Below are positions 1 to 50,391 of a stretch of 50,391 nucleotides of DNA, one piece after another. Within the stretch, counting starts at the first letter, position 1. Each line of letters starts with the position of its first letter. The position numbers and the translations under genes are program-made. The stretch is from Chloroflexota bacterium (lineage in GTDB: Bacteria; Chloroflexota; Anaerolineae; DUEN01): assembly GCA_013152435.1 (NCBI GenBank), contig JAADGJ010000049.1:1-50391 (forward strand), written 5' to 3'. The notes below the pieces were generated by a model. It was not told the origin of the DNA. It worked only from the letters and a program-made list of their open reading frames with translations, and did no database searches.

Positions 1-113
1 AGAAGATGCGTATACAGACACGACACCTTGCCTCGTCCCTGCAGGCGCCATGTATGCCAATATGGACGTTGGACTTTGAAAAGGCCCTAGGGAGGGCTTC
101 TCTGATAGTGCTT

Positions 114-142
114 TTGCTCCAAGGGGCAGGGCGCGTTATAAT
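114..142 (+). promoter_or_regulatory. Promoter of the encapsulin operon
   Basis: TTGCTC at 114-119 and a perfect TATAAT at 137-142 are separated by 17 bases, the optimal sigma-70 spacing. Transcription would start near 149, leaving a leader of about 80 bases before the ferritin-like gene. Inferred from motif match only. Confidence 0.6.
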
Positions 143-227
143 GGAAATGACAGGGATGGATGCCCATCTCCTGCGACGGATCGTTGTTGTGTCCTTCGAG
201 AATCTAGTCAAGCAAGGAGAGAGACCG

Positions 228-590
228 ATGCCCGAGTTCCTGAACCCGTTTACTGGCATGGCCCCCGGCCGTAAGCTGACCCGCTCAGAGCTGGCCAGGA
301 CCCTCCGACTCGCCATCGCTGCTGAGGAGGAGGCCGTCCACCTCTATGAGGCCATCGCGGATGCTACCGATCACGATCTTGCCAGGAAGGTCTTGCACGA
401 TATCGCGAATGAGGAGCGCGTGCATGTCGGCGAGTTCCAAAAGTTGCTGAACCTGCTGTTGCCGGATGAGGAGGGATATCTGGCAGAGGGTGCCGCCGAG
501 GTAGAGGAGATGATGGAGGAAGACTCGGCGGAAGCGTCTTCGGGCTCGTCCGACGAGGGCTCGCTCACCGTGGGAGACCTGAAGGAGTGA
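228..590 (+). CDS. Encapsulated ferritin-like protein (EncFtn), encapsulin cargo
   Basis: This 120-residue protein is a short two-helix ferritin-like cargo that oxidises Fe(II) inside the encapsulin shell. The first helix carries the LAIAAEEEAVHLYEA segment and the second the EERVHVGEF segment, giving the Glu and His ligands expected at the EncFtn di-iron site, which in known family members is formed between two subunits. An acidic, Ser-rich linker follows, and the protein ends in SLTVGDLKE, a clear family-1 encapsulin targeting peptide. The ATG at 228 is preceded by AAGGAGA at 214-220. The frame stays open upstream, but that part shows no family similarity and lies partly before the predicted promoter. 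The shell gene follows 46 bases downstream. Confidence 0.93.
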   Translation: MPEFLNPFTGMAPGRKLTRSELARTLRLAIAAEEEAVHLYEAIADATDHDLARKVLHDIANEERVHVGEFQKLLNLLLPDEEGYLAEGAAEVEEMMEEDSAEASSGSSDEGSLTVGDLKE

Positions 591-636
591 TCGTTACAGC
601 GGGTTGTGCAGGATCATAGAACCTAAGGAGGATGCC

Positions 637-1449
637 ATGTCGCACCATTTCCTTCATCGCGAGGATGCGCCTTTCGGCGATGAAGTCTGGCAGAAGATCG
701 ATGAGACCGTCACGGAGGCGGCCAAGAGTCAGCTATGCGCCCGGCGGTTGCTGCACATAGAGGGTCCCTACGGGCTCGGGTTGAAGACCCTGCCCTCGCG
801 AGATGCTCCCGTTGAGAAGGCGGACGTGGAAGGCGTGAGCCTGGAGGCGAGCAGCGGAACCCCGGTAACGGTCATTCGCGGGGAGTTCGCTTTGGGGACC
901 AGGGACATTGCCGCGTTCGAGCAGACCGGGGTACCCCTGGATCTGAGCTCGGTTGCGGAGGCGGCCATCGCTTGCGCCAGACAGGAAGACGCATTGCTCT
1001 TCAACGGGTCGGCATCCCTGGGCGTGAGCGGGTTGCTGAACGCAGAGGGGACCCTGTCTACTCGGCTCAAGTCGTGGGATGAGGTCGGCACCGCTGTCGA
1101 GGACATTATCGCCGCCGTCATGAAGCTGGATGAGGCCGGCTTTCACGGCCCCTATGCGCTGGCCCTTTCGCCAGGGCGCTATAACTTGCTGTTCAGGCGG
1201 TACCCGCAGGGCAACCAAACGGAGATCGAGCATCTACGTATGCTGGTGACCGACGGGATCGTCAAAGCCCCGGCCATCCCGTCTGGCGGTGTGCTGCTGG
1301 CGACGGGACGCCAATACGCCAGCATCGTGATCGGGCAGGACCTCATCGCCGGGTTCATAGGGCCGGCGGGCGGTCGTTACGAGTTCACGCTGTTCGAGAG
1401 CGTTGCCCTTCGCCTGCTACAGCCTCAGGCGGTGTGCGTGCTTCGGTAG
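637..1449 (+). CDS. Encapsulin shell protein, family 1 (linocin M18-like)
   Basis: The 270-residue product has the usual length of family-1 encapsulins, which self-assemble into icosahedral nanocompartments with an HK97 phage-capsid fold. The N-terminal WQKIDETVTEAAKSQLCARR region, the IEGPYGLG motif and the VETWLAR-preceding C-terminal FTLFESVALRLLQP strand are typical of the family. The N-terminal helix and the groove formed with the C-terminal part normally bind the cargo peptide, here supplied by the ferritin-like gene upstream. The ATG at 637 was chosen for its strong AAGGAGG site at 625-631. Together with the cargo gene this makes an iron-storage and oxidative-stress compartment in the cytoplasm. 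Confidence 0.94.
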   Translation: MSHHFLHREDAPFGDEVWQKIDETVTEAAKSQLCARRLLHIEGPYGLGLKTLPSRDAPVEKADVEGVSLEASSGTPVTVIRGEFALGTRDIAAFEQTGVPLDLSSVAEAAIACARQEDALLFNGSASLGVSGLLNAEGTLSTRLKSWDEVGTAVEDIIAAVMKLDEAGFHGPYALALSPGRYNLLFRRYPQGNQTEIEHLRMLVTDGIVKAPAIPSGGVLLATGRQYASIVIGQDLIAGFIGPAGGRYEFTLFESVALRLLQPQAVCVLR

Positions 1450-1494
1450 GTGGGTCGCCCGCCTGGCTGCAACCCGGAAGGGAGCGAGGCATCT

Positions 1495-2250
1495 GTGGAA
1501 ACCTGGCTGGCCAGGTTCACTACCCTCAGCGCGTGGAGGACAGAACCCGACTTATGGGTTCTGTCCTCGTTCATCCTCTACCTGTTTGGCGCGCAGATCG
1601 CCGTTCGCACGGCGATGTTTCCCCCGCAGCACGATTCCTCTCACGGCGCGCGAGCGCTGGTTTGGTGGGCCATACGCCTGGCATATCTGATCGGCATCCC
1701 GTATGCGGCGCTGTTGGTCGGTGCCCTGTCGCCTAAGCGAATGGGGCTGAGCGGGTTGGATTGGGTGCGCACGTTGGGGATGGGGATGCCGTTGGCTATG
1801 GCGGCCTGGCTGGCGATCCTCATCGGCTGGCGCCGGGGGACAGGAGCACGAAATCGCGTTCCCCCATCGGGTTCTCACCATCGCCTGCCCGCCGGATGGC
1901 CCTCGGCCATCGTGGAGGCCGCAGCACAGCAATGGCACTGGGCCTTTTACCGCAGCGCCGCCATCCGATGGTGGGGGCTTTATTGGGGAACGTGGGCGGG
2001 TGTCCTCCTCCTTCTCATCGAGTGGTGTGGTCACCCGTTCACCTGGCAGGCGCTGCGCCATCCTGGCCGGATTGGGCCCATCCTCCTGCGCTTGCTGGTG
2101 GCCGTGGTCACGGCCTCCCTCTACCTGGTGGTGCCCAACTGGTGGCTCGGGTGGGGGTTCCATGCGCTTGTCCTGTTGGGCACTGGGGTTCATACCTCTC
2201 CTGCCCCGGGACCCCAGATGCTCGGGGCCGAGGGCGTGAAAGGCGGATGA
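1495..2250 (+). CDS. Multi-pass membrane protein downstream of encapsulin, unknown function
   Basis: About 251 residues with roughly six hydrophobic segments, Trp-rich loops and a C-terminal cytoplasmic-looking tail. I do not recognise the family. A segment near the middle (AIVEAAAQQWHWAFYRSAAI) is basic and aromatic and could be a loop or re-entrant helix. The GTG at 1495 follows a GGAGCGAGG-like site; an alternative GTG at 1450 directly abuts the encapsulin stop codon. Tight spacing suggests co-transcription with the encapsulin genes, so a role in iron or redox handling at the membrane is possible but unproven. It could also be a fatty-acid-desaturase- or CPBP-like protein, but no diagnostic motif is visible. 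Confidence 0.7.
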   Translation: METWLARFTTLSAWRTEPDLWVLSSFILYLFGAQIAVRTAMFPPQHDSSHGARALVWWAIRLAYLIGIPYAALLVGALSPKRMGLSGLDWVRTLGMGMPLAMAAWLAILIGWRRGTGARNRVPPSGSHHRLPAGWPSAIVEAAAQQWHWAFYRSAAIRWWGLYWGTWAGVLLLLIEWCGHPFTWQALRHPGRIGPILLRLLVAVVTASLYLVVPNWWLGWGFHALVLLGTGVHTSPAPGPQMLGAEGVKGG

Positions 2251-2272
2251 GGACCGTGTTCCTTGGGATCCC

Positions 2273-3433
2273 TCACGGCGCCTGCCGGATCTGCAAGGGC
2301 AGGTAGAGTCGGAAGGCGACGGCCTTACCGTGGCTGACGAAGATATCCCCCGCGCCCGTCTTATCCGGGCTGCTCCACACCGCCCATGCCTCGCCGTTTG
2401 TGCCGACCACCAGGGTCGGTTGATTGATGCCGTTGGAGTCCTGCCAGACCGTTTCCGGTGGGCTCCACTGGTCATCGAACCAGCGCATCTGAAGCGTGCC
2501 GTTGCTCACCCACGCCTGGGCCAGACGGTCTCCCACGGCCAGCGTAGGCTCGCTTAGATCGATCCCCGTCTGAGCCATGGTGGAGGGTTTTCCCCATCCT
2601 GTGGTGAGACGGGAGGCGGTCCAGACCTGCCAGCGCCCGCTGACCTTCTCCTGCCAGGTTGCCCATGGCGTGCCTTTGGGATCCAGGACCAGCGAGCCCC
2701 GTGTGGAATCCGCGTTCGGTGTGTTGGACACATACTCCGGCCATGTCCACTCGCTTCCCGTCCACCAGCAGTAGAAAACCTCCAACGGATCATCGAAGCT
2801 GTATGGTCCCACCCAGAGCACATGAGGGCGCCCCGTCGCGTCCGTTACAACCTGGGGACCGGTCCCAAAGGCATCTGCGATGGGGCCGCTCTCCCAGACC
2901 AGACCGTCCGTGGACTCGGCGTAGAAGATCATGGGATCTGTGAGCGCGTTGTCTACCCAGACCACGTGGCGGCGACTGTTCCCGGAGATGGCGATGCTGG
3001 GCGTGGCCGAGGCGGCCGTGGTGCGAGAGACGTTGATGGCTGAGGACCACCCTTTGGTCGCATCCCAGGAGCGATATAGGATCTCCGCGTTGCCGCCGAA
3101 GACGGCCACGTAGACCAGATGGAGCTTGTTGCCGTCAGCCGCCACGGCAGGCTCCGATCCGGTGCCGATGGCAGATGCGGTCGACCAGCCCGAGTCCGTT
3201 TGATATCGATGGTAGAGTTGATCGCCCTCCTCCCAGATGACGTGAAGGCGCCCGTTCACCAGCGCTGCAGCCGGGCTGGTGGAGTCAGCGGTGGATTGGG
3301 AGATGTTCTCGGGCTGCGACCAGCCCAGCGGCGTCTCTGCTGTGGGCTGTGCCTGGGCGATCCCGGGATACATTAGAACCACGATCATCAACCCGCTGAT
3401 CACAAAGCCAAGTGTTCGCCATAAGACACGCAT
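2273..3433 (-). CDS. Secreted beta-propeller/sialidase-like repeat protein
   Basis: The 386-residue product starts at the ATG at 3433 (GAGGTG upstream) with a Sec signal peptide: a basic start, a hydrophobic core and an AQAQP cleavage region. The mature part contains at least six repeats of about 45 residues, each with a pattern like LHVIWEE, LHLVYVA, RHVVWVD or PHVLWVG, followed by W-x-x-P/S and N-x-S/T motifs. This is the repeat style of secreted six-bladed propellers of the BNR/sialidase-like class. No catalytic Arg triad or Asp box set is clearly complete, so a binding or structural role is as likely as enzymatic activity. A short hydrophobic tail with FRLYLPLQ ends the protein. A further in-frame start upstream is possible but would disrupt the signal peptide. 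Confidence 0.75.
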   Translation of the reverse strand: MRVLWRTLGFVISGLMIVVLMYPGIAQAQPTAETPLGWSQPENISQSTADSTSPAAALVNGRLHVIWEEGDQLYHRYQTDSGWSTASAIGTGSEPAVAADGNKLHLVYVAVFGGNAEILYRSWDATKGWSSAINVSRTTAASATPSIAISGNSRRHVVWVDNALTDPMIFYAESTDGLVWESGPIADAFGTGPQVVTDATGRPHVLWVGPYSFDDPLEVFYCWWTGSEWTWPEYVSNTPNADSTRGSLVLDPKGTPWATWQEKVSGRWQVWTASRLTTGWGKPSTMAQTGIDLSEPTLAVGDRLAQAWVSNGTLQMRWFDDQWSPPETVWQDSNGINQPTLVVGTNGEAWAVWSSPDKTGAGDIFVSHGKAVAFRLYLPLQIRQAP

Positions 3434-3538
3434 TTTCCATAACACCTCACACGATATGTTGAATAGGCTGTGAACGCGTCGGGAGGCGGGACGCACGGAG
3501 CGTGCCCGCCTCCCACGAGTCCTCAGTGGGGGAGAGGC

Positions 3539-5674
3539 TTAGCGGCTCCGGACGTAGATCTCTTCCGCCTCTACCTGAGAGGTTGAGAGTACACGTCCTT
3601 CCACTTTCGCCATCCTCCCCACAGCCGGCGTGCCCTCGATCTCGGTCTCATCCGTCACCATCACCGGGACGCCGCCGACGTTCCACAGGCCGATCACCCC
3701 GTCCTCAGGGAGGCTCAGGATCAGCCCCGCGAACTGCACCGTGGGCGGCTCGGGGGTATCGGTCGGCTCCGGAGTGGCGGTCGGTTGTGGCGTCTCGGTG
3801 GGCTCAGGAGTCTCCGTCGGTTCCGGAGTCTCTACTGGCCCAGGGGTCTCCGTGGGCTCAGGAGTCTCGGTCGGCTCCGGAGTCTCGCCCGGCCCAGGGG
3901 TCTCGGTGGGCTCGGGGGTCTCGGTAGGTTCCGGAGTCTCCGTGGGCTCTGGCGTCTCTGTCGGCATCGGAGTTCCCGTCGGCGCAGGCGTCGGCGTCTC
4001 GCCAGGCTCGGCGGACTCCGCCTGCACCTTCACGGCGACCAGGACGTCCCCCTGCTGGGTCGCGTAGATCTCGACCTCGACGCCCACCGCCGGCGTGCCT
4101 TCGATGGTGGCCGTGGGCGGGACCTGCACGGAGATGCCGCCGACCACCCACTGCTCACCGTCCATGCTGTAGATGGTGCCCTCGAGCTTCACCACGGTGG
4201 GATCGCCCACGCGGGCCAGGACCTTGATGTGTCGGGCGTGCAGCTCCCAGCCGCCCTCGACGGGAACGGACACCGCCTTCACGGCCACGCGGGCCCCGAT
4301 CTCAGCCGAGCCTTCGTCGGTGTCGATCCGGGTGAACGTATCCACCATGACCCGGATGCCCGAGATGAGCCAGCTCTCATCGCCCATCTCCTGGATGATC
4401 CCGGAGAACTTCACCCGATTCTCATCGGGGACCTCCGTGGGTCTGGGCGTTACCGTGGGCTCTGGGGTCGTTGTCGGTTGGGGCGTCGGCGCCTCATCGG
4501 ACTCCGAGATCTCGACCTTCACCGCGACCAGGGTGTCCCCCTGGAGCGTGGCGATGACCTCTACCCGATCGCCCACGCCCGGCGCATCCGCCGGCGTATC
4601 CTCGATGGTGGCCGTGGGCGGGACCTGCACGGGGATGCCGCCGACCACCCACTGCTCGCCGTCCATGCTGTAGATGGTGCCCTCGATCCCCACCACGGTA
4701 GGATCGCCCACGCGAGCCAGGACCTTAATGTGTCGGGCGTGCAGCTCCCAGCCGCCCTCAACGGGGACCACCCGAGCGTGGACGACCACGCGCACGCCCA
4801 CCTCCGCCGGGCCGCTGCGGGTGTCGATCCGGGTGGAGTCGTCCACCAGGACGGTGACGCTGGAGATCACCCATGTGCCGTCCGCCTGGCTCTGGATGAT
4901 GCCGGAGAACTCCACATCATCCTCATCGGGCTCAGGCCGGGGCGGCTTGACCACGATGCGCGTGGCCACCAGCGTTCCGTCGTCTCGCACGACCGCGTGT
5001 ACCTCCGCAACGGCGCCGACTTGCGGCTCGCCGACGATGATCGTCTCATTGGTGACGACGACCGCCCGGCCGCTGATCACCCATGAGCCCTCTCCGATGG
5101 ACTCGATGACCCCCTCGAACTCGATCTGCGCGGGGCGATCCGCGGTATCTTTCACCTCGATCTTGGTCGCCACAAGCTGTCCGTCACGGTATACGGCGTG
5201 GACCTCCGCCAGATCTCCCACGTCGGGGGTTCCCTCGATCACCGTCTCGTTGGTCACGAGGACCGGGACGCGGCCGATGATCCAGACGTCGCCGTTCATG
5301 GCTCGAATGATCCCGCGGAACTCGATCTCCTGAGGCGGTGGCGCCTTGTGGCGCACCCGGATGGCCTCGGCCAGCAGGTAGTCCGCGTTCTCACGCTCTC
5401 GGGCGATCACCTGGACGTAGTCCCCGCGGGCCGCCGGGCCGTTCACGATGCGCGTGTCCGCCGTGACCTCCACTTGTACTGGCCCGCGCCGCGTCTGGAT
5501 CGTCCAGACGCCCAGGCCGCCATCGGGCAATTCCTGTACGATTCCGGCAAACCTCACCCGGCGCTCCGCCGGTGGTTCTGTAGAGTCCGCCTGGGCACTG
5601 CCTACGATCCCGATCAACAGGACAATGATCAGGCTCATGATAAGTGTTGCTTTGAAACGTCGACGAGTCTTCAT
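3539..5674 (-). CDS. Secreted multi-domain DUF5666 protein with Pro/Thr/Glu linkers
   Basis: The 711-residue product begins at the ATG at 5674 behind AAGGAGGGTGG. It has a Sec signal peptide (basic start, then LIMSLIIVLLIGIVGSAQA). I count eight modules of 55-70 residues with a shared pattern: F-x-G-x-I, then W-x-I/V-x-G, V-x-V-T-x-x-T-x-I, and a C-terminal A-x-x-I-x-V. This is the OB-like DUF5666 module. Modules 4-5 and 6-7 are near-identical pairs, showing a recent internal duplication. Two linkers rich in ETPEPT units separate modules 5/6 and 7/8; the second is about 85 residues. No catalytic residues are evident. It is probably an extracellular or envelope-attached adhesion or matrix protein. 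Confidence 0.82.
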   Translation of the reverse strand: MKTRRRFKATLIMSLIIVLLIGIVGSAQADSTEPPAERRVRFAGIVQELPDGGLGVWTIQTRRGPVQVEVTADTRIVNGPAARGDYVQVIARERENADYLLAEAIRVRHKAPPPQEIEFRGIIRAMNGDVWIIGRVPVLVTNETVIEGTPDVGDLAEVHAVYRDGQLVATKIEVKDTADRPAQIEFEGVIESIGEGSWVISGRAVVVTNETIIVGEPQVGAVAEVHAVVRDDGTLVATRIVVKPPRPEPDEDDVEFSGIIQSQADGTWVISSVTVLVDDSTRIDTRSGPAEVGVRVVVHARVVPVEGGWELHARHIKVLARVGDPTVVGIEGTIYSMDGEQWVVGGIPVQVPPTATIEDTPADAPGVGDRVEVIATLQGDTLVAVKVEISESDEAPTPQPTTTPEPTVTPRPTEVPDENRVKFSGIIQEMGDESWLISGIRVMVDTFTRIDTDEGSAEIGARVAVKAVSVPVEGGWELHARHIKVLARVGDPTVVKLEGTIYSMDGEQWVVGGISVQVPPTATIEGTPAVGVEVEIYATQQGDVLVAVKVQAESAEPGETPTPAPTGTPMPTETPEPTETPEPTETPEPTETPGPGETPEPTETPEPTETPGPVETPEPTETPEPTETPQPTATPEPTDTPEPPTVQFAGLILSLPEDGVIGLWNVGGVPVMVTDETEIEGTPAVGRMAKVEGRVLSTSQVEAEEIYVRSR
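3756..3995 (-). repeat. 18-base minisatellite coding Glu-Thr-Pro-Glu-Pro-Thr units
   Basis: About a dozen imperfect 18-base units (and half units) run through the linker between modules 7 and 8 of the DUF5666 protein. Wobble positions differ between units while the encoded ETPEPT pattern is kept, which points to selection at the protein level on an array prone to length change. Confidence 0.8.
4087..4770 (-). repeat. Internal duplication within the DUF5666 gene
   Basis: The stretch around 4100-4260 and the stretch around 4612-4770 are almost identical, including the bases coding YSMDGEQWVVGG and GGWELHARHIKVLARV. The pair corresponds to protein modules 4-5 and 6-7 and is best explained by a recent tandem duplication. 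Limits are approximate. Confidence 0.75.
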
Positions 5675-6007
5675 AGTAACCCACCCTCCTTACATCCTTG
5701 ATGTTCTCGGTTGTGATATCCGGTCCTTACTTACCTTGCGGTCGCTCCATCTCGAGGTGCGGAGTGATCCGCTTTGCTTCGCAACGATCTTTATGGCGAT
5801 GCCGTGCGCTTCGGGGCTGCACGGCGCCGCCAGGCGTTACCGCAGATCTCTATCGCGTGCTGGGAGAGTTTTCTTCTCGCTCTTATGCACCGTTCCAACC
5901 TCCTAAGTTTATGCTACCTTTACATTGCTCATGTAGCAACGGGACCAAATGCCTAACTGAGCTTATGCTTAGTGGGGCGATCATCTCGCTTCCGAGAAAG
6001 CAAACGC

Positions 6008-6094
6008 CCCCGTTCGTTACGGGGATACGGCGCTCAGACGCCGTATATGGGGGAAACCCGCCTATCCGCATAGGTCAATTGGCCTATACGCGGG
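6008..6094. other. Cluster of three stem-loops in non-coding DNA
   Basis: Three adjacent inverted repeats can fold: CCCCGT/ACGGGG (6008-6013 with 6019-6024), ATACGGCG/CGCCGTAT (6025-6032 with 6039-6046, perfect), and an outer CCCGC/GCGGG (6057-6061 with 6090-6094) enclosing an inner ATAGG/CCTAT stem. No convincing gene lies between 5675 and 6711. The cluster may be a structured RNA, a terminator-type region for the upstream minus-strand gene's leader, or a protein-binding site. Confidence 0.4.
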
Positions 6095-6171
6095 AAGGGA
6101 GCCCTTTCTTTTCGCCCCTTCCCAGCCCTGACCTCGCTTGCGTCGTTCCGTTGATGTGCGGAAGGGATCTT

Positions 6172-6295
6172 AGAGTGTGTCTGAGAAATGCCGTCGCTTC
6201 TGCTATGGGGAGGATCCCTCCACACCTCCCCCTGTGGATCTGGTCGTTGAGGGAGTCCCTCAGACACCTTGCCGGTAAACTTTCAGACGCGCTTA
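6172..6295 (+). repeat. Terminal-inverted-repeat element, copy R1
   Basis: A 124-bp copy with left end AGAGTGTGTCTGA and right end TCAGACGCGCTTA, which are imperfect inverted repeats of each other. The interior (GGATCCCTCCACACCTCC followed by GTTGAGGGAGTCCCTCAGACAC) matches parts of the copies at 41.3 kb and 47.3 kb. No transposase is encoded, so it is MITE-like. Confidence 0.7.
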
Positions 6296-6365
6296 GCTTG
6301 CCATCCTCTTATCGGGATCTCGGATCGTTTCTGTGATTTTGAACAGTTTCCCGCTTTGGTTTGCA

Positions 6366-6394
6366 TTGACACCCATCTGGCGCCGTGATATAAT
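6366..6394 (+). promoter_or_regulatory. Consensus sigma-70 promoter
   Basis: TTGACA at 6366-6371 and TATAAT at 6389-6394 are both perfect and separated by exactly 17 bases. This is the best promoter match in the window. The predicted start is near 6401. Confidence 0.85.
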
Positions 6395-6400
6395 TTATAT

Positions 6401-6588
6401 GTCCCCTCGCACGGGATGCGCACGCACCCGTGCATATTATGCTTGGCTTCCACGATCCCAACCTGGGGCTGCAAACGAAGAAGTGGGGTATACGGATGTG
6501 GGTACCGCAGGATATCTTTACGCCCCAACTGGATAGACGAATCGCACCCGAAACGCAAAGGGAAGGATGATATACCCTTTGCGTTTTT
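6401..6588 (+). ncRNA. Candidate small RNA or attenuated 5' leader
   Basis: A transcript of about 188 bases would run from the consensus promoter to a strong intrinsic terminator. No open frame in it has a good ribosome site and recognisable protein. Local folds include GCACGGG/CCCGTGC near its 5' end and a possible alternative long-range pairing of CGGGATGCG with CGCACCCG near the 3' end, and TGGGG/CCCCA in the middle. Two mutually exclusive pairings of the same 5' segment are what a riboswitch or 6S-type RNA could show. The sugar ABC operon starts 123 bases after the terminator, so this may be its attenuator leader. It matches no RNA family I can recognise. Confidence 0.5.
6553..6588 (+). 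terminator. Intrinsic terminator of the candidate small RNA
   Basis: A perfect 10-bp stem ACGCAAAGGG / CCCTTTGCGT is followed directly by a run of six T. It is upstream of, not inside, the ABC operon's first gene. Confidence 0.85.
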
Positions 6589-6711
6589 TGGTTATTCGGG
6601 GATGGTCTTATCCCCTATCTTGGCGGGAGAGGAGGTGATGAGCAAGGGTACTTCAACAGGATCCTCTCGATAGTATCCGGCAATCACAGCATAGTGTAAG
6701 GAGGGAAAAAG

Positions 6712-8112
6712 ATGCTGGAGCGAAAGCTGAGTCGGCGGGACTTTCTGCGCGTCTCGGCTGTGACGGCTGTCGGATCTGCGCTGGCTGCCGCTTGTCAGCC
6801 AATGGCAGCTCCTCAAGCCGGTGAGCAGCCCAGTGCACCAGAAAAAGCCCCTCCCAAGCAGGTCGTGCTGACTCACACCTTCTGGGGAAGCCCGGAGGAG
6901 TGGAAGCTGTGGGTGGCGTTTGACGACCAGTTCAGCGCCGAGAACCCCGACATCACGGTCACATCTGAGCATATCCCCAGCAACTATGAGGAGCAGATCA
7001 TGCTCCGCCGGGCGGCCGGGGACATGCCCGACGTGCTGAACATCCAGGATGAGCCCTTCCCCAAGTACGCCGATAAGGGAGTCTACACGGCTCTGGATCC
7101 CCTGGTCGAGCGGGACAGCGAAGAGTTGATGCTCGACGACTTCTTCCCCCAGGTACTGGATATGTTCAAGTGGGATTCGGAGGCCAAGGCGTGGATGCAG
7201 GGCACCCAGTACGCCATGCCCTGGGACGGCGCGGGGATCCTGTGGTTCTACAACATCGACGTCTTCGAGGAAGCGGGGGTGGAGCCGCCGCCCAACCAGG
7301 GCTGGGACTGGACCATGGATGAGTTCCTGGACACGTGCCTGAAGCTCGTAAAGTTCGATGCTAACGGTAACATGGTCCGGGGTGCCTTCCCCTTGCCCGG
7401 GTGGGTATACCATATGCCATTCATCTACACCATGGGCGGCCGCTACGTGGACCTGGAGAAGAAGAAGTGCATGCTGAATACTCCTGAGTCCATCGAGGCG
7501 GTGCAGTTCTTCGTCGATCTGCGCCTCAAGCACCATGTGACCCCGCTCTCCACCGAGTTCTCCGGCATGGGCAGCACAGACCTCTTCCGGGAGGGCAAGA
7601 TCGCCATGAACCTGACCGGTCCGTGGTGGTTCCCCGATCTGCGGGCGATCCCGGAGGATGAGCTGCGCTGGGATGTGCTGCACTTCCCCAAGAACCCGGC
7701 GACCGGCGAGCGCTACACCCGCCAGAGCTGGGACGCGATGGCCATCGGCGAGGGCACCGAGAATGTGGAGGCTGCCTGGAGGTACATCAAGTTCGTTCTG
7801 GCCCCCGAAGGGCAGGCTCGCATCGCCCGGTTGGGTCGAGCCATGCCAGCACGACCCTCCGTGGCCAACTCCCCCGCCTTCTTGAACCCGGATCTGCCGC
7901 CCGCACACGAGGAGGTCTTCCTCAAAGCGGTGGAATACTACATCGTCCAGCCCATCAACCTGTACTGGAGCGAGATGTGGACCATCATCGGAAAGTACTG
8001 GGAGCAGATGGTGCTGGAGGATGTGCAGATGCCTGTGGCCGAGGCGGTGGAGAAGATCTGCGCCGGGGTGGACTATCTCTTCGAGAACGGGGAGATGCCG
8101 CCGGAATTCTAG
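6712..8112 (+). CDS. Extracellular sugar-binding lipoprotein, ABC transporter (family 1)
   Basis: The 466-residue product captures a carbohydrate outside the cell for the two permeases that follow. The N-terminus has a twin-arginine motif (SRRDFLRVSAV) and a lipobox-like LAAACQP with Cys28, so it is probably a Tat-exported lipoprotein. The rest fits solute-binding protein family 1: the TFWGSPEEWKLW opening, GDMPDVLNI, an FREGKIAMNLTGPWWFPDL hinge and a C-terminal helical region. The ATG at 6712 follows TAAGGAGGG. No ATPase gene is in the cluster, as is common where one shared MsmX/MalK-like ATPase serves several importers. The substrate cannot be told from sequence alone. Confidence 0.92.
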   Translation: MLERKLSRRDFLRVSAVTAVGSALAAACQPMAAPQAGEQPSAPEKAPPKQVVLTHTFWGSPEEWKLWVAFDDQFSAENPDITVTSEHIPSNYEEQIMLRRAAGDMPDVLNIQDEPFPKYADKGVYTALDPLVERDSEELMLDDFFPQVLDMFKWDSEAKAWMQGTQYAMPWDGAGILWFYNIDVFEEAGVEPPPNQGWDWTMDEFLDTCLKLVKFDANGNMVRGAFPLPGWVYHMPFIYTMGGRYVDLEKKKCMLNTPESIEAVQFFVDLRLKHHVTPLSTEFSGMGSTDLFREGKIAMNLTGPWWFPDLRAIPEDELRWDVLHFPKNPATGERYTRQSWDAMAIGEGTENVEAAWRYIKFVLAPEGQARIARLGRAMPARPSVANSPAFLNPDLPPAHEEVFLKAVEYYIVQPINLYWSEMWTIIGKYWEQMVLEDVQMPVAEAVEKICAGVDYLFENGEMPPEF

Positions 8113-8125
8113 CCTGCGTTGGGAT

Positions 8126-8163
8126 AGCGGCCATTGGGGGGCGATGTCTCCCCAATGGCCGCT
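8126..8163 (+). promoter_or_regulatory. Intergenic stem-loop between binding protein and permease
   Basis: A perfect 14-bp stem (AGCGGCCATTGGGG with its complement at 8150-8163) and a 10-base loop lies between the two genes with no T run after it. In sugar-transport operons such hairpins protect the upstream mRNA and lower permease expression; that role is inferred here. Confidence 0.7.
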
Positions 8164-8180
8164 CGGCATTGGAGGTCCTG

Positions 8181-9137
8181 ATGACTACTTTGGTTGATCG
8201 GTTGTTCCCTACCTCAAGCCGCCTGAGGCGACAGGAGGCGCTTACCGCGTATGCTCTTATCTCACCCTGGCTGATTGGGTTCATCTGGTTCACGGCCATC
8301 CCCATGGGGATCGCCATCTACCTGTCGCTCACCAAGTATCAGATCATCAGCCCGCCCGAGTGGGTAGGACTCTCAAATTTCACCAAGCTTTTCCAGGATC
8401 AACGCTTCCGGGTCGCGTTGTTCAACACGGCCTTCTACGCGGGTATCTCCGTGCCCCTGTACCTGGTCGCCTCCTTTGTGGCTGCGCTGGCCATGAACCT
8501 GAAGATCCGGGGCATCCGCTGGTATCGGACGATCTTCTACCTGCCGTCGATCACCCCGGCCGTGGCCAACGCGATGCTCTGGCTGTGGATCTTTAACCCT
8601 CAGTGGGGGTTGGCGAACTCGGTCCTGAAGTTCTTCGGCATCCCGACCCAGGATTGGCTGCTTGATCCCAAGCTCAGCAAGCCGTGTCTGATCTTCATGG
8701 GGTTGTGGGGGATCGGCCCTACCATGATCATTTTCCTGGCCGGCCTGCAGAACATACCCGAGCAGTTGTACGAGGCGGCGATGATCGATGGGGCGGGGCA
8801 ATGGGCGCGCTTCCGCAACGTCACGCTTCCCATGCTCTCCCCGGTGACCTTTTTCAACCTGATCATGGGCATCATCAACGCCTTCCAGATCTTCACTACC
8901 GCCTACATCATGACGACCGGCGGCGCGGGAGGCGAACGCTCTTATGGCGTAGGAGGGGTTCTGGATTCGCTGCTCTTCTACGTGTTGTACCTCTGGCAGA
9001 ACGCTTTTGAGTTCTGGCGGATGGGATACGCTGCTGCCATGGGATGGGTGTTGTTGTTCATCATTCTGGTTCTGACCTATATCCAGTTTAAGCTGGCAGA
9101 GCGCTGGGTCTACTACGAAACGGAACAGGGAGGATAG
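8181..9137 (+). CDS. Sugar ABC transporter permease (MalF/UgpA type)
   Basis: This 318-residue integral membrane protein has six predicted transmembrane segments and the binding-protein-dependent transport domain. The EAA loop is visible as EQLYEAAMIDGAGQWARFRN, the site that contacts the ATPase. The ATG at 8181 has GGAGG at 8171-8175; the frame is open further upstream inside the binding-protein gene but that part is not permease-like. It pairs with the MalG-type permease downstream to form the channel for the imported sugar. Confidence 0.93.
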   Translation: MTTLVDRLFPTSSRLRRQEALTAYALISPWLIGFIWFTAIPMGIAIYLSLTKYQIISPPEWVGLSNFTKLFQDQRFRVALFNTAFYAGISVPLYLVASFVAALAMNLKIRGIRWYRTIFYLPSITPAVANAMLWLWIFNPQWGLANSVLKFFGIPTQDWLLDPKLSKPCLIFMGLWGIGPTMIIFLAGLQNIPEQLYEAAMIDGAGQWARFRNVTLPMLSPVTFFNLIMGIINAFQIFTTAYIMTTGGAGGERSYGVGGVLDSLLFYVLYLWQNAFEFWRMGYAAAMGWVLLFIILVLTYIQFKLAERWVYYETEQGG

Positions 9138-9141
9138 AGGG

Positions 9142-10059
9142 ATGGTCACTGAGGCTGCCGCGGAAGCCAAAAGCGCAAGACGTGAGCAGGGATGGCTGGA
9201 TCGGATATGGACGGCGAAGACCAAAAGGGTGCTAAAGGAGCTGATTGCTCACCTGTGCCTGATCCCCATCTCGATCACGATGTTGATCCCGCTTCTCTGG
9301 CTGTTCAGCACCTCGCTCAAGCCAAAGGGGATGGTCTTCACCTATCCGCCCCAATTGATCCCCAATCCTGTGCGCTGGCAGAATTATCCAGAGGCTCTGA
9401 CCGTCTTGCCCTTTCACATCTTCTTCCGCAATACGATGATCATCGTCGTCGCCCGGGTGACCGGGCAGATCCTGGTCTCCACGATGGTGGCGTATGCCTT
9501 CGCCCGGTTGCGATTCCCGGGGCGGAACTTCCTCTTCTGGATGGTGCTGATCAAGATGATGCTCCCGGGCTCTGTGACGTTGGTGCCTGAGTACGTCATG
9601 TTCAACAAGCTCGGGTGGATCAATACGTTCCTCCCGCTGACCGTGCCCGCGTGGCTGCCAGGCTGGTATAGTTCCTCATTCTACATCTTCTTATGTCGGC
9701 AATTCTTTATGGGGATCCCAGCGGAATTAGACGACGCGGCCAAGATAGATGGGGCCAGTCATCTGCGCATCTGGTGGCAGATCATCCTCCCCCTGTCCAA
9801 ACCCGTGGTCACGACGGTGGGGATCTTCTCCTTCATGATCGCGTGGAACGACTTCATGGGTCCCTTGATCTATATCCAGAAGATGAACCTGCGCCCGCTG
9901 GCTCTGGGCCTGCAATCCTTCCAGGGAGCGTTCACCACGGAGTGGCACTGGCTGATGGCTGCCTCGACGACGATGGTCGTCCCGGTCATCTTCCTCTTCT
10001 TTGCGGCCCAGCGCTACTTCCTGCAGGGCATCACGATGAGCGGGATCACGGGAAGGTAA
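9142..10059 (+). CDS. Sugar ABC transporter permease (MalG/UgpE type)
   Basis: The 305-residue product has six transmembrane segments and the EAA loop AELDDAAKIDGASHLRIWWQ. The start lies four bases after the previous stop, with AGGATAGAGG as the ribosome site, so the two permeases are translationally linked. The C-terminal FAAQRYFLQGITMSGITGR is the usual end of this family. It forms the second half of the membrane channel for the sugar captured by the Tat lipoprotein. Confidence 0.94.
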   Translation: MVTEAAAEAKSARREQGWLDRIWTAKTKRVLKELIAHLCLIPISITMLIPLLWLFSTSLKPKGMVFTYPPQLIPNPVRWQNYPEALTVLPFHIFFRNTMIIVVARVTGQILVSTMVAYAFARLRFPGRNFLFWMVLIKMMLPGSVTLVPEYVMFNKLGWINTFLPLTVPAWLPGWYSSSFYIFLCRQFFMGIPAELDDAAKIDGASHLRIWWQIILPLSKPVVTTVGIFSFMIAWNDFMGPLIYIQKMNLRPLALGLQSFQGAFTTEWHWLMAASTTMVVPVIFLFFAAQRYFLQGITMSGITGR

Positions 10060-10090
10060 CCCCGAGCACGATCGATCCCCGTTTCCAGGT

Positions 10091-10134
10091 GGAGCGTCGG
10101 GTATGATGTCATCTCCCATCAGGCCCGGCGCTCC
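10091..10134 (+). terminator. Stem-loop after the ABC transporter genes
   Basis: GGAGCGTCGGG (10091-10101) pairs with CCCGGCGCTCC (10124-10134), 11 bp with one G-U pair. There is no T run, so it may be an mRNA-stabilising or weak termination hairpin. Confidence 0.45.
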
Positions 10135-10183
10135 ATAGTTCATGCTCCCGATTCCCCCGATCTCATCCTGCGAGAGGGATTTC

Positions 10184-11674
10184 ATGCCCGACGTTTTGTA
10201 TATTCACCCGACCAAATACGGCATCGCGACCCGGGGGCGAAGGATCAGCACCCCATATCCCATCATGCCCATGGGGATCATCCCCCTATCGAACCTGCTG
10301 CGCGAGGAGGGGCTGTCGGTCGTCGGCTTGAACTACCCCCTGGAGCTTCGCATAGACCGTTCCTTCCTTCTGGGGCGATGGGTGGCCTCCCAGGAGGGGG
10401 TTCGGCTGATCCTGATGGACTTGCATTGGTACGAGCACTCCTATGGGGTGATGGAGATCGCTCAGATCTGCCGTCAGCTCCACCCGGAGGCATGGATCCT
10501 GGTGGGTGGGTTCACCGCGTCCCTGTACGCCAGGGAGATCCTCGAGAACTTCCCTCAGATCGACTTTGTGATCCGGGGGGATGCTGAGGTGCCGCTGCGC
10601 ATGATCGCCACGCGTTTGGGTCGCCGTTCCTCCGCGTTGCCGGACCTCTCGGACGTTCCCAACCTCTCCTACCGGGAGAGTGGCCGGATCGTGGAGAACG
10701 CCTTGACGTATCGCGCCGACGGGGAGATGCTCGACCGGCTGAACTTCGTGGACCTCGACTTCCTGGAGCACGCCGATCGATATGGCGAGCTTCAGTTCGT
10801 GGCGACCATGTTGACTGCCTCATCGCCCAGGCCGATGCGGGGGCACTGGCTGAGCATCGGCCGGGGATGTCACTTCGACTGTTCCTATTGCGGCGGGGGG
10901 GCGCGAGTGCACAAGGCCATCGCCGGCCGGGAGCAGCTCGTCCTCCGATCCGTGGAGGGTGTCGTGGAGGACATCCAGCGGCTGCAGCGGATGGGGGTCG
11001 ATCAAGTATCCTTCTCCCTGGATCCCGCCATCCTCGGCGAGGCGTACTGGACGCGCCTGTTCTCCGAGATCCGCAACCGGGGCATCCGGATCGGGATATA
11101 CAATGAGTTCTTCCAGCTTCCCAGCAAGGAGTTCATTGACGAGCTCGTGCAGACTGTGGACATCACTCGCTCGGAGCTGGCGTTTAGCCCCTTGTCCGGG
11201 TCGGAGCCGGTGCGCCGCCTCAACGGCAAGTTCTACACCAACCGAAAGCTGCTCCGGACGCTCTCGCTCTTGAAGAGACACGAGGTGCCCATCTACATCT
11301 ACTTCTCCCTCAATCTACCGGGCGAGGACGAGAGAGCCTTCAGGAGGACCCTGGACCTGGCCAGACGTATTGGGCATCTCTATCCCTCCCACCTGTTGAA
11401 GATGATCAACATGTGTCACACCGTCGATCCCTGCTCTCCCATGAGTCACGATTCCCGACAGTATGGCATCGAGGTGAGCTTCCAGAGCTTCATGGACTAT
11501 TACACCTACTGTCGCTCCGCCTCCACCGAGCAGTCCAGCCTGGATCAGGAGCAGTTTCGAGGCTTCTGGCTCCGTGATGATCAGAAGAGATCGCTGGAGG
11601 ACATGGCCAATCGGTGGGAGGCGTTCCGGGCGAATGCGAAGTTCCTCTGCTATCCTGTACCCCGTGCCTGGTAG
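10184..11674 (+). CDS. B12-binding-type radical SAM protein
   Basis: The 496-residue product opens with a cobalamin-binding-like Rossmann region (residues 1-150, with PYPIMPMGIIPLSNLLREEG and ILVGGFTASLY). A radical SAM domain follows, with the 4Fe-4S motif GRGCHFDCSYCGGG (Cys229, Cys233, Cys236). The DxHxxG cobalamin motif is not seen, so the N-terminal domain may bind B12 base-off differently or not at all. These proteins do methylations, ring contractions and other radical reactions; the substrate is unknown. ATG 10184 is preferred over an upstream frame extension because of GAGAGG just before it. It is followed after 14 bases by a uroporphyrinogen-decarboxylase-family gene, suggesting a joint pathway. 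Confidence 0.85.
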   Translation: MPDVLYIHPTKYGIATRGRRISTPYPIMPMGIIPLSNLLREEGLSVVGLNYPLELRIDRSFLLGRWVASQEGVRLILMDLHWYEHSYGVMEIAQICRQLHPEAWILVGGFTASLYAREILENFPQIDFVIRGDAEVPLRMIATRLGRRSSALPDLSDVPNLSYRESGRIVENALTYRADGEMLDRLNFVDLDFLEHADRYGELQFVATMLTASSPRPMRGHWLSIGRGCHFDCSYCGGGARVHKAIAGREQLVLRSVEGVVEDIQRLQRMGVDQVSFSLDPAILGEAYWTRLFSEIRNRGIRIGIYNEFFQLPSKEFIDELVQTVDITRSELAFSPLSGSEPVRRLNGKFYTNRKLLRTLSLLKRHEVPIYIYFSLNLPGEDERAFRRTLDLARRIGHLYPSHLLKMINMCHTVDPCSPMSHDSRQYGIEVSFQSFMDYYTYCRSASTEQSSLDQEQFRGFWLRDDQKRSLEDMANRWEAFRANAKFLCYPVPRAW

Positions 11675-11688
11675 CCAAGGAGCGCGCC

Positions 11689-12699
11689 GTGGACAGCCGA
11701 GAGCGTGTGCGTCGGACCTTGCTGTTTCAGACGCCGGACCGGGCTCCCCGGGAGTTGTGGACGTTGCCCGGTATCGAGATGTTTCGTCAGGAGGAGCTGA
11801 CGGCCATGCTGGAGCGCTTCCCCCCTGACTTCGCCTCTCCCGATGTTACCTACGGGCGGGGGGAGCGCGAGCGCGGCGAGCCAGCCGTGGTCGGGACCTA
11901 TGTGGATGCCTGGGGGTGTCCCTTCACCGTGGCCGAGCCTGGCGTCGTCGGCGAGGTGAAGGACCCGCCTCTGGCCGATTGGTCGCAGTTGGATCGTCTC
12001 CGGCCTCCTTACGAAATCCTGGAGAACGCCGACTTCAGCCGGGTGAATGCGTCCTGTGCCGCCACCGATCGGTTCGTCAAAGCGGGCACGACGATCCGGC
12101 CCTTCGAGCGGATGCAGTTCCTGCGCGGCACCGAGAATCTGATGATGGACCTGGGGTGGGGGGTGCGGGAGGTCTACCGGCTGCGGGATATGGTGCACGA
12201 GTTCTTCCTGCGTGAGCTGGAGATGTGGACCCGGACGGATGTGGACGGCATCTCCTTCATGGATGACTGGGGAGCACAAAAGGGTCTGCTGATCTCGCCC
12301 GGGATGTGGCGGGAGTTCTTCAAGCCCCTCTATGCGGAGTACTGTCGCCTGATCCACGGTGCGGGGAAGTTCGCCTTCTTCCACTCCGATGGCGACATCA
12401 CGGACATTTACCCGGATCTGATCGAGATCGGGATTGACGCGCTGAACTCGCAGTTGTTCTGCATGGATATCGAGGAGCTGGGGCGTCTGTACCGGGGGAA
12501 GATCACGTTCTGGGGGGAGATCGATCGCCAGGCCATCCTCCCGTTCGGCACCGTTGAGGATGTGCGTCAGGCGGTACGGCGTGTACGTCGGGCCCTGGAC
12601 GATGGGCGCGGGGGCGTGATCGCCCAGTGCGAGTGGGGCATCAACGTGCCGGCGGAGAATGTCGCGGCCGTGTTCGAGGCGTGGATGGAGCCGCTTTGA
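11689..12699 (+). CDS. Uroporphyrinogen decarboxylase family protein (methyltransferase-like)
   Basis: The 336-residue product has the URO-D fold: DSRERVRRTLLFQTPDRAP at the start, GISFMDDWGAQKGLLISPGM in the middle, FAFFHSDGDITDIYPDLIEIG and a C-terminal GGVIAQCEWGINVPAENV. True HemE carries an N-terminal PxWxMRQAGR-type motif, absent here. This places it with the MtaA/MtbA-like or uncharacterised branch, several members of which move methyl groups to or from corrinoids. The GTG at 11689 has AAGGAG at 11677-11682. Close coupling to the radical SAM gene supports a cobamide- or methyl-related function, which remains inference. Confidence 0.88.
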   Translation: MDSRERVRRTLLFQTPDRAPRELWTLPGIEMFRQEELTAMLERFPPDFASPDVTYGRGERERGEPAVVGTYVDAWGCPFTVAEPGVVGEVKDPPLADWSQLDRLRPPYEILENADFSRVNASCAATDRFVKAGTTIRPFERMQFLRGTENLMMDLGWGVREVYRLRDMVHEFFLRELEMWTRTDVDGISFMDDWGAQKGLLISPGMWREFFKPLYAEYCRLIHGAGKFAFFHSDGDITDIYPDLIEIGIDALNSQLFCMDIEELGRLYRGKITFWGEIDRQAILPFGTVEDVRQAVRRVRRALDDGRGGVIAQCEWGINVPAENVAAVFEAWMEPL

Positions 12700-12708
12700 G
12701 CGGAGGAT

Positions 12709-13992
12709 TCACTCGCCGGACGGCTCGCCTATCGTGCTTTGCAGGAAGTCGATCATGCGCCAGAAAGCGGCGGTCACCTGTGGCGTTGGGTTCCAGGTGT
12801 TCAGATAGTGCGACGTGTCCTCGTACAGGATCAGATCGTGAGGAACGTTCGCATCAGCCAGCGCCTGTGCGAAGCGGACCGATTGATTGTAGGGGATCAC
12901 CCGGTCGGCCGTGGTGTGCACCACTAGCGTGGGGGGCATGTGTCGGGCGAAGAAAGCCGGTGAGTATTGCATGAACCGCTCGGGATGGCGATCGGGGCGC
13001 CCGATTGCGGCGATGGCGGCATCATATGGCGGCGGGATCTCCAGCGTCTCGTCGTACAGGGCCTGCACCCCCAGAAAGGCGTCGCTGATCCCGCCTACGG
13101 TGATGACCGCCTTGATCTCCGGCATGTCCGGTAGCACCTGGTAGAAATACAGGGTGCTGAAGCTGCCGGCCAGCACGGCCATCCGATCCGGATCGGCGGC
13201 CGGAGTTAGTCGGCCGGCGCGCAGGAGCGTGACCGCTTGCAGGAGATCCAACGCGTGGGCCTGGATATCCAGCCCGCGGGCGGCGACGGGGGCGACGAAG
13301 AGGACGGTGAATCCCTGGCTGGCGAAGGCCACCGCGGCCGGCTCCCAGTGTGGCTCGTAGCTGGGGAAGGCGATCGCCAGCGTGGGGCCGGGCGTGCGTC
13401 TCCCGACGGGCTGGTAGATGCGGTCCACGGCGATCTCGGTCCCTGCTCGCTCGAACCGGAAGTCGATTCGCTCCGCCTCGACGTCGGGCGATGGAAACGT
13501 CCCTGTGACGATCGTGCGGCCGGTGATCGTCACGGGGATCTCGGCCGATAGCCGGATAGGGGGGCGCGGCGGCAGCGCAAAGTCGACGGCTTCCACGGTG
13601 GCTCCGGGGCGCACACGGATAGAAGGGGCGATGCGCATCCGATATCCCCACGCGGCGGCCAGTGGGACGTAGCGGCCGGCGGGGACGCCTGTGATCCGAT
13701 AGCGTCCATCGCCGTCGGTGGCATCGTGATACGTCTCGCCCGTTGCCTCGGCCACCAGCACGATCGCCCCCTCGATCGGCTGGCCCATCGTGTCCATCAC
13801 TCGCCCCGTTAGCCCTCCTCTCCCCTCCGACGGAACCGTGGGCTTTCCCCAGTGTTGAACGCGCCAGTGGCGGAAACGGAAATCGGCCACGTTGTACGCG
13901 CGCTGGCCGGTCGGCGTTTGCAGCGCGAGGAGGCCGGCGAGCGCCAGCACGGCCAACACGATTCCCATCCAGATGCCCCACCGCCTGATCAT
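12709..13992 (-). CDS. Membrane-anchored alpha/beta hydrolase with carboxypeptidase-regulatory-like domain
   Basis: The 427-residue product has an N-terminal hydrophobic anchor or uncleaved signal (residues 5-25). A carboxypeptidase regulatory-like beta-sandwich spans about 58-125 (GLTGRVMDTMGQPIEGA, TDGDGRYRITGVPAGRY). An alpha/beta hydrolase domain follows (about 185-425). The catalytic triad is visible: Ser277 in AGSFS, Asp363 in TADRVIP, His395 in DTSHYL. The nucleophile elbow lacks the second Gly of GxSxG. This is the dienelactone-hydrolase/prolyl-oligopeptidase-like class, acting outside or at the outer face of the membrane. The start at 13992 follows GGAGGG; the frame is open upstream but that sequence is not protein-like. 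It converges with the URO-D gene with 9 bases between. Confidence 0.85.
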   Translation of the reverse strand: MIRRWGIWMGIVLAVLALAGLLALQTPTGQRAYNVADFRFRHWRVQHWGKPTVPSEGRGGLTGRVMDTMGQPIEGAIVLVAEATGETYHDATDGDGRYRITGVPAGRYVPLAAAWGYRMRIAPSIRVRPGATVEAVDFALPPRPPIRLSAEIPVTITGRTIVTGTFPSPDVEAERIDFRFERAGTEIAVDRIYQPVGRRTPGPTLAIAFPSYEPHWEPAAVAFASQGFTVLFVAPVAARGLDIQAHALDLLQAVTLLRAGRLTPAADPDRMAVLAGSFSTLYFYQVLPDMPEIKAVITVGGISDAFLGVQALYDETLEIPPPYDAAIAAIGRPDRHPERFMQYSPAFFARHMPPTLVVHTTADRVIPYNQSVRFAQALADANVPHDLILYEDTSHYLNTWNPTPQVTAAFWRMIDFLQSTIGEPSGE

Positions 13993-14209
13993 GTGTCCCT
14001 CCGGGGCTTTCTCCCACCCGGGATTATAACATCGGGGAAGGGGTGGACAAGCCGTTCCCCCAGGAGCCGATCGGATTCGCTCGCTTGTGTCCAAATCTCG
14101 TAAGAGAATCGTGACGGGAGGGTGATATCGTGGCTGTACGGTAGCCATTGGCGGGATCCCAGCGCCTCTGTGCTCCCGGGGTCCTCGCTCGCATCAGGGG
14201 GAGGGGGGC

Positions 14210-15022
14210 ATGCCTGTCGATCGCGATGCGATGTTCCGAGGGCTTGTTGCCTGTTTCGTGCTCGCGGCCGTGCTTATCGTGCCGATCACCGTCGGGACGC
14301 CGATGGCGGAGGCGGTTGGCGCCTGTGGCGACATCGTGATCAACGAGGTGAAATTTAAGCAGACCTCCACGAACGATCCCAATTACATCGGCGAGGATGA
14401 ATGGGTGGAGCTCTTCGTGGTCCGCGCCATTGACGAGCCCACCACGATCACCGTAGATGATTTGGAGACGAGCACCTCCGGTCGGTTCCGCCTCACGTTC
14501 ACGGTGAACAGCGCATCCGCAAACTCGTACATCATCGTGCACGATAACGAGTCGGCAAGTACCAGCGAGCCACTGCCTCCTCAGGCGACGGACGTACAGG
14601 AGTTCTTCGGGGCCGGCACCGATGCGGGCCTTCACCTCAACGACTCGGGAGACAACATCGTGCTCTTGATCGAGGGACAGGCCTGCGAGGAGGTTCATTG
14701 GGGTACTCGTGGATCAGGCTCCAATAGCAACCCGAATCCACCCGCGATCGTGTATGCCTTCGGATCGACGACCAACATTGGGGCGGGGGAAAGCATCCAG
14801 CGAAGCCCCAATGGGACTGGGGGGAACTGGTATCAGGCCGGGACGGGCGCCCCTGAGGTGGGGTATCCGACCACCATGGGATTCGACAACAACGCGGGTG
14901 TCGCCACGGCGGTGATCCTGCAGTCGCTCAGCGCCCATAGTGGCAATGGGGCCTGGGCTTACCCTCTGGTGGGGATCGCTTTCGCCCTCACGCTGGCCGT
15001 GGCCGGCAGGCGTCGGTGCTGA
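14210..15022 (+). CDS. Secreted lamin-tail-domain protein with C-terminal membrane anchor
   Basis: The 270-residue product has a signal peptide (hydrophobic core VACFVLAAVLIVPITV, cleavage near MAEAVGAC). An LTD (lamin tail) beta-sandwich follows: GDIVINEVKF, DEWVELFV, DLETSTSGRFRL, DSGDNIVLLI, EVHWG, ESIQRSPNGTGGNW. The end has a hydrophobic helix followed by GRRRC, like a sortase- or PEP-CTERM-type anchor though no LPxTG or PEP motif is present. LTD proteins bind DNA, nucleases or matrix in various settings; no enzyme domain is fused here. A purine-rich GGGGGAGGGGGG precedes the ATG. Confidence 0.8.
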   Translation: MPVDRDAMFRGLVACFVLAAVLIVPITVGTPMAEAVGACGDIVINEVKFKQTSTNDPNYIGEDEWVELFVVRAIDEPTTITVDDLETSTSGRFRLTFTVNSASANSYIIVHDNESASTSEPLPPQATDVQEFFGAGTDAGLHLNDSGDNIVLLIEGQACEEVHWGTRGSGSNSNPNPPAIVYAFGSTTNIGAGESIQRSPNGTGGNWYQAGTGAPEVGYPTTMGFDNNAGVATAVILQSLSAHSGNGAWAYPLVGIAFALTLAVAGRRRC

Positions 15023-15058
15023 CGCTTACATCTACCTCCCATCAGGGGTTTCAGGACC

Positions 15059-15095
15059 TCGGGGGACGCAGCGCTGCGTCCCCCGACCCCTTTTT
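15059..15095 (+). terminator. Intrinsic terminator after the LTD gene
   Basis: A perfect 28-base palindrome (TCGGGGGACGCAGC and its complement, centre at 15072/15073) is followed by CCCC and five T. It separates the plus-strand LTD gene from rsmI on the minus strand, whose stop codon it abuts. Confidence 0.85.
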
Positions 15096-15930
15096 ATCCC
15101 TCGGCGGTCATCTCCACAGCCATGCGATAGATCTCCCGGCGCGAGCGCCCGGTGAGCTTGCTCAGAGCGCGAGCGGCTGTGGATGGGGATACGCCCTCGT
15201 TCAGCAGGGTGGCCAACGCCGCCCGGACGCGTTCGTCCGGCCACGTCTGCTCGGCTGTCTCCTGAGGGGCTCCCCCGATGACCAAAGTGAACTCACCCCG
15301 TGGCTCCTCCGCCTCGAAATGCGCCAGCGCCTCCGTCACCCGACCTCGAAACACGGACTCGAAGCGTTTCGTCAGCTCCTCAGCGACGGCGATGGGGCGA
15401 TCGCCGAGCACCTCGGCGATATCCGCCAGGGATTGGCGCAGCCGGTGGGGGGCCTCATAGGCCACCAGGGTGCCCGGCTCCGTTGCTACAGACTGCAGCA
15501 GCCTGCGGCGCTCCGTCCCTCGCCGGGGGAGGAATCCCAGGAACAGAAAGCGATCTGTGGGGAGTCCGGAGATCACCAGCGCTGTCACGGCGGCCACAGG
15601 CCCAGGCACGGGAGTGACCTCATGGCCTGCCGCCAATGCGGCCTGGATCAGCTCGTACCCCGGATCGGACAGACCGGGCATCCCGGCCTCCGAGATCAGG
15701 GCTACATCCCCCTCATCCAGGGCGCGCAGAATCCGGTCCAGCTTGGCCAGCTTGTTATGCTCGAAATAGCTGGTGACCGGCGTGTGGATATCGAAGCGGG
15801 TGAGGAGCACGCGAGCCGTGCGTGTGTCCTCGGCGGCGATCAGGTTCACCTCTCGCAGGACGCGTACCGCCCGAAAGGTCATATCCTCTAAGTTGCCGAT
15901 GGGTGTGCCCACTACGTACAGGGTCCCCAC
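15094..15930 (-). CDS. rsmI: 16S rRNA (cytidine-1402-2'-O)-methyltransferase RsmI
   Basis: The 278-residue product methylates the ribose of C1402 in the decoding centre of 16S rRNA, using S-adenosylmethionine. It shows the full family signature: LYVVGTPIGNLEDMTFRAVR at the start, AAEDTRTARVLLTRF, ALISEAGMPGLSDPG, VTPVPGPVAAVTAL and the GLPTDRFLFLGFLPR segment, all in the tetrapyrrole methylase fold. A C-terminal winged-helix-like tail with STAARALSKLTGRSRREIY is present as in full-length RsmI. It starts 31 bases downstream of the orphan membrane-anchored gene, so the two may be co-transcribed. Confidence 0.97.
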   Translation of the reverse strand: MGTLYVVGTPIGNLEDMTFRAVRVLREVNLIAAEDTRTARVLLTRFDIHTPVTSYFEHNKLAKLDRILRALDEGDVALISEAGMPGLSDPGYELIQAALAAGHEVTPVPGPVAAVTALVISGLPTDRFLFLGFLPRRGTERRRLLQSVATEPGTLVAYEAPHRLRQSLADIAEVLGDRPIAVAEELTKRFESVFRGRVTEALAHFEAEEPRGEFTLVIGGAPQETAEQTWPDERVRAALATLLNEGVSPSTAARALSKLTGRSRREIYRMAVEMTAEG

Positions 15931-15961
15931 GTCTTATCCCCTTATGCCGCTCGGCGATCGG

Positions 15962-17305
15962 TTATGGGAAGGGACCGCCGACCAGCACGTAATCCCTTCG
16001 GCCGTCGGTGATGCGTGGCTCCGGCCACACGCCACTCCCGGGATCCGCTCCCATGTCCGGGAGCTGTTCCCGGATGCGTAGGACCACTTCCTCCAACGCG
16101 GCATCCCGGTCGTCCGGGTCGAGCCCCGGATAACGTCCCAGCCGCCAGTTGGTCAGCTCCAACCTCACCAATTCCAGCTCTACCTCGTCAGCTTCCAGGG
16201 GGTTGACGAGCTTGGCGGCTTGGTGGCGGAGCAGGATGAAGAGGCTGTTCTGGGCGATGGCCAGCGCCTCCTCGATTTCCGGCTCGCTGCCCTCCCACTC
16301 GGATACCAGCTGGATCCCAAAGTGGCCGCGCGCCGCCTGGAGCTTGACCAGAAGCCAGGCGACCTGCTCGGCGAGGAGGGTGACCCGCTGCCCGGCGGTG
16401 AGCTTTCCCGCCTGGGAGAGCTCCGTGTACCAGGTCACACGAGCCTGCTCTTCCCGTCGCAGGAACTCGGCGAGATCGGCGCGCTCCGGCCCCACGTCTC
16501 CTCCCTCCAGTGCGATCCATTGGTTGATCAGAGTGAGGGCGCGCCGTTGTCGTTCCAGCCGAAGACGCTCTAGATCGGGGTTCAGCGGCAGCGGGGCTGC
16601 CAGGGATGCGGCCATAGATCGCCGTGGCGTCTGCTGAGGGCGTAGATCCACATCCTCGCTCACGCGCATGCGTAACCGGTTCGCCTCCTTGGGGCCCTCG
16701 ATCTCGGCCACCAGGCGCGTCAGCCGCTCCAGGGCCTGTCGCCGTTGTACGGGCTGAAGGAGCGCACTGTAGCGGATCAGCGTCTCCGCCTGCTCCAGGC
16801 TCAGGGACAGCCCTACCTCGTCGCCGACAGTGAAACGGCCACGTGCGGCCGACAGTGACAGATCGAATCGGACGATGTCCGCCATGTCCGGGCCGAGGGC
16901 GGCCAGATCATGGGCGATCTGGAAGCAGAGGGAGGCATCTTCCCGTCTGTCCATCTCGATGAAGCGCTCTCCCACCAACTCCAGCAGGCCGCCGCGGGTG
17001 GCGTTGTCCAGGTCGGTCGCATAGATGACGATGGCGAAAGCGGTATCCGGCTCTCCGGCCTCTAGGGCCTTCCGGGCCGCCGCGTCGGAGGGGATTCCGG
17101 CCAGGGGCAGAAGCGCCAGATCGGGGCGTATTCGTTTCGCATCGATGACCTGGATCGGGTCTCTCCAGCCATGTATGGTGGCCGTCCGGTGGGCCAGATA
17201 GGCATACGCTACCAGGGATACGACTCCTGTGAGGAACAGGAAGATCGCCCCAGCAATGGAAAGGATCAGCAGCCATTTGCGAGCATGGTCGATGCGTCTC
17301 AGCAT
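15962..17305 (-). CDS. Membrane-anchored helical protein, unknown function
   Basis: The 447-residue product has one transmembrane segment near the N-terminus (residues 10-38) with a basic start (MLRRIDHARKW). The rest is predicted to be helical and charged, with Leu-rich amphipathic stretches resembling TPR- or HEAT-like helices at 70-210 and a long charged helix around 240-340. I do not recognise a domain. It ends in a short beta-like tail (RRDYVLVGGPFP). Its position upstream of rsmI is not informative about function. Confidence 0.7.
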   Translation of the reverse strand: MLRRIDHARKWLLILSIAGAIFLFLTGVVSLVAYAYLAHRTATIHGWRDPIQVIDAKRIRPDLALLPLAGIPSDAAARKALEAGEPDTAFAIVIYATDLDNATRGGLLELVGERFIEMDRREDASLCFQIAHDLAALGPDMADIVRFDLSLSAARGRFTVGDEVGLSLSLEQAETLIRYSALLQPVQRRQALERLTRLVAEIEGPKEANRLRMRVSEDVDLRPQQTPRRSMAASLAAPLPLNPDLERLRLERQRRALTLINQWIALEGGDVGPERADLAEFLRREEQARVTWYTELSQAGKLTAGQRVTLLAEQVAWLLVKLQAARGHFGIQLVSEWEGSEPEIEEALAIAQNSLFILLRHQAAKLVNPLEADEVELELVRLELTNWRLGRYPGLDPDDRDAALEEVVLRIREQLPDMGADPGSGVWPEPRITDGRRDYVLVGGPFP

Positions 17306-17458
17306 CCGGAAACCTCAGCGGCGATGACGTCAGAGAGCATGATGCAGTATACCATAGCGCGGAAAGGGGTGTCTATTCCAGGCAGGGTAGGGCTTGTATC
17401 CGGAGCGGGCCTTCCCTTCGCGAGCGTGGATCCGTTGGAGATGCAGGCCCTCGTTTGC

Positions 17459-17487
17459 TTGTCATTCATGCGTTCCTTTGCTATACT
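17459..17487 (+). promoter_or_regulatory. Promoter of the DUF6379-like gene
   Basis: TTGTCA (17459-17464) and TATACT (17482-17487) are 17 bases apart. The leader contains a GGGGCG/CGCCCC hairpin around 17496-17515 followed by TTTG, then an AGGAGGGG ribosome site. Confidence 0.65.
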
Positions 17488-17541
17488 TGCGAGAAGGGGC
17501 GGCGTGTCGCCCCTTTGATCTGTATTAGGAGGGGTGATCTT

Positions 17542-17916
17542 ATGCCCGAGCTGCCGGCCGGCATGCTCCGGCGCCTCTATCAAAAGGGGAGCTTGCGAAA
17601 CGTCGAGGATGGCTTCGAGTTCGCTCTGCTGAATACGCTGGCGCCGGGTACGATCATCGGGTTGGGGCCGGTGGAGGTGGATGGGCAGGTGTTCCCGCCT
17701 GAGCAGATCACCGTGCTCACAGGGAGGTCGGAGCGCTCGGCGCAGCGGGTGAGCGAGCAGGGGCCGGTGATGTTTCCTGTGAACGGGGTGATTCGCCTGC
17801 GGGTGACAGGGGATCCTTTGTCACCGGGCCGACATGTCCTGGTCATCAGCGCAAAGCTGAAGGAGATTGGGGCGCTTCAAATCGAGATAGAGGATCATCT
17901 GGTTGCTGACAGGTGA
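17542..17916 (+). CDS. Small DUF6379 / C-glycoside deglycosidase beta-subunit-like protein
   Basis: The 124-residue product has a beta-rich pattern: a LRNVEDGFEFALLNTLAPG segment, IIGLGPVEVDGQVFPPEQI, then a FPVNGVIRLRVTGDPLSPG and HVLVISAKLKEIGALQIEI tail. This layout (L-x-N-x-x-x-G-F-E-F followed by a V-D-G-x-x turn) resembles DUF6379, the family of the beta subunit of C-glycoside deglycosidases. Those subunits normally work with a TIM-barrel alpha subunit, which is not adjacent here. The identification is moderate, from memory of the family pattern. The ATG at 17542 follows AGGAGGGG. Confidence 0.6.
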   Translation: MPELPAGMLRRLYQKGSLRNVEDGFEFALLNTLAPGTIIGLGPVEVDGQVFPPEQITVLTGRSERSAQRVSEQGPVMFPVNGVIRLRVTGDPLSPGRHVLVISAKLKEIGALQIEIEDHLVADR

Positions 17917-17920
17917 GTCG

Positions 17921-17949
17921 TTGACATCTTTGGCAGCATATGATACACT
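17921..17949 (+). promoter_or_regulatory. Promoter of the glycine cleavage operon
   Basis: TTGACA (17921-17926) and TACACT (17944-17949) are 17 bases apart, and TGA just before the -10 gives an extended -10 element. The -35 lies just after the preceding gene's stop. Confidence 0.75.
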
Positions 17950-17982
17950 TTGCGCGACAATAGCATAACTGGCTGGATGAAC

Positions 17983-18218
17983 GGCGCGAGAGAGAATCCC
18001 GTTTGCAAGGGATCGCCGAAGGGGCATGGTCGGACCTGGACCGGGGGGGCTGACGAAACTCTCAGGCAAAAGGATCGCGCCGGGACAGCACTCTGGAGAG
18101 TCGTCGCAGGCGGATCTGTGACGCACCGAAGGGGCTAACCCGTCACGTGACGGGGAATCTCTCAGGTACAGGACAGAGGGAGACCGGGTGGCACCCACTC
18201 GCGTCTCCCTTTTCGTTT
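17983..18218 (+). promoter_or_regulatory. Tandem glycine riboswitch with terminator platform
   Basis: Aptamer I runs from about 17983 to 18081, closed by GGCGCG/CGCGCC, with CGCCGAAGGGGC and ACTCTCAGGCAAAAGGA motifs. Aptamer II runs from about 18082 to 18178 with GCACCGAAGGGGCTAACC and ATCTCTCAGGTACAGGACAG. The expression platform is a stem AGGGAGAC (18177-18184) / GTCTCCCT (18203-18210) followed by TTTCGTTT. Glycine binding would compete with this terminator and switch the operon on. The tandem arrangement upstream of gcvT is the classic one. Confidence 0.96.
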
Positions 18219-18300
18219 GGGATTCCGGTGAGGCGCGCGAGGGAGTGGGGGATCGCATGGGGGACGATGCCCCGGAACACGGTAGCGGGAGTGGCGAAGG

Positions 18301-19413
18301 ATGGCGGATCAGGCGCTGAAACGAACGCGGTTGTATGACTGGCATGTGCGGGCCGGAGCTCGCATGGTGGCGTTCGCCGGATGGGAGATGCCTGTACAGT
18401 ATCCCACAGGGCCCATCGAGGAGCACAAACGGGTACGCTCCTCGGCGGGCCTTTTCGATATCGATCACATGGGGCAATTCCGGATGAGCGGCCCGAATGC
18501 GGAGGCTTTCCTGCAGAGGATGCAGACGTGGGACGTAAGCCGGACGGCCGTTCACCAGGCCCACTATGGCCTGATGTGCTACGATGATGGCGGCGTCGTG
18601 GATGACGTCTTCCTCTACCATCTGCCGGATCACTGGCTCGTGGTCGTCAATGCCGCCAATCGGGAGAAGGATCTGGCCTGGTTGCAGGCGCATGTGGGAG
18701 ATGCCGACGTGACGTTGCGGGACGTCTCCGAGGAGACGTACATGATCGCCCTGCAGGGGCCGAAGGCCCAGGCGATCCTGCAGCGGGTGACGGATGTGGA
18801 TCTGAGCCAACTGCCGTTCCACGGCGTCATCGAGGGGACCGTGGCCGGAGTGCCGGCGGTCGTAGGGGCCACGGGATACACGGGCGAGTACGGTTATGAG
18901 CTCTTCTTCACGGCGGACGAGGCCGTACATGTGTGGGAGGCGCTGCTGGAGGCGGGGGAGCCGGACGGGCTCATCCCCTGCGGCCTGGCCGCCCGGGATA
19001 CCTTGCGGGCGGAGGCGTGCCTGCCCCTTTACGGGCACGAGATCCACTCCGAGATCGATCCGATCAGCGCCGGGCTGCGGTTTGCCGTGCGCTTCGACAA
19101 GGGGAATTTCCTGGGCCGGGATGCCCTGCTCAAGGTGCACCTGGAGGGGCCGGAATACCGGCTCGTCGCGTTCGAGATGGTGGAGAGGGGGGTGCCCCGG
19201 CAGGGATATGAGGTGGTGGCCAACGGCATATCCGTGGGAGAGGTGACTACCGGCCTGTACAGTCCCACCACCGATCGGTATGTGGGGATGGCCTATGTGC
19301 CGACGGAATTTGCGGCTGTCGGGACCGAGCTGTCCATCATCATCCGGGATCGACCCCGTGCCGCCCGGGTGGTACGTCGGCCGTTCTACGTGCCCGCCTA
19401 TCGAAGAAGATAA
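18301..19413 (+). CDS. gcvT: Glycine cleavage system T protein (aminomethyltransferase)
   Basis: The 370-residue T protein transfers the methylene carbon from the aminomethyl-lipoyl arm of the H protein to tetrahydrofolate and releases ammonia. Family motifs are plain: [56 protein letters not shown] and [20 protein letters not shown]. Length and domain order are normal. It is the first gene behind the tandem glycine riboswitch and should be induced by glycine. Confidence 0.97.
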
Positions 19414-19430
19414 CCCTCCCCCCAATCCCC

Positions 19431-19500
19431 AACACGCAACACGCAACACGCAACACGCAATACGCAACACGCAATACGCAACACGTAACACGTAACACGC
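19431..19500 (+). repeat. Heptamer tandem array, AACACGC x 10
   Basis: Ten consecutive 7-base units fill the gap between gcvT and gcvH. Seven are AACACGC or its exact repeat, and the others are AATACGC or AACACGT. The array ends directly at the AAAAGGAGG ribosome site of gcvH. Confidence 0.95.
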
Positions 19501-19514
19501 AAAAGGAGGCGAAG

Positions 19515-19910
19515 ATGGATTACAAGTTCGACCCTACCGTGCGATATGGCAAGACCCATGAGTGGGCCCGTGTGGAGGGGGACGAGGTGGTCGTGGGGAT
19601 CAGCGATTACGCCCAGGACGCCTTGTCCGATGTCGTCTATGTGGAGTTGCCGGAAGTGGGGACCACGGTGAAGCAGGGGGAGCCCTGTGCGGTGGTGGAG
19701 TCGGTGAAGGCGGCCGAGGACGTGTATTCGCCCGTGACGGGCGAGGTGGTCGCCGTCAACGAGGCATTGGCGGACACGCCGGAGCTGGTGAACGAGGATC
19801 CATATGGCAAGGCCTGGTTCTTCCGAGTCAAGATGGCGGACCCGAGTGAGCTGGACAACTTGATGGATGCCGAGGCATACAAGGCGTACCTGGAGAGCGA
19901 GGCGCATTGA
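19515..19910 (+). CDS. gcvH: Glycine cleavage system H protein
   Basis: The 131-residue H protein carries the lipoyl arm that shuttles the aminomethyl group between the P, T and L proteins. The lipoylation site is the Lys in [14 protein letters not shown], within the standard hammerhead fold ([19 protein letters not shown] before it, [14 protein letters not shown] after it). AAAAGGAGG precedes the ATG by a normal distance. It sits directly after the heptamer array in the gcv operon. Confidence 0.97.
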
Positions 19911-19971
19911 TCCGGGCACGGAGCGTGGAAGCCCGGATGTGGAACGCAAAGAAGCGCGAGGTGATGTGGAG

Positions 19972-21336
19972 ATGAACTACATACCCAATTCGGACGCGGA
20001 TCGGGCGGCGATGTTGGAGGTCATCGGCGTGCAGAGCGTTGATGACCTCTTCCGTGATGTGCCGGCCGAATATCGCTATCCCAAGCTGGATCTGCCCGCG
20101 CCCGTCTCCGAGATGGAGGTCTTGCAAGAGTTACAGGCTCTCAGCGAGGAGAACATAGATCTGGATCATGTCGCATGTTTCCTGGGCGCTGGTGCCTATC
20201 GCCATTTCATCCCCAGCGTGGTGGACTTCGTCCTGTCCCGTTCGGAGTTCTACACGGCCTACACGCCCTATCAGCCGGAGATCAGCCAGGGTACCCTGCA
20301 GGCCGCATTCGAGTATCAAACCATGATCTGCGAGCTGACGGGCATGGATGTCTCCAACGCCTCCCACTACGACGGGGCCACGTCCACGGCCGAGGCGGTC
20401 ATTATGGCGTTGAATGTGCACCGCCATCGGCGCCGCAAGGTAGTGCTGTCCCCGGCCGTGCACCCTCAGTATCGGGAGGTGGTTCGTACCTACACGCAAG
20501 GAATGGGGCTGACCATCGTCGGCGATGACGGGGTGGGCAATGGCCCGGAAGACCTGGCGGCACTGTGCGATGAGGATACGGCCTGCGTCGTCGTCCAGTA
20601 TCCCGACTTCTTCGGGCGTGTGTTGCATCCCGACCGTCTGCGAGCGCTGGCGGAGGACGTGCATGCGCGTGGGGCATTGCTGGTCGTCGTGGCCAATCCC
20701 ATCGCCCTGGGGCTGTTGCAGCCGCCCGGCGCTTGCGGGGCGGACATCGTCGTAGGCGAGGGGCAGGCCCTGGGCAATCCGCTCAGCTTCGGCGGCCCAT
20801 ATCTGGGTTTCTTCGCCTGTCGACAGGAGCATGTGCGCCGCTCCAGCGGCCGCATCGTGGGTGAGACGGTGGACGCCGAGGGGCGGAGAGGCTATGTGCT
20901 CACCCTGAACACCCGGGAGCAGCATATCCGCCGCGCGAGGGCGACGTCGAACATCTGCACCAACCAGGCGTTGAACGCGCTGGCGGCCGCCGTGTACATG
21001 TCCGCCTTGGGGCGCCAGGGGCTGCGGCGCGTGGCCGAGCTGTGTTATCACAAGGCGCACTACGCCGCCGCTCAGATCTCGGCATTGCCCGGCTATTCCC
21101 TCTGGTCCCAAGACTTCTTCCACGAGTTCGTCGTGCGATGCCCGAAGCCCATCGAGGAGATCAACCGTTACCTCCTGGAGGAGTGGGGCATCATCGGCGG
21201 CTACGATTTGGGGCGGGATTATCCGGAGCTGGCTGGACACATGCTGGTGTGCGTGACCGAGGTGAACACGCGAGACGACATCGATGATCTGGTGGAGGCG
21301 CTGCGCGAGGTGGCGGAGCAGGAGGGGGAACGATGA
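19972..21336 (+). CDS. gcvPA: Glycine dehydrogenase (decarboxylating) subunit 1
   Basis: The 454-residue protein is the N-terminal half of a split P protein, which decarboxylates glycine with pyridoxal phosphate. Motifs include [64 protein letters not shown] and [18 protein letters not shown]. The ATG at 19972 was chosen because it begins the conserved N-terminus; the open frame extends further into the gcvH end. It overlaps the next gene by four bases (ATGA), typical of coupled subunits. Confidence 0.97.
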
Positions 21337-22793
21337 CGGAACCGTTGATCTTCGAGATCTCTTCGCCGGGGCGGATCGGCGCGTCGCTTCCGGACCTGGA
21401 CGTGCCGGAGGCCGAGGTGCCGGCCGGATGGGCCCGTGACGACCTGCCCCTGCCGGAGGTCGCCGAGGTGGATGTCGTCCGCCATTTCGTGCGTCTCTCC
21501 CAGATGAACTACGGCGTGGATGTGGGCTTCTACCCGCTGGGATCGTGCACCATGAAGTACAATCCCAAGATCAACGAGGTGGCGGCCCGGCTGCCTGGCT
21601 TCGCCCACGTCCATCCGCTGCAGGCCCCGGACACCGTCCAGGGGGCCATGGCGCTGATGCACGAGCTCCAGCGCTTCCTGGCCGAGATCGGCGGGTTCGC
21701 CGCCGTGACGTTGCAGCCCTCGGCGGGGGCGCACGGTGAGCTCACCGGCGTCCTCATGATGCGCAAGTACCTGTACGATCGAGGGGAGACCCAGCGCACG
21801 AAGATCCTGGTGCCGGACTCGGCTCACGGCACGAACCCGGCCTCGACGACCATGTCGGGCCTGGAGGTGATCGAGATCCCGTCCGACGACCGGGGCAACG
21901 TGGATCTGGAGGCGTTGAAGGCGCACCTGGACGACAGGGTGGTGGGGCTGATGCTGACGAATCCCAACACGCTGGGCCTGTTCGACGAGCACCTGTTGGA
22001 GATCACCCGGCTGGTGCACGAGGCGGGCGGCCTGGTCTACGGCGACGGCGCCAACTTCAACGCCATCCTGGGGATCTGTAAGCCAGGGGAGATGGGCTTC
22101 GACGTCCTGCACTATAATTTACATAAAACTTTCTCCACGCCGCACGGCGGCGGCGGTCCCGGCTCCGGCCCCGTGGGGGTCTCCGAGGAGTTGGCCCCGT
22201 ACCTGCCCGGTCCCATCGTCGATCAGGAGATGACGGACGATGGCCCCAGGTACGTGTGGCGCATGCCGGAGCGCAGCATCGGCCGGGTCAAGAGCTTCTG
22301 GGGAAACTTCGGCGTGATGGTGCGGGCGTACACGTACATCCGCATGTTGGGGGCGGAGGGGCTGCGGGCGGTGGCCGAGAACGCCGTCATCAACGCCAAT
22401 TACCTGGAGGCCCGGCTGAAGCACGTCTACCCGGTGCCGTACAGCCATCGCACGTGCATGCATGAGTTCGTGGCCCAGGGGAAGATCGAGGGGGCGCCGG
22501 ATGTGCGGGCGTTGGACATCTCCAAGCGGCTCATCGACTACGGCTTCCACCCGCCGACGATGTATTTCCCGCTCATCGTGCGCGAGGCGCTCATGATCGA
22601 GCCCACGGAGACGGAGAGCAAGGACATGTTGGATGCCTTCGTGGATGCCATGCTCAAGATCGCCGAGGAGGCCCGCACCGATCCGGAGCTATTGCACACA
22701 GCGCCGCACAACGCGCCGGTGCGCCGTCTGGACGAGGTGCGTGCCGCCCGCCATCCCGTGCTGCGGTATCGTAAGCGAGAGCCCCGGCTCTGA
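21333..22793 (+). CDS. gcvPB: Glycine dehydrogenase (decarboxylating) subunit 2
   Basis: The 486-residue C-terminal half of the P protein carries the pyridoxal-phosphate lysine in [20 protein letters not shown]. Other conserved parts are [20 protein letters not shown]-like [23 protein letters not shown] and [11 protein letters not shown]. It forms an alpha2beta2 enzyme with the preceding subunit and needs H, T and a dihydrolipoyl dehydrogenase found elsewhere. Codons for HYNLHKTF (about 22108-22131) are markedly AT-richer than the rest of the gene. The gene ends 6 bases before the first flanking element of the conflict cassette. Confidence 0.97.
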
Positions 22794-22799
22794 AACGAG

Positions 22800-22903
22800 G
22801 TAGGGGCGAAGCATTCCACTCATGATGCCTCTCGGAGAGGGATACTGCATCTGGGCGGGTCCTCTCTGTGCGCGCCAATTTGCGGGGAATGCCTCGCCCC
22901 TAC
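22800..22903. repeat. Inverted-repeat element A1 at the 3' end of the CHAT gene
   Basis: A 104-bp element with ends GTAGGGGCGAAGCATTCC and GGAATGCCTCGCCCCTAC, near-perfect inverted repeats of 18 bases. The interior matches, as its reverse complement, the interior of the element at 27203-27305. The right end supplies the stop codon (TAG on the minus strand, 22900-22902) of the CHAT gene. No coding capacity; MITE-like. Confidence 0.85.
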
Positions 22904-25900
22904 CCCAGCGCCTCCAGGATCTTGCGCACGATCAGGGCGTCGATGCGATCCAACCCCTCCGTCAGCGCCCACACGTCCCGCTCGCCCGCCCAGATACGGC
23001 GGATGGGGTCTTCCAGCCTGTAGCCGCCCTCGGTCAGTTGCGGGAATGCTGCTTCTACCGCCGCTTTCGCCTCTTCATTGCCCTGGGCGGCCGCCACCAC
23101 CGCCTGCACCACCGGGCCGAACTGCCGCTGCAGCCGCGCCCAGGAGCCGGGAAATGCGGCGAACGCCTCCTGCTCCTTGCGCCGCCAGGCCCGGGCCGCG
23201 GCCGCGTCCCCCTTACGCTCCGCGATCTCAGCCAGGATGGCGTAAGGTGCCCAGATTTCCAGAGATGGATCGTTCAGGGATTCCATGATGGCCACGGCCT
23301 TCCGCGCGTACTCCTCCGCCGCGGCCAGGTTCGGCCGCGGGCCGTAGGGGGAATCGTAGGACGTCAGCAGCAGGTCGGCGAGGTTGTTGTAGTCCCTGGC
23401 GACTTCTTTGGCATTGCCGATTTCTTCATCCATTTCGATCGCCCGGCGGTACCAGCGCTCCGCCTCGGCCGGCCGCCCCGCACCCTCCGCTACGATGGCC
23501 AGTTGGTTGCAGGTCTTCGTCGCATTCGCCTTGTCGTCGATACGTTCCCATATGTGAAGTGCCTCGCGGTAACAGTGCTCCGCCTCGGCCCAGTCCCGCC
23601 CCTCCTCCGCCACCCTGCCCAACTGGTGCCAGGCAATGGCCTGGCTGCGTTCCTCGCCCAGCGCCCGGAAGCGTGTCAGCGCCTCGCGGTAGCGCCGCCG
23701 CGCCTCGGCCAGGTCCCCCTGCAGCATCGCCAGGGTGCCCAGTTGGCCCTGAACAACGGCGATGCCCCGTTCTTCGCCACCGAGTTCCTGCTTGATTGCC
23801 AGCGATGCCTCATACTCCGCCCGGGCCTCGGCATAGCGCCCCTGGTCGCGCAGCACGTCCGCCAGGTCGGTGTGGACAATGCCAGTCTCTCGCCGCACCT
23901 GGTCCGTCTGCTCCAGCGCTGCCAGAGCTGCTAGTTTCTGCCGGTACACCGCCTCGGCCTCGCCCGCCCGGCCCTGGGCTGCCAGGCTGCGGCCCAGGCG
24001 TCCCAGGGTCAGGCAGCGATCGTAGCCCGTATCATAGTCCGCGCCCGCGTCCATGAGCGCCAGCAGGCGGCGAAACACCCCCTCCGCCTCCCGCGCCTGC
24101 CCCCGGCTTCGTAGCATCTCCCCCCGCTGGCTTTCCAGCAGGAACTCCGCCTTCGTCAAGAGCCCCTCGTTGCCCCGTCGCCTCGTCGCCTCGTTCCTCA
24201 CCCTCTCCATCATCACATCCCGCTCCCGCCAGCGCCCGAACAGGTCCAGGAAGTAGGCAATATCGTCGGCCAGGTCCACCGCCGCGTCCCAATCGTGGGC
24301 GGCCAGGTGCAGGTCCAGCGCCCGGCGCAGATTGGGCAGCTCCCGCACGGCGATGGCCCGGGTGGGGATAGGGTCCCGGTTGTCGGCGTGGTAGAGGTAG
24401 GTTGCCACCGCGTGGTATCGCTTCCGGAATCGTTCTTCCAGGTCGGCCCGCCGCTGAGGATCTAGCAGTCGCGCCAGGTGGGGCGCCAGGGTGGGGTGGA
24501 AGTGAGTGTAAGGATATTGAATACCGGGCAGGTGTTCAAGCGTAATCAGGCTTGCCTGCCTCAGCTCCTCCCGAGCAATTCGCCACAAATCTTCATCAAA
24601 TTCGGTGACGGCCAGTAGATCGTCCTCCATGGCCCGCCCCTGAAATACGGCCAGCGCGGGCAGCAGGGCCCGGGTCTCCTGGCCCAGGCGGCGCAGGGAA
24701 AAATCCAGGCTCAGCGTCAGGGACTCGTTGCGCTCCGCGGCCTTGCCCTCCACGAAGCCGGGCAGCATGGCCTCGAACTCGGCGATCAGCTTCCCCACAT
24801 CGCGTCCGATCTCGGGGTCGGCCAGGTGGGGCAGCACCAGTTGCAGGGACAAGGGATGGCCGCCCAGGAAGCGCAGCAGGTCCTCCAGTTCTCGCCGCGG
24901 GGGCCGTTTGATGCCCCGATCCGCCAGGATCTGCCCGGCCAGCTCCAACGCCTCGGCCGGGACCAGGCCGGACAGGGGCAGGTAGGCGGTGGTCGCGCCC
25001 GGTTCGAAGGCCGGGTGGCCAAAGTCGGTGTCCCGGGTGGTGATCAGCAGGCGGCTGCCGCCCTGCCCGGCCCAGGTCGCGCCCGCGTCCAGCAGGGCCT
25101 TCAGCTCCTCTGGGGGCAACGCCGCGTCGCCCCGGGGCAAAATGGTCTCGAAGTTGTCCCACACCACCAGAGTGGGCTCCGCCGCCAGCGCCTTTGCAAT
25201 GGCCTGCACCGGATCGCCCTGGTGGATGGTGAAATCCGGGCTCACCAGGGCGTTGCCCAGCTCGCTCAGGGCCAGCTCCAGGCCGCCGCCCCGCTCCAGT
25301 GAGAGGAAGACGGCCTGACGGAAGAGGCCGGTGCGCACGAACCAGGCCGCAGCCTCGGTGGCCAGCGCCGTCTTGCCCTGTCCGCCAAAGCCGTGCAGCA
25401 CCACGACGCGTCGCGTCGCGAAGGTCCGCTCCAGTGTCAACAGCTCCCGGGCCCGACCGTGGAAGCCATGCCGGGGCTTCGGCGGGAAGCCGCCGCGGGC
25501 GGGCTGGCGGGGGATGGGATCGGCCGCGATCACCTGTTGCGGCAGGGCGGTCAGGGGCGCGGCCGCAAAGGGTGCGGGGTCGGCCTGCTGCTGGTAGAGC
25601 ACGGGCAGGAACCAGTCGTGGAGATGGATGATGTCCTCCCGATCGCTGGCGGGGCGGTAGATGCGGTGGCGTTCCGTGTCGGCCAGCAGATCGAAGCGGG
25701 CTCGATCCAATGCCTGGCCGATGGTGCGGCCCCGGGCCAGCTCCCGGTAGAAGACGTCAGTGAGACGGCGGGTGGTCTCCACCAGCACGCTGTAGTTCAT
25801 GGCCAGCACGCTGCCCACGCCCGATTGGATCAGGCGGGCAGCCACGCTGCTGAAGGCGTTGAGGTCGCCCGCCTCGCCCGTCTGGCAGGCGTCCAGCACC

Positions 25901-26706
25901 ATCAGGGGAATGCGGGCCTGGTTGAGCAGGGTGCCCAGGCGGTTGGCGTTCACCGGATCGGGTTGGTGGTCGGGGTCCTCAAAGAGCAGGTAGCCCAGGC
26001 CGATGTTGGGATCATAGACGCCGTGGCCGTCGAAGTGGACCACGTGCACCGGCGGTTTGTCGGGGTCGGACAGGCGCTCGGCCAGCGCCTTGAGCGTGGG
26101 CGGGCGCAGGAATTCGACCTGGGCCTGATCGCCCAGGGGGGCCAGCGCGTCCAGCAGGGCCACGGCGCTCGAGCGGGGGTCGATGAAGCCCACGCCCTCA
26201 GGTCGGCTGATCACCATGAGCACACGCAGGGGCAGGTCGAACTGCACGGGCTGAGCCCGTTTCACCTTGTGCAACCGTCGCCGCACCACGATGGGCGGGC
26301 TGGCGTTGAACACGTGGCCATCCTCGTCCGCCAGCAGCTCCCAGGGCAGACGCAGCACGCGCGGCTCCACCGCATCGATGGTGAGCAGTTTGGGGTCATC
26401 CGCCGCGTCTAGGAACTGCTGGGCCACGCGCATCGCGTCGGCGTGGCCGAACAGGCTCTGCCACAGGCGGCGGCCCATGTCCTCCAGTCGGCTCTCCAGC
26501 TTCTGGGCGCGGGCATAGTCGGGGCCGGTGGGCCAGCGCCAGTACAGTTCCAGGTACCAGCGCAGTTCCGCCAGCTCCTTGTCCGTCAGGGGGGTGATGA
26601 AGGGCGCCGGCTCGCTGTCGAGATATAATTCCTGGCAGTGCAGGCTGCAGGTGATGGGGGACTCGGGGTCTTTGGTGTCGGATTGGAAGCGGGCGATGAG
26701 CTCCAT
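22900..26706 (-). CDS. CHAT protease-STAND NTPase-TPR protein (conflict/defence effector)
   Basis: The 1268-residue product has three parts. Residues about 100-370 form a CHAT (caspase-like) peptidase with the catalytic dyad His228 in HFDGHG and Cys274 in LDACQTG. Residues about 410-700 form a STAND/NB-ARC-type NTPase with Walker A GFGGQGKT (439-446), Walker B VVWDN (Asp516), sensor-like LLITTRD and the GHPLSL motif (615-620). The C-terminal half (about 880-1190) holds tetratricopeptide repeats such as GRYAEARAEYEASLAI and GRPAEAERWYRRAIEM. STAND proteins stay inactive until the repeats sense a trigger; the CHAT domain would then cleave a target. The ATG at 26706 follows GGAGGTG. It is co-transcribed with the EACC1-like gene 53 bases upstream. 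Confidence 0.93.
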   Translation of the reverse strand: MELIARFQSDTKDPESPITCSLHCQELYLDSEPAPFITPLTDKELAELRWYLELYWRWPTGPDYARAQKLESRLEDMGRRLWQSLFGHADAMRVAQQFLDAADDPKLLTIDAVEPRVLRLPWELLADEDGHVFNASPPIVVRRRLHKVKRAQPVQFDLPLRVLMVISRPEGVGFIDPRSSAVALLDALAPLGDQAQVEFLRPPTLKALAERLSDPDKPPVHVVHFDGHGVYDPNIGLGYLLFEDPDHQPDPVNANRLGTLLNQARIPLMVLDACQTGEAGDLNAFSSVAARLIQSGVGSVLAMNYSVLVETTRRLTDVFYRELARGRTIGQALDRARFDLLADTERHRIYRPASDREDIIHLHDWFLPVLYQQQADPAPFAAAPLTALPQQVIAADPIPRQPARGGFPPKPRHGFHGRARELLTLERTFATRRVVVLHGFGGQGKTALATEAAAWFVRTGLFRQAVFLSLERGGGLELALSELGNALVSPDFTIHQGDPVQAIAKALAAEPTLVVWDNFETILPRGDAALPPEELKALLDAGATWAGQGGSRLLITTRDTDFGHPAFEPGATTAYLPLSGLVPAEALELAGQILADRGIKRPPRRELEDLLRFLGGHPLSLQLVLPHLADPEIGRDVGKLIAEFEAMLPGFVEGKAAERNESLTLSLDFSLRRLGQETRALLPALAVFQGRAMEDDLLAVTEFDEDLWRIAREELRQASLITLEHLPGIQYPYTHFHPTLAPHLARLLDPQRRADLEERFRKRYHAVATYLYHADNRDPIPTRAIAVRELPNLRRALDLHLAAHDWDAAVDLADDIAYFLDLFGRWRERDVMMERVRNEATRRRGNEGLLTKAEFLLESQRGEMLRSRGQAREAEGVFRRLLALMDAGADYDTGYDRCLTLGRLGRSLAAQGRAGEAEAVYRQKLAALAALEQTDQVRRETGIVHTDLADVLRDQGRYAEARAEYEASLAIKQELGGEERGIAVVQGQLGTLAMLQGDLAEARRRYREALTRFRALGEERSQAIAWHQLGRVAEEGRDWAEAEHCYREALHIWERIDDKANATKTCNQLAIVAEGAGRPAEAERWYRRAIEMDEEIGNAKEVARDYNNLADLLLTSYDSPYGPRPNLAAAEEYARKAVAIMESLNDPSLEIWAPYAILAEIAERKGDAAAARAWRRKEQEAFAAFPGSWARLQRQFGPVVQAVVAAAQGNEEAKAAVEAAFPQLTEGGYRLEDPIRRIWAGERDVWALTEGLDRIDALIVRKILEALG

Positions 26707-26759
26707 GGGGACACCTCCGAGGGACAACATGATTGCTGAGGGTGACTGGCCGACTGTTC

Positions 26760-27077
26760 CTACAAGAGCGTTTTCAATGTCTCCGGGTCGGCTTTGGTCA
26801 GTTCGACGCGAGTTCCGTCGGGCCGGATGATGACTATGTCGGGGTGGGAGCCAGGCATGGGATGCTGTCGTGCCCGCCAATCCTGGTAGAAACGATACAG
26901 GATGTCCACTGCCTGCAACATGGCCGCGGATACGGTGATGACGACCATCGCGTCTATGCCCTTGGTTACGGTCTGGGATATCACCTGGGCCTGGGCCGTG
27001 CCGGCCAGCATGCGTTGCAGCGTTTGGGCGTCGGACGTCGCGTTTGGACCCCTCAGTTCAATCTGAAATTCGAGCAT
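26760..27077 (-). CDS. EACC1-like (effector-associated constant component) small membrane protein
   Basis: The 105-residue product begins with a beta-alpha unit (MLEFQIELRG, then a helix), has a hydrophobic helix (AMVVITVSAAMLQAVDILYRF) followed by a basic YQDWRARQ stretch, and ends with IVIIRPDGTRVELTKADPETLKTLL-type strand-turn-helix (quoted in part). This order of strand, membrane helix, basic linker and DGxxVELxxxDPE tail matches EACC1, described by comparative genomics as a constant partner of STAND-type conflict effectors. Assignment is from family knowledge, not a search. The ATG at 27077 follows CAGGAG. A promoter lies 39 bases upstream of the start and the CHAT gene follows. Confidence 0.72.
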   Translation of the reverse strand: MLEFQIELRGPNATSDAQTLQRMLAGTAQAQVISQTVTKGIDAMVVITVSAAMLQAVDILYRFYQDWRARQHPMPGSHPDIVIIRPDGTRVELTKADPETLKTLL

Positions 27078-27115
27078 GGTGGTGCTCCTGAAGTATGTAT
27101 GACGCACTTATTTTG

Positions 27116-27144
27116 AGTATATCATCGGCAATCATGTCTGCCAA
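27116..27144 (-). promoter_or_regulatory. Promoter of the EACC1-CHAT operon
   Basis: On the minus strand, TTGGCA (27144-27139) and TATACT (27121-27116) are 17 bases apart, with TGA just before the -10 (extended -10). The cassette therefore carries its own promoter between the flanking elements. Confidence 0.75.
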
Positions 27145-27202
27145 GCGAAGTTTGTGCAAACGGTGGTGTCTCTCTTCCGTAAGAGAGAACCCGGTTCTGA
27201 AA

Positions 27203-27305
27203 GTAAGGGCGAGGCATTCCCTGTAAATTGGCGTGTTCAGAGGGGGTCCGGCGGATGCGACATCTCGTTCTGAGAAGCATCACGGGCGGAATGCCTCGCC
27301 CCTAC
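27203..27305. repeat. Inverted-repeat element A2 upstream of the EACC1-CHAT operon
   Basis: A 103-bp element with ends GTAAGGGCGAGGCATTCC and GGAATGCCTCGCCCCTAC. Its interior (AAATTGGCG near the left end, GAAGCATCA near the right) matches the reverse complement of element A1's interior. The two copies are therefore in opposite orientation around the cassette. Confidence 0.85.
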
Positions 27306-27346
27306 CCCAGCGTTTCCAGGGTCTTGCGCACAGTGCGAGCGTCCGT
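27301..27346 (-). pseudogene. Remnant of a second CHAT-type gene's 3' end
   Basis: Adjacent to element A2 is a ~46-bp copy of the CHAT gene's last codons. On the minus strand it reads TVRKTLETLG then stop, against LIVRKILEALG then stop in the intact gene, about 80% identical at the DNA level. Nothing upstream continues the gene. This is a leftover of a duplicated or exchanged cassette. Confidence 0.65.
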
Positions 27347-27352
27347 AACGAA

Positions 27353-27385
27353 AGAACCCCGGCCTCTCCAAGAAGCCGGGGTTCT
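27353..27385 (-). terminator. Terminator of the minus-strand ABC operon
   Basis: AGAACCCCGGC (27353-27363) pairs with GCCGGGGTTCT (27375-27385), an 11-bp stem with TTTC after it on the minus strand. It lies 20 bases after the ATPase gene's stop. Confidence 0.75.
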
Positions 27386-27405
27386 GAAGGCGTGCGAAGC
27401 CTGCG

Positions 27406-28491
27406 TCAATGTTCCGGTGGGAGCACGTAGATGCAATCCTCCAGCAGGCCGACGGAGACCTGGCTGCCCTCCGGGTAGATGGTCACCTGACGGGGATCGT
27501 ACTCCACCGCCGTGATGAGCTGGCCCGCCACCTCGACATCGTACTCCACCTGGCCGCCCAGGTAGGAGGCCCGGCGGACGATGCCCCGGTAGTGGCCTCC
27601 CTCCTCCTGCACCCGGATGGCCTCCGGGCGGACCACCAACGTGACCTCCGTCCCAACCGGCGGCGTGTGCTCCACCTTGGGCACGTGTAGCGTCCTCCCC
27701 AGCACGTCCAGGCTCACCTGCCCGTCCTCAATTCCCGTCACCCGGCCGCGCATGAAGTTGGTACGGCCGATGAAGTCGGCCACGAAGGCGGTGGCCGGCT
27801 GGCGGTAGATCACCTGCGGCGACCCGATCTGCTCGATCCTCCCCTCGTTCATCACCACGATGCGGTCCGAGAGCGTCATCGCCTCGATCTGATCGTGGGT
27901 CACGTACACGCTGGTGATCCCCAGCGTCTTCTGGATGCGGCGGAGCTCCGTGCGCATCTGCTCGCGCAGCTTGGCGTCCAGGTTGGAGAGCGGCTCGTCC
28001 AACAGCAGGACCTTGGGCTCCATGACCAGGGCTCGGGCCAGGGCCACGCGCTGCTGTTGCCCGCCCGAGAGCTGGTTGGGTGCCCGGTTCTCCAGGCCCG
28101 TCAGCTCGGTCAGCTCCAGCACCTGCGCCACCTTCTGCTCGATCTCGCTCCGGCTCAGCTTCTTGATCTTCAACCCGTAGGCGATGTTCTCGAAGACGCT
28201 GAGGTGCGGGAAGATCGCGTAGCTCTGGAACACCATGGCCATGTCGCGCTGGTTGGGCGGCAGATCGTTGATCTCCTTCCCGTCCAGGATGATCTGCCCC
28301 TTGGTCGGGAACTCAAATCCTGCGATGAGGCGCAGGGTCGTCGTCTTCCCACAGCCTGAGGGACCCAGCAGGGTGATGAATTCCCCCTGCTCGATCTCGA
28401 TGTTCACGTCGTTGACGGCGACAACCTCTCTCTCTCCGCCGCGCCCGGCGAAGACCTTGCTCAGATTGATTAACCGCAGATACACGCTCAT
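27406..28491 (-). CDS. ABC transporter ATPase, iron/polyamine type (FbpC/PotA-like)
   Basis: The 361-residue ATPase drives the transporter encoded by the two genes upstream. Walker A is GPSGCGKT (residues 43-50), the signature is LSGGQQQR, Walker B is VLLLDEPLSNLD and the H-loop is YVTHDQIEAM. A C-terminal TOBE domain follows, with VVRPEAIRV. The start (28491) overlaps the permease stop by ATGA, so the two are translationally coupled. Ferric iron, spermidine or phosphonate are all compatible substrates. Confidence 0.94.
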   Translation of the reverse strand: MSVYLRLINLSKVFAGRGGEREVVAVNDVNIEIEQGEFITLLGPSGCGKTTTLRLIAGFEFPTKGQIILDGKEINDLPPNQRDMAMVFQSYAIFPHLSVFENIAYGLKIKKLSRSEIEQKVAQVLELTELTGLENRAPNQLSGGQQQRVALARALVMEPKVLLLDEPLSNLDAKLREQMRTELRRIQKTLGITSVYVTHDQIEAMTLSDRIVVMNEGRIEQIGSPQVIYRQPATAFVADFIGRTNFMRGRVTGIEDGQVSLDVLGRTLHVPKVEHTPPVGTEVTLVVRPEAIRVQEEGGHYRGIVRRASYLGGQVEYDVEVAGQLITAVEYDPRQVTIYPEGSQVSVGLLEDCIYVLPPEH

Positions 28492-30794
28492 CCTCCACCG
28501 ATGGTCAAGTCTACGCCTTCCTCGGCTGCGAAGGCCCGCCCGACCAGCAGGTACGTCAGCCCGATGGCGACCAGTACGATAAAGATCAGGATCATCGAGT
28601 AGGCGGCGGCCGTACTCATGCCTCCCTGCTCCACCTCGCTCAGGATCCACACGGTCAGGATCGGCCACTCGGCCGTGGTCAGGAAGATGATAGCCGAAAG
28701 GCTGGTCATATGGCGGGCGAAGGCGAAGATGAGCCCGGCGATGAACGCGGGCAGGATCAAAGGCATGGTGATGTGTCGGAAGGTGTATTGGGCGTCGGCG
28801 CCCAGGCTGGTGGACGCCTCCTCGATGGCCGGGTCGATCTGCTGGAGCGCCGCGACGCCGGCGCGCACCGAGGCCGGCAGGCTACGCACCGCATATGCCG
28901 CGATCACGATGTACGGCGTGCCCACCAGCGCCAGCGGTTTCCCGACGAAGGTGAGCGCCGCGCTGAGCGCGAGGAACGACAGCGCGACCCATTGTCTCGC
29001 CCCCTCTCGGACGCGAGAGATCGCGTAGATGCCCAGCGCCAGCGAGGTGAAGCCCAGCATGGCCATGGTCGGGCGGGTGAACACCCGGATAGCGGTGCTC
29101 GTTCGCGTGATGATCTTGGGCCAGGTGGTCCCGGGAAGCGTGCGGCCCCACGCGGCCAGCGGCTGGGTGATGAGGGGGCTCAGGTTGTATATGGCCAGGA
29201 GCGCCGCCATGATGAGCGGCGCCAGCATGGCGCTCCGGCGTCGCTCAGGGGGCGCCCAGCGCGCCGCCGCGGCGGCGATCCCCAGGAAGGCCGCCATCAG
29301 CAGGTAGCGCCAGGCGTCCTCGTACAGGTAGATGCCGGGAAGCCACGTCAGCCCATAGCCGATCAGCGAGCCCACGGCCAGGATGGCGAGCCGCCGGCGC
29401 CAATCGGGGACGGTGTTGGCGACCAGGTAACCGGCCAGCATGGCGTAGATCAGCACAACCACCACGATGGGCGCCTTGATGAAGGCGATGATGTAGCCGA
29501 TGCCCAGGATCGTGCCCGGGACGGCGCCGCCCAAATTGGAGACGAAATCCAGAGCCTGCTTGCCCGAGAAGGCCTTCCGTACGACCAGGAAGGCGATCAC
29601 CATTCCGGCGATCCCGGCGATGGGGGTGGCCACGGCAGACAGGAACGTGGTGGAGAGGATCGCGTTCAGGCCACGTCCCAGGGCGTCGCCGTAGTGGCTG
29701 AGGTCCAGGCTGTAATCAATGCCCCATAGCCGGGTGATGGAGCCGACGAAGATGGAGAGGTAGAGCATGAGGATCAGCAGCAGCATCAGGGTGGCCACTA
29801 TGATGAAACTCCATCGGATGACCGGCTCCTTGACCTGGAGCTGACCGCCGGTGGGCTTACCGGTGACGGCGATGTAGGAGCGACGGCTGACGTAGTAGCG
29901 CTGGAGCAGGAACACGGTCAGCGTGGGGATCAGCAGCACCAGGGAGAGCGCTGCGCCCTTCTGTTGGTCATACTGGCCGTTGATGGCCAGGAAGATCTCC
30001 ACGGAGAGCACGGTGGTGTTGCCCCCCAGGAGCAGCGGGTTGCCCAGGTCGGCCAGGGATTCCACGAAGAGGAGCAGGAAGGATCCGGCCAGGCCGGGGA
30101 TCAACAGCGGCAGGGTGACGGTGCGGAAGATGTGGAACTTGCTGGCCCCCAGGCTCAGCGCCGCCTCCTCCACCGACGGATCGAGGCGTTCCAGCATCGC
30201 CCGGATGATCAGGTAGGCCACCGAGAAGTAAGTCACGATCTGGACGAAGACCAGGCCGTCCAGCCCGTACACGTCGTTGGCCCCGGGGCCGAATCGCATT
30301 CCCAATAATTGCTTGGTGATAAGGCCGTTCCGCCCGAAGAGGAGCACCGTCGCGATGGCGATGGCAAAGGGCGGGGAGATGGTCGGCAGCAACGTCAGGA
30401 CGTGCAGCAGCCGGGGGAAGGGCACGTTGCAGCGTACGATCGTGTAGGCGAAGATGAACCCCAGTGCCGTGCCCCCGGTGGCCGTCATTAGACCCATGAT
30501 CATGGTGTCCCGCAGCACCTGAAGGTTATGCGCCTGATAATAGGGATCGAAGTATTGGGCGAAGTACTTCATGCTGAACTCGCCGCTGACCGGGTCGAAG
30601 AAGCCCTGCCAGGCGACGCGCAGGAGCGGGTAGGCGACGAATAGGAAGACGAAAATGCCTACCCCCATCAATCCCATGGCCAGGACGGGGTCCTGGCCGA
30701 TCATCTTCAGCTCACGATAACGTCGCCGCAGGCCCATGCGCCAGCCGCGCGCGCTGACCTCTGCGGCGGTGGGTTGGATGGCGATCTCGCTCAT
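28488..30794 (-). CDS. ABC transporter permease with two fused permease domains and a large insertion
   Basis: The 768-residue membrane protein contains two binding-protein-dependent transport domains, each with an EAA loop: EEAALSLGAS (209-218) and EEASTSLGAD (658-667). Fused FbpB-like permeases are usually 500-580 residues. Here the second domain is split by an insertion of about 175 residues (441-618) between the GTILGIGYIIAFIK segment and the VGTPYIVIAAYAVRSLP segment. The insertion has about five or six hydrophobic helices and so adds membrane spans rather than a soluble domain. The ATG at 30794 has only a weak ribosome site. The binding-protein gene ends 108 bases upstream. Confidence 0.9.
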   Translation of the reverse strand: MSEIAIQPTAAEVSARGWRMGLRRRYRELKMIGQDPVLAMGLMGVGIFVFLFVAYPLLRVAWQGFFDPVSGEFSMKYFAQYFDPYYQAHNLQVLRDTMIMGLMTATGGTALGFIFAYTIVRCNVPFPRLLHVLTLLPTISPPFAIAIATVLLFGRNGLITKQLLGMRFGPGANDVYGLDGLVFVQIVTYFSVAYLIIRAMLERLDPSVEEAALSLGASKFHIFRTVTLPLLIPGLAGSFLLLFVESLADLGNPLLLGGNTTVLSVEIFLAINGQYDQQKGAALSLVLLIPTLTVFLLQRYYVSRRSYIAVTGKPTGGQLQVKEPVIRWSFIIVATLMLLLILMLYLSIFVGSITRLWGIDYSLDLSHYGDALGRGLNAILSTTFLSAVATPIAGIAGMVIAFLVVRKAFSGKQALDFVSNLGGAVPGTILGIGYIIAFIKAPIVVVVLIYAMLAGYLVANTVPDWRRRLAILAVGSLIGYGLTWLPGIYLYEDAWRYLLMAAFLGIAAAAARWAPPERRRSAMLAPLIMAALLAIYNLSPLITQPLAAWGRTLPGTTWPKIITRTSTAIRVFTRPTMAMLGFTSLALGIYAISRVREGARQWVALSFLALSAALTFVGKPLALVGTPYIVIAAYAVRSLPASVRAGVAALQQIDPAIEEASTSLGADAQYTFRHITMPLILPAFIAGLIFAFARHMTSLSAIIFLTTAEWPILTVWILSEVEQGGMSTAAAYSMILIFIVLVAIGLTYLLVGRAFAAEEGVDLTIGGG

Positions 30795-30902
30795 AGGAAT
30801 TCGCTTTCGGAGTGAGGTGATGGATCGGCCGTGCAGTGCCGATGAGAGCAGTAAGGGGGCGAGTCGGCGACCCGCCCCCATTTCCTGTCGCTTGGCCGCC
30901 GA

Positions 30903-31955
30903 TTACTTCTTCAAGTTCTCGGCTCCGGCGATCTCGTTGGTGAACTTGTCGATGAACTCCTTCTTGTGCTCGCCGCACCACTGGAAGTCATAGTCGATGA
31001 GCTTGACTTCCAGCAGCTCCGGCCGGGAGGCCTTGGCGCCCTTCACCGTGGGAGCCTGGTAGGCGTGGTACTTGGGGCCGAGCTCCTGGGTCTCGGGCTC
31101 CAGCGCCCAGTCGAACCACTTCTTGGCCGCATCCAGGTGCTTGGCGCCCTTGATGATGCCCATGCCACCGATCTCGTAGCCGGTGCCCTCCTCGGGGAAG
31201 GTCAACACCAGCGGCGCTCCCTTCTCGATCTCGGCCACGATGTCGTGGGAGAAGACGATGCCGACGGCTGCCTCACCCTGTCCGACGAACTTGGCGGGCG
31301 CTGCGCCGCTCTTGGTGAACTGCAGCACCTGGCCGGCGTACTTCTTCAGGAACTCCCAGCCCTCCTCCTCGCCCTTAATCTGCAGGATGGTGCACAGGGC
31401 GGTGTAGGAGGTGCCGGAGCTGGACGGATGTGCGACCATGAGCTGACCTGTGAACTCGGGCTTCAGCAGATCATCCCAGCTCCGAGGGGGCTCCACGCCG
31501 GGGTGCTCCTCCAGCCAGTTCTTATTGGTGGCGAACCCCAGCGAGCCCACGTAGATGCCGACCCAGTAGTTGTCCGGGTCCTTCATGAGCTTGGGATCCT
31601 TGATGTTGGCCGCGTTGGGCGACTCGTACGCCTCGAGCAGGCCCTCGTTCTTGGCGGCGATGAAGCTGTCGATGGGGCCACCCCACCAGATATCGAACTG
31701 GGGATTGTCCTTCTCGTTGCGCAGCCGCGTCAGCGACTCACCGCTGGACATGCGCACGAAGTTGACGGTGATGTTGGGGTAGCGCTTCTCGAACTCGGCC
31801 TTCATGCCCTCGCACCACTCGACCTGCGGGGTGCAGAGAAGGTTCAGCTCGGTGCTCTCCTGCTGCGCTGGCTGCGCTGCCTGGGGGGGCACGCACGCAC
31901 CCAACAGCAGAACGAGGATCATCATAGGGGTGATCCACATGAGATGGCGACGCAT
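30903..31955 (-). CDS. ABC transporter substrate-binding lipoprotein, iron/polyamine type
   Basis: The 350-residue product has a lipoprotein signal (LLLGACVP, Cys21). The mature part resembles the extracellular binding proteins of ferric iron and aminoethylphosphonate importers: LLCTPQVEWCEGMKAEFE at the start, FDIWWGGP, VGIYVGSLGFATNK, GEAAVGIVFSHDIV and a C-terminal EIGGMGIIKGAKHLDAAKKW. No pair of adjacent Tyr typical of transferrin-like iron ligands is seen, so the substrate is uncertain. A GGGGGCG/CGCCCCC hairpin around 30852-30880 follows the gene and may reduce readthrough into the permease. Confidence 0.92.
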   Translation of the reverse strand: MRRHLMWITPMMILVLLLGACVPPQAAQPAQQESTELNLLCTPQVEWCEGMKAEFEKRYPNITVNFVRMSSGESLTRLRNEKDNPQFDIWWGGPIDSFIAAKNEGLLEAYESPNAANIKDPKLMKDPDNYWVGIYVGSLGFATNKNWLEEHPGVEPPRSWDDLLKPEFTGQLMVAHPSSSGTSYTALCTILQIKGEEEGWEFLKKYAGQVLQFTKSGAAPAKFVGQGEAAVGIVFSHDIVAEIEKGAPLVLTFPEEGTGYEIGGMGIIKGAKHLDAAKKWFDWALEPETQELGPKYHAYQAPTVKGAKASRPELLEVKLIDYDFQWCGEHKKEFIDKFTNEIAGAENLKK

Positions 31956-32106
31956 GGTATACCTCCTTAAGCGTAGTGTCCGATTGGCTGTGGAGCGTTC
32001 ATTTGAATGCTGTCGTCTGTCCGAAGAAGTATGCGCCGTTGCACCTCCTTATCTTTTCTGTTGTGGTCGATGCTGATATCGAGATCGCAACTTCACGAAA
32101 GTGAGG

Positions 32107-32137
32107 GACACCCAAGACGGGGGATGGTCTGGGTGTC
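32107..32137 (-). promoter_or_regulatory. Hairpin in the long leader of the iron-type ABC operon
   Basis: The leader of about 240 bases contains GACACCCA paired with TGGGTGTC (perfect 8 bp, extended by AG/CT-type pairs). No known riboswitch consensus is visible in it. A spare AAGGAGGTG site without an ATG also lies in the leader near 32045. Confidence 0.4.
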
Positions 32138-32199
32138 GCAGGGTGAGGCAAAAAGATCACGGAGGGTAATCGTGATGACTTCTTCCGTCCTCGATCTTT

Positions 32200-32229
32200 A
32201 TTATAGCATGCCTCGGCGGAGAAACGCAA
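32200..32229 (-). promoter_or_regulatory. Promoter of the iron-type ABC operon
   Basis: On the minus strand TTGCGT (32229-32224) and a perfect TATAAT (32205-32200) are 18 bases apart. The first gene starts at 31955, so the leader is about 240 bases. Confidence 0.6.
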
Positions 32230-32308
32230 TCGCGGCGAGGCCGTTTTAAAGCTCGAAATGCCCTGCCCCGATACGGCGTAAGCAGAATGTTGCAGGCGGG
32301 AGGCTGAA

Positions 32309-32339
32309 AAAGGGGCGTCCCACCAGGGGAGGCCCCTTT
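32309..32339 (-). terminator. Terminator of the isomerase-like gene
   Basis: AAAGGGGC (32309-32316) pairs with GCCCCTTT (32332-32339); on the minus strand a T run of five follows (complement of 32307-32311). Confidence 0.75.
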
Positions 32340-32364
32340 CCCACTGGCGATCGCACCCCTGAGG

Positions 32365-33147
32365 CTACAGGAGCGCCCGAAGCGTCTCGGCGCTCTCGAT
32401 GATCTCCGCGGTGGGATCGTGATCGCCGGTCTCGATCTCGATGCTCAGCGGGCCATCGTAGCCGACCATCTTCAGCGCCTGGATCACCCCTTCCACGTCC
32501 ACGACGCCCTTGCCCAGGGCGCAGCATCGGTGGCCGCCGCCCGGCAGGATATCCTTAAAGTGCACGTGGACGATGTGCCCTTGCAGCTCGTAGATGGCCT
32601 TCACCGGGTCACCGCCCGCTGCCGCCATGTTCCCCGTGTCCATGGTCACGCCGATCCAGTTCTCGTAGCCCTGGATGGTTTCCAGCAGCTCCTGGGCCGT
32701 CCTCTCCGGGTGGTTTTCCACGCCGACCTTGATCCCGTACTTCTGGCACAAGGGGTAGATCTTGCCGGCCATGTCCCGGTCGATCCAATCGGCGATGACG
32801 GGTGCCCCCAACACCCGGGCTGCCTGGAAGGTCACCTCGGTGCGGTCCAGGTTCTCCCGGGCGTCGCCCAGGCCGCTGGCGAAGGAGACCACGCTCAACC
32901 CCCGGCGCTCGATGATCTGGCGCAGCGTGACGAAATCGACCAGCTTCCACGTCCAGGGCCCGGCGTGCGCTTTCCACACCTCGACGGCGTTCAATCTCGC
33001 CGGCTCCAGTCGATCAAGGAGTTCGGCGAACACCTGGGGAGTCGCGTGCTCGGTGGTGGCGCGCTCGGCCTCCCCCCAATTGAACTCGACGCTCGGGTAA
33101 CTGATGGCATCGCACACATAGCTGGCGCTGACGAACGAGATCTGCAT
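32365..33147 (-). CDS. Sugar phosphate isomerase/epimerase-like TIM-barrel protein
   Basis: The 260-residue product is an AP-endonuclease-2/xylose-isomerase-like TIM barrel. Metal-site residues of the family are visible: the KVGVENHPE segment (Glu), GVTMDTGNMAAAGGD (Asp), HIVHVHFKDI (His) and LSIEIETGD (Glu). These proteins isomerise or dehydrate sugars and inositols. The ATG at 33147 follows GGAGGA; an ATG six codons earlier has a poorer site. It is transcribed after pepF, 47 bases downstream of that gene's stop. Confidence 0.9.
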   Translation of the reverse strand: MQISFVSASYVCDAISYPSVEFNWGEAERATTEHATPQVFAELLDRLEPARLNAVEVWKAHAGPWTWKLVDFVTLRQIIERRGLSVVSFASGLGDARENLDRTEVTFQAARVLGAPVIADWIDRDMAGKIYPLCQKYGIKVGVENHPERTAQELLETIQGYENWIGVTMDTGNMAAAGGDPVKAIYELQGHIVHVHFKDILPGGGHRCCALGKGVVDVEGVIQALKMVGYDGPLSIEIETGDHDPTAEIIESAETLRALL

Positions 33148-33194
33148 GGGATCCTCCCCCTCCATGTGCTGTTTGCGTTTTGCTGCTTACGCTT

Positions 33195-34967
33195 CTATTC
33201 CTTCTCCATCGCCTCCAGCTCATCGATCATGCCGGAGATGACGTCGAAGCCGCCCTGCCAGAAGGCGGGCGAGGTGATGTCGATCCCTGCCTCGCTCAGC
33301 ACTTGCTGGGGGCTCGCCGATCCGCCGTAAGCGAGGATCTTCAGATAGGCGGGTTTGAAGGTTTCTCCCTCCTCTTTGTATCGCTGGTACAGGGAGAGCA
33401 CCAGCAGTTGTCCGAAGCTGTAGGCGTACACATAGAACGGCGTGTGATAGATGTGTGGAATGGAGACCCACTCCCAGCGGAACTCCTCGCTGATCTCCAC
33501 GGCGTCGCCGAATTGGTCGTGCAGGTTGGCCAGGTAGCGCTCACAGAGCTGATCCGTGGTTCGTCCCTCGGTGACCAGATCGTGGGCCTCACGCTCGAAC
33601 AAGGCGAAGTAAGCCTGGCGCAGCACGGTGGCGTAGGTGTCGTCCAGGGCGGAGGCCAGCAGATCTCGCCGCACGGCTGCGTCCTTCTCCTCACGCAGCA
33701 GCCGGTCCGTCAGCAGCATCTCGCCGAAGACGGAGGCCGTCTCAGCCAGCGGGAGGGATGGGTGGAAGGTGAGGACGGAGTGGTGGCTGGCCAGGGAGGA
33801 GTGGATCGCGTGTCCCAGCTCATGGGCCAGCACGGCCACATCCCGGGCCTTGCCGGTGTAGTTGAGCAGGATGTAAGGGGTGACGCCCGGCAGAACACCG
33901 TAGGAGAAAGCCCCTCCCTGCTTGCCCGGCCGCACCTGGGCGTCAATGTGACGATCGGTGAAGACCCGTCGGGCGTGCTCTGCCATCTCCGACGAGAACG
34001 CCTGGTAGGTGTCGAGCACCAGATCGACCGCCTCACCGTAGTCGTAGCTCTTCTCCGCGCTGACGATGGGGGCGTAGATGTCGTACCGGCGCAGCCGATC
34101 CATGCCCAGCCAGCGGGCCTTCAGCCGGAAGTAGCGCTGGAAGACGCCCGCGTTCTCCCGGCATACCCTCAGCAGGGTATCCACGGCGGCGTCCGGGATG
34201 TCATTGGCCAGGTTTCGGACGGCGATGGGGGAGGGGAAGTGGCGCAGTTTCAAGTTCTCATTGTGCCAATCCCGCACCCGATAGGCGTAGATCTGTCCCA
34301 GCAGGCCGCCCTGTTCCCCGTAGACCCGATATAGCTCCTGATAGGCGGCCGCGCGGACCTCGGGGCGTGGATCCCGGGCGTACACCATCAACTGCTCACG
34401 GGTGAGCAGCTTTTTCTCTCCGTCCACCTCCAGCTCGAAGAGGAAGCGGTTCGTGATCATGTCGTAGAGGGTGATGAGCGCGTTGATCCCGTTGACGTCT
34501 TTGATGTTGATGATCTGTTCTTCCGGCTCGCTCAGGGTGTAGGGCTTGAAGCGGCGCAGGCTCTCCAGGAAGTAGCGGTAGTCCCCGGCGTGGCGCATGA
34601 GGCGCTGAGCCGGCTCGTCGTCCAGCCCCTTCCACCACAGGCTGAAGAACAGGATCCGATTCTGGACATCGGCGCCCAGTTGCTCGATCCGGCTGCGGAA
34701 GGCGAGCGCTTGTTGATCCTGGGTGTCCTCGGAGAACCAGAGGTATGCGTAGCCGCCCAGCCGGTGCAGCGCCTGCGAGATCGCCTCATATTGACGGACG
34801 ATGGCGAGGAAGTCCTCCTCCTCCATGTCGGGGGATAGCCGATCACGTTGCGCTTCCATCTCCTCCACCAGCCGTTCCAGATCGGCGATGACCTCATCGG
34901 CGGCCTCAGGCGAGGTGAGCAGGTCGCTCAGATCCCATCGCGTGGATTCGGATACGAGAGGATGCAT
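33195..34967 (-). CDS. pepF: Oligoendopeptidase F, M3 family zinc metallopeptidase
   Basis: The 590-residue enzyme cleaves short peptides in the cytoplasm. The zinc site HELGHAIH lies at 382-389 and the third ligand Glu is in LAETASVFGE. The N-terminal helical domain and the C-terminal YHTPFYVYAYSFGQL segment (with the substrate-binding Tyr and His) are as in PepF. The ATG at 34967 was chosen because GGAGCT precedes it and the conserved N-terminus begins there; upstream open sequence runs into a repeat element. Confidence 0.95.
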   Translation of the reverse strand: MHPLVSESTRWDLSDLLTSPEAADEVIADLERLVEEMEAQRDRLSPDMEEEDFLAIVRQYEAISQALHRLGGYAYLWFSEDTQDQQALAFRSRIEQLGADVQNRILFFSLWWKGLDDEPAQRLMRHAGDYRYFLESLRRFKPYTLSEPEEQIINIKDVNGINALITLYDMITNRFLFELEVDGEKKLLTREQLMVYARDPRPEVRAAAYQELYRVYGEQGGLLGQIYAYRVRDWHNENLKLRHFPSPIAVRNLANDIPDAAVDTLLRVCRENAGVFQRYFRLKARWLGMDRLRRYDIYAPIVSAEKSYDYGEAVDLVLDTYQAFSSEMAEHARRVFTDRHIDAQVRPGKQGGAFSYGVLPGVTPYILLNYTGKARDVAVLAHELGHAIHSSLASHHSVLTFHPSLPLAETASVFGEMLLTDRLLREEKDAAVRRDLLASALDDTYATVLRQAYFALFEREAHDLVTEGRTTDQLCERYLANLHDQFGDAVEISEEFRWEWVSIPHIYHTPFYVYAYSFGQLLVLSLYQRYKEEGETFKPAYLKILAYGGSASPQQVLSEAGIDITSPAFWQGGFDVISGMIDELEAMEKE

Positions 34968-35054
34968 ACGCAATAGCTCCTTCCATGGATTGTGCTGGGG
35001 TAAGCTTTCGTGGATTCTATCATGCCCCGCCTCGTCGCTCCGGTCAAGTTTCTG

Positions 35055-35204
35055 AGAGTGTGTCTGAGAGATGCCGTTGCTTCTGCCGTGGGGAGGCCCG
35101 GAGGGGCTCCGCCCCTCCTGAAAAAGCCCTTCTTCTGCCTTCAACCTGCCTGGCCTCGGCCTGGGCCCTTCGGAAAGGGCCGAGAAAGGCAGGTGCAGGC
35201 CGGA
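35055..35204 (+). repeat. Terminal-inverted-repeat element, copy R2 (3' truncated)
   Basis: Left end AGAGTGTGTCTGA, then ATGCCGTTGCTTCTGCCGTG and a hairpin-forming interior (CCTGCCTGGCCTCGGCC with GGGCCGAGAAAGGCAGG). This interior matches copies R3b and R4. No right-end inverted repeat is found, so the copy seems truncated near 35204. Confidence 0.7.
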
Positions 35205-35236
35205 TGGGGACATCCCTGGCTGCGCTGCCGGGGCAG

Positions 35237-35265
35237 TTGGCTCTCGATGGCGCTCGTGCTATACT
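35237..35265 (+). promoter_or_regulatory. Promoter of manA
   Basis: TTGGCT (35237-35242) and TATACT (35260-35265) are 17 bases apart, 31 bases before the manA start codon. It lies directly after repeat copy R2. Confidence 0.7.
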
Positions 35266-35296
35266 GGAGCCAGTTCTCCATTACAGAGGTAAGCTC

Positions 35297-36295
35297 ATGG
35301 CGAAGCACATCTATCCACTGACATTCGAGCCGCAGTTTCGGGATTATATCTGGGGCGGCCGCAACCTGGAGGCGTTCGGGCGTAAGCTGCCGCCCGGGAT
35401 CGTGGCGGAGAGCTGGGAGATCAGCGGTCATTTCTCATCGCCCACTGCGGTGGACGCGGGGCCGTATAAGGGGCGTCTGTTGACGGAGTTGCTGCCCGAG
35501 CTGGGGATAGACCTGGTGGGGAGGCGCAATCAGGCGGCGTTGGAGCGAGGGAAGTTCCCCTTGCTCGTCAAGCTGCTGGATGCGAACCAGGATCTCAGCG
35601 TGCAGGTGCACCCGGATGACGAGTACGCCCGGGTGCATGAGAACGGTGAGCTCGGGAAGACGGAGATGTGGTACATCCTGCGCGCTAAGCCGGGGGCCCG
35701 CCTCATCTACGGTCTGCGTCGCGGTGTGACCCGCGAGGACTTTCTGCGGGCGTTGCAGGAGGGCGATCTGGAGCGCTGCCTGCATTACCTGCCGGTTCGG
35801 GAAGGAGACGTGGTCTTCATCCCGACAGGCACGGTGCACGCCCTGCTGGCGGGCCTGGTGGTGGTGGAGATCCAGCAGAATTCGGATGCGACCTATCGTG
35901 TGTACGATTGGAACCGGGTGGGGCCGGATGGCAAGCCACGGCCGCTGCACATCGAGAAGGCGATGGATGTGATCGACTTCAACCGGGTGGAGCCCGGTGC
36001 GGTGAGGCCAGAGCCGGTGGAGGTGCGGGATGGCTTCCGGCGTGAGGTCATCACCCGGTGTCCATACTTCATCGTGGAGAAGATCGAGTTGACGGCGGGC
36101 GAGCGCTTTTCCGGGGCGTGCACGGGGGACACCTTCGAGATCTGGGGATGCGTTCGGGGCGAGGCGGCGGTCACCTGGGCGGGCGATCCGGTGATCCTGC
36201 CCACGGTGCGGTTCACGCTGCTCCCGGCCGCCTTGGGAGAGTTCGCCGTGGAGGCTCGCGAGCCGGCTGTGTTGCTGCGGACGTACGTGGAGTAG
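35297..36295 (+). CDS. manA: Mannose-6-phosphate isomerase, class I
   Basis: The 332-residue enzyme interconverts mannose 6-phosphate and fructose 6-phosphate using zinc. The zinc-site motifs are QVHPDD and KTEMWYIL (Glu), with FIPTGTVHALL supplying the later His; QQNSDATYRVYDWNR is the conserved catalytic-arginine segment. Opening PLTFEPQFRDYIWGGRNL is typical of the firmicute-type class I enzymes of this length. The ATG at 35297 is used because the family begins there and a promoter sits just upstream. Confidence 0.95.
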   Translation: MAKHIYPLTFEPQFRDYIWGGRNLEAFGRKLPPGIVAESWEISGHFSSPTAVDAGPYKGRLLTELLPELGIDLVGRRNQAALERGKFPLLVKLLDANQDLSVQVHPDDEYARVHENGELGKTEMWYILRAKPGARLIYGLRRGVTREDFLRALQEGDLERCLHYLPVREGDVVFIPTGTVHALLAGLVVVEIQQNSDATYRVYDWNRVGPDGKPRPLHIEKAMDVIDFNRVEPGAVRPEPVEVRDGFRREVITRCPYFIVEKIELTAGERFSGACTGDTFEIWGCVRGEAAVTWAGDPVILPTVRFTLLPAALGEFAVEAREPAVLLRTYVE

Positions 36296-36310
36296 CGGGG
36301 AGGGCGAGGG

Positions 36311-37705
36311 GTGGAGCTTCCCGAGGCATTTCTGGAGCGCATGGCCCGCCTGCTGGGCGATGAGTATCCGGCCTTCCTCGCCTCGTATGAGAAGCCGCCC
36401 CTCGTTGGGCTGCGGGTTAACACGCTGAAGACGTCGCCGGAATTCCTGCGGGCGTGCCTCCCCTGGCGCCTGGATCCGATCCCCTGGTGCCCGGAGGGGT
36501 TCCTCGTCTCCGGTGATGGGCGCCCGGGCCGGCATCCCTATCATGCGGCGGGCTTGTACTACCTGCAGGAGCCGGCGGCCATGGCTGTCGGGACGCTGCT
36601 GGCCCCCTGGCCGGGCGAATGGGTGCTGGACCTGTGCGCGGCCCCGGGTGGCAAGGCCACGCATCTGGCGTCGCTGCTCCGGGGGCAGGGGCTGCTGGTG
36701 GCCAATGATGTCGATCGGCGCCGGGCGCGCGTCCTGGCGGAGAACCTGGAGCGGTGGGGGGCGCGCAACGTCGTCGTGACCAGCGAGGCGCCGGGACGGC
36801 TGGCCGAGCGTTGGGCGGGATGTTTCGATCGGGTGTTGGTCGATGCTCCATGCTCCGGCGAGGGGATGTTCCGGCGCAGTGAGACGGCGCGCCGCGAGTG
36901 GAAGCCATCGTCGGTCATTGGGGCTTCCCGACGACAGCGGGCGATCCTGGAGGTCGCCGCCCGGCTGGTGCGCCCGGGCGGGTGGCTGGCTTATGCCACG
37001 TGTACCTTCGCTCCGGAGGAGAATGAGGGGGTGATCGCCCACTTCCTGGCCCACCACCCCGAGTTCGATCTGGTGCCGCCACGGCGCTACTCCGGCTTCG
37101 CCCCGGGCCGCCCCGACTGGTTGGACGAGGTTTCCCCCGGCCTGAAGGCCGATCTACGGGATACCGTGCGGCTCTGGCCGCATCAGGCCCCGGCGGAAGG
37201 GCATTTCATCGCCTTGATGCGTCGCGCCGGGGAGGATGACCCCGGTGATTGTCCGGCGGCCCGGGGGAGCTCACCTCCGGCCTCCGTGCGCCGCCTTTAT
37301 GAGGCTTTTTGCGCCGATGTATTGGCCGTCGATCTGGATGGGGCGTTGTGGTGGTGGCGGTCGACGCTCTACCTGGTTCCGGATGTGCTTCCGGATCTCC
37401 GTGGGGTGCGCGTGCTGCGGCCGGGCTGGCCTCTGGGCGCGTTGCGGAGAGGGCGCTTTGAGCCCGCTCACGCTCTGGCGCTGGGGCTGACCACGGCGGA
37501 CGTCCAGCGGGTGCTGGATCTCCCGGCGTCCGACTCCCGGGTGTTCGCCTACCTGCGTGGCGAGAGCTTCCCCTCGCCGGGCGAAGATGGTTGGGTGCTG
37601 GTGGCGGTGGATGGTCATCCCCTGGGCTGGGGGAGACGGGTGCGAGGCGTGTTGAAGAATCGCTACCCACGAGGCTTACGGGGGGACTACGGCGAGGGTC
37701 CATAG
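36311..37705 (+). CDS. 16S rRNA m5C methyltransferase, RsmF/RsmB type
   Basis: The 464-residue product is a NOL1/NOP2/Sun-family RNA cytosine-5 methyltransferase. The SAM site is VLDLCAAPGGKATHLA, the catalytic Cys is in DAPCSGEGMFRR and the second Cys in ATCTFAPEENEG. A C-terminal PUA-like region follows, with WPLGALRRGRFEPAHALAL, as in RsmF (YebU), so that is the likelier subtype. The start is GTG at 36311, 15 bases after manA, so the two are probably co-transcribed. Confidence 0.93.
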   Translation: MELPEAFLERMARLLGDEYPAFLASYEKPPLVGLRVNTLKTSPEFLRACLPWRLDPIPWCPEGFLVSGDGRPGRHPYHAAGLYYLQEPAAMAVGTLLAPWPGEWVLDLCAAPGGKATHLASLLRGQGLLVANDVDRRRARVLAENLERWGARNVVVTSEAPGRLAERWAGCFDRVLVDAPCSGEGMFRRSETARREWKPSSVIGASRRQRAILEVAARLVRPGGWLAYATCTFAPEENEGVIAHFLAHHPEFDLVPPRRYSGFAPGRPDWLDEVSPGLKADLRDTVRLWPHQAPAEGHFIALMRRAGEDDPGDCPAARGSSPPASVRRLYEAFCADVLAVDLDGALWWWRSTLYLVPDVLPDLRGVRVLRPGWPLGALRRGRFEPAHALALGLTTADVQRVLDLPASDSRVFAYLRGESFPSPGEDGWVLVAVDGHPLGWGRRVRGVLKNRYPRGLRGDYGEGP

Positions 37706-37810
37706 AGTAGAGTGGGTGCACAGTGGCGGAAAACCACAAGATGTAGTGGGTAATGTATGTGTTACCTGTAGATGTTGTGCCCTTTCCCTTGCCGTGCAAC
37801 GGCTCTCACG

Positions 37811-37838
37811 AAAAAGGGGCGTCACTGGATGACGCCCC
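37811..37838 (-). terminator. Terminator of rubrerythrin
   Basis: A 9-bp stem GGGGCGTCA/TGACGCCCC (37816-37824 with 37830-37838) is followed on the minus strand by five T. It lies about 30 bases after the rubrerythrin stop. Confidence 0.85.
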
Positions 37839-37866
37839 GGTCCTCTGTCGTATCTGAAAGCGTGTG

Positions 37867-38370
37867 CTAGAACTTGACGAATGTGGACTTCTTGGCCTTG
37901 CACACCGGGCACTCGTCGGGAGGCTCCCCGATTCCGGTCCAGCCGCAGGTAGGGCAGATGTAGATGTCCCCGATTTCGGCATCCTTGCCGCCTTCGGCGG
38001 CCGTCTTGGCATCACCGTACATCTTCGCGTGGATCTTCTCCGCTTCCAGAGCCCAATGGTTGGAGCGGACGGCTGCCTTTTCCTCCTGGAGCTCCGCCAC
38101 GGCCTTGAAGGCGGGGTACATCTCGTCTACCTCGTAGGTCTCGCCAGCGATCGCCGCCTCCAGGTTCTCCGTCGTCTTGCCGATGTTCCCCAGCGTGCGG
38201 AGATGGTTGGTGGCGTGCACCTGCTCGGCGTAGGCGATGGCCCGGAACAGGCGGGCAATGTTGGGGTACCCCTCGCGTTCCGCCCGATCGGCGAAGATCA
38301 CGTACTTCATGTGGGCCTGGCTTTCGCCGGCGAAGGCTGCCTCCAGGTTGGCTTGCGTCATCTTGCGCAT
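37867..38370 (-). CDS. Rubrerythrin
   Basis: The 167-residue protein is a di-iron peroxidase that protects anaerobes from hydrogen peroxide. An N-terminal ferritin-like helical domain carries the EAAFAGESQAHMKY and AYAEQVHATNH motifs and the second EAAIAGETYEVDEMYP repeat. The C-terminal rubredoxin-like domain has CPTCGW and CPVC, binding one Fe. It is somewhat shorter than the common ~190-residue form. GAGGAGG precedes the start at 38370. Confidence 0.95.
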   Translation of the reverse strand: MRKMTQANLEAAFAGESQAHMKYVIFADRAEREGYPNIARLFRAIAYAEQVHATNHLRTLGNIGKTTENLEAAIAGETYEVDEMYPAFKAVAELQEEKAAVRSNHWALEAEKIHAKMYGDAKTAAEGGKDAEIGDIYICPTCGWTGIGEPPDECPVCKAKKSTFVKF

Positions 38371-38450
38371 GAGTGCCTCCTCTCTCTTATCAGGACCGTG
38401 AGCTTAGACCGTTGCGTGACCCCTGTCCCCTACAGTCCTCGTATGCACAT

Positions 38451-38480
38451 ATCATAGTCTGGCTTTGGCCAGATTGTTAT
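38451..38480 (-). promoter_or_regulatory. Rubrerythrin promoter with palindrome in the spacer
   Basis: On the minus strand ATAACA (38480-38475) and TATGAT (38456-38451) are 18 bases apart. The spacer contains the inverted repeat TCTGGC-N4-GCCAGA (38458-38473). Its place between -35 and -10 fits a repressor operator; a peroxide or iron sensor would be the first guess. Confidence 0.45.
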
Positions 38481-38517
38481 GATGAAAGTCATAGTTGCCA
38501 CTTTGGCCGGGCGGGAG

Positions 38518-39507
38518 TCATAGATGTTTCCACGCCTCCCAGCGGGCGGGATCCAGGAGCATCCCCTTGAGGAGGAAGACCAGGATCGCCTCGCCGGAGG
38601 CTTGATCGGCCTCCCGGCACGCCGCGGCGAACTCCGTGGCCGGATAGGCGTCCGCCGGCTCGATCGCCTCGATGATGGGCCATACCGGCCGGCCGGACCG
38701 CTCCTGCACCCATCGGGTTACCCGCCCGATCCAGGCGACGTCTCGGCCGCACAATCGATGGTAGACCATGGGCGAGAGCACGTCCACGTGCGGGGCCAGC
38801 TGGGCCGGATCCTGGGCGATGATCCGGATGAAGGCCCCGTCGAAGTCCTGATCGGTCCACGGCACGGTAAAGGCGCCCAGGATCGCTTCAGGCCGGTGCT
38901 GGTGCAGTCGGGCGCGCGCTTCCGCTACGAAGGAGGCGATCTGCTGGCAGCGCCAGTCGAACCAGGGCTCGGCGGCGTGGGCCAGGATCCAGCGAGCGGC
39001 TTCCGCTGGCTGCTCTGCCTCCTCAGGCAGGGTGATGCCTGTGTCCGTCTGGAACTGGTGCAGCGTGATGGGATCGAAGGAGCTGTGGTAAAGGCGAGGC
39101 TGCGCTCGTTCCCAGCGCGCCGGCCAGCGGGTGAAGTCCAGCCACACGCCGTCCACCGGGGCGGATCGGACGAGCTCTTCCAGTTCGTTCAACCGGTGGG
39201 CGCGTAGCTCCGGCAGTACGGGGAGGGCGGGCTCGTACCAGTCCTCCCGGGGCGCCGGCGTTCCCTCGTCCGTGATGGGGCGTGAGGCGGGGAATTGCTC
39301 CCAGACCCCCTTGCCGGCGAAGATGCCCAACGACGTGTAGACGCGCAGACCCGTCTCGTGCAGGCCGTCCACCCAGGCGGGGTCCGGGTGATGCATAAAG
39401 ATGCCATCGCATCCCATATCCCGCAGCCGGCGGCCGGCCTCCTCGGGCGTCGTCCCCTCGAACTGGGGGAGGTCGGGCTCGAAGCCGTAAGCGATTCGTA
39501 GGGGCAT
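38518..39507 (-). CDS. TIM-barrel protein, possible glycoside-hydrolase-like, unknown activity
   Basis: The 329-residue product has an alternating strand-helix pattern with GIFMHHPDPAWVDGLHETG, LRVYTSLGIFAGKG, VDGVWLDFTRWPARWE, WFDWRCQQIASFVAEARARL, VDVLSPMVYHRLCGR and VWPIIEAIE. The VWLDFxRWP and LSPMVYH segments are like those of hydrolase-type (GH) barrels with a catalytic Asp. No signal peptide is present, so it would be cytoplasmic. It starts 2 bases past the dynamin-like gene's stop and is clearly co-transcribed with it. I cannot name the substrate. Confidence 0.75.
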   Translation of the reverse strand: MPLRIAYGFEPDLPQFEGTTPEEAGRRLRDMGCDGIFMHHPDPAWVDGLHETGLRVYTSLGIFAGKGVWEQFPASRPITDEGTPAPREDWYEPALPVLPELRAHRLNELEELVRSAPVDGVWLDFTRWPARWERAQPRLYHSSFDPITLHQFQTDTGITLPEEAEQPAEAARWILAHAAEPWFDWRCQQIASFVAEARARLHQHRPEAILGAFTVPWTDQDFDGAFIRIIAQDPAQLAPHVDVLSPMVYHRLCGRDVAWIGRVTRWVQERSGRPVWPIIEAIEPADAYPATEFAAACREADQASGEAILVFLLKGMLLDPARWEAWKHL

Positions 39508-39508
39508 C

Positions 39509-41251
39509 TCACATCTCCTCAATGGCCAGTCGCGTGCGGTGGAGGTCGGCCTCCACCTGATGCAGGTCGGACTCGATCTGTGCGAGCTTCTCCCGTTCGC
39601 TTTGCACGAAGCGGGTGTAGGGCGCTATGGCATCCCGGATGCGGGCCAGCGACCTGCTCAGCTCCTGTTCGAACTGTCGGGTCAGCACGTCGGCCAGGCG
39701 TCCTCGCAGCTCATCCACGCGAGTGCGCAACTCCTTTTTGGCTTTGCGCCGCCGGGCCGGGAGCACGTAAAGCCCGAAGGCGGCCACGGCTCCCGCCGCC
39801 AGCAGGCCGGTGACATCGGCCAGCGTGGTCGCCAGGATCTTCACCAGCAGCGCCCCCAATCCGACGGCACCCACCTCCACCAGGGCCGTCTGCGCCACGG
39901 CCGCCTGCACCGAGGTGGCGATCTCATGCGCCTGGCGTTGATGGTCGTAGCTGCGCACGACCTCTTGGGCCGCGCGCCCGACCGAGTCCAGCAGATCTCG
40001 TCGGCGGCTTTCGAAGGCGCCGCCCACCCGTCCGACGATGCGATCCTCGTGCTGTGCGGCCCGGCGGTTGACGTACTCCATCACCGCCTGCCACTGGCGG
40101 AAATCCTGGTCGACGAGCCAGTTGATCATCTCGTTGACGTGGGACTCGATCTGGCTGACAGTGTCTGCGATGACGATGCGATCGAACTCGCCGCGCACCC
40201 GTTCCGTGTTCAGCAGGTCCAGCAGCCGGCCGAAGCGGATCATCTCGTCGAAGAAGTCCATCCCCCGCATGGTCATCTCGTGCAGCACGTTGTCGATGTG
40301 GCTCAGATGGTAGCGGAAGTCACGACGCATGTCGGCCTCGTAGGCGGCCAGCTGGGCCTCGATGGTCTCCAGGGCCTCGATATCCTCGCTCAGCAGCGCC
40401 TGGCGGCTGTGGGTGACCTCCAGGTACTGCCGAGTCAGACGTTGGGCGACGCCCAGCGGGCTGAGCAGCTTCAGCCGGATCCGCTCGCTCTCGTCCAATG
40501 TGTGCAGAATATAGGCCTCCAGCGGAGCGAAGCGCGACCGTTCCCAGAGGGCGTCCCGCTCCGGGCCAGGCGGTGTGGTCTTGGCGCGCAGCGCCAACCG
40601 GGCGGAGAGGGGGAACACCTCGGGGCGCAGCCCCAGCAGCGTCTGCGCGTTCTCCCGGACGAAACCGACGACCTGTTCAACGTCGGCCTCGCTGTCCAGA
40701 AGGTCGATCTTGTTGATGACGACGACGACCTTCTTGCCCCAGTCCCGGATATGGGTGAGGAACATCCGCTCTGACTCGGAGAAGGGGCGATCGGCCGAGG
40801 TGACGAAGAGGACCAGGTCGCTACGGGGGATGAACGCCTCGGTGATCTCCTGGTGGCGCTGGATGACGGCGTTGGTGCCGGGCGTATCGACCAGGTTGAT
40901 GTCTCGGAGCCACTCGGCCGGGTGGGAGAGGACCACGACGCCGTCTGTGTTTACATAACGATCGGCGTTGCCATGGCGGAGCAGATGGATCTCCGCCGTG
41001 GTGGGGGTGACCCCCTCGGGCAGGAAGGGTTCGCCCAGGAGCGCGTTGATGAAGGCGGACTTGCCGGAGTTGAATTCTCCCACGATCACCAGCAAAAACA
41101 GCTCATCCAGCTGACGTCGGGCCTGGCTCAGGGCCTCCAGATCGGCCGGATCAGCGTTTAGTCGCTGGAGGGCGGCCTCCAGCCGGATCAGCGTCTCCCG
41201 CTCCTCACGAAGCCATTCGTCTTGCTGGCGGGTCAGGAACCTGCGCAGCAC
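39509..41251 (-). CDS. Bacterial dynamin-like GTPase
   Basis: The 580-residue protein has a dynamin-type G domain: G1 GEFNSGKS (58-65), G2 Thr in EGVTPTTAEIHLL, G3 DTPG (121-124), G4 NKID (179-182). A long helical stalk follows (about 280-430), then a hydrophobic paddle-like stretch (about 440-495, with VGAVGLGALLVKILATTLADV) and a C-terminal coiled coil. Bacterial dynamins act on membranes in stress, fusion or vesicle formation. The start was set at the GTG at 41251 behind GGAGGA; a longer frame would run into the repeat element upstream. Confidence 0.9.
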   Translation of the reverse strand: MLRRFLTRQQDEWLREERETLIRLEAALQRLNADPADLEALSQARRQLDELFLLVIVGEFNSGKSAFINALLGEPFLPEGVTPTTAEIHLLRHGNADRYVNTDGVVVLSHPAEWLRDINLVDTPGTNAVIQRHQEITEAFIPRSDLVLFVTSADRPFSESERMFLTHIRDWGKKVVVVINKIDLLDSEADVEQVVGFVRENAQTLLGLRPEVFPLSARLALRAKTTPPGPERDALWERSRFAPLEAYILHTLDESERIRLKLLSPLGVAQRLTRQYLEVTHSRQALLSEDIEALETIEAQLAAYEADMRRDFRYHLSHIDNVLHEMTMRGMDFFDEMIRFGRLLDLLNTERVRGEFDRIVIADTVSQIESHVNEMINWLVDQDFRQWQAVMEYVNRRAAQHEDRIVGRVGGAFESRRRDLLDSVGRAAQEVVRSYDHQRQAHEIATSVQAAVAQTALVEVGAVGLGALLVKILATTLADVTGLLAAGAVAAFGLYVLPARRRKAKKELRTRVDELRGRLADVLTRQFEQELSRSLARIRDAIAPYTRFVQSEREKLAQIESDLHQVEADLHRTRLAIEEM

Positions 41252-41278
41252 GGATCCTCCGTGGTCTTTGAAGGGTAA

Positions 41279-41389
41279 GGGCGTGTCTGAGGAGTAAGGT
41301 TTCTGTGGAAGGGATTTCCCTTCCACACCTCCCCCAGTGGAGCTTGTAGCTGAGGGAGCCCCTCAAACACCCTGCCGATAGATTTTCTG
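41279..41389 (+). repeat. Terminal-inverted-repeat element, copy R3a (partial)
   Basis: Left end GCGTGTCTGA and an interior (CCTTCCACACCTCCCCCAGT then GCTGAGGGAGCCCCTCA and CCTGCCGATAG) like that of R1. The right inverted repeat is replaced by the left end of R3b, so R3b probably inserted into or fused with it. Confidence 0.65.
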
Positions 41390-41560
41390 AGAGCGTGCCT
41401 GAGAAATGCCGTTGCTTCGGCTATGGGGAGGCTCAGAGAAGCTTCGCCCCTCCGGACAAAGTCCTTCTCCCGCCTTCGACCTACCCGGCCTCGGCCCAGG
41501 TCCCTGTGGGAAGGGCCGAGAAAGGCAGGTGCAGGCCGAGGGAGCCCTCAGATACGCTCT
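41390..41560 (+). repeat. Terminal-inverted-repeat element, copy R3b
   Basis: A 171-bp copy with both ends: AGAGCGTGCCTGA and TCAGATACGCTCT. The interior includes ATGCCGTTGCTTCGGCTATG and the GGGCCGAGAAAGGCAGGTGC stretch shared with R2 and R4. Confidence 0.75.
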
Positions 41561-41714
41561 AAGAGAGGGATCTCGATCGATCCCGGGCGGCTGGAGTATA
41601 GCATGGAAAGATGGCGGACACAAGGGAAGGGCGATCGGGAGATGTTCGTATAGCCGAAGACGTGTCAGAGAAGATCTCGGCATGAGGATATCAGGTCCCG
41701 TCAGGAGTGTCAAT

Positions 41715-41743
41715 TTGACGTGCTACGCCCTTTCGGTTACAAT
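41715..41743 (+). promoter_or_regulatory. Promoter of tRNA-Glu
   Basis: TTGACG (41715-41720) and TACAAT (41738-41743) are 17 bases apart, 14 bases before the mature tRNA. Confidence 0.8.
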
Positions 41744-41757
41744 TTGTACGCTTGTGA

Positions 41758-41830
41758 GCCCCCATCGTCTAGTGGACTAGGACATCAGCCTTTCAAGCTG
41801 AAGACGGGGATTCGAATTCCCCTGGGGGCA
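41758..41830 (+). tRNA. tRNA-Glu (anticodon TTC)
   Basis: The 73-base sequence folds to a cloverleaf: acceptor GCCCCCA/TGGGGGC, D arm with TCTAGTGG, anticodon loop CTTTCAA (anticodon TTC) and T arm with GGTTCGAATCC-like GGATTCGAATTCC. The discriminator base is A and CCA is not encoded. A strong promoter precedes it and a hairpin follows. Confidence 0.97.
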
Positions 41831-41844
41831 CTATAAACGCCGCG

Positions 41845-41873
41845 CACCCTCCCCTCCCGGAGGGTGTATTTAT
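41845..41873 (+). terminator. Terminator of tRNA-Glu
   Basis: CACCCTCC/GGAGGGTG forms an 8-bp stem followed by TATTTAT. The weak T run makes it modest, but position fits. Confidence 0.65.
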
Positions 41874-42097
41874 CATTATGCTTTTGTGTGGCGGTTGCTC
41901 ACGAATCCCTGCTTCTCGTGCTGTATCGGACGGACATGGCGCAGCCGATGGGAATGCCCACGCCCTTTCTCTTGTGGTGCGTCGGGCGGGAATGGGGCTG
42001 CGGTTGTTCCGCTCGGATCCTCTCTTGGGACTTTCGTTTGCCTGGAGATTGAGGGGAAGGTCATGCGACCTTTCGTGATTCTCCCAGGGGGTGGGTC

Positions 42098-43579
42098 ATG
42101 GTCATGACGTTTGTTGGCGGGAAGAAGGACCTCCATCCGTGGTTGCGCACGATCCACGTGGCGTTCATCCCGGGCTCTATGGACGCGGTCCTGCAGCAGA
42201 CCGTCGAGGGGGTCCTGGAGTATCTGCGGGAGACGGGGCACGAGGTGGTGTCCATCCCGGATGACGAGACGGATGCCATCATCACGACGGCCCGGTTCGG
42301 CGAGTTGATTGGGTGGCGCTCCTCGCTGCTCATCACGGCGCGCCGGAGGTACGGGCTTTCTCACAATCCCACGCCGTTCACGTACGTCAGCATTCGGGAG
42401 GAGGACTTCCAGCGGTACCTGAAGCTGTTCGAGCAGTTCATCGCGGAGGAGAAGCCGGATCCGGAGCGGTATCAGTTCCCCGGGCTGGCCCCGGGCGCCT
42501 ATCGTGTGCTTCACGAGCAGGGCCAGCGCGGCGGCCCCATTCTGTCGCTGGAGCGGCTGGTTCAAGCCCAGACCAAGTGCCTCCGGATCGTGTTGATCGT
42601 ATACAACGATCAGGGGATCAAGGAGGCGTATCACTTCGACCTGGTGGGGGCTTACCCCAGAAGCAAGGCGGACGACCTCCATCGCTTCTATGAGGACATC
42701 GCGCTCCGCATGGTGACGGTGTTGAGCACCCAGGAGGTGACGAACCATGAGGTGGTGGGGGACCCGATTCCCCAAGAGGTGTGGGATCGGTTGGAGACCC
42801 CGGCGGCCATGATCCGGGCGGCGCAGGAGCTGGATCGTCGAGGGTTCTTCACGGAGATGGTGCGGATCCCTGACCTGGTCCACGTCCCCGCGGTGGGGGA
42901 TGCCATCGCCAGCCAGTATAGCGAAGGGTGTTTCGCCACGTATGATCCGGTCCTGCAAGGGCTGGTGGCGACGGTGACGGGCAGCGCGCGCCCGGTGGAC
43001 AAGGGTAAGATCGGCGAGGATGATCTGGCGGTCATCGTGGGGGTGAAGCCGGCCGGGGACGGCGCCCTGGTGCGTCACGTGGTGGGGAAGCGCAACGACC
43101 CGCCCTCCTCGGAGGCGGTCGAGATGATGGACATGGACGAATCCCTGCCTCGCATTGAGTGGAGCGACGGCGACGTGGTGGGACAACAGGTGCCCGTGGC
43201 GCGCTCCAAACTCCACGGCCATCGTGGGGTGGCCAGCTTCGATCCCCGCTATGTGGAGTTCATCCCGTTGGATCCGCCGTATTACAATTACCTGGTCTCC
43301 TGTGCGACTCAGGCCCAGGCGCGTGGGATCAAGCAGGCGTTCGCCCGATCGGAGGCGCTGCGCAATCCGGAGGATCCACGGCAGATGGTGTTCACGATCC
43401 TGCCCGGGCATGGGGTCGTGATGGTCGAGAAGTGGGTGCGGGGCAAGGCGCCCTTTGAGGTGATGTTGGAGTACATGGACGCGGGATATATCCAGATCGA
43501 AAGTCGCATCCCGCAGGGGAAGTTCACCTACGTCCCGGCGCCGGATGGGAAGATGGTCATCTCTCTCGAGGATGCGTGA
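42098..43579 (+). CDS. Conserved-looking 493-residue protein, unknown function
   Basis: I do not recognise this family. It has an N-terminal alpha/beta-like segment (LRTIHVAFIPGSMDAVLQQT to IPDDETDAIITTARFG), a middle part with CLRIVLIVYNDQGIKEAYHF, and a C-terminal region with LPGHGVVMVEKWVRGKAPFE. The charge and hydrophobicity pattern is that of a soluble protein, with no signal or membrane segment. The ATG at 42098 follows CAGGGGGTGGG; an ATG two codons later is possible. The tRNA-Glu gene is 268 bases upstream and transcription appears independent of it. Confidence 0.75.
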   Translation: MVMTFVGGKKDLHPWLRTIHVAFIPGSMDAVLQQTVEGVLEYLRETGHEVVSIPDDETDAIITTARFGELIGWRSSLLITARRRYGLSHNPTPFTYVSIREEDFQRYLKLFEQFIAEEKPDPERYQFPGLAPGAYRVLHEQGQRGGPILSLERLVQAQTKCLRIVLIVYNDQGIKEAYHFDLVGAYPRSKADDLHRFYEDIALRMVTVLSTQEVTNHEVVGDPIPQEVWDRLETPAAMIRAAQELDRRGFFTEMVRIPDLVHVPAVGDAIASQYSEGCFATYDPVLQGLVATVTGSARPVDKGKIGEDDLAVIVGVKPAGDGALVRHVVGKRNDPPSSEAVEMMDMDESLPRIEWSDGDVVGQQVPVARSKLHGHRGVASFDPRYVEFIPLDPPYYNYLVSCATQAQARGIKQAFARSEALRNPEDPRQMVFTILPGHGVVMVEKWVRGKAPFEVMLEYMDAGYIQIESRIPQGKFTYVPAPDGKMVISLEDA

Positions 43580-43859
43580 TCTGCGATTCCGTGATGGAGC
43601 GCTTTGTGCACGGACTCTATCCCCTCATTCACATCAGGCGCAGCCGGGCAAGGGGCATCCGCAAGGGCCTCGTCCTGTTTCCGTTCTTCTCGTTGTTTCC
43701 TCGATCGCTTTCCCTTTCGCTAGAGGTGAAAACCGCAGAGACGATGGGTGATGCCGGGGCTTCCCAGGAGTGGGGCGGCCCCGGTGGTTCGTTGGCGTGC
43801 GTGCACCGGGCCATCGTGCACGACGATCATGAGCGATGACACCATTACGGAGGACGATC

Positions 43860-44630
43860 ATGGAGAAGCCGGTTTTGGCGGCGCAGCTTTATACGGTGCG
43901 CCAGTTCACGCAGACCCCGGAGGATCTCGCTGCCACGCTGAAGAAGATCCGGGAGATCGGCTATCGGGCTGTGCAGGTCTCGGCCATCGGCCCCATTGAT
44001 CCCGCCGAATTGAAGGCGATGCTGGATGGGGAGGGATTGACTCTGTGCATCACCCACACCGGCTATGACCGTTTGCGGAACGATCTGCCGGCGGTGATCG
44101 AGGAGCACCATCTTTGGGGATGTAAGCACGTGGCCATCGGAAGTATGCCGCCGGAGTATCGAGAGATGGGGGAGGAGGGCTTCCATCGCTTTGCCGAGGT
44201 GGCGAACGAGATCGGTCGGGCCTTGTACGAGGCGGGGCTGACGTTCAGCTACCACAACCACAGCTTCGAGTTCCAGCGCTTTGGCAAGCGCACCGGCCTG
44301 GATATCCTCTTCGAGGAGACCGACCCTCGCTACGTGCGGGCGGAGATCGACACCTACTGGGTACAGCATGGCGGCGGCGATCCGGCGGCCTGGATCCGCA
44401 GGATGACCAACCGGATGCCCGTGGTGCACCTCAAGGACATGGTGATCCAGGGGAGGGAGCAGGTGATGGCCGAGGTCGGCGAGGGCAACCTCAACTGGCC
44501 GGCGATCCTGGAGGCCTGCCGTGACGCCGGAGTGGAATGGTATGCCGTCGAGCAGGATATCTGCCAGCGCGATCCGTTTGAGAGCCTGGCCATTAGCTAT
44601 CGCAACCTCAAGGCCATGGGGTTAGAGTGA
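43860..44630 (+). CDS. Sugar phosphate isomerase/epimerase-like TIM-barrel protein
   Basis: The 256-residue product is a second xylose-isomerase-like barrel, distinct from the one at 32.4 kb. Motifs: AAQLYTVRQFTQTPEDLAAT at the start, YRAVQVSAIGP, LTFSYHNHSFEFQRF, VRAEIDTYWVQHGGGDPAAW, PVVHLKDMVI and WYAVEQDICQRDPF. The His, Glu, Asp and His/Glu set gives the usual metal site. GGAGGA precedes the ATG. It is followed 33 bases later by the EamA transporter gene. Confidence 0.9.
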   Translation: MEKPVLAAQLYTVRQFTQTPEDLAATLKKIREIGYRAVQVSAIGPIDPAELKAMLDGEGLTLCITHTGYDRLRNDLPAVIEEHHLWGCKHVAIGSMPPEYREMGEEGFHRFAEVANEIGRALYEAGLTFSYHNHSFEFQRFGKRTGLDILFEETDPRYVRAEIDTYWVQHGGGDPAAWIRRMTNRMPVVHLKDMVIQGREQVMAEVGEGNLNWPAILEACRDAGVEWYAVEQDICQRDPFESLAISYRNLKAMGLE

Positions 44631-44663
44631 TCGGTCATCGCATGCAGGTGTGGGGATGATCTG

Positions 44664-45578
44664 ATGTCGACTGCGATCTCAGCTGCTACATTGCGCAGAG
44701 GGGCTCTCGTCTCCACCCTCTCCGCCGTCTGCTATGCGAGCGCCGTGGTCTTTATTCGAAACGCCTACCGTGCCGGGATCACACCCGGCACGGCCGTTTT
44801 CCTGCGTTTTGCCCTCGCCTCGGTGACTCTGATCGGCGCCCTCGTGCTGGGACATCGTTGGACATCGCTGGCCCGGCGGCGGGTGATCTCGTTGTTCCTC
44901 ATGGGGTTCCTGGCGTACACGCTGTTGGGGATCACCTGGTTTGTGGCATTGAGCGTAATACCGGCCTGGCTTGTGTCGTTGTTCATCGCCATGTACCCCC
45001 TCTCCATCAATCTGGGAAGCTGGCTCTTCCTGCGGGAACCTCTGCATCGTCAGCAGGTTCTGGCGCTGGCCGCCGTGCTGATGGGAGGGATCGTGCTGTT
45101 TGGACGCCCACTGGAGGGCGTGGCCTGGGTGGGGATCCTATTGATGGTCGTCAATATGATCATCCAGACGGCGTATATCCTGGTGGGGCAGCGGTGGACG
45201 CGAGGCGTGCAACCGGCCATGAGCACCGTCTGGCAGGTGCTCGGGGCGATGGTGGGGACGTTCTTCTACGCGTGGCTGTCCGGGCAGTTGACCTTCTCCT
45301 TCGCCCCGATCGGGTGGGCGTGGGCCGGGCTGTTCGCCGTGGTTTCTACGGCGCTGGCGATCATGCTGTTGTGGTGGGGAATTGGGCTTCTGGGGCCTGG
45401 CCGGGCGGCGATCTTCGGGTCCGTGGAGCCGTTCCTGGCCGTGGTGCTGTCGGTGCTCTTCCTGGGTGAGCGGATGGCACCGGCGCACGTGGTGGGGGGC
45501 TCGCTGATCCTGCTCGGCATGTTCCTGGCCCAGTGGCAGCCGAGAGGCGAGATGCGACGAGGCGTCGAGGTCCTATGA
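44664..45578 (+). CDS. EamA/DMT-family permease
   Basis: The 304-residue protein has ten transmembrane segments in two five-helix EamA repeats, with the second ending in GSVEPFLAVVLSVLFLGERM, the usual family signature. It probably exports or imports a small metabolite; the neighbouring isomerase-like and phosphatase genes suggest sugar-derived compounds. It overlaps the next gene by ATGA. Confidence 0.92.
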   Translation: MSTAISAATLRRGALVSTLSAVCYASAVVFIRNAYRAGITPGTAVFLRFALASVTLIGALVLGHRWTSLARRRVISLFLMGFLAYTLLGITWFVALSVIPAWLVSLFIAMYPLSINLGSWLFLREPLHRQQVLALAAVLMGGIVLFGRPLEGVAWVGILLMVVNMIIQTAYILVGQRWTRGVQPAMSTVWQVLGAMVGTFFYAWLSGQLTFSFAPIGWAWAGLFAVVSTALAIMLLWWGIGLLGPGRAAIFGSVEPFLAVVLSVLFLGERMAPAHVVGGSLILLGMFLAQWQPRGEMRRGVEVL

Positions 45579-46783
45579 GCATGCATGTTCCTCCTTCCCG
45601 GATCGATCCCCGCACGTTGCCGCCGCCGCTGATGACCTCTGAGCCGGGATCGTTCGCTTACAACACGTTCAAGGTTCGCATCCCGCGCATCGTGGACGAG
45701 ATTGTCAAGCACAACGCGTTTCCTGAGGAGATCGATCGGGCGCTGGTCGATCTGCGCCTGGAGATCACGGATGGGGTCATTCAGCCACTGCAGGAGGAGG
45801 CCGAGGACAGGGCGTTCTGGGAGCAGGTCTCACGTCCTTACTTCGGCCGCACATGGCTGGACGTGCCCTGGTATTGGGCCGAGGCGTACTTCTACCGCCG
45901 GGTGCTGGAGGCGACGGGGTACTTTCGGCCGGGGCCGTGGCAGGGGGTCGACCCTTATCGGGACATCAAGCGGACGGAGTGGGAGCCCGACGCTGCGCCG
46001 AGGGCGGTGGATGAGCTGTTGCGATCGTTACCTGCTGAGCCCAGCGCCCGCTTCCGCGGCCTGCTCTATGCCAGCCTGTGGGGAAACCGCACCGATCTGA
46101 GCTACAACGTGGCGGCGCAGCTGGCGGCCGCCGGCCGGATCGAAGACGAGGAGGCGAACCTGCTGGTGGATGACTGGGAGCGGGTCTGGCGATTCCTGCG
46201 AGATCGGTCTGACGCCTGGGTGGTGATGATCCTGGACAACGCGGGCACGGAGTCGCTGATGGATCTGGCCCTGGCGGACTTTCTGCTGTGCGAGCGGCTG
46301 GCGGCCCGGGTGGACCTGCACGTGAAATCGCAGCCCTTCTTCGTCTCCGACGCGATGTCGCTCGATGTGCTGGACGGGATTGAGGCGCTTGCCTGCGGGG
46401 GCGCGGCCGCGCGTCAACTGGGTGAACGGCTGCGTGGGCACCTGCACGAGGGCCGTCTGTGGCTGTATTCCCACTGGTTTTACACGACCAGCCTGTTCTA
46501 TTTCCAGCTCCCGGATGATCTCCACGCGAGGCTGACCGAGGCGGACCTGGTGATCTTGAAGGGGGATGTGAACTACCGGCGGTTGTTGGGGGATGCTCAT
46601 TGGCCGCCCACGACGCCCTTCGAGCGGGCTGTGGCGTACTTCCCGACCTCCTTGCTGGCGCTGCGTACCCTCAAGGCGGAGCTGATCGTGGGGCTTGCCC
46701 CGGGCGAGGCGGAGCGGTTGAGCCGGGAGGATCCGGCGTGGATGGTCAACGGCCGGCGGGGGGTGATCCAGGCTCGGCTGTAG
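45575..46783 (+). CDS. ARMT1/DUF89 family metal-dependent phosphatase
   Basis: The 402-residue product matches the DUF89 damage-control phosphatase family. The metal and substrate motifs are MILDNAGTESLMDLALADFL (Asp, Asn) and ILKGDVNYRRLLGD (Lys, Asp, Asn), with LHVKSQPFFVSDA between. Members of the ARMT1 subfamily hydrolyse sugar phosphates such as fructose 1-phosphate that build up as side products. The start overlaps the EamA stop codon, pointing to a joint function with that transporter and the isomerase upstream. Confidence 0.88.
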   Translation: MSMHVPPSRIDPRTLPPPLMTSEPGSFAYNTFKVRIPRIVDEIVKHNAFPEEIDRALVDLRLEITDGVIQPLQEEAEDRAFWEQVSRPYFGRTWLDVPWYWAEAYFYRRVLEATGYFRPGPWQGVDPYRDIKRTEWEPDAAPRAVDELLRSLPAEPSARFRGLLYASLWGNRTDLSYNVAAQLAAAGRIEDEEANLLVDDWERVWRFLRDRSDAWVVMILDNAGTESLMDLALADFLLCERLAARVDLHVKSQPFFVSDAMSLDVLDGIEALACGGAAARQLGERLRGHLHEGRLWLYSHWFYTTSLFYFQLPDDLHARLTEADLVILKGDVNYRRLLGDAHWPPTTPFERAVAYFPTSLLALRTLKAELIVGLAPGEAERLSREDPAWMVNGRRGVIQARL

Positions 46784-46819
46784 AAAAGAAAAAGGCGGGC
46801 CGGCTACCACCGGCCCGCC
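46784..46819 (-). terminator. Terminator of the small membrane-protein gene
   Basis: A 10-bp stem GGCGGGCCGG/CCGGCCCGCC (46794-46803 with 46810-46819). On the minus strand it is followed by TTTTTCTTTT. It separates the converging ARMT1 gene and the small membrane-protein gene. Confidence 0.88.
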
Positions 46820-46832
46820 GAGGGCGTGCTTG

Positions 46833-47180
46833 CTAGTCAAGCTTGACGAGCCGTTTGGCACACTCGTCGATGACTTTGCGGTCGGCCGATTCGTCTCCGA
46901 GCATGATGGCCCAGCCGCCCTCCTTTATATAGTCACGTCTCTTCCAGGAGCTCGTCTCTTTCAACTCGCTGAGTCGTGCATCCCTGTTTGGATCCTGCTG
47001 GAACTGCGCGACGCAGATCGTCGCCAGCCGGTCTACCACGGCCTTTTCCGTCGCCTTCTCCGCGGTGGCCTGCGCTGATCCGCTGGTCACCACCCATCCC
47101 GCCGCGAAAATGACGATCAACGACGCGATTACGCCAACGATCGCGCCCCACACGAACGGCTTTATCCATTCTCTTTCCAT
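46833..47180 (-). CDS. Small membrane-anchored protein, unknown function
   Basis: About 115 residues with one transmembrane segment near the N-terminus (PFVWGAIVGVIASLIVIFAAG) and a soluble C-terminal helical part (AEKATEKAVVDRLATICVAQ, then RRDYIKEGGWAIMLGDESAD). It looks like a periplasmic-type helical domain tethered to the membrane. Not recognised. The ATG at 47180 has GAGGAG upstream; a TTG two codons earlier is an alternative. Repeat copy R4 begins 17 bases upstream of the start. Confidence 0.75.
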   Translation of the reverse strand: MEREWIKPFVWGAIVGVIASLIVIFAAGWVVTSGSAQATAEKATEKAVVDRLATICVAQFQQDPNRDARLSELKETSSWKRRDYIKEGGWAIMLGDESADRKVIDECAKRLVKLD

Positions 47181-47197
47181 GCTCAATATCTCCTCTG

Positions 47198-47418
47198 AGA
47201 GCGTGTCTGAGGAATCCTGTTGCTCTTGCCATGGGGAGGCACGGGGAGGCGAAGCCTATCCGGAGGAAGCCTTTCTTCCGCCTTTGACCTGTCGGATCTC
47301 GGGTCAGATCCCTGCGGGAAGAGCCGAGAAGGGCAGATGCAGGTTAGGGAAGCTGGGTTTCCAGGGAGGGGAATCCCCTCCACGCCTTCTATGGGGAGTG
47401 GATTTTCAGATGCGCTCT
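47198..47418 (+). repeat. Terminal-inverted-repeat element, copy R4
   Basis: A 221-bp copy with both ends: AGAGCGTGTCTGA and TCAGATGCGCTCT, 10 of 13 bases complementary or better. The interior combines the R2/R3b-type hairpin (GACCTGTCGGATCTCGGG ... CGGGAAGAGCCGAGAAGGGCAGG, in parts) with an R1-type end (GGAATCCCCTCCACGCC). It is the longest copy and may be nearest to full length. Confidence 0.75.
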
Positions 47419-47754
47419 ACGTTAGAACCTGAAGTGCGAATTCGCTCTAGCGGTGGGGTACTTCACGTGGGCATATCGCTGAGGTATTCGCGGAGTCTTG
47501 GATCCCAAACTCTCGCGTATATTACAGGTGGGTTCCCCCCTTCCAGCAAGTGGGCGTAAAGGGATGCCGCCGGGTGTGCACCGTCACCCGCTTGCGGATG
47601 CTCGCTTCTCGTCGCTCTTGCTCGAATGCTCTTCGTGTCGTCCGGGATGGGGCGTGACATCGTGCCCCTGCGGCTCGTTTCGGTGCATGTGCTGCTATCA
47701 CTACCGCTCACACGTTTCTCACAGCTCCTAGTATACACCCAGCGACCTTATTTG
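47419..47754. other. Non-coding stretch, nothing recognised
   Basis: No open frame here is gene-like and no strong promoter, hairpin-plus-T or repeat was seen between element R4 and the truncated PIN gene. Confidence 0.5.
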
Positions 47755-48053
47755 TCAAAGTTTGTATATTCTTGCATGATGTAAAGCGTTTTCTGGCCAC
47801 TTCCCCAACCACCGTACATCCACCAGTGTCCCCGCCAGATGGCGGACCAGGGTTTCGTCAGCGGTTACCAGGAGCAGGGAGAGACGCCGGGCCAGCGCGA
47901 CGTAAGCGGCATCGTAGGCTGTGATCCCGTGAGTCATCGCCGCTTTCAATGCCTCAGGGGCCAGCTCCCCGGTGGAGACGGCGCGCAGGGGCAAATGGAT
48001 CAGATCGATGATGTCCTGATGGGCGTCCTCCGCCGGGTAGCCAAAGCGCTGCG
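47755..48053 (-). pseudogene. Truncated PIN-domain toxin-like gene (VapC type)
   Basis: The frame encodes the C-terminal ~100 residues of a PIN-domain ribonuclease: THGITAYDAAYVALARR followed by LLLVTADETLVRHLAG, with the conserved acidic residues of the C-terminal half. The N-terminal half with the first catalytic Asp is missing. The frame has no ATG; it runs out through the REP palindrome at 48054-48086 next to the transposase gene. The likeliest history is disruption by the REP-transposase unit. VapC-type PIN proteins cleave tRNA or rRNA and pair with an antitoxin, none of which is intact here. Confidence 0.7.
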
Positions 48054-48086
48054 AGACCTTTAGGGTTTCCAAAACCCTAAAGGTCT
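48054..48086. repeat. REP palindrome P1 at the 3' end of the transposase gene
   Basis: AGACCTTTAGGGTTT (48054-48068) with its complement at 48072-48086 and a short loop. The transposase gene's stop codon lies inside it. Confidence 0.85.
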
Positions 48087-48697
48087 GCTTCCGGCAAATA
48101 AGCCACGATCTGCCTCACATCAACGGCTGTCCGGTGATATACTTCGAACTCCTTTCGTCCACCGAACCAGTCCAGGACCTCCTCCCGCAGCAGACGGGTC
48201 TGCCTTGTCGAGAGAAGGGTGTGGTAGGAAGAGAACGGCCAATCGCGGAAATCGTCCACGAAGCCGTGTTTCTGTGGGTTCTGGTGGATATAGGCGATCA
48301 GTTGCAGGAAGTAGGCGTCGGTGTCCACTTCGATGCGGCCAAATGGGTGCTCGAATAAGCTTCCGGTCCGATCGTAGGTCTTGTTGAAGGCTTTGGCGTA
48401 GGCATTGAAGAGGTTGCTGAACTGTTGGCTCGGATCCAAAACTCTAAAGGTCTCCGAGACCTTTAGAGTTTCAAAATCCCTCCGTTGTTCTTCCTCCGTC
48501 TTGATGCGCACCAGAAAATGAAAGTGGTTTTTCAGCAGGCAATAAGCGAAGGTGTACGCCACCGGTTCGACGTACTTTGCATAGCGTTGCATAAAGAAGT
48601 GATAATTGCGCTTTTCGCGGAAGATGTTCTCCCCGTTGATGCCTCGATTGAAGATGTGGTAGTACGTACCCATTTGCAGCCGTGGCGGGCCAGCCAT
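48077..48697 (-). CDS. REP-associated tyrosine transposase (RAYT, IS200/IS605-like)
   Basis: The 206-residue protein is a Y1 HUH nuclease of the TnpA-REP family, which moves or spreads REP palindromes. The HUH motif is NHFHFLV (His58, His60) and the catalytic Tyr is in AYIHQNP (Tyr136). MGTYYHIFNRGINGENIF at the start and NAYAKAFNKTYDRTGSLFEH are typical. The family is usually slightly shorter; here residues about 74-88 derive from an in-frame REP palindrome. The start at 48697 follows AGGAGG. Confidence 0.93.
   Translation of the reverse strand: MAGPPRLQMGTYYHIFNRGINGENIFREKRNYHFFMQRYAKYVEPVAYTFAYCLLKNHFHFLVRIKTEEEQRRDFETLKVSETFRVLDPSQQFSNLFNAYAKAFNKTYDRTGSLFEHPFGRIEVDTDAYFLQLIAYIHQNPQKHGFVDDFRDWPFSSYHTLLSTRQTRLLREEVLDWFGGRKEFEVYHRTAVDVRQIVAYLPEADL
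48438..48472. repeat. REP palindrome P2 inside the transposase gene
   Basis: AAACTCTAAAGGTCT and AGACCTTTAGAGTTT around a 3-base centre. It is a variant of P1/P3 (CTC for CCC) and is in frame with the transposase. Confidence 0.85.
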
Positions 48698-48712
48698 TTG
48701 TTTCCTCCTCGA

Positions 48713-48745
48713 AGACCTTTAGGGTTTTCAAAACCCTAAAGGTCT
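48713..48745. repeat. REP palindrome P3 at the 5' end of the transposase gene
   Basis: AGACCTTTAGGGTTTT and its complement with a one-base centre, between the transposase start and the decayed region upstream. P1 and P3 flank the gene. Confidence 0.85.
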
Positions 48746-48996
48746 GTTGAAGAACTGGCCCTCTTCCCGGTGACATACTCGGTCCAGGTTGTTCATATCG
48801 TGTCTCCTGTTATAGTTTCGCCTTCAACTCCACTCCACAGTGTGATGGCCAGGTCTTGGAAATGGATGTGGCTGCTTTTCCATTCCAGGATTTGGCCCTC
48901 AGACGCCTAATACAACTATTCCAGCTCTTGTTTTGTTAACGGCTCGACTGTGTGGGCTCCACAGGTGATGCATTAGCCGCCCTTTCTCAGTGTATT
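48746..48996 (-). pseudogene. Decayed gene fragments upstream of the transposase
   Basis: On the minus strand a 35-codon frame reading GQILEWKSSHIHFQDLAITL and beyond ends at 48786-ish by an ATGA overlap with a second start (MNNLDRVCHREEGQFFN) that is itself cut off by palindrome P3. The second start has CAGGAG upstream and its opening resembles DUF433-type antitoxins only in the first six residues. Both look like remnants of an accessory gene pair broken by the REP unit. Confidence 0.35.
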
Positions 48997-49986
48997 TCAG
49001 TTCTCCTCTGGCAGGCCTAGCACATCGGCAGCCCAGTACAAACGTATCATCTCAGCCTGGGCAATCGCAGTTTCTAACCGTTGCCCCCATCCCTGCATGT
49101 TGGCAAGGGAGAGTTTGAGTTCACCATCGTAGCTCTCACAAGGCATTACATTCGCGTGCATCTCAACAAGCACTTGCATCGCCTCCAGCAGGGATGGACG
49201 CCGTTCCTTCTCTTCCTCTGGGAGATCATTGAAGTAATTCGCCATTTCGGTCATCATGTCCAGTACACGCTGGAAAGTTTCACTAATGTCAGCGCTTAGA
49301 TCTTTTACATAATCCTGGATTATAATCCTGTCTTGCTCATCTATCACGTCAGGTAACCTTTCAAGATCACAGATATGCGCGACTTGAAACAGTAATTCAG
49401 CAACAGCACTTTGCAACTGTGTTGCTATTTCCATACGTGGAATCTCCCATACTGACAGCCCTAGTTGCTCCCACGCTTGGTGCGGAATGGGATGGCGGAC
49501 ATAGTTCCACCAGTCATCTTCACTAAATGCGTTTCTCCAAAGGAACACCCGCATGCTGATCCGCCAAGCGGTTCTGTCCAGGCTCTTTCTTCCTATCAAT
49601 GGCACGATGACCATCATGGGCCACCAGAAGTCCAGAGCATACCGCTTGAGCTCATTATCTTCAACAGTGCCAATAGCTGTTCTCAGAGCGTCCACTATGG
49701 TCTCAAAAGCAGTGTGTAGGTTTACTGCATTAGGGATGTCAAATGCAATCCATAGGGTATGTTGGTCTTCCCACAAGACACTCTCTGACAAGATGGTAGC
49801 ATGAATACCCTGCCTGTGTAACACGCGAAACCGATGACGGATGTTCCTACGCACTTGCCGCAAGGAGTTATCTAGTCTCCTGCGAGCTTCTTGGTCAGCC
49901 TTCTGCCAGATACGATTAGGATGAAAAGCGAATTGATACCAAAGACTCCACGTCTGCATAAAGATATCCCGCTCACGTCTTTCCAA
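48997..49986 (-). CDS. AT-richer protein of unknown function, probably the 3' part of a broken gene
   Basis: The open frame codes for about 329 residues from a TTG at 49986 (first ATG at 49959). The sequence is helical and rich in Trp, Arg and Glu, with WEDQHTLWIAFDIPNAV, a central ALDFWWPMMVIVPLIGRK and a C-terminal region with EMANYFNDLPEEEKERRPSL. I do not recognise a domain. The frame is protein-like further upstream to a TAA at 50086-50088, so the true start has probably been lost. Base composition is clearly lower in GC than the rest of the window, which suggests transfer from elsewhere. Confidence 0.55.
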   Translation of the reverse strand: MERRERDIFMQTWSLWYQFAFHPNRIWQKADQEARRRLDNSLRQVRRNIRHRFRVLHRQGIHATILSESVLWEDQHTLWIAFDIPNAVNLHTAFETIVDALRTAIGTVEDNELKRYALDFWWPMMVIVPLIGRKSLDRTAWRISMRVFLWRNAFSEDDWWNYVRHPIPHQAWEQLGLSVWEIPRMEIATQLQSAVAELLFQVAHICDLERLPDVIDEQDRIIIQDYVKDLSADISETFQRVLDMMTEMANYFNDLPEEEKERRPSLLEAMQVLVEMHANVMPCESYDGELKLSLANMQGWGQRLETAIAQAEMIRLYWAADVLGLPEEN

Positions 49987-50085
49987 CTGGTCTAGGGATT
50001 TATCATCAAAGAATGAGGAAAAACGTTCCCTGAACTCTGCTTGGAGGTAAGGCAGCGACTTAACTGCTTTGGCAAAGTTGTAAGT

Positions 50086-50301
50086 TTACAATTGCTCTAA
50101 GTCAGTTCTAATCCCTTGATCGATCGCTGCTTTTCGTACAGCCTCCTTGTTCTCGAGGATAGTTTTTCCCAAGATTGCGTTCAGTACGAGTACGTGTTGA
50201 GATTGCTGAAAGAAGTTCGATAGCGAAAAGACAAAGTCTATTAACACAGAAAGATACGGTCTATGTTCCCACAAAGCTAGTGCGTTTTCTGCTCGTTGAA
50301 G
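50086..50301 (-). pseudogene. 5' fragment of the broken gene
   Basis: Upstream of the stop at 50086-50088, and in the same frame, a protein-like sequence continues (ALWEHRPYLSVLIDFVFSLS, then VLNAILGKTILENKEAVRKA). It is closed by a further in-frame TAA at 50302-50304. Two in-frame stops in one coherent frame indicate a decayed or interrupted gene; sequencing error would be the other explanation. Confidence 0.5.
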
Positions 50302-50391
50302 TTAGCGTCTTGTCAAGTGGTGTAAATTACGGTGGTGCTTCCGGTGGGCACGGTCGATAGATCCTTCCCCGAGTTCCACCTCCTGGCTAAC

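Follow-up and report, generated by a model that had tools for sequence, protein, structure and literature searches.

A consensus promoter and an early intrinsic terminator ahead of a Chloroflexota ABC transporter operon: a candidate attenuated leader with a STAB-SD-like site

Leaders with premature termination in the 5' UTR have been described in Escherichia coli, and the terminated RNAs that they yield accumulate (Adams et al. 2021, PMC7815308). The locus described here has the same layout, namely, a promoter, a long untranslated leader, a 3' end within that leader, and a short RNA beside a read-through mRNA, all of which are predicted here from the sequence. Unlike in the E. coli leaders, no sensor, upstream ORF, or binding factor was identified. 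The second system to be compared is the STAB-SD of cry3A in Bacillus thuringiensis, a non-initiating Shine-Dalgarno sequence in the leader (Agaisse and Lereclus 1996, as presented in PMC4113751), where bound 30S subunits keep RNase J1 from degrading the mRNA from its 5' end (PMC4113751). As in cry3A, an extra, non-initiating Shine-Dalgarno sequence was found in the 5' UTR approximately 80–130 nt before the start codon, with the promoter at a distance. However, the sites found here occur in dozens of solute-binding protein (SBP) leaders of another lineage, and many copies have long complementarity (GGAAAGGAGGTGA). The leader also resembles T-box leaders (RF00230) in length, in its terminator, and in a T-box-like word, ATGTGGGTACCGCA, at 6496, but this match was weak (10 of 14 positions) and had no supporting structure; moreover, the leader has no Rfam match and no antiterminator, and a transporter operon lies downstream. 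The resemblance to 6S RNA (RF00013) is in size only.

The window analyzed was the whole 50,391-nt stretch of contig JAADGJ010000049.1 (assembly GCA_013152435.1), and the features of the leader and its operon are all on the forward strand. A first-pass annotation had proposed a perfect promoter and a strong terminator with no gene between them. The promoter, a consensus sigma-70-type TTGACA-N17-TATAAT, was indeed an exact match at 6366–6394 (12 of 12 positions, a 17-nt spacer, and an extended −10 with TG ahead of the hexamer). No second exact match exists in the window, and 100 shuffles gave none. Genome-wide, 47 exact consensus promoters with 16–18-nt spacers were counted, compared with none for a reversed-pattern control; thus, this consensus is in use by the organism. 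The spacing of the promoter places the transcription start at approximately 6401. With this start, the RNA ending at the terminator would be approximately 188 nt long, in agreement with the length proposed earlier. The terminator lies at 6551–6589 and consists of a perfect 12-bp stem with fully complementary arms (6551–6562 and 6575–6586), a 12-nt loop, and a run of six T (6584–6589). It had been placed approximately 160 bases from the promoter with a 10-bp stem plus six T; the terminator itself was upheld (folding z −5.5, with 0 of 200 shuffles equally stable), and its stem length was corrected to 12 bp. A comparable terminator occurred in none of 600 Markov sequences of intergenic-region size, counted on one strand. 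Both the promoter and the terminator are therefore far above chance.

The operon had been described as a sugar ABC operon just downstream, and this position was borne out by the annotation of the genes. The first gene (6712–8112) encodes an extracellular SBP (SBP_bac_1, E 2.9e-32) with a twin-arginine/lipoprotein-like signal, and it is preceded by a genuine Shine-Dalgarno sequence, AAGGAGG, at 6700–6706 (GGAGG at −12). Two ABC transporter permease genes (both BPD_transp_1) follow at 8154–9137 and 9142–10059. Directly 3' of the operon, a B12-binding radical SAM protein is encoded at 10142–11674 on the forward strand, which is related to TIGR04190 (E 8.6e-64) and scores below the cut-off of that model. 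On the other side, a large exported protein with six DUF5666 repeats and a threonine/proline/glutamate-rich stretch (TPEPTETPEP) is encoded divergently from the leader at 3539–5674 on the reverse strand. Between this gene and the promoter, a MITE-like dispersed repeat was found at 6172–6298, which ends approximately 70 nt ahead of the promoter and has terminal inverted repeats of approximately 15 bp (GAGTGTGTCTGAG... / ...CAGACGCGCTC-like). The genome holds dozens of copies (60 matching stretches), most of which carry approximately 130 nt extra in the middle, and a few occur in a genome of the same genus.

The reading that we hold to be probable, if by a narrow measure, is that 6366–6711 comprises the promoter and an approximately 310-nt 5' leader of the SBP/permease operon (6712–10059), with an early terminator that serves as an attenuator. 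RNA polymerase would start at approximately 6401, and a part of the transcripts, probably most, would end at the intrinsic terminator approximately 185 nt on, leaving the ~188-nt RNA as a by-product. The read-through fraction would then pass a non-initiating Shine-Dalgarno site at 6630–6640 and enter the operon. The elements of an attenuated leader are all present, namely, a promoter, an untranslated leader, a terminator, and a same-strand gene without a promoter of its own, the last being judged by consensus matching only: between 6589 and 6712, no promoter with at least 9 of 12 consensus positions was found. The reading is based on this absence, on the STAB-SD-like site, and on a promoter position that is common to other SBP operons. 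It presumes that the promoter drives the ABC operon and that termination at 6551–6589 is incomplete, both of which we infer. The first of these points has a weakness, as the operon could depend on an unrecognized promoter downstream of 6589, which is conceivable because most SBP genes in this genome have no recognizable promoter. The second has another, as the terminator is strong and nothing competes with it, so that read-through may be too low for the operon.

The shared promoter position was determined from the 47 exact promoters, using fetched genome stretches (SBP_bac_1 loci and promoter loci), on which all gene counts rest. Four of them precede SBP_bac_1 genes by 240–370 nt, compared with approximately 0.09 expected by chance for 41 such genes (41 genes × 450 nt × 47 sites over both strands of 4.97 Mb). 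The distances to the called starts were 346 nt in the window, 367 nt on contig C24, 254 nt on C47, and 241 nt on C61, where the start call is doubtful. Exact promoters were also found upstream of two further exported SBP-like genes (L185 on C12 and L219 on C133). Strong promoters at the head of long leaders are thus a recurring trait of SBP genes in this genome. In a genome of the same family (G002), a 33-nt promoter match, CATTGACACCCCTCTGGGGTGGTGGTATAATTT, is identical to the promoter region of the window at 28 of 33 positions and lies approximately 460 nt ahead of a gene whose product has a twin-arginine/lipoprotein-like signal; judged from its sequence, this product resembles a peptide-binding protein, with an N-terminus very similar to that encoded at L185. 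A comparable terminator was absent from the three other SBP operons with a distant promoter (C24, C47, and C61), and none was found in approximately 40 other SBP leaders of this genome or in 30 from relatives. Accordingly, the arrangement with a terminator is not a family trait.

Promoter–terminator order was also observed before other kinds of genes. Among the exact promoters examined, and leaving out a tRNA locus, five others had an intrinsic terminator between the promoter and the next open frame (L183, L186, L209, L214, and L222). L209 is a T-box leader, an established family, and the gene behind it reads as a valyl-tRNA synthetase from its N-terminus, so the order of promoter, terminator, and gene can mean a regulated leader in this organism. 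The leaders at L183, L186, L214, and L222 had no Rfam match. By N-terminal sequence only, L214 precedes a DEAD-box-helicase-like gene and L222 an IF-1-like gene.

How the terminator might be controlled was evaluated from the folding of the leader. Two alternative pairings of the 5' segment had been proposed, and both exist: a local one between GCACGGG (6409) and CCCGTGC (6427), and a distal one formed by CGCACCCG at 6423 and 6543. The local pairing belongs to a hairpin, GCACGGGATGC/GCACCCGTGC, at 6409–6433, approximately 8 nt from the inferred 5' end, which folds at −18 kcal/mol (z −3.98; none of 200 shuffles reached this stability). When the two were compared, the local hairpin was more stable (−19.9 versus −12.8 kcal/mol). 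The distal partner (6543–6550) ends just ahead of the terminator arm at 6551; therefore, it cannot act as an antiterminator, and either pairing leaves the terminator intact. Exact complementarity of at least 7 nt is found in 41% of shuffles, and an antiterminator formed by alternative pairing was rejected. In all longer folds, the terminator arms paired with a probability of approximately 1, and in leaders cut short of the 3' arm, the 5' arm was only loosely held; no alternative structure occupying this arm, as an antiterminator would, appeared in the leader folds. The leader body (6434–6550) showed neither excess structure nor convincing coding potential. Since 6401–6550 folded no better than its shuffles (z 0.16), a compact aptamer is not indicated.

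Two further explanations were considered. A riboswitch of an undescribed kind, binding a ligand to control sugar uptake, would suit the terminator within the leader and the position before a transporter operon, but the z of 0.16, the missing alternative to the terminator, and the lack of conservation and of an Rfam match make it scarcely credible. A small protein gene (43–58 aa), or a leader peptide, translation of which would open the terminator, was proposed for the open frame at 6394–6570, as its 58 codons end at a stop inside the terminator loop, where a terminating ribosome would lie over the 5' arm of the stem. However, no Shine-Dalgarno sequence precedes any start codon in the frame, the coding score of 6439–6567 was matched by 17% of off-frame open stretches, the frame stayed open in 8.7% of shuffles, and neither a family match nor a convincing relative was found. 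This explanation is very improbable, and, in line with the earlier view, no convincing gene lies between the promoter and the terminator. For the attenuated leader, no RNA switch being visible, conditional control, if any, must be trans-acting; alternatively, the terminator would simply damp expression from a very strong promoter.

The main rival to the leader is an independent, trans-acting small RNA gene of approximately 188 nt, with the ABC operon served by an unrecognized promoter downstream of the terminator. The locus, having a consensus promoter, an efficient-looking terminator, and no antiterminator, would be a complete transcription unit, and the strong 5' hairpin would stabilize the RNA. 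Membership in a known family was evaluated with the Rfam covariance models (4227 families), and 6300–6720 had no match at E ≤ 10, including riboswitches and the T-box. The lack of a known riboswitch consensus, stated in the first-pass annotation, therefore also held in this search, in which 6S was included. In contrast, the suggestion that an RNA of this size might be 6S was rejected: RF00013 had no match in 6300–6720, and the 6S RNA of this genome lies on another contig (G000:C70:22006-22182, 82 bits). 6S was above the cut-off in 34 of 41 related genomes. In the whole window, Rfam matched only two glycine aptamers and one tRNA; the aptamers form a tandem glycine riboswitch at 17977–18180, upstream of an aminomethyltransferase-like gene (18301–19413).

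Conserved sequence or structure of the ~188-nt RNA was also not found in relatives. A BLAST search of 298 genomes of the class, including the same genus, returned no DNA relative but only short words. Those at 6442–6472, which recur in many genomes of the class, mostly lay within unrelated open frames, with no constant frame or strand, and were set aside as chance words. The one exception among the short matches was the promoter match in G002. A covariance model built from the single sequence gave, across 60 genomes, a best hit outside the window of only E 0.28, which is noise. As for the operon, the SBP of the window has only 32–35% identical paralogs in the same genus and family, the closest orthologs (43–44% identical) are in one genome of a different family (G061), and the regions upstream of these orthologs had no match to the leader. 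As the window SBP has no close ortholog, the missing conservation is only weak evidence against a leader; against a housekeeping small RNA it weighs more. A small RNA of recent origin or rapid evolution would give the same picture; with the missing relatives and the unremarkable folding counted against it, a stand-alone small RNA is a real possibility, though rather an unlikely one.

The same lack of conservation in the genus would also suit a promoter and a terminator that were left over after the loss of a small gene, or carried next to the operon by a rearrangement, and that now serve at most for insulation. The MITE-like repeat approximately 70 nt upstream suggests that the intergenic region has been reshaped, and no SBP ortholog exists in the same family. 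However, neither the two hexamers nor the 12-bp stem has a single mismatch, a state that would be lost in a decaying unit, and the position of the promoter agrees with that in other SBP operons. A leftover of this kind is therefore unlikely. Overall, of the earlier suggestion of a small RNA or a riboswitch-like leader, the attenuator or leader part was the better supported, by the shared promoter position, the lack of a promoter match between terminator and gene, and the STAB-SD-like site, while the riboswitch part was dropped for want of an Rfam match, excess folding, and a competing structure.

Past the terminator, the read-through part of the leader (6590–6629) runs to AGGAGGTGATG at 6630–6640, a STAB-SD-like match to the 16S 3' end approximately 80 nt upstream of the start codon of the SBP gene. 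No start codon lies at a usable spacing from this site. The 16S 3' end used for the matching is the generally known one, which we take to hold for this genome in place of its own. A site was counted when it matched the complement of this end exactly over at least 8 nt. Among 35 SBP leaders of this genome with acceptable start calls, 17 had an extra site at −160 to −60, compared with 1 of 35 at −360 to −200. In three relatives, the corresponding counts were 10 of 30 and 2 of 30. Extra sites were found in 3 of 74 cytosolic-looking genes, which is a fair baseline, versus 16 of 37 lipobox genes, a figure that is inflated by loci picked for SBP genes or for the motif.

The sequence AAAGGAGGTGA occurs 20 times in the genome, approximately 12 times at 79–205 nt before genes of exported proteins, mostly binding proteins, and about four times at the normal Shine-Dalgarno distance. 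In the 24 leaders listed, a start codon 4–11 nt downstream was missing from nearly all copies, which makes them unlike ribosome-binding sites of small frames. The full-length anti-Shine-Dalgarno match, GGAAAGGAGGTGA, was found 75–140 nt before the start codons of SBP and other exported-protein genes, for example, in leaders L101, L106, L112, L114, L115, L117, and L231 of this genome (G000) and L160, L164, L172, L178, and L179 of relatives. Moreover, a site 85 nt before the gene of a secreted multiheme cytochrome-like protein with several CxxCH motifs (L132, on G000:C9) indicates that the extra site is not confined to binding proteins. By analogy with STAB-SD, the extra site would bind 30S subunits and protect the mRNA.

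A single leader with an early terminator is ordinary in kind, and the site shared by SBP leaders is the more interesting result. We tentatively propose, as a possibility still to be doubted, that SBP operons in this family share a leader design consisting of a distant consensus promoter, a long UTR, and a putative mRNA-stabilizing 30S docking site, GGAAAGGAGGTGA, 75–130 nt upstream; to this, the operon in the window would add a terminator, with read-through setting the amount of mRNA and the docking site its lifetime. The analysis exposes a shared feature of transporter leaders, present before almost half of the SBP genes, in a lineage with little RNA biology. If these sites are STAB-SD-like, a 5' mRNA stabilizer best known from Bacillus would extend to another lineage and to a whole class of genes.
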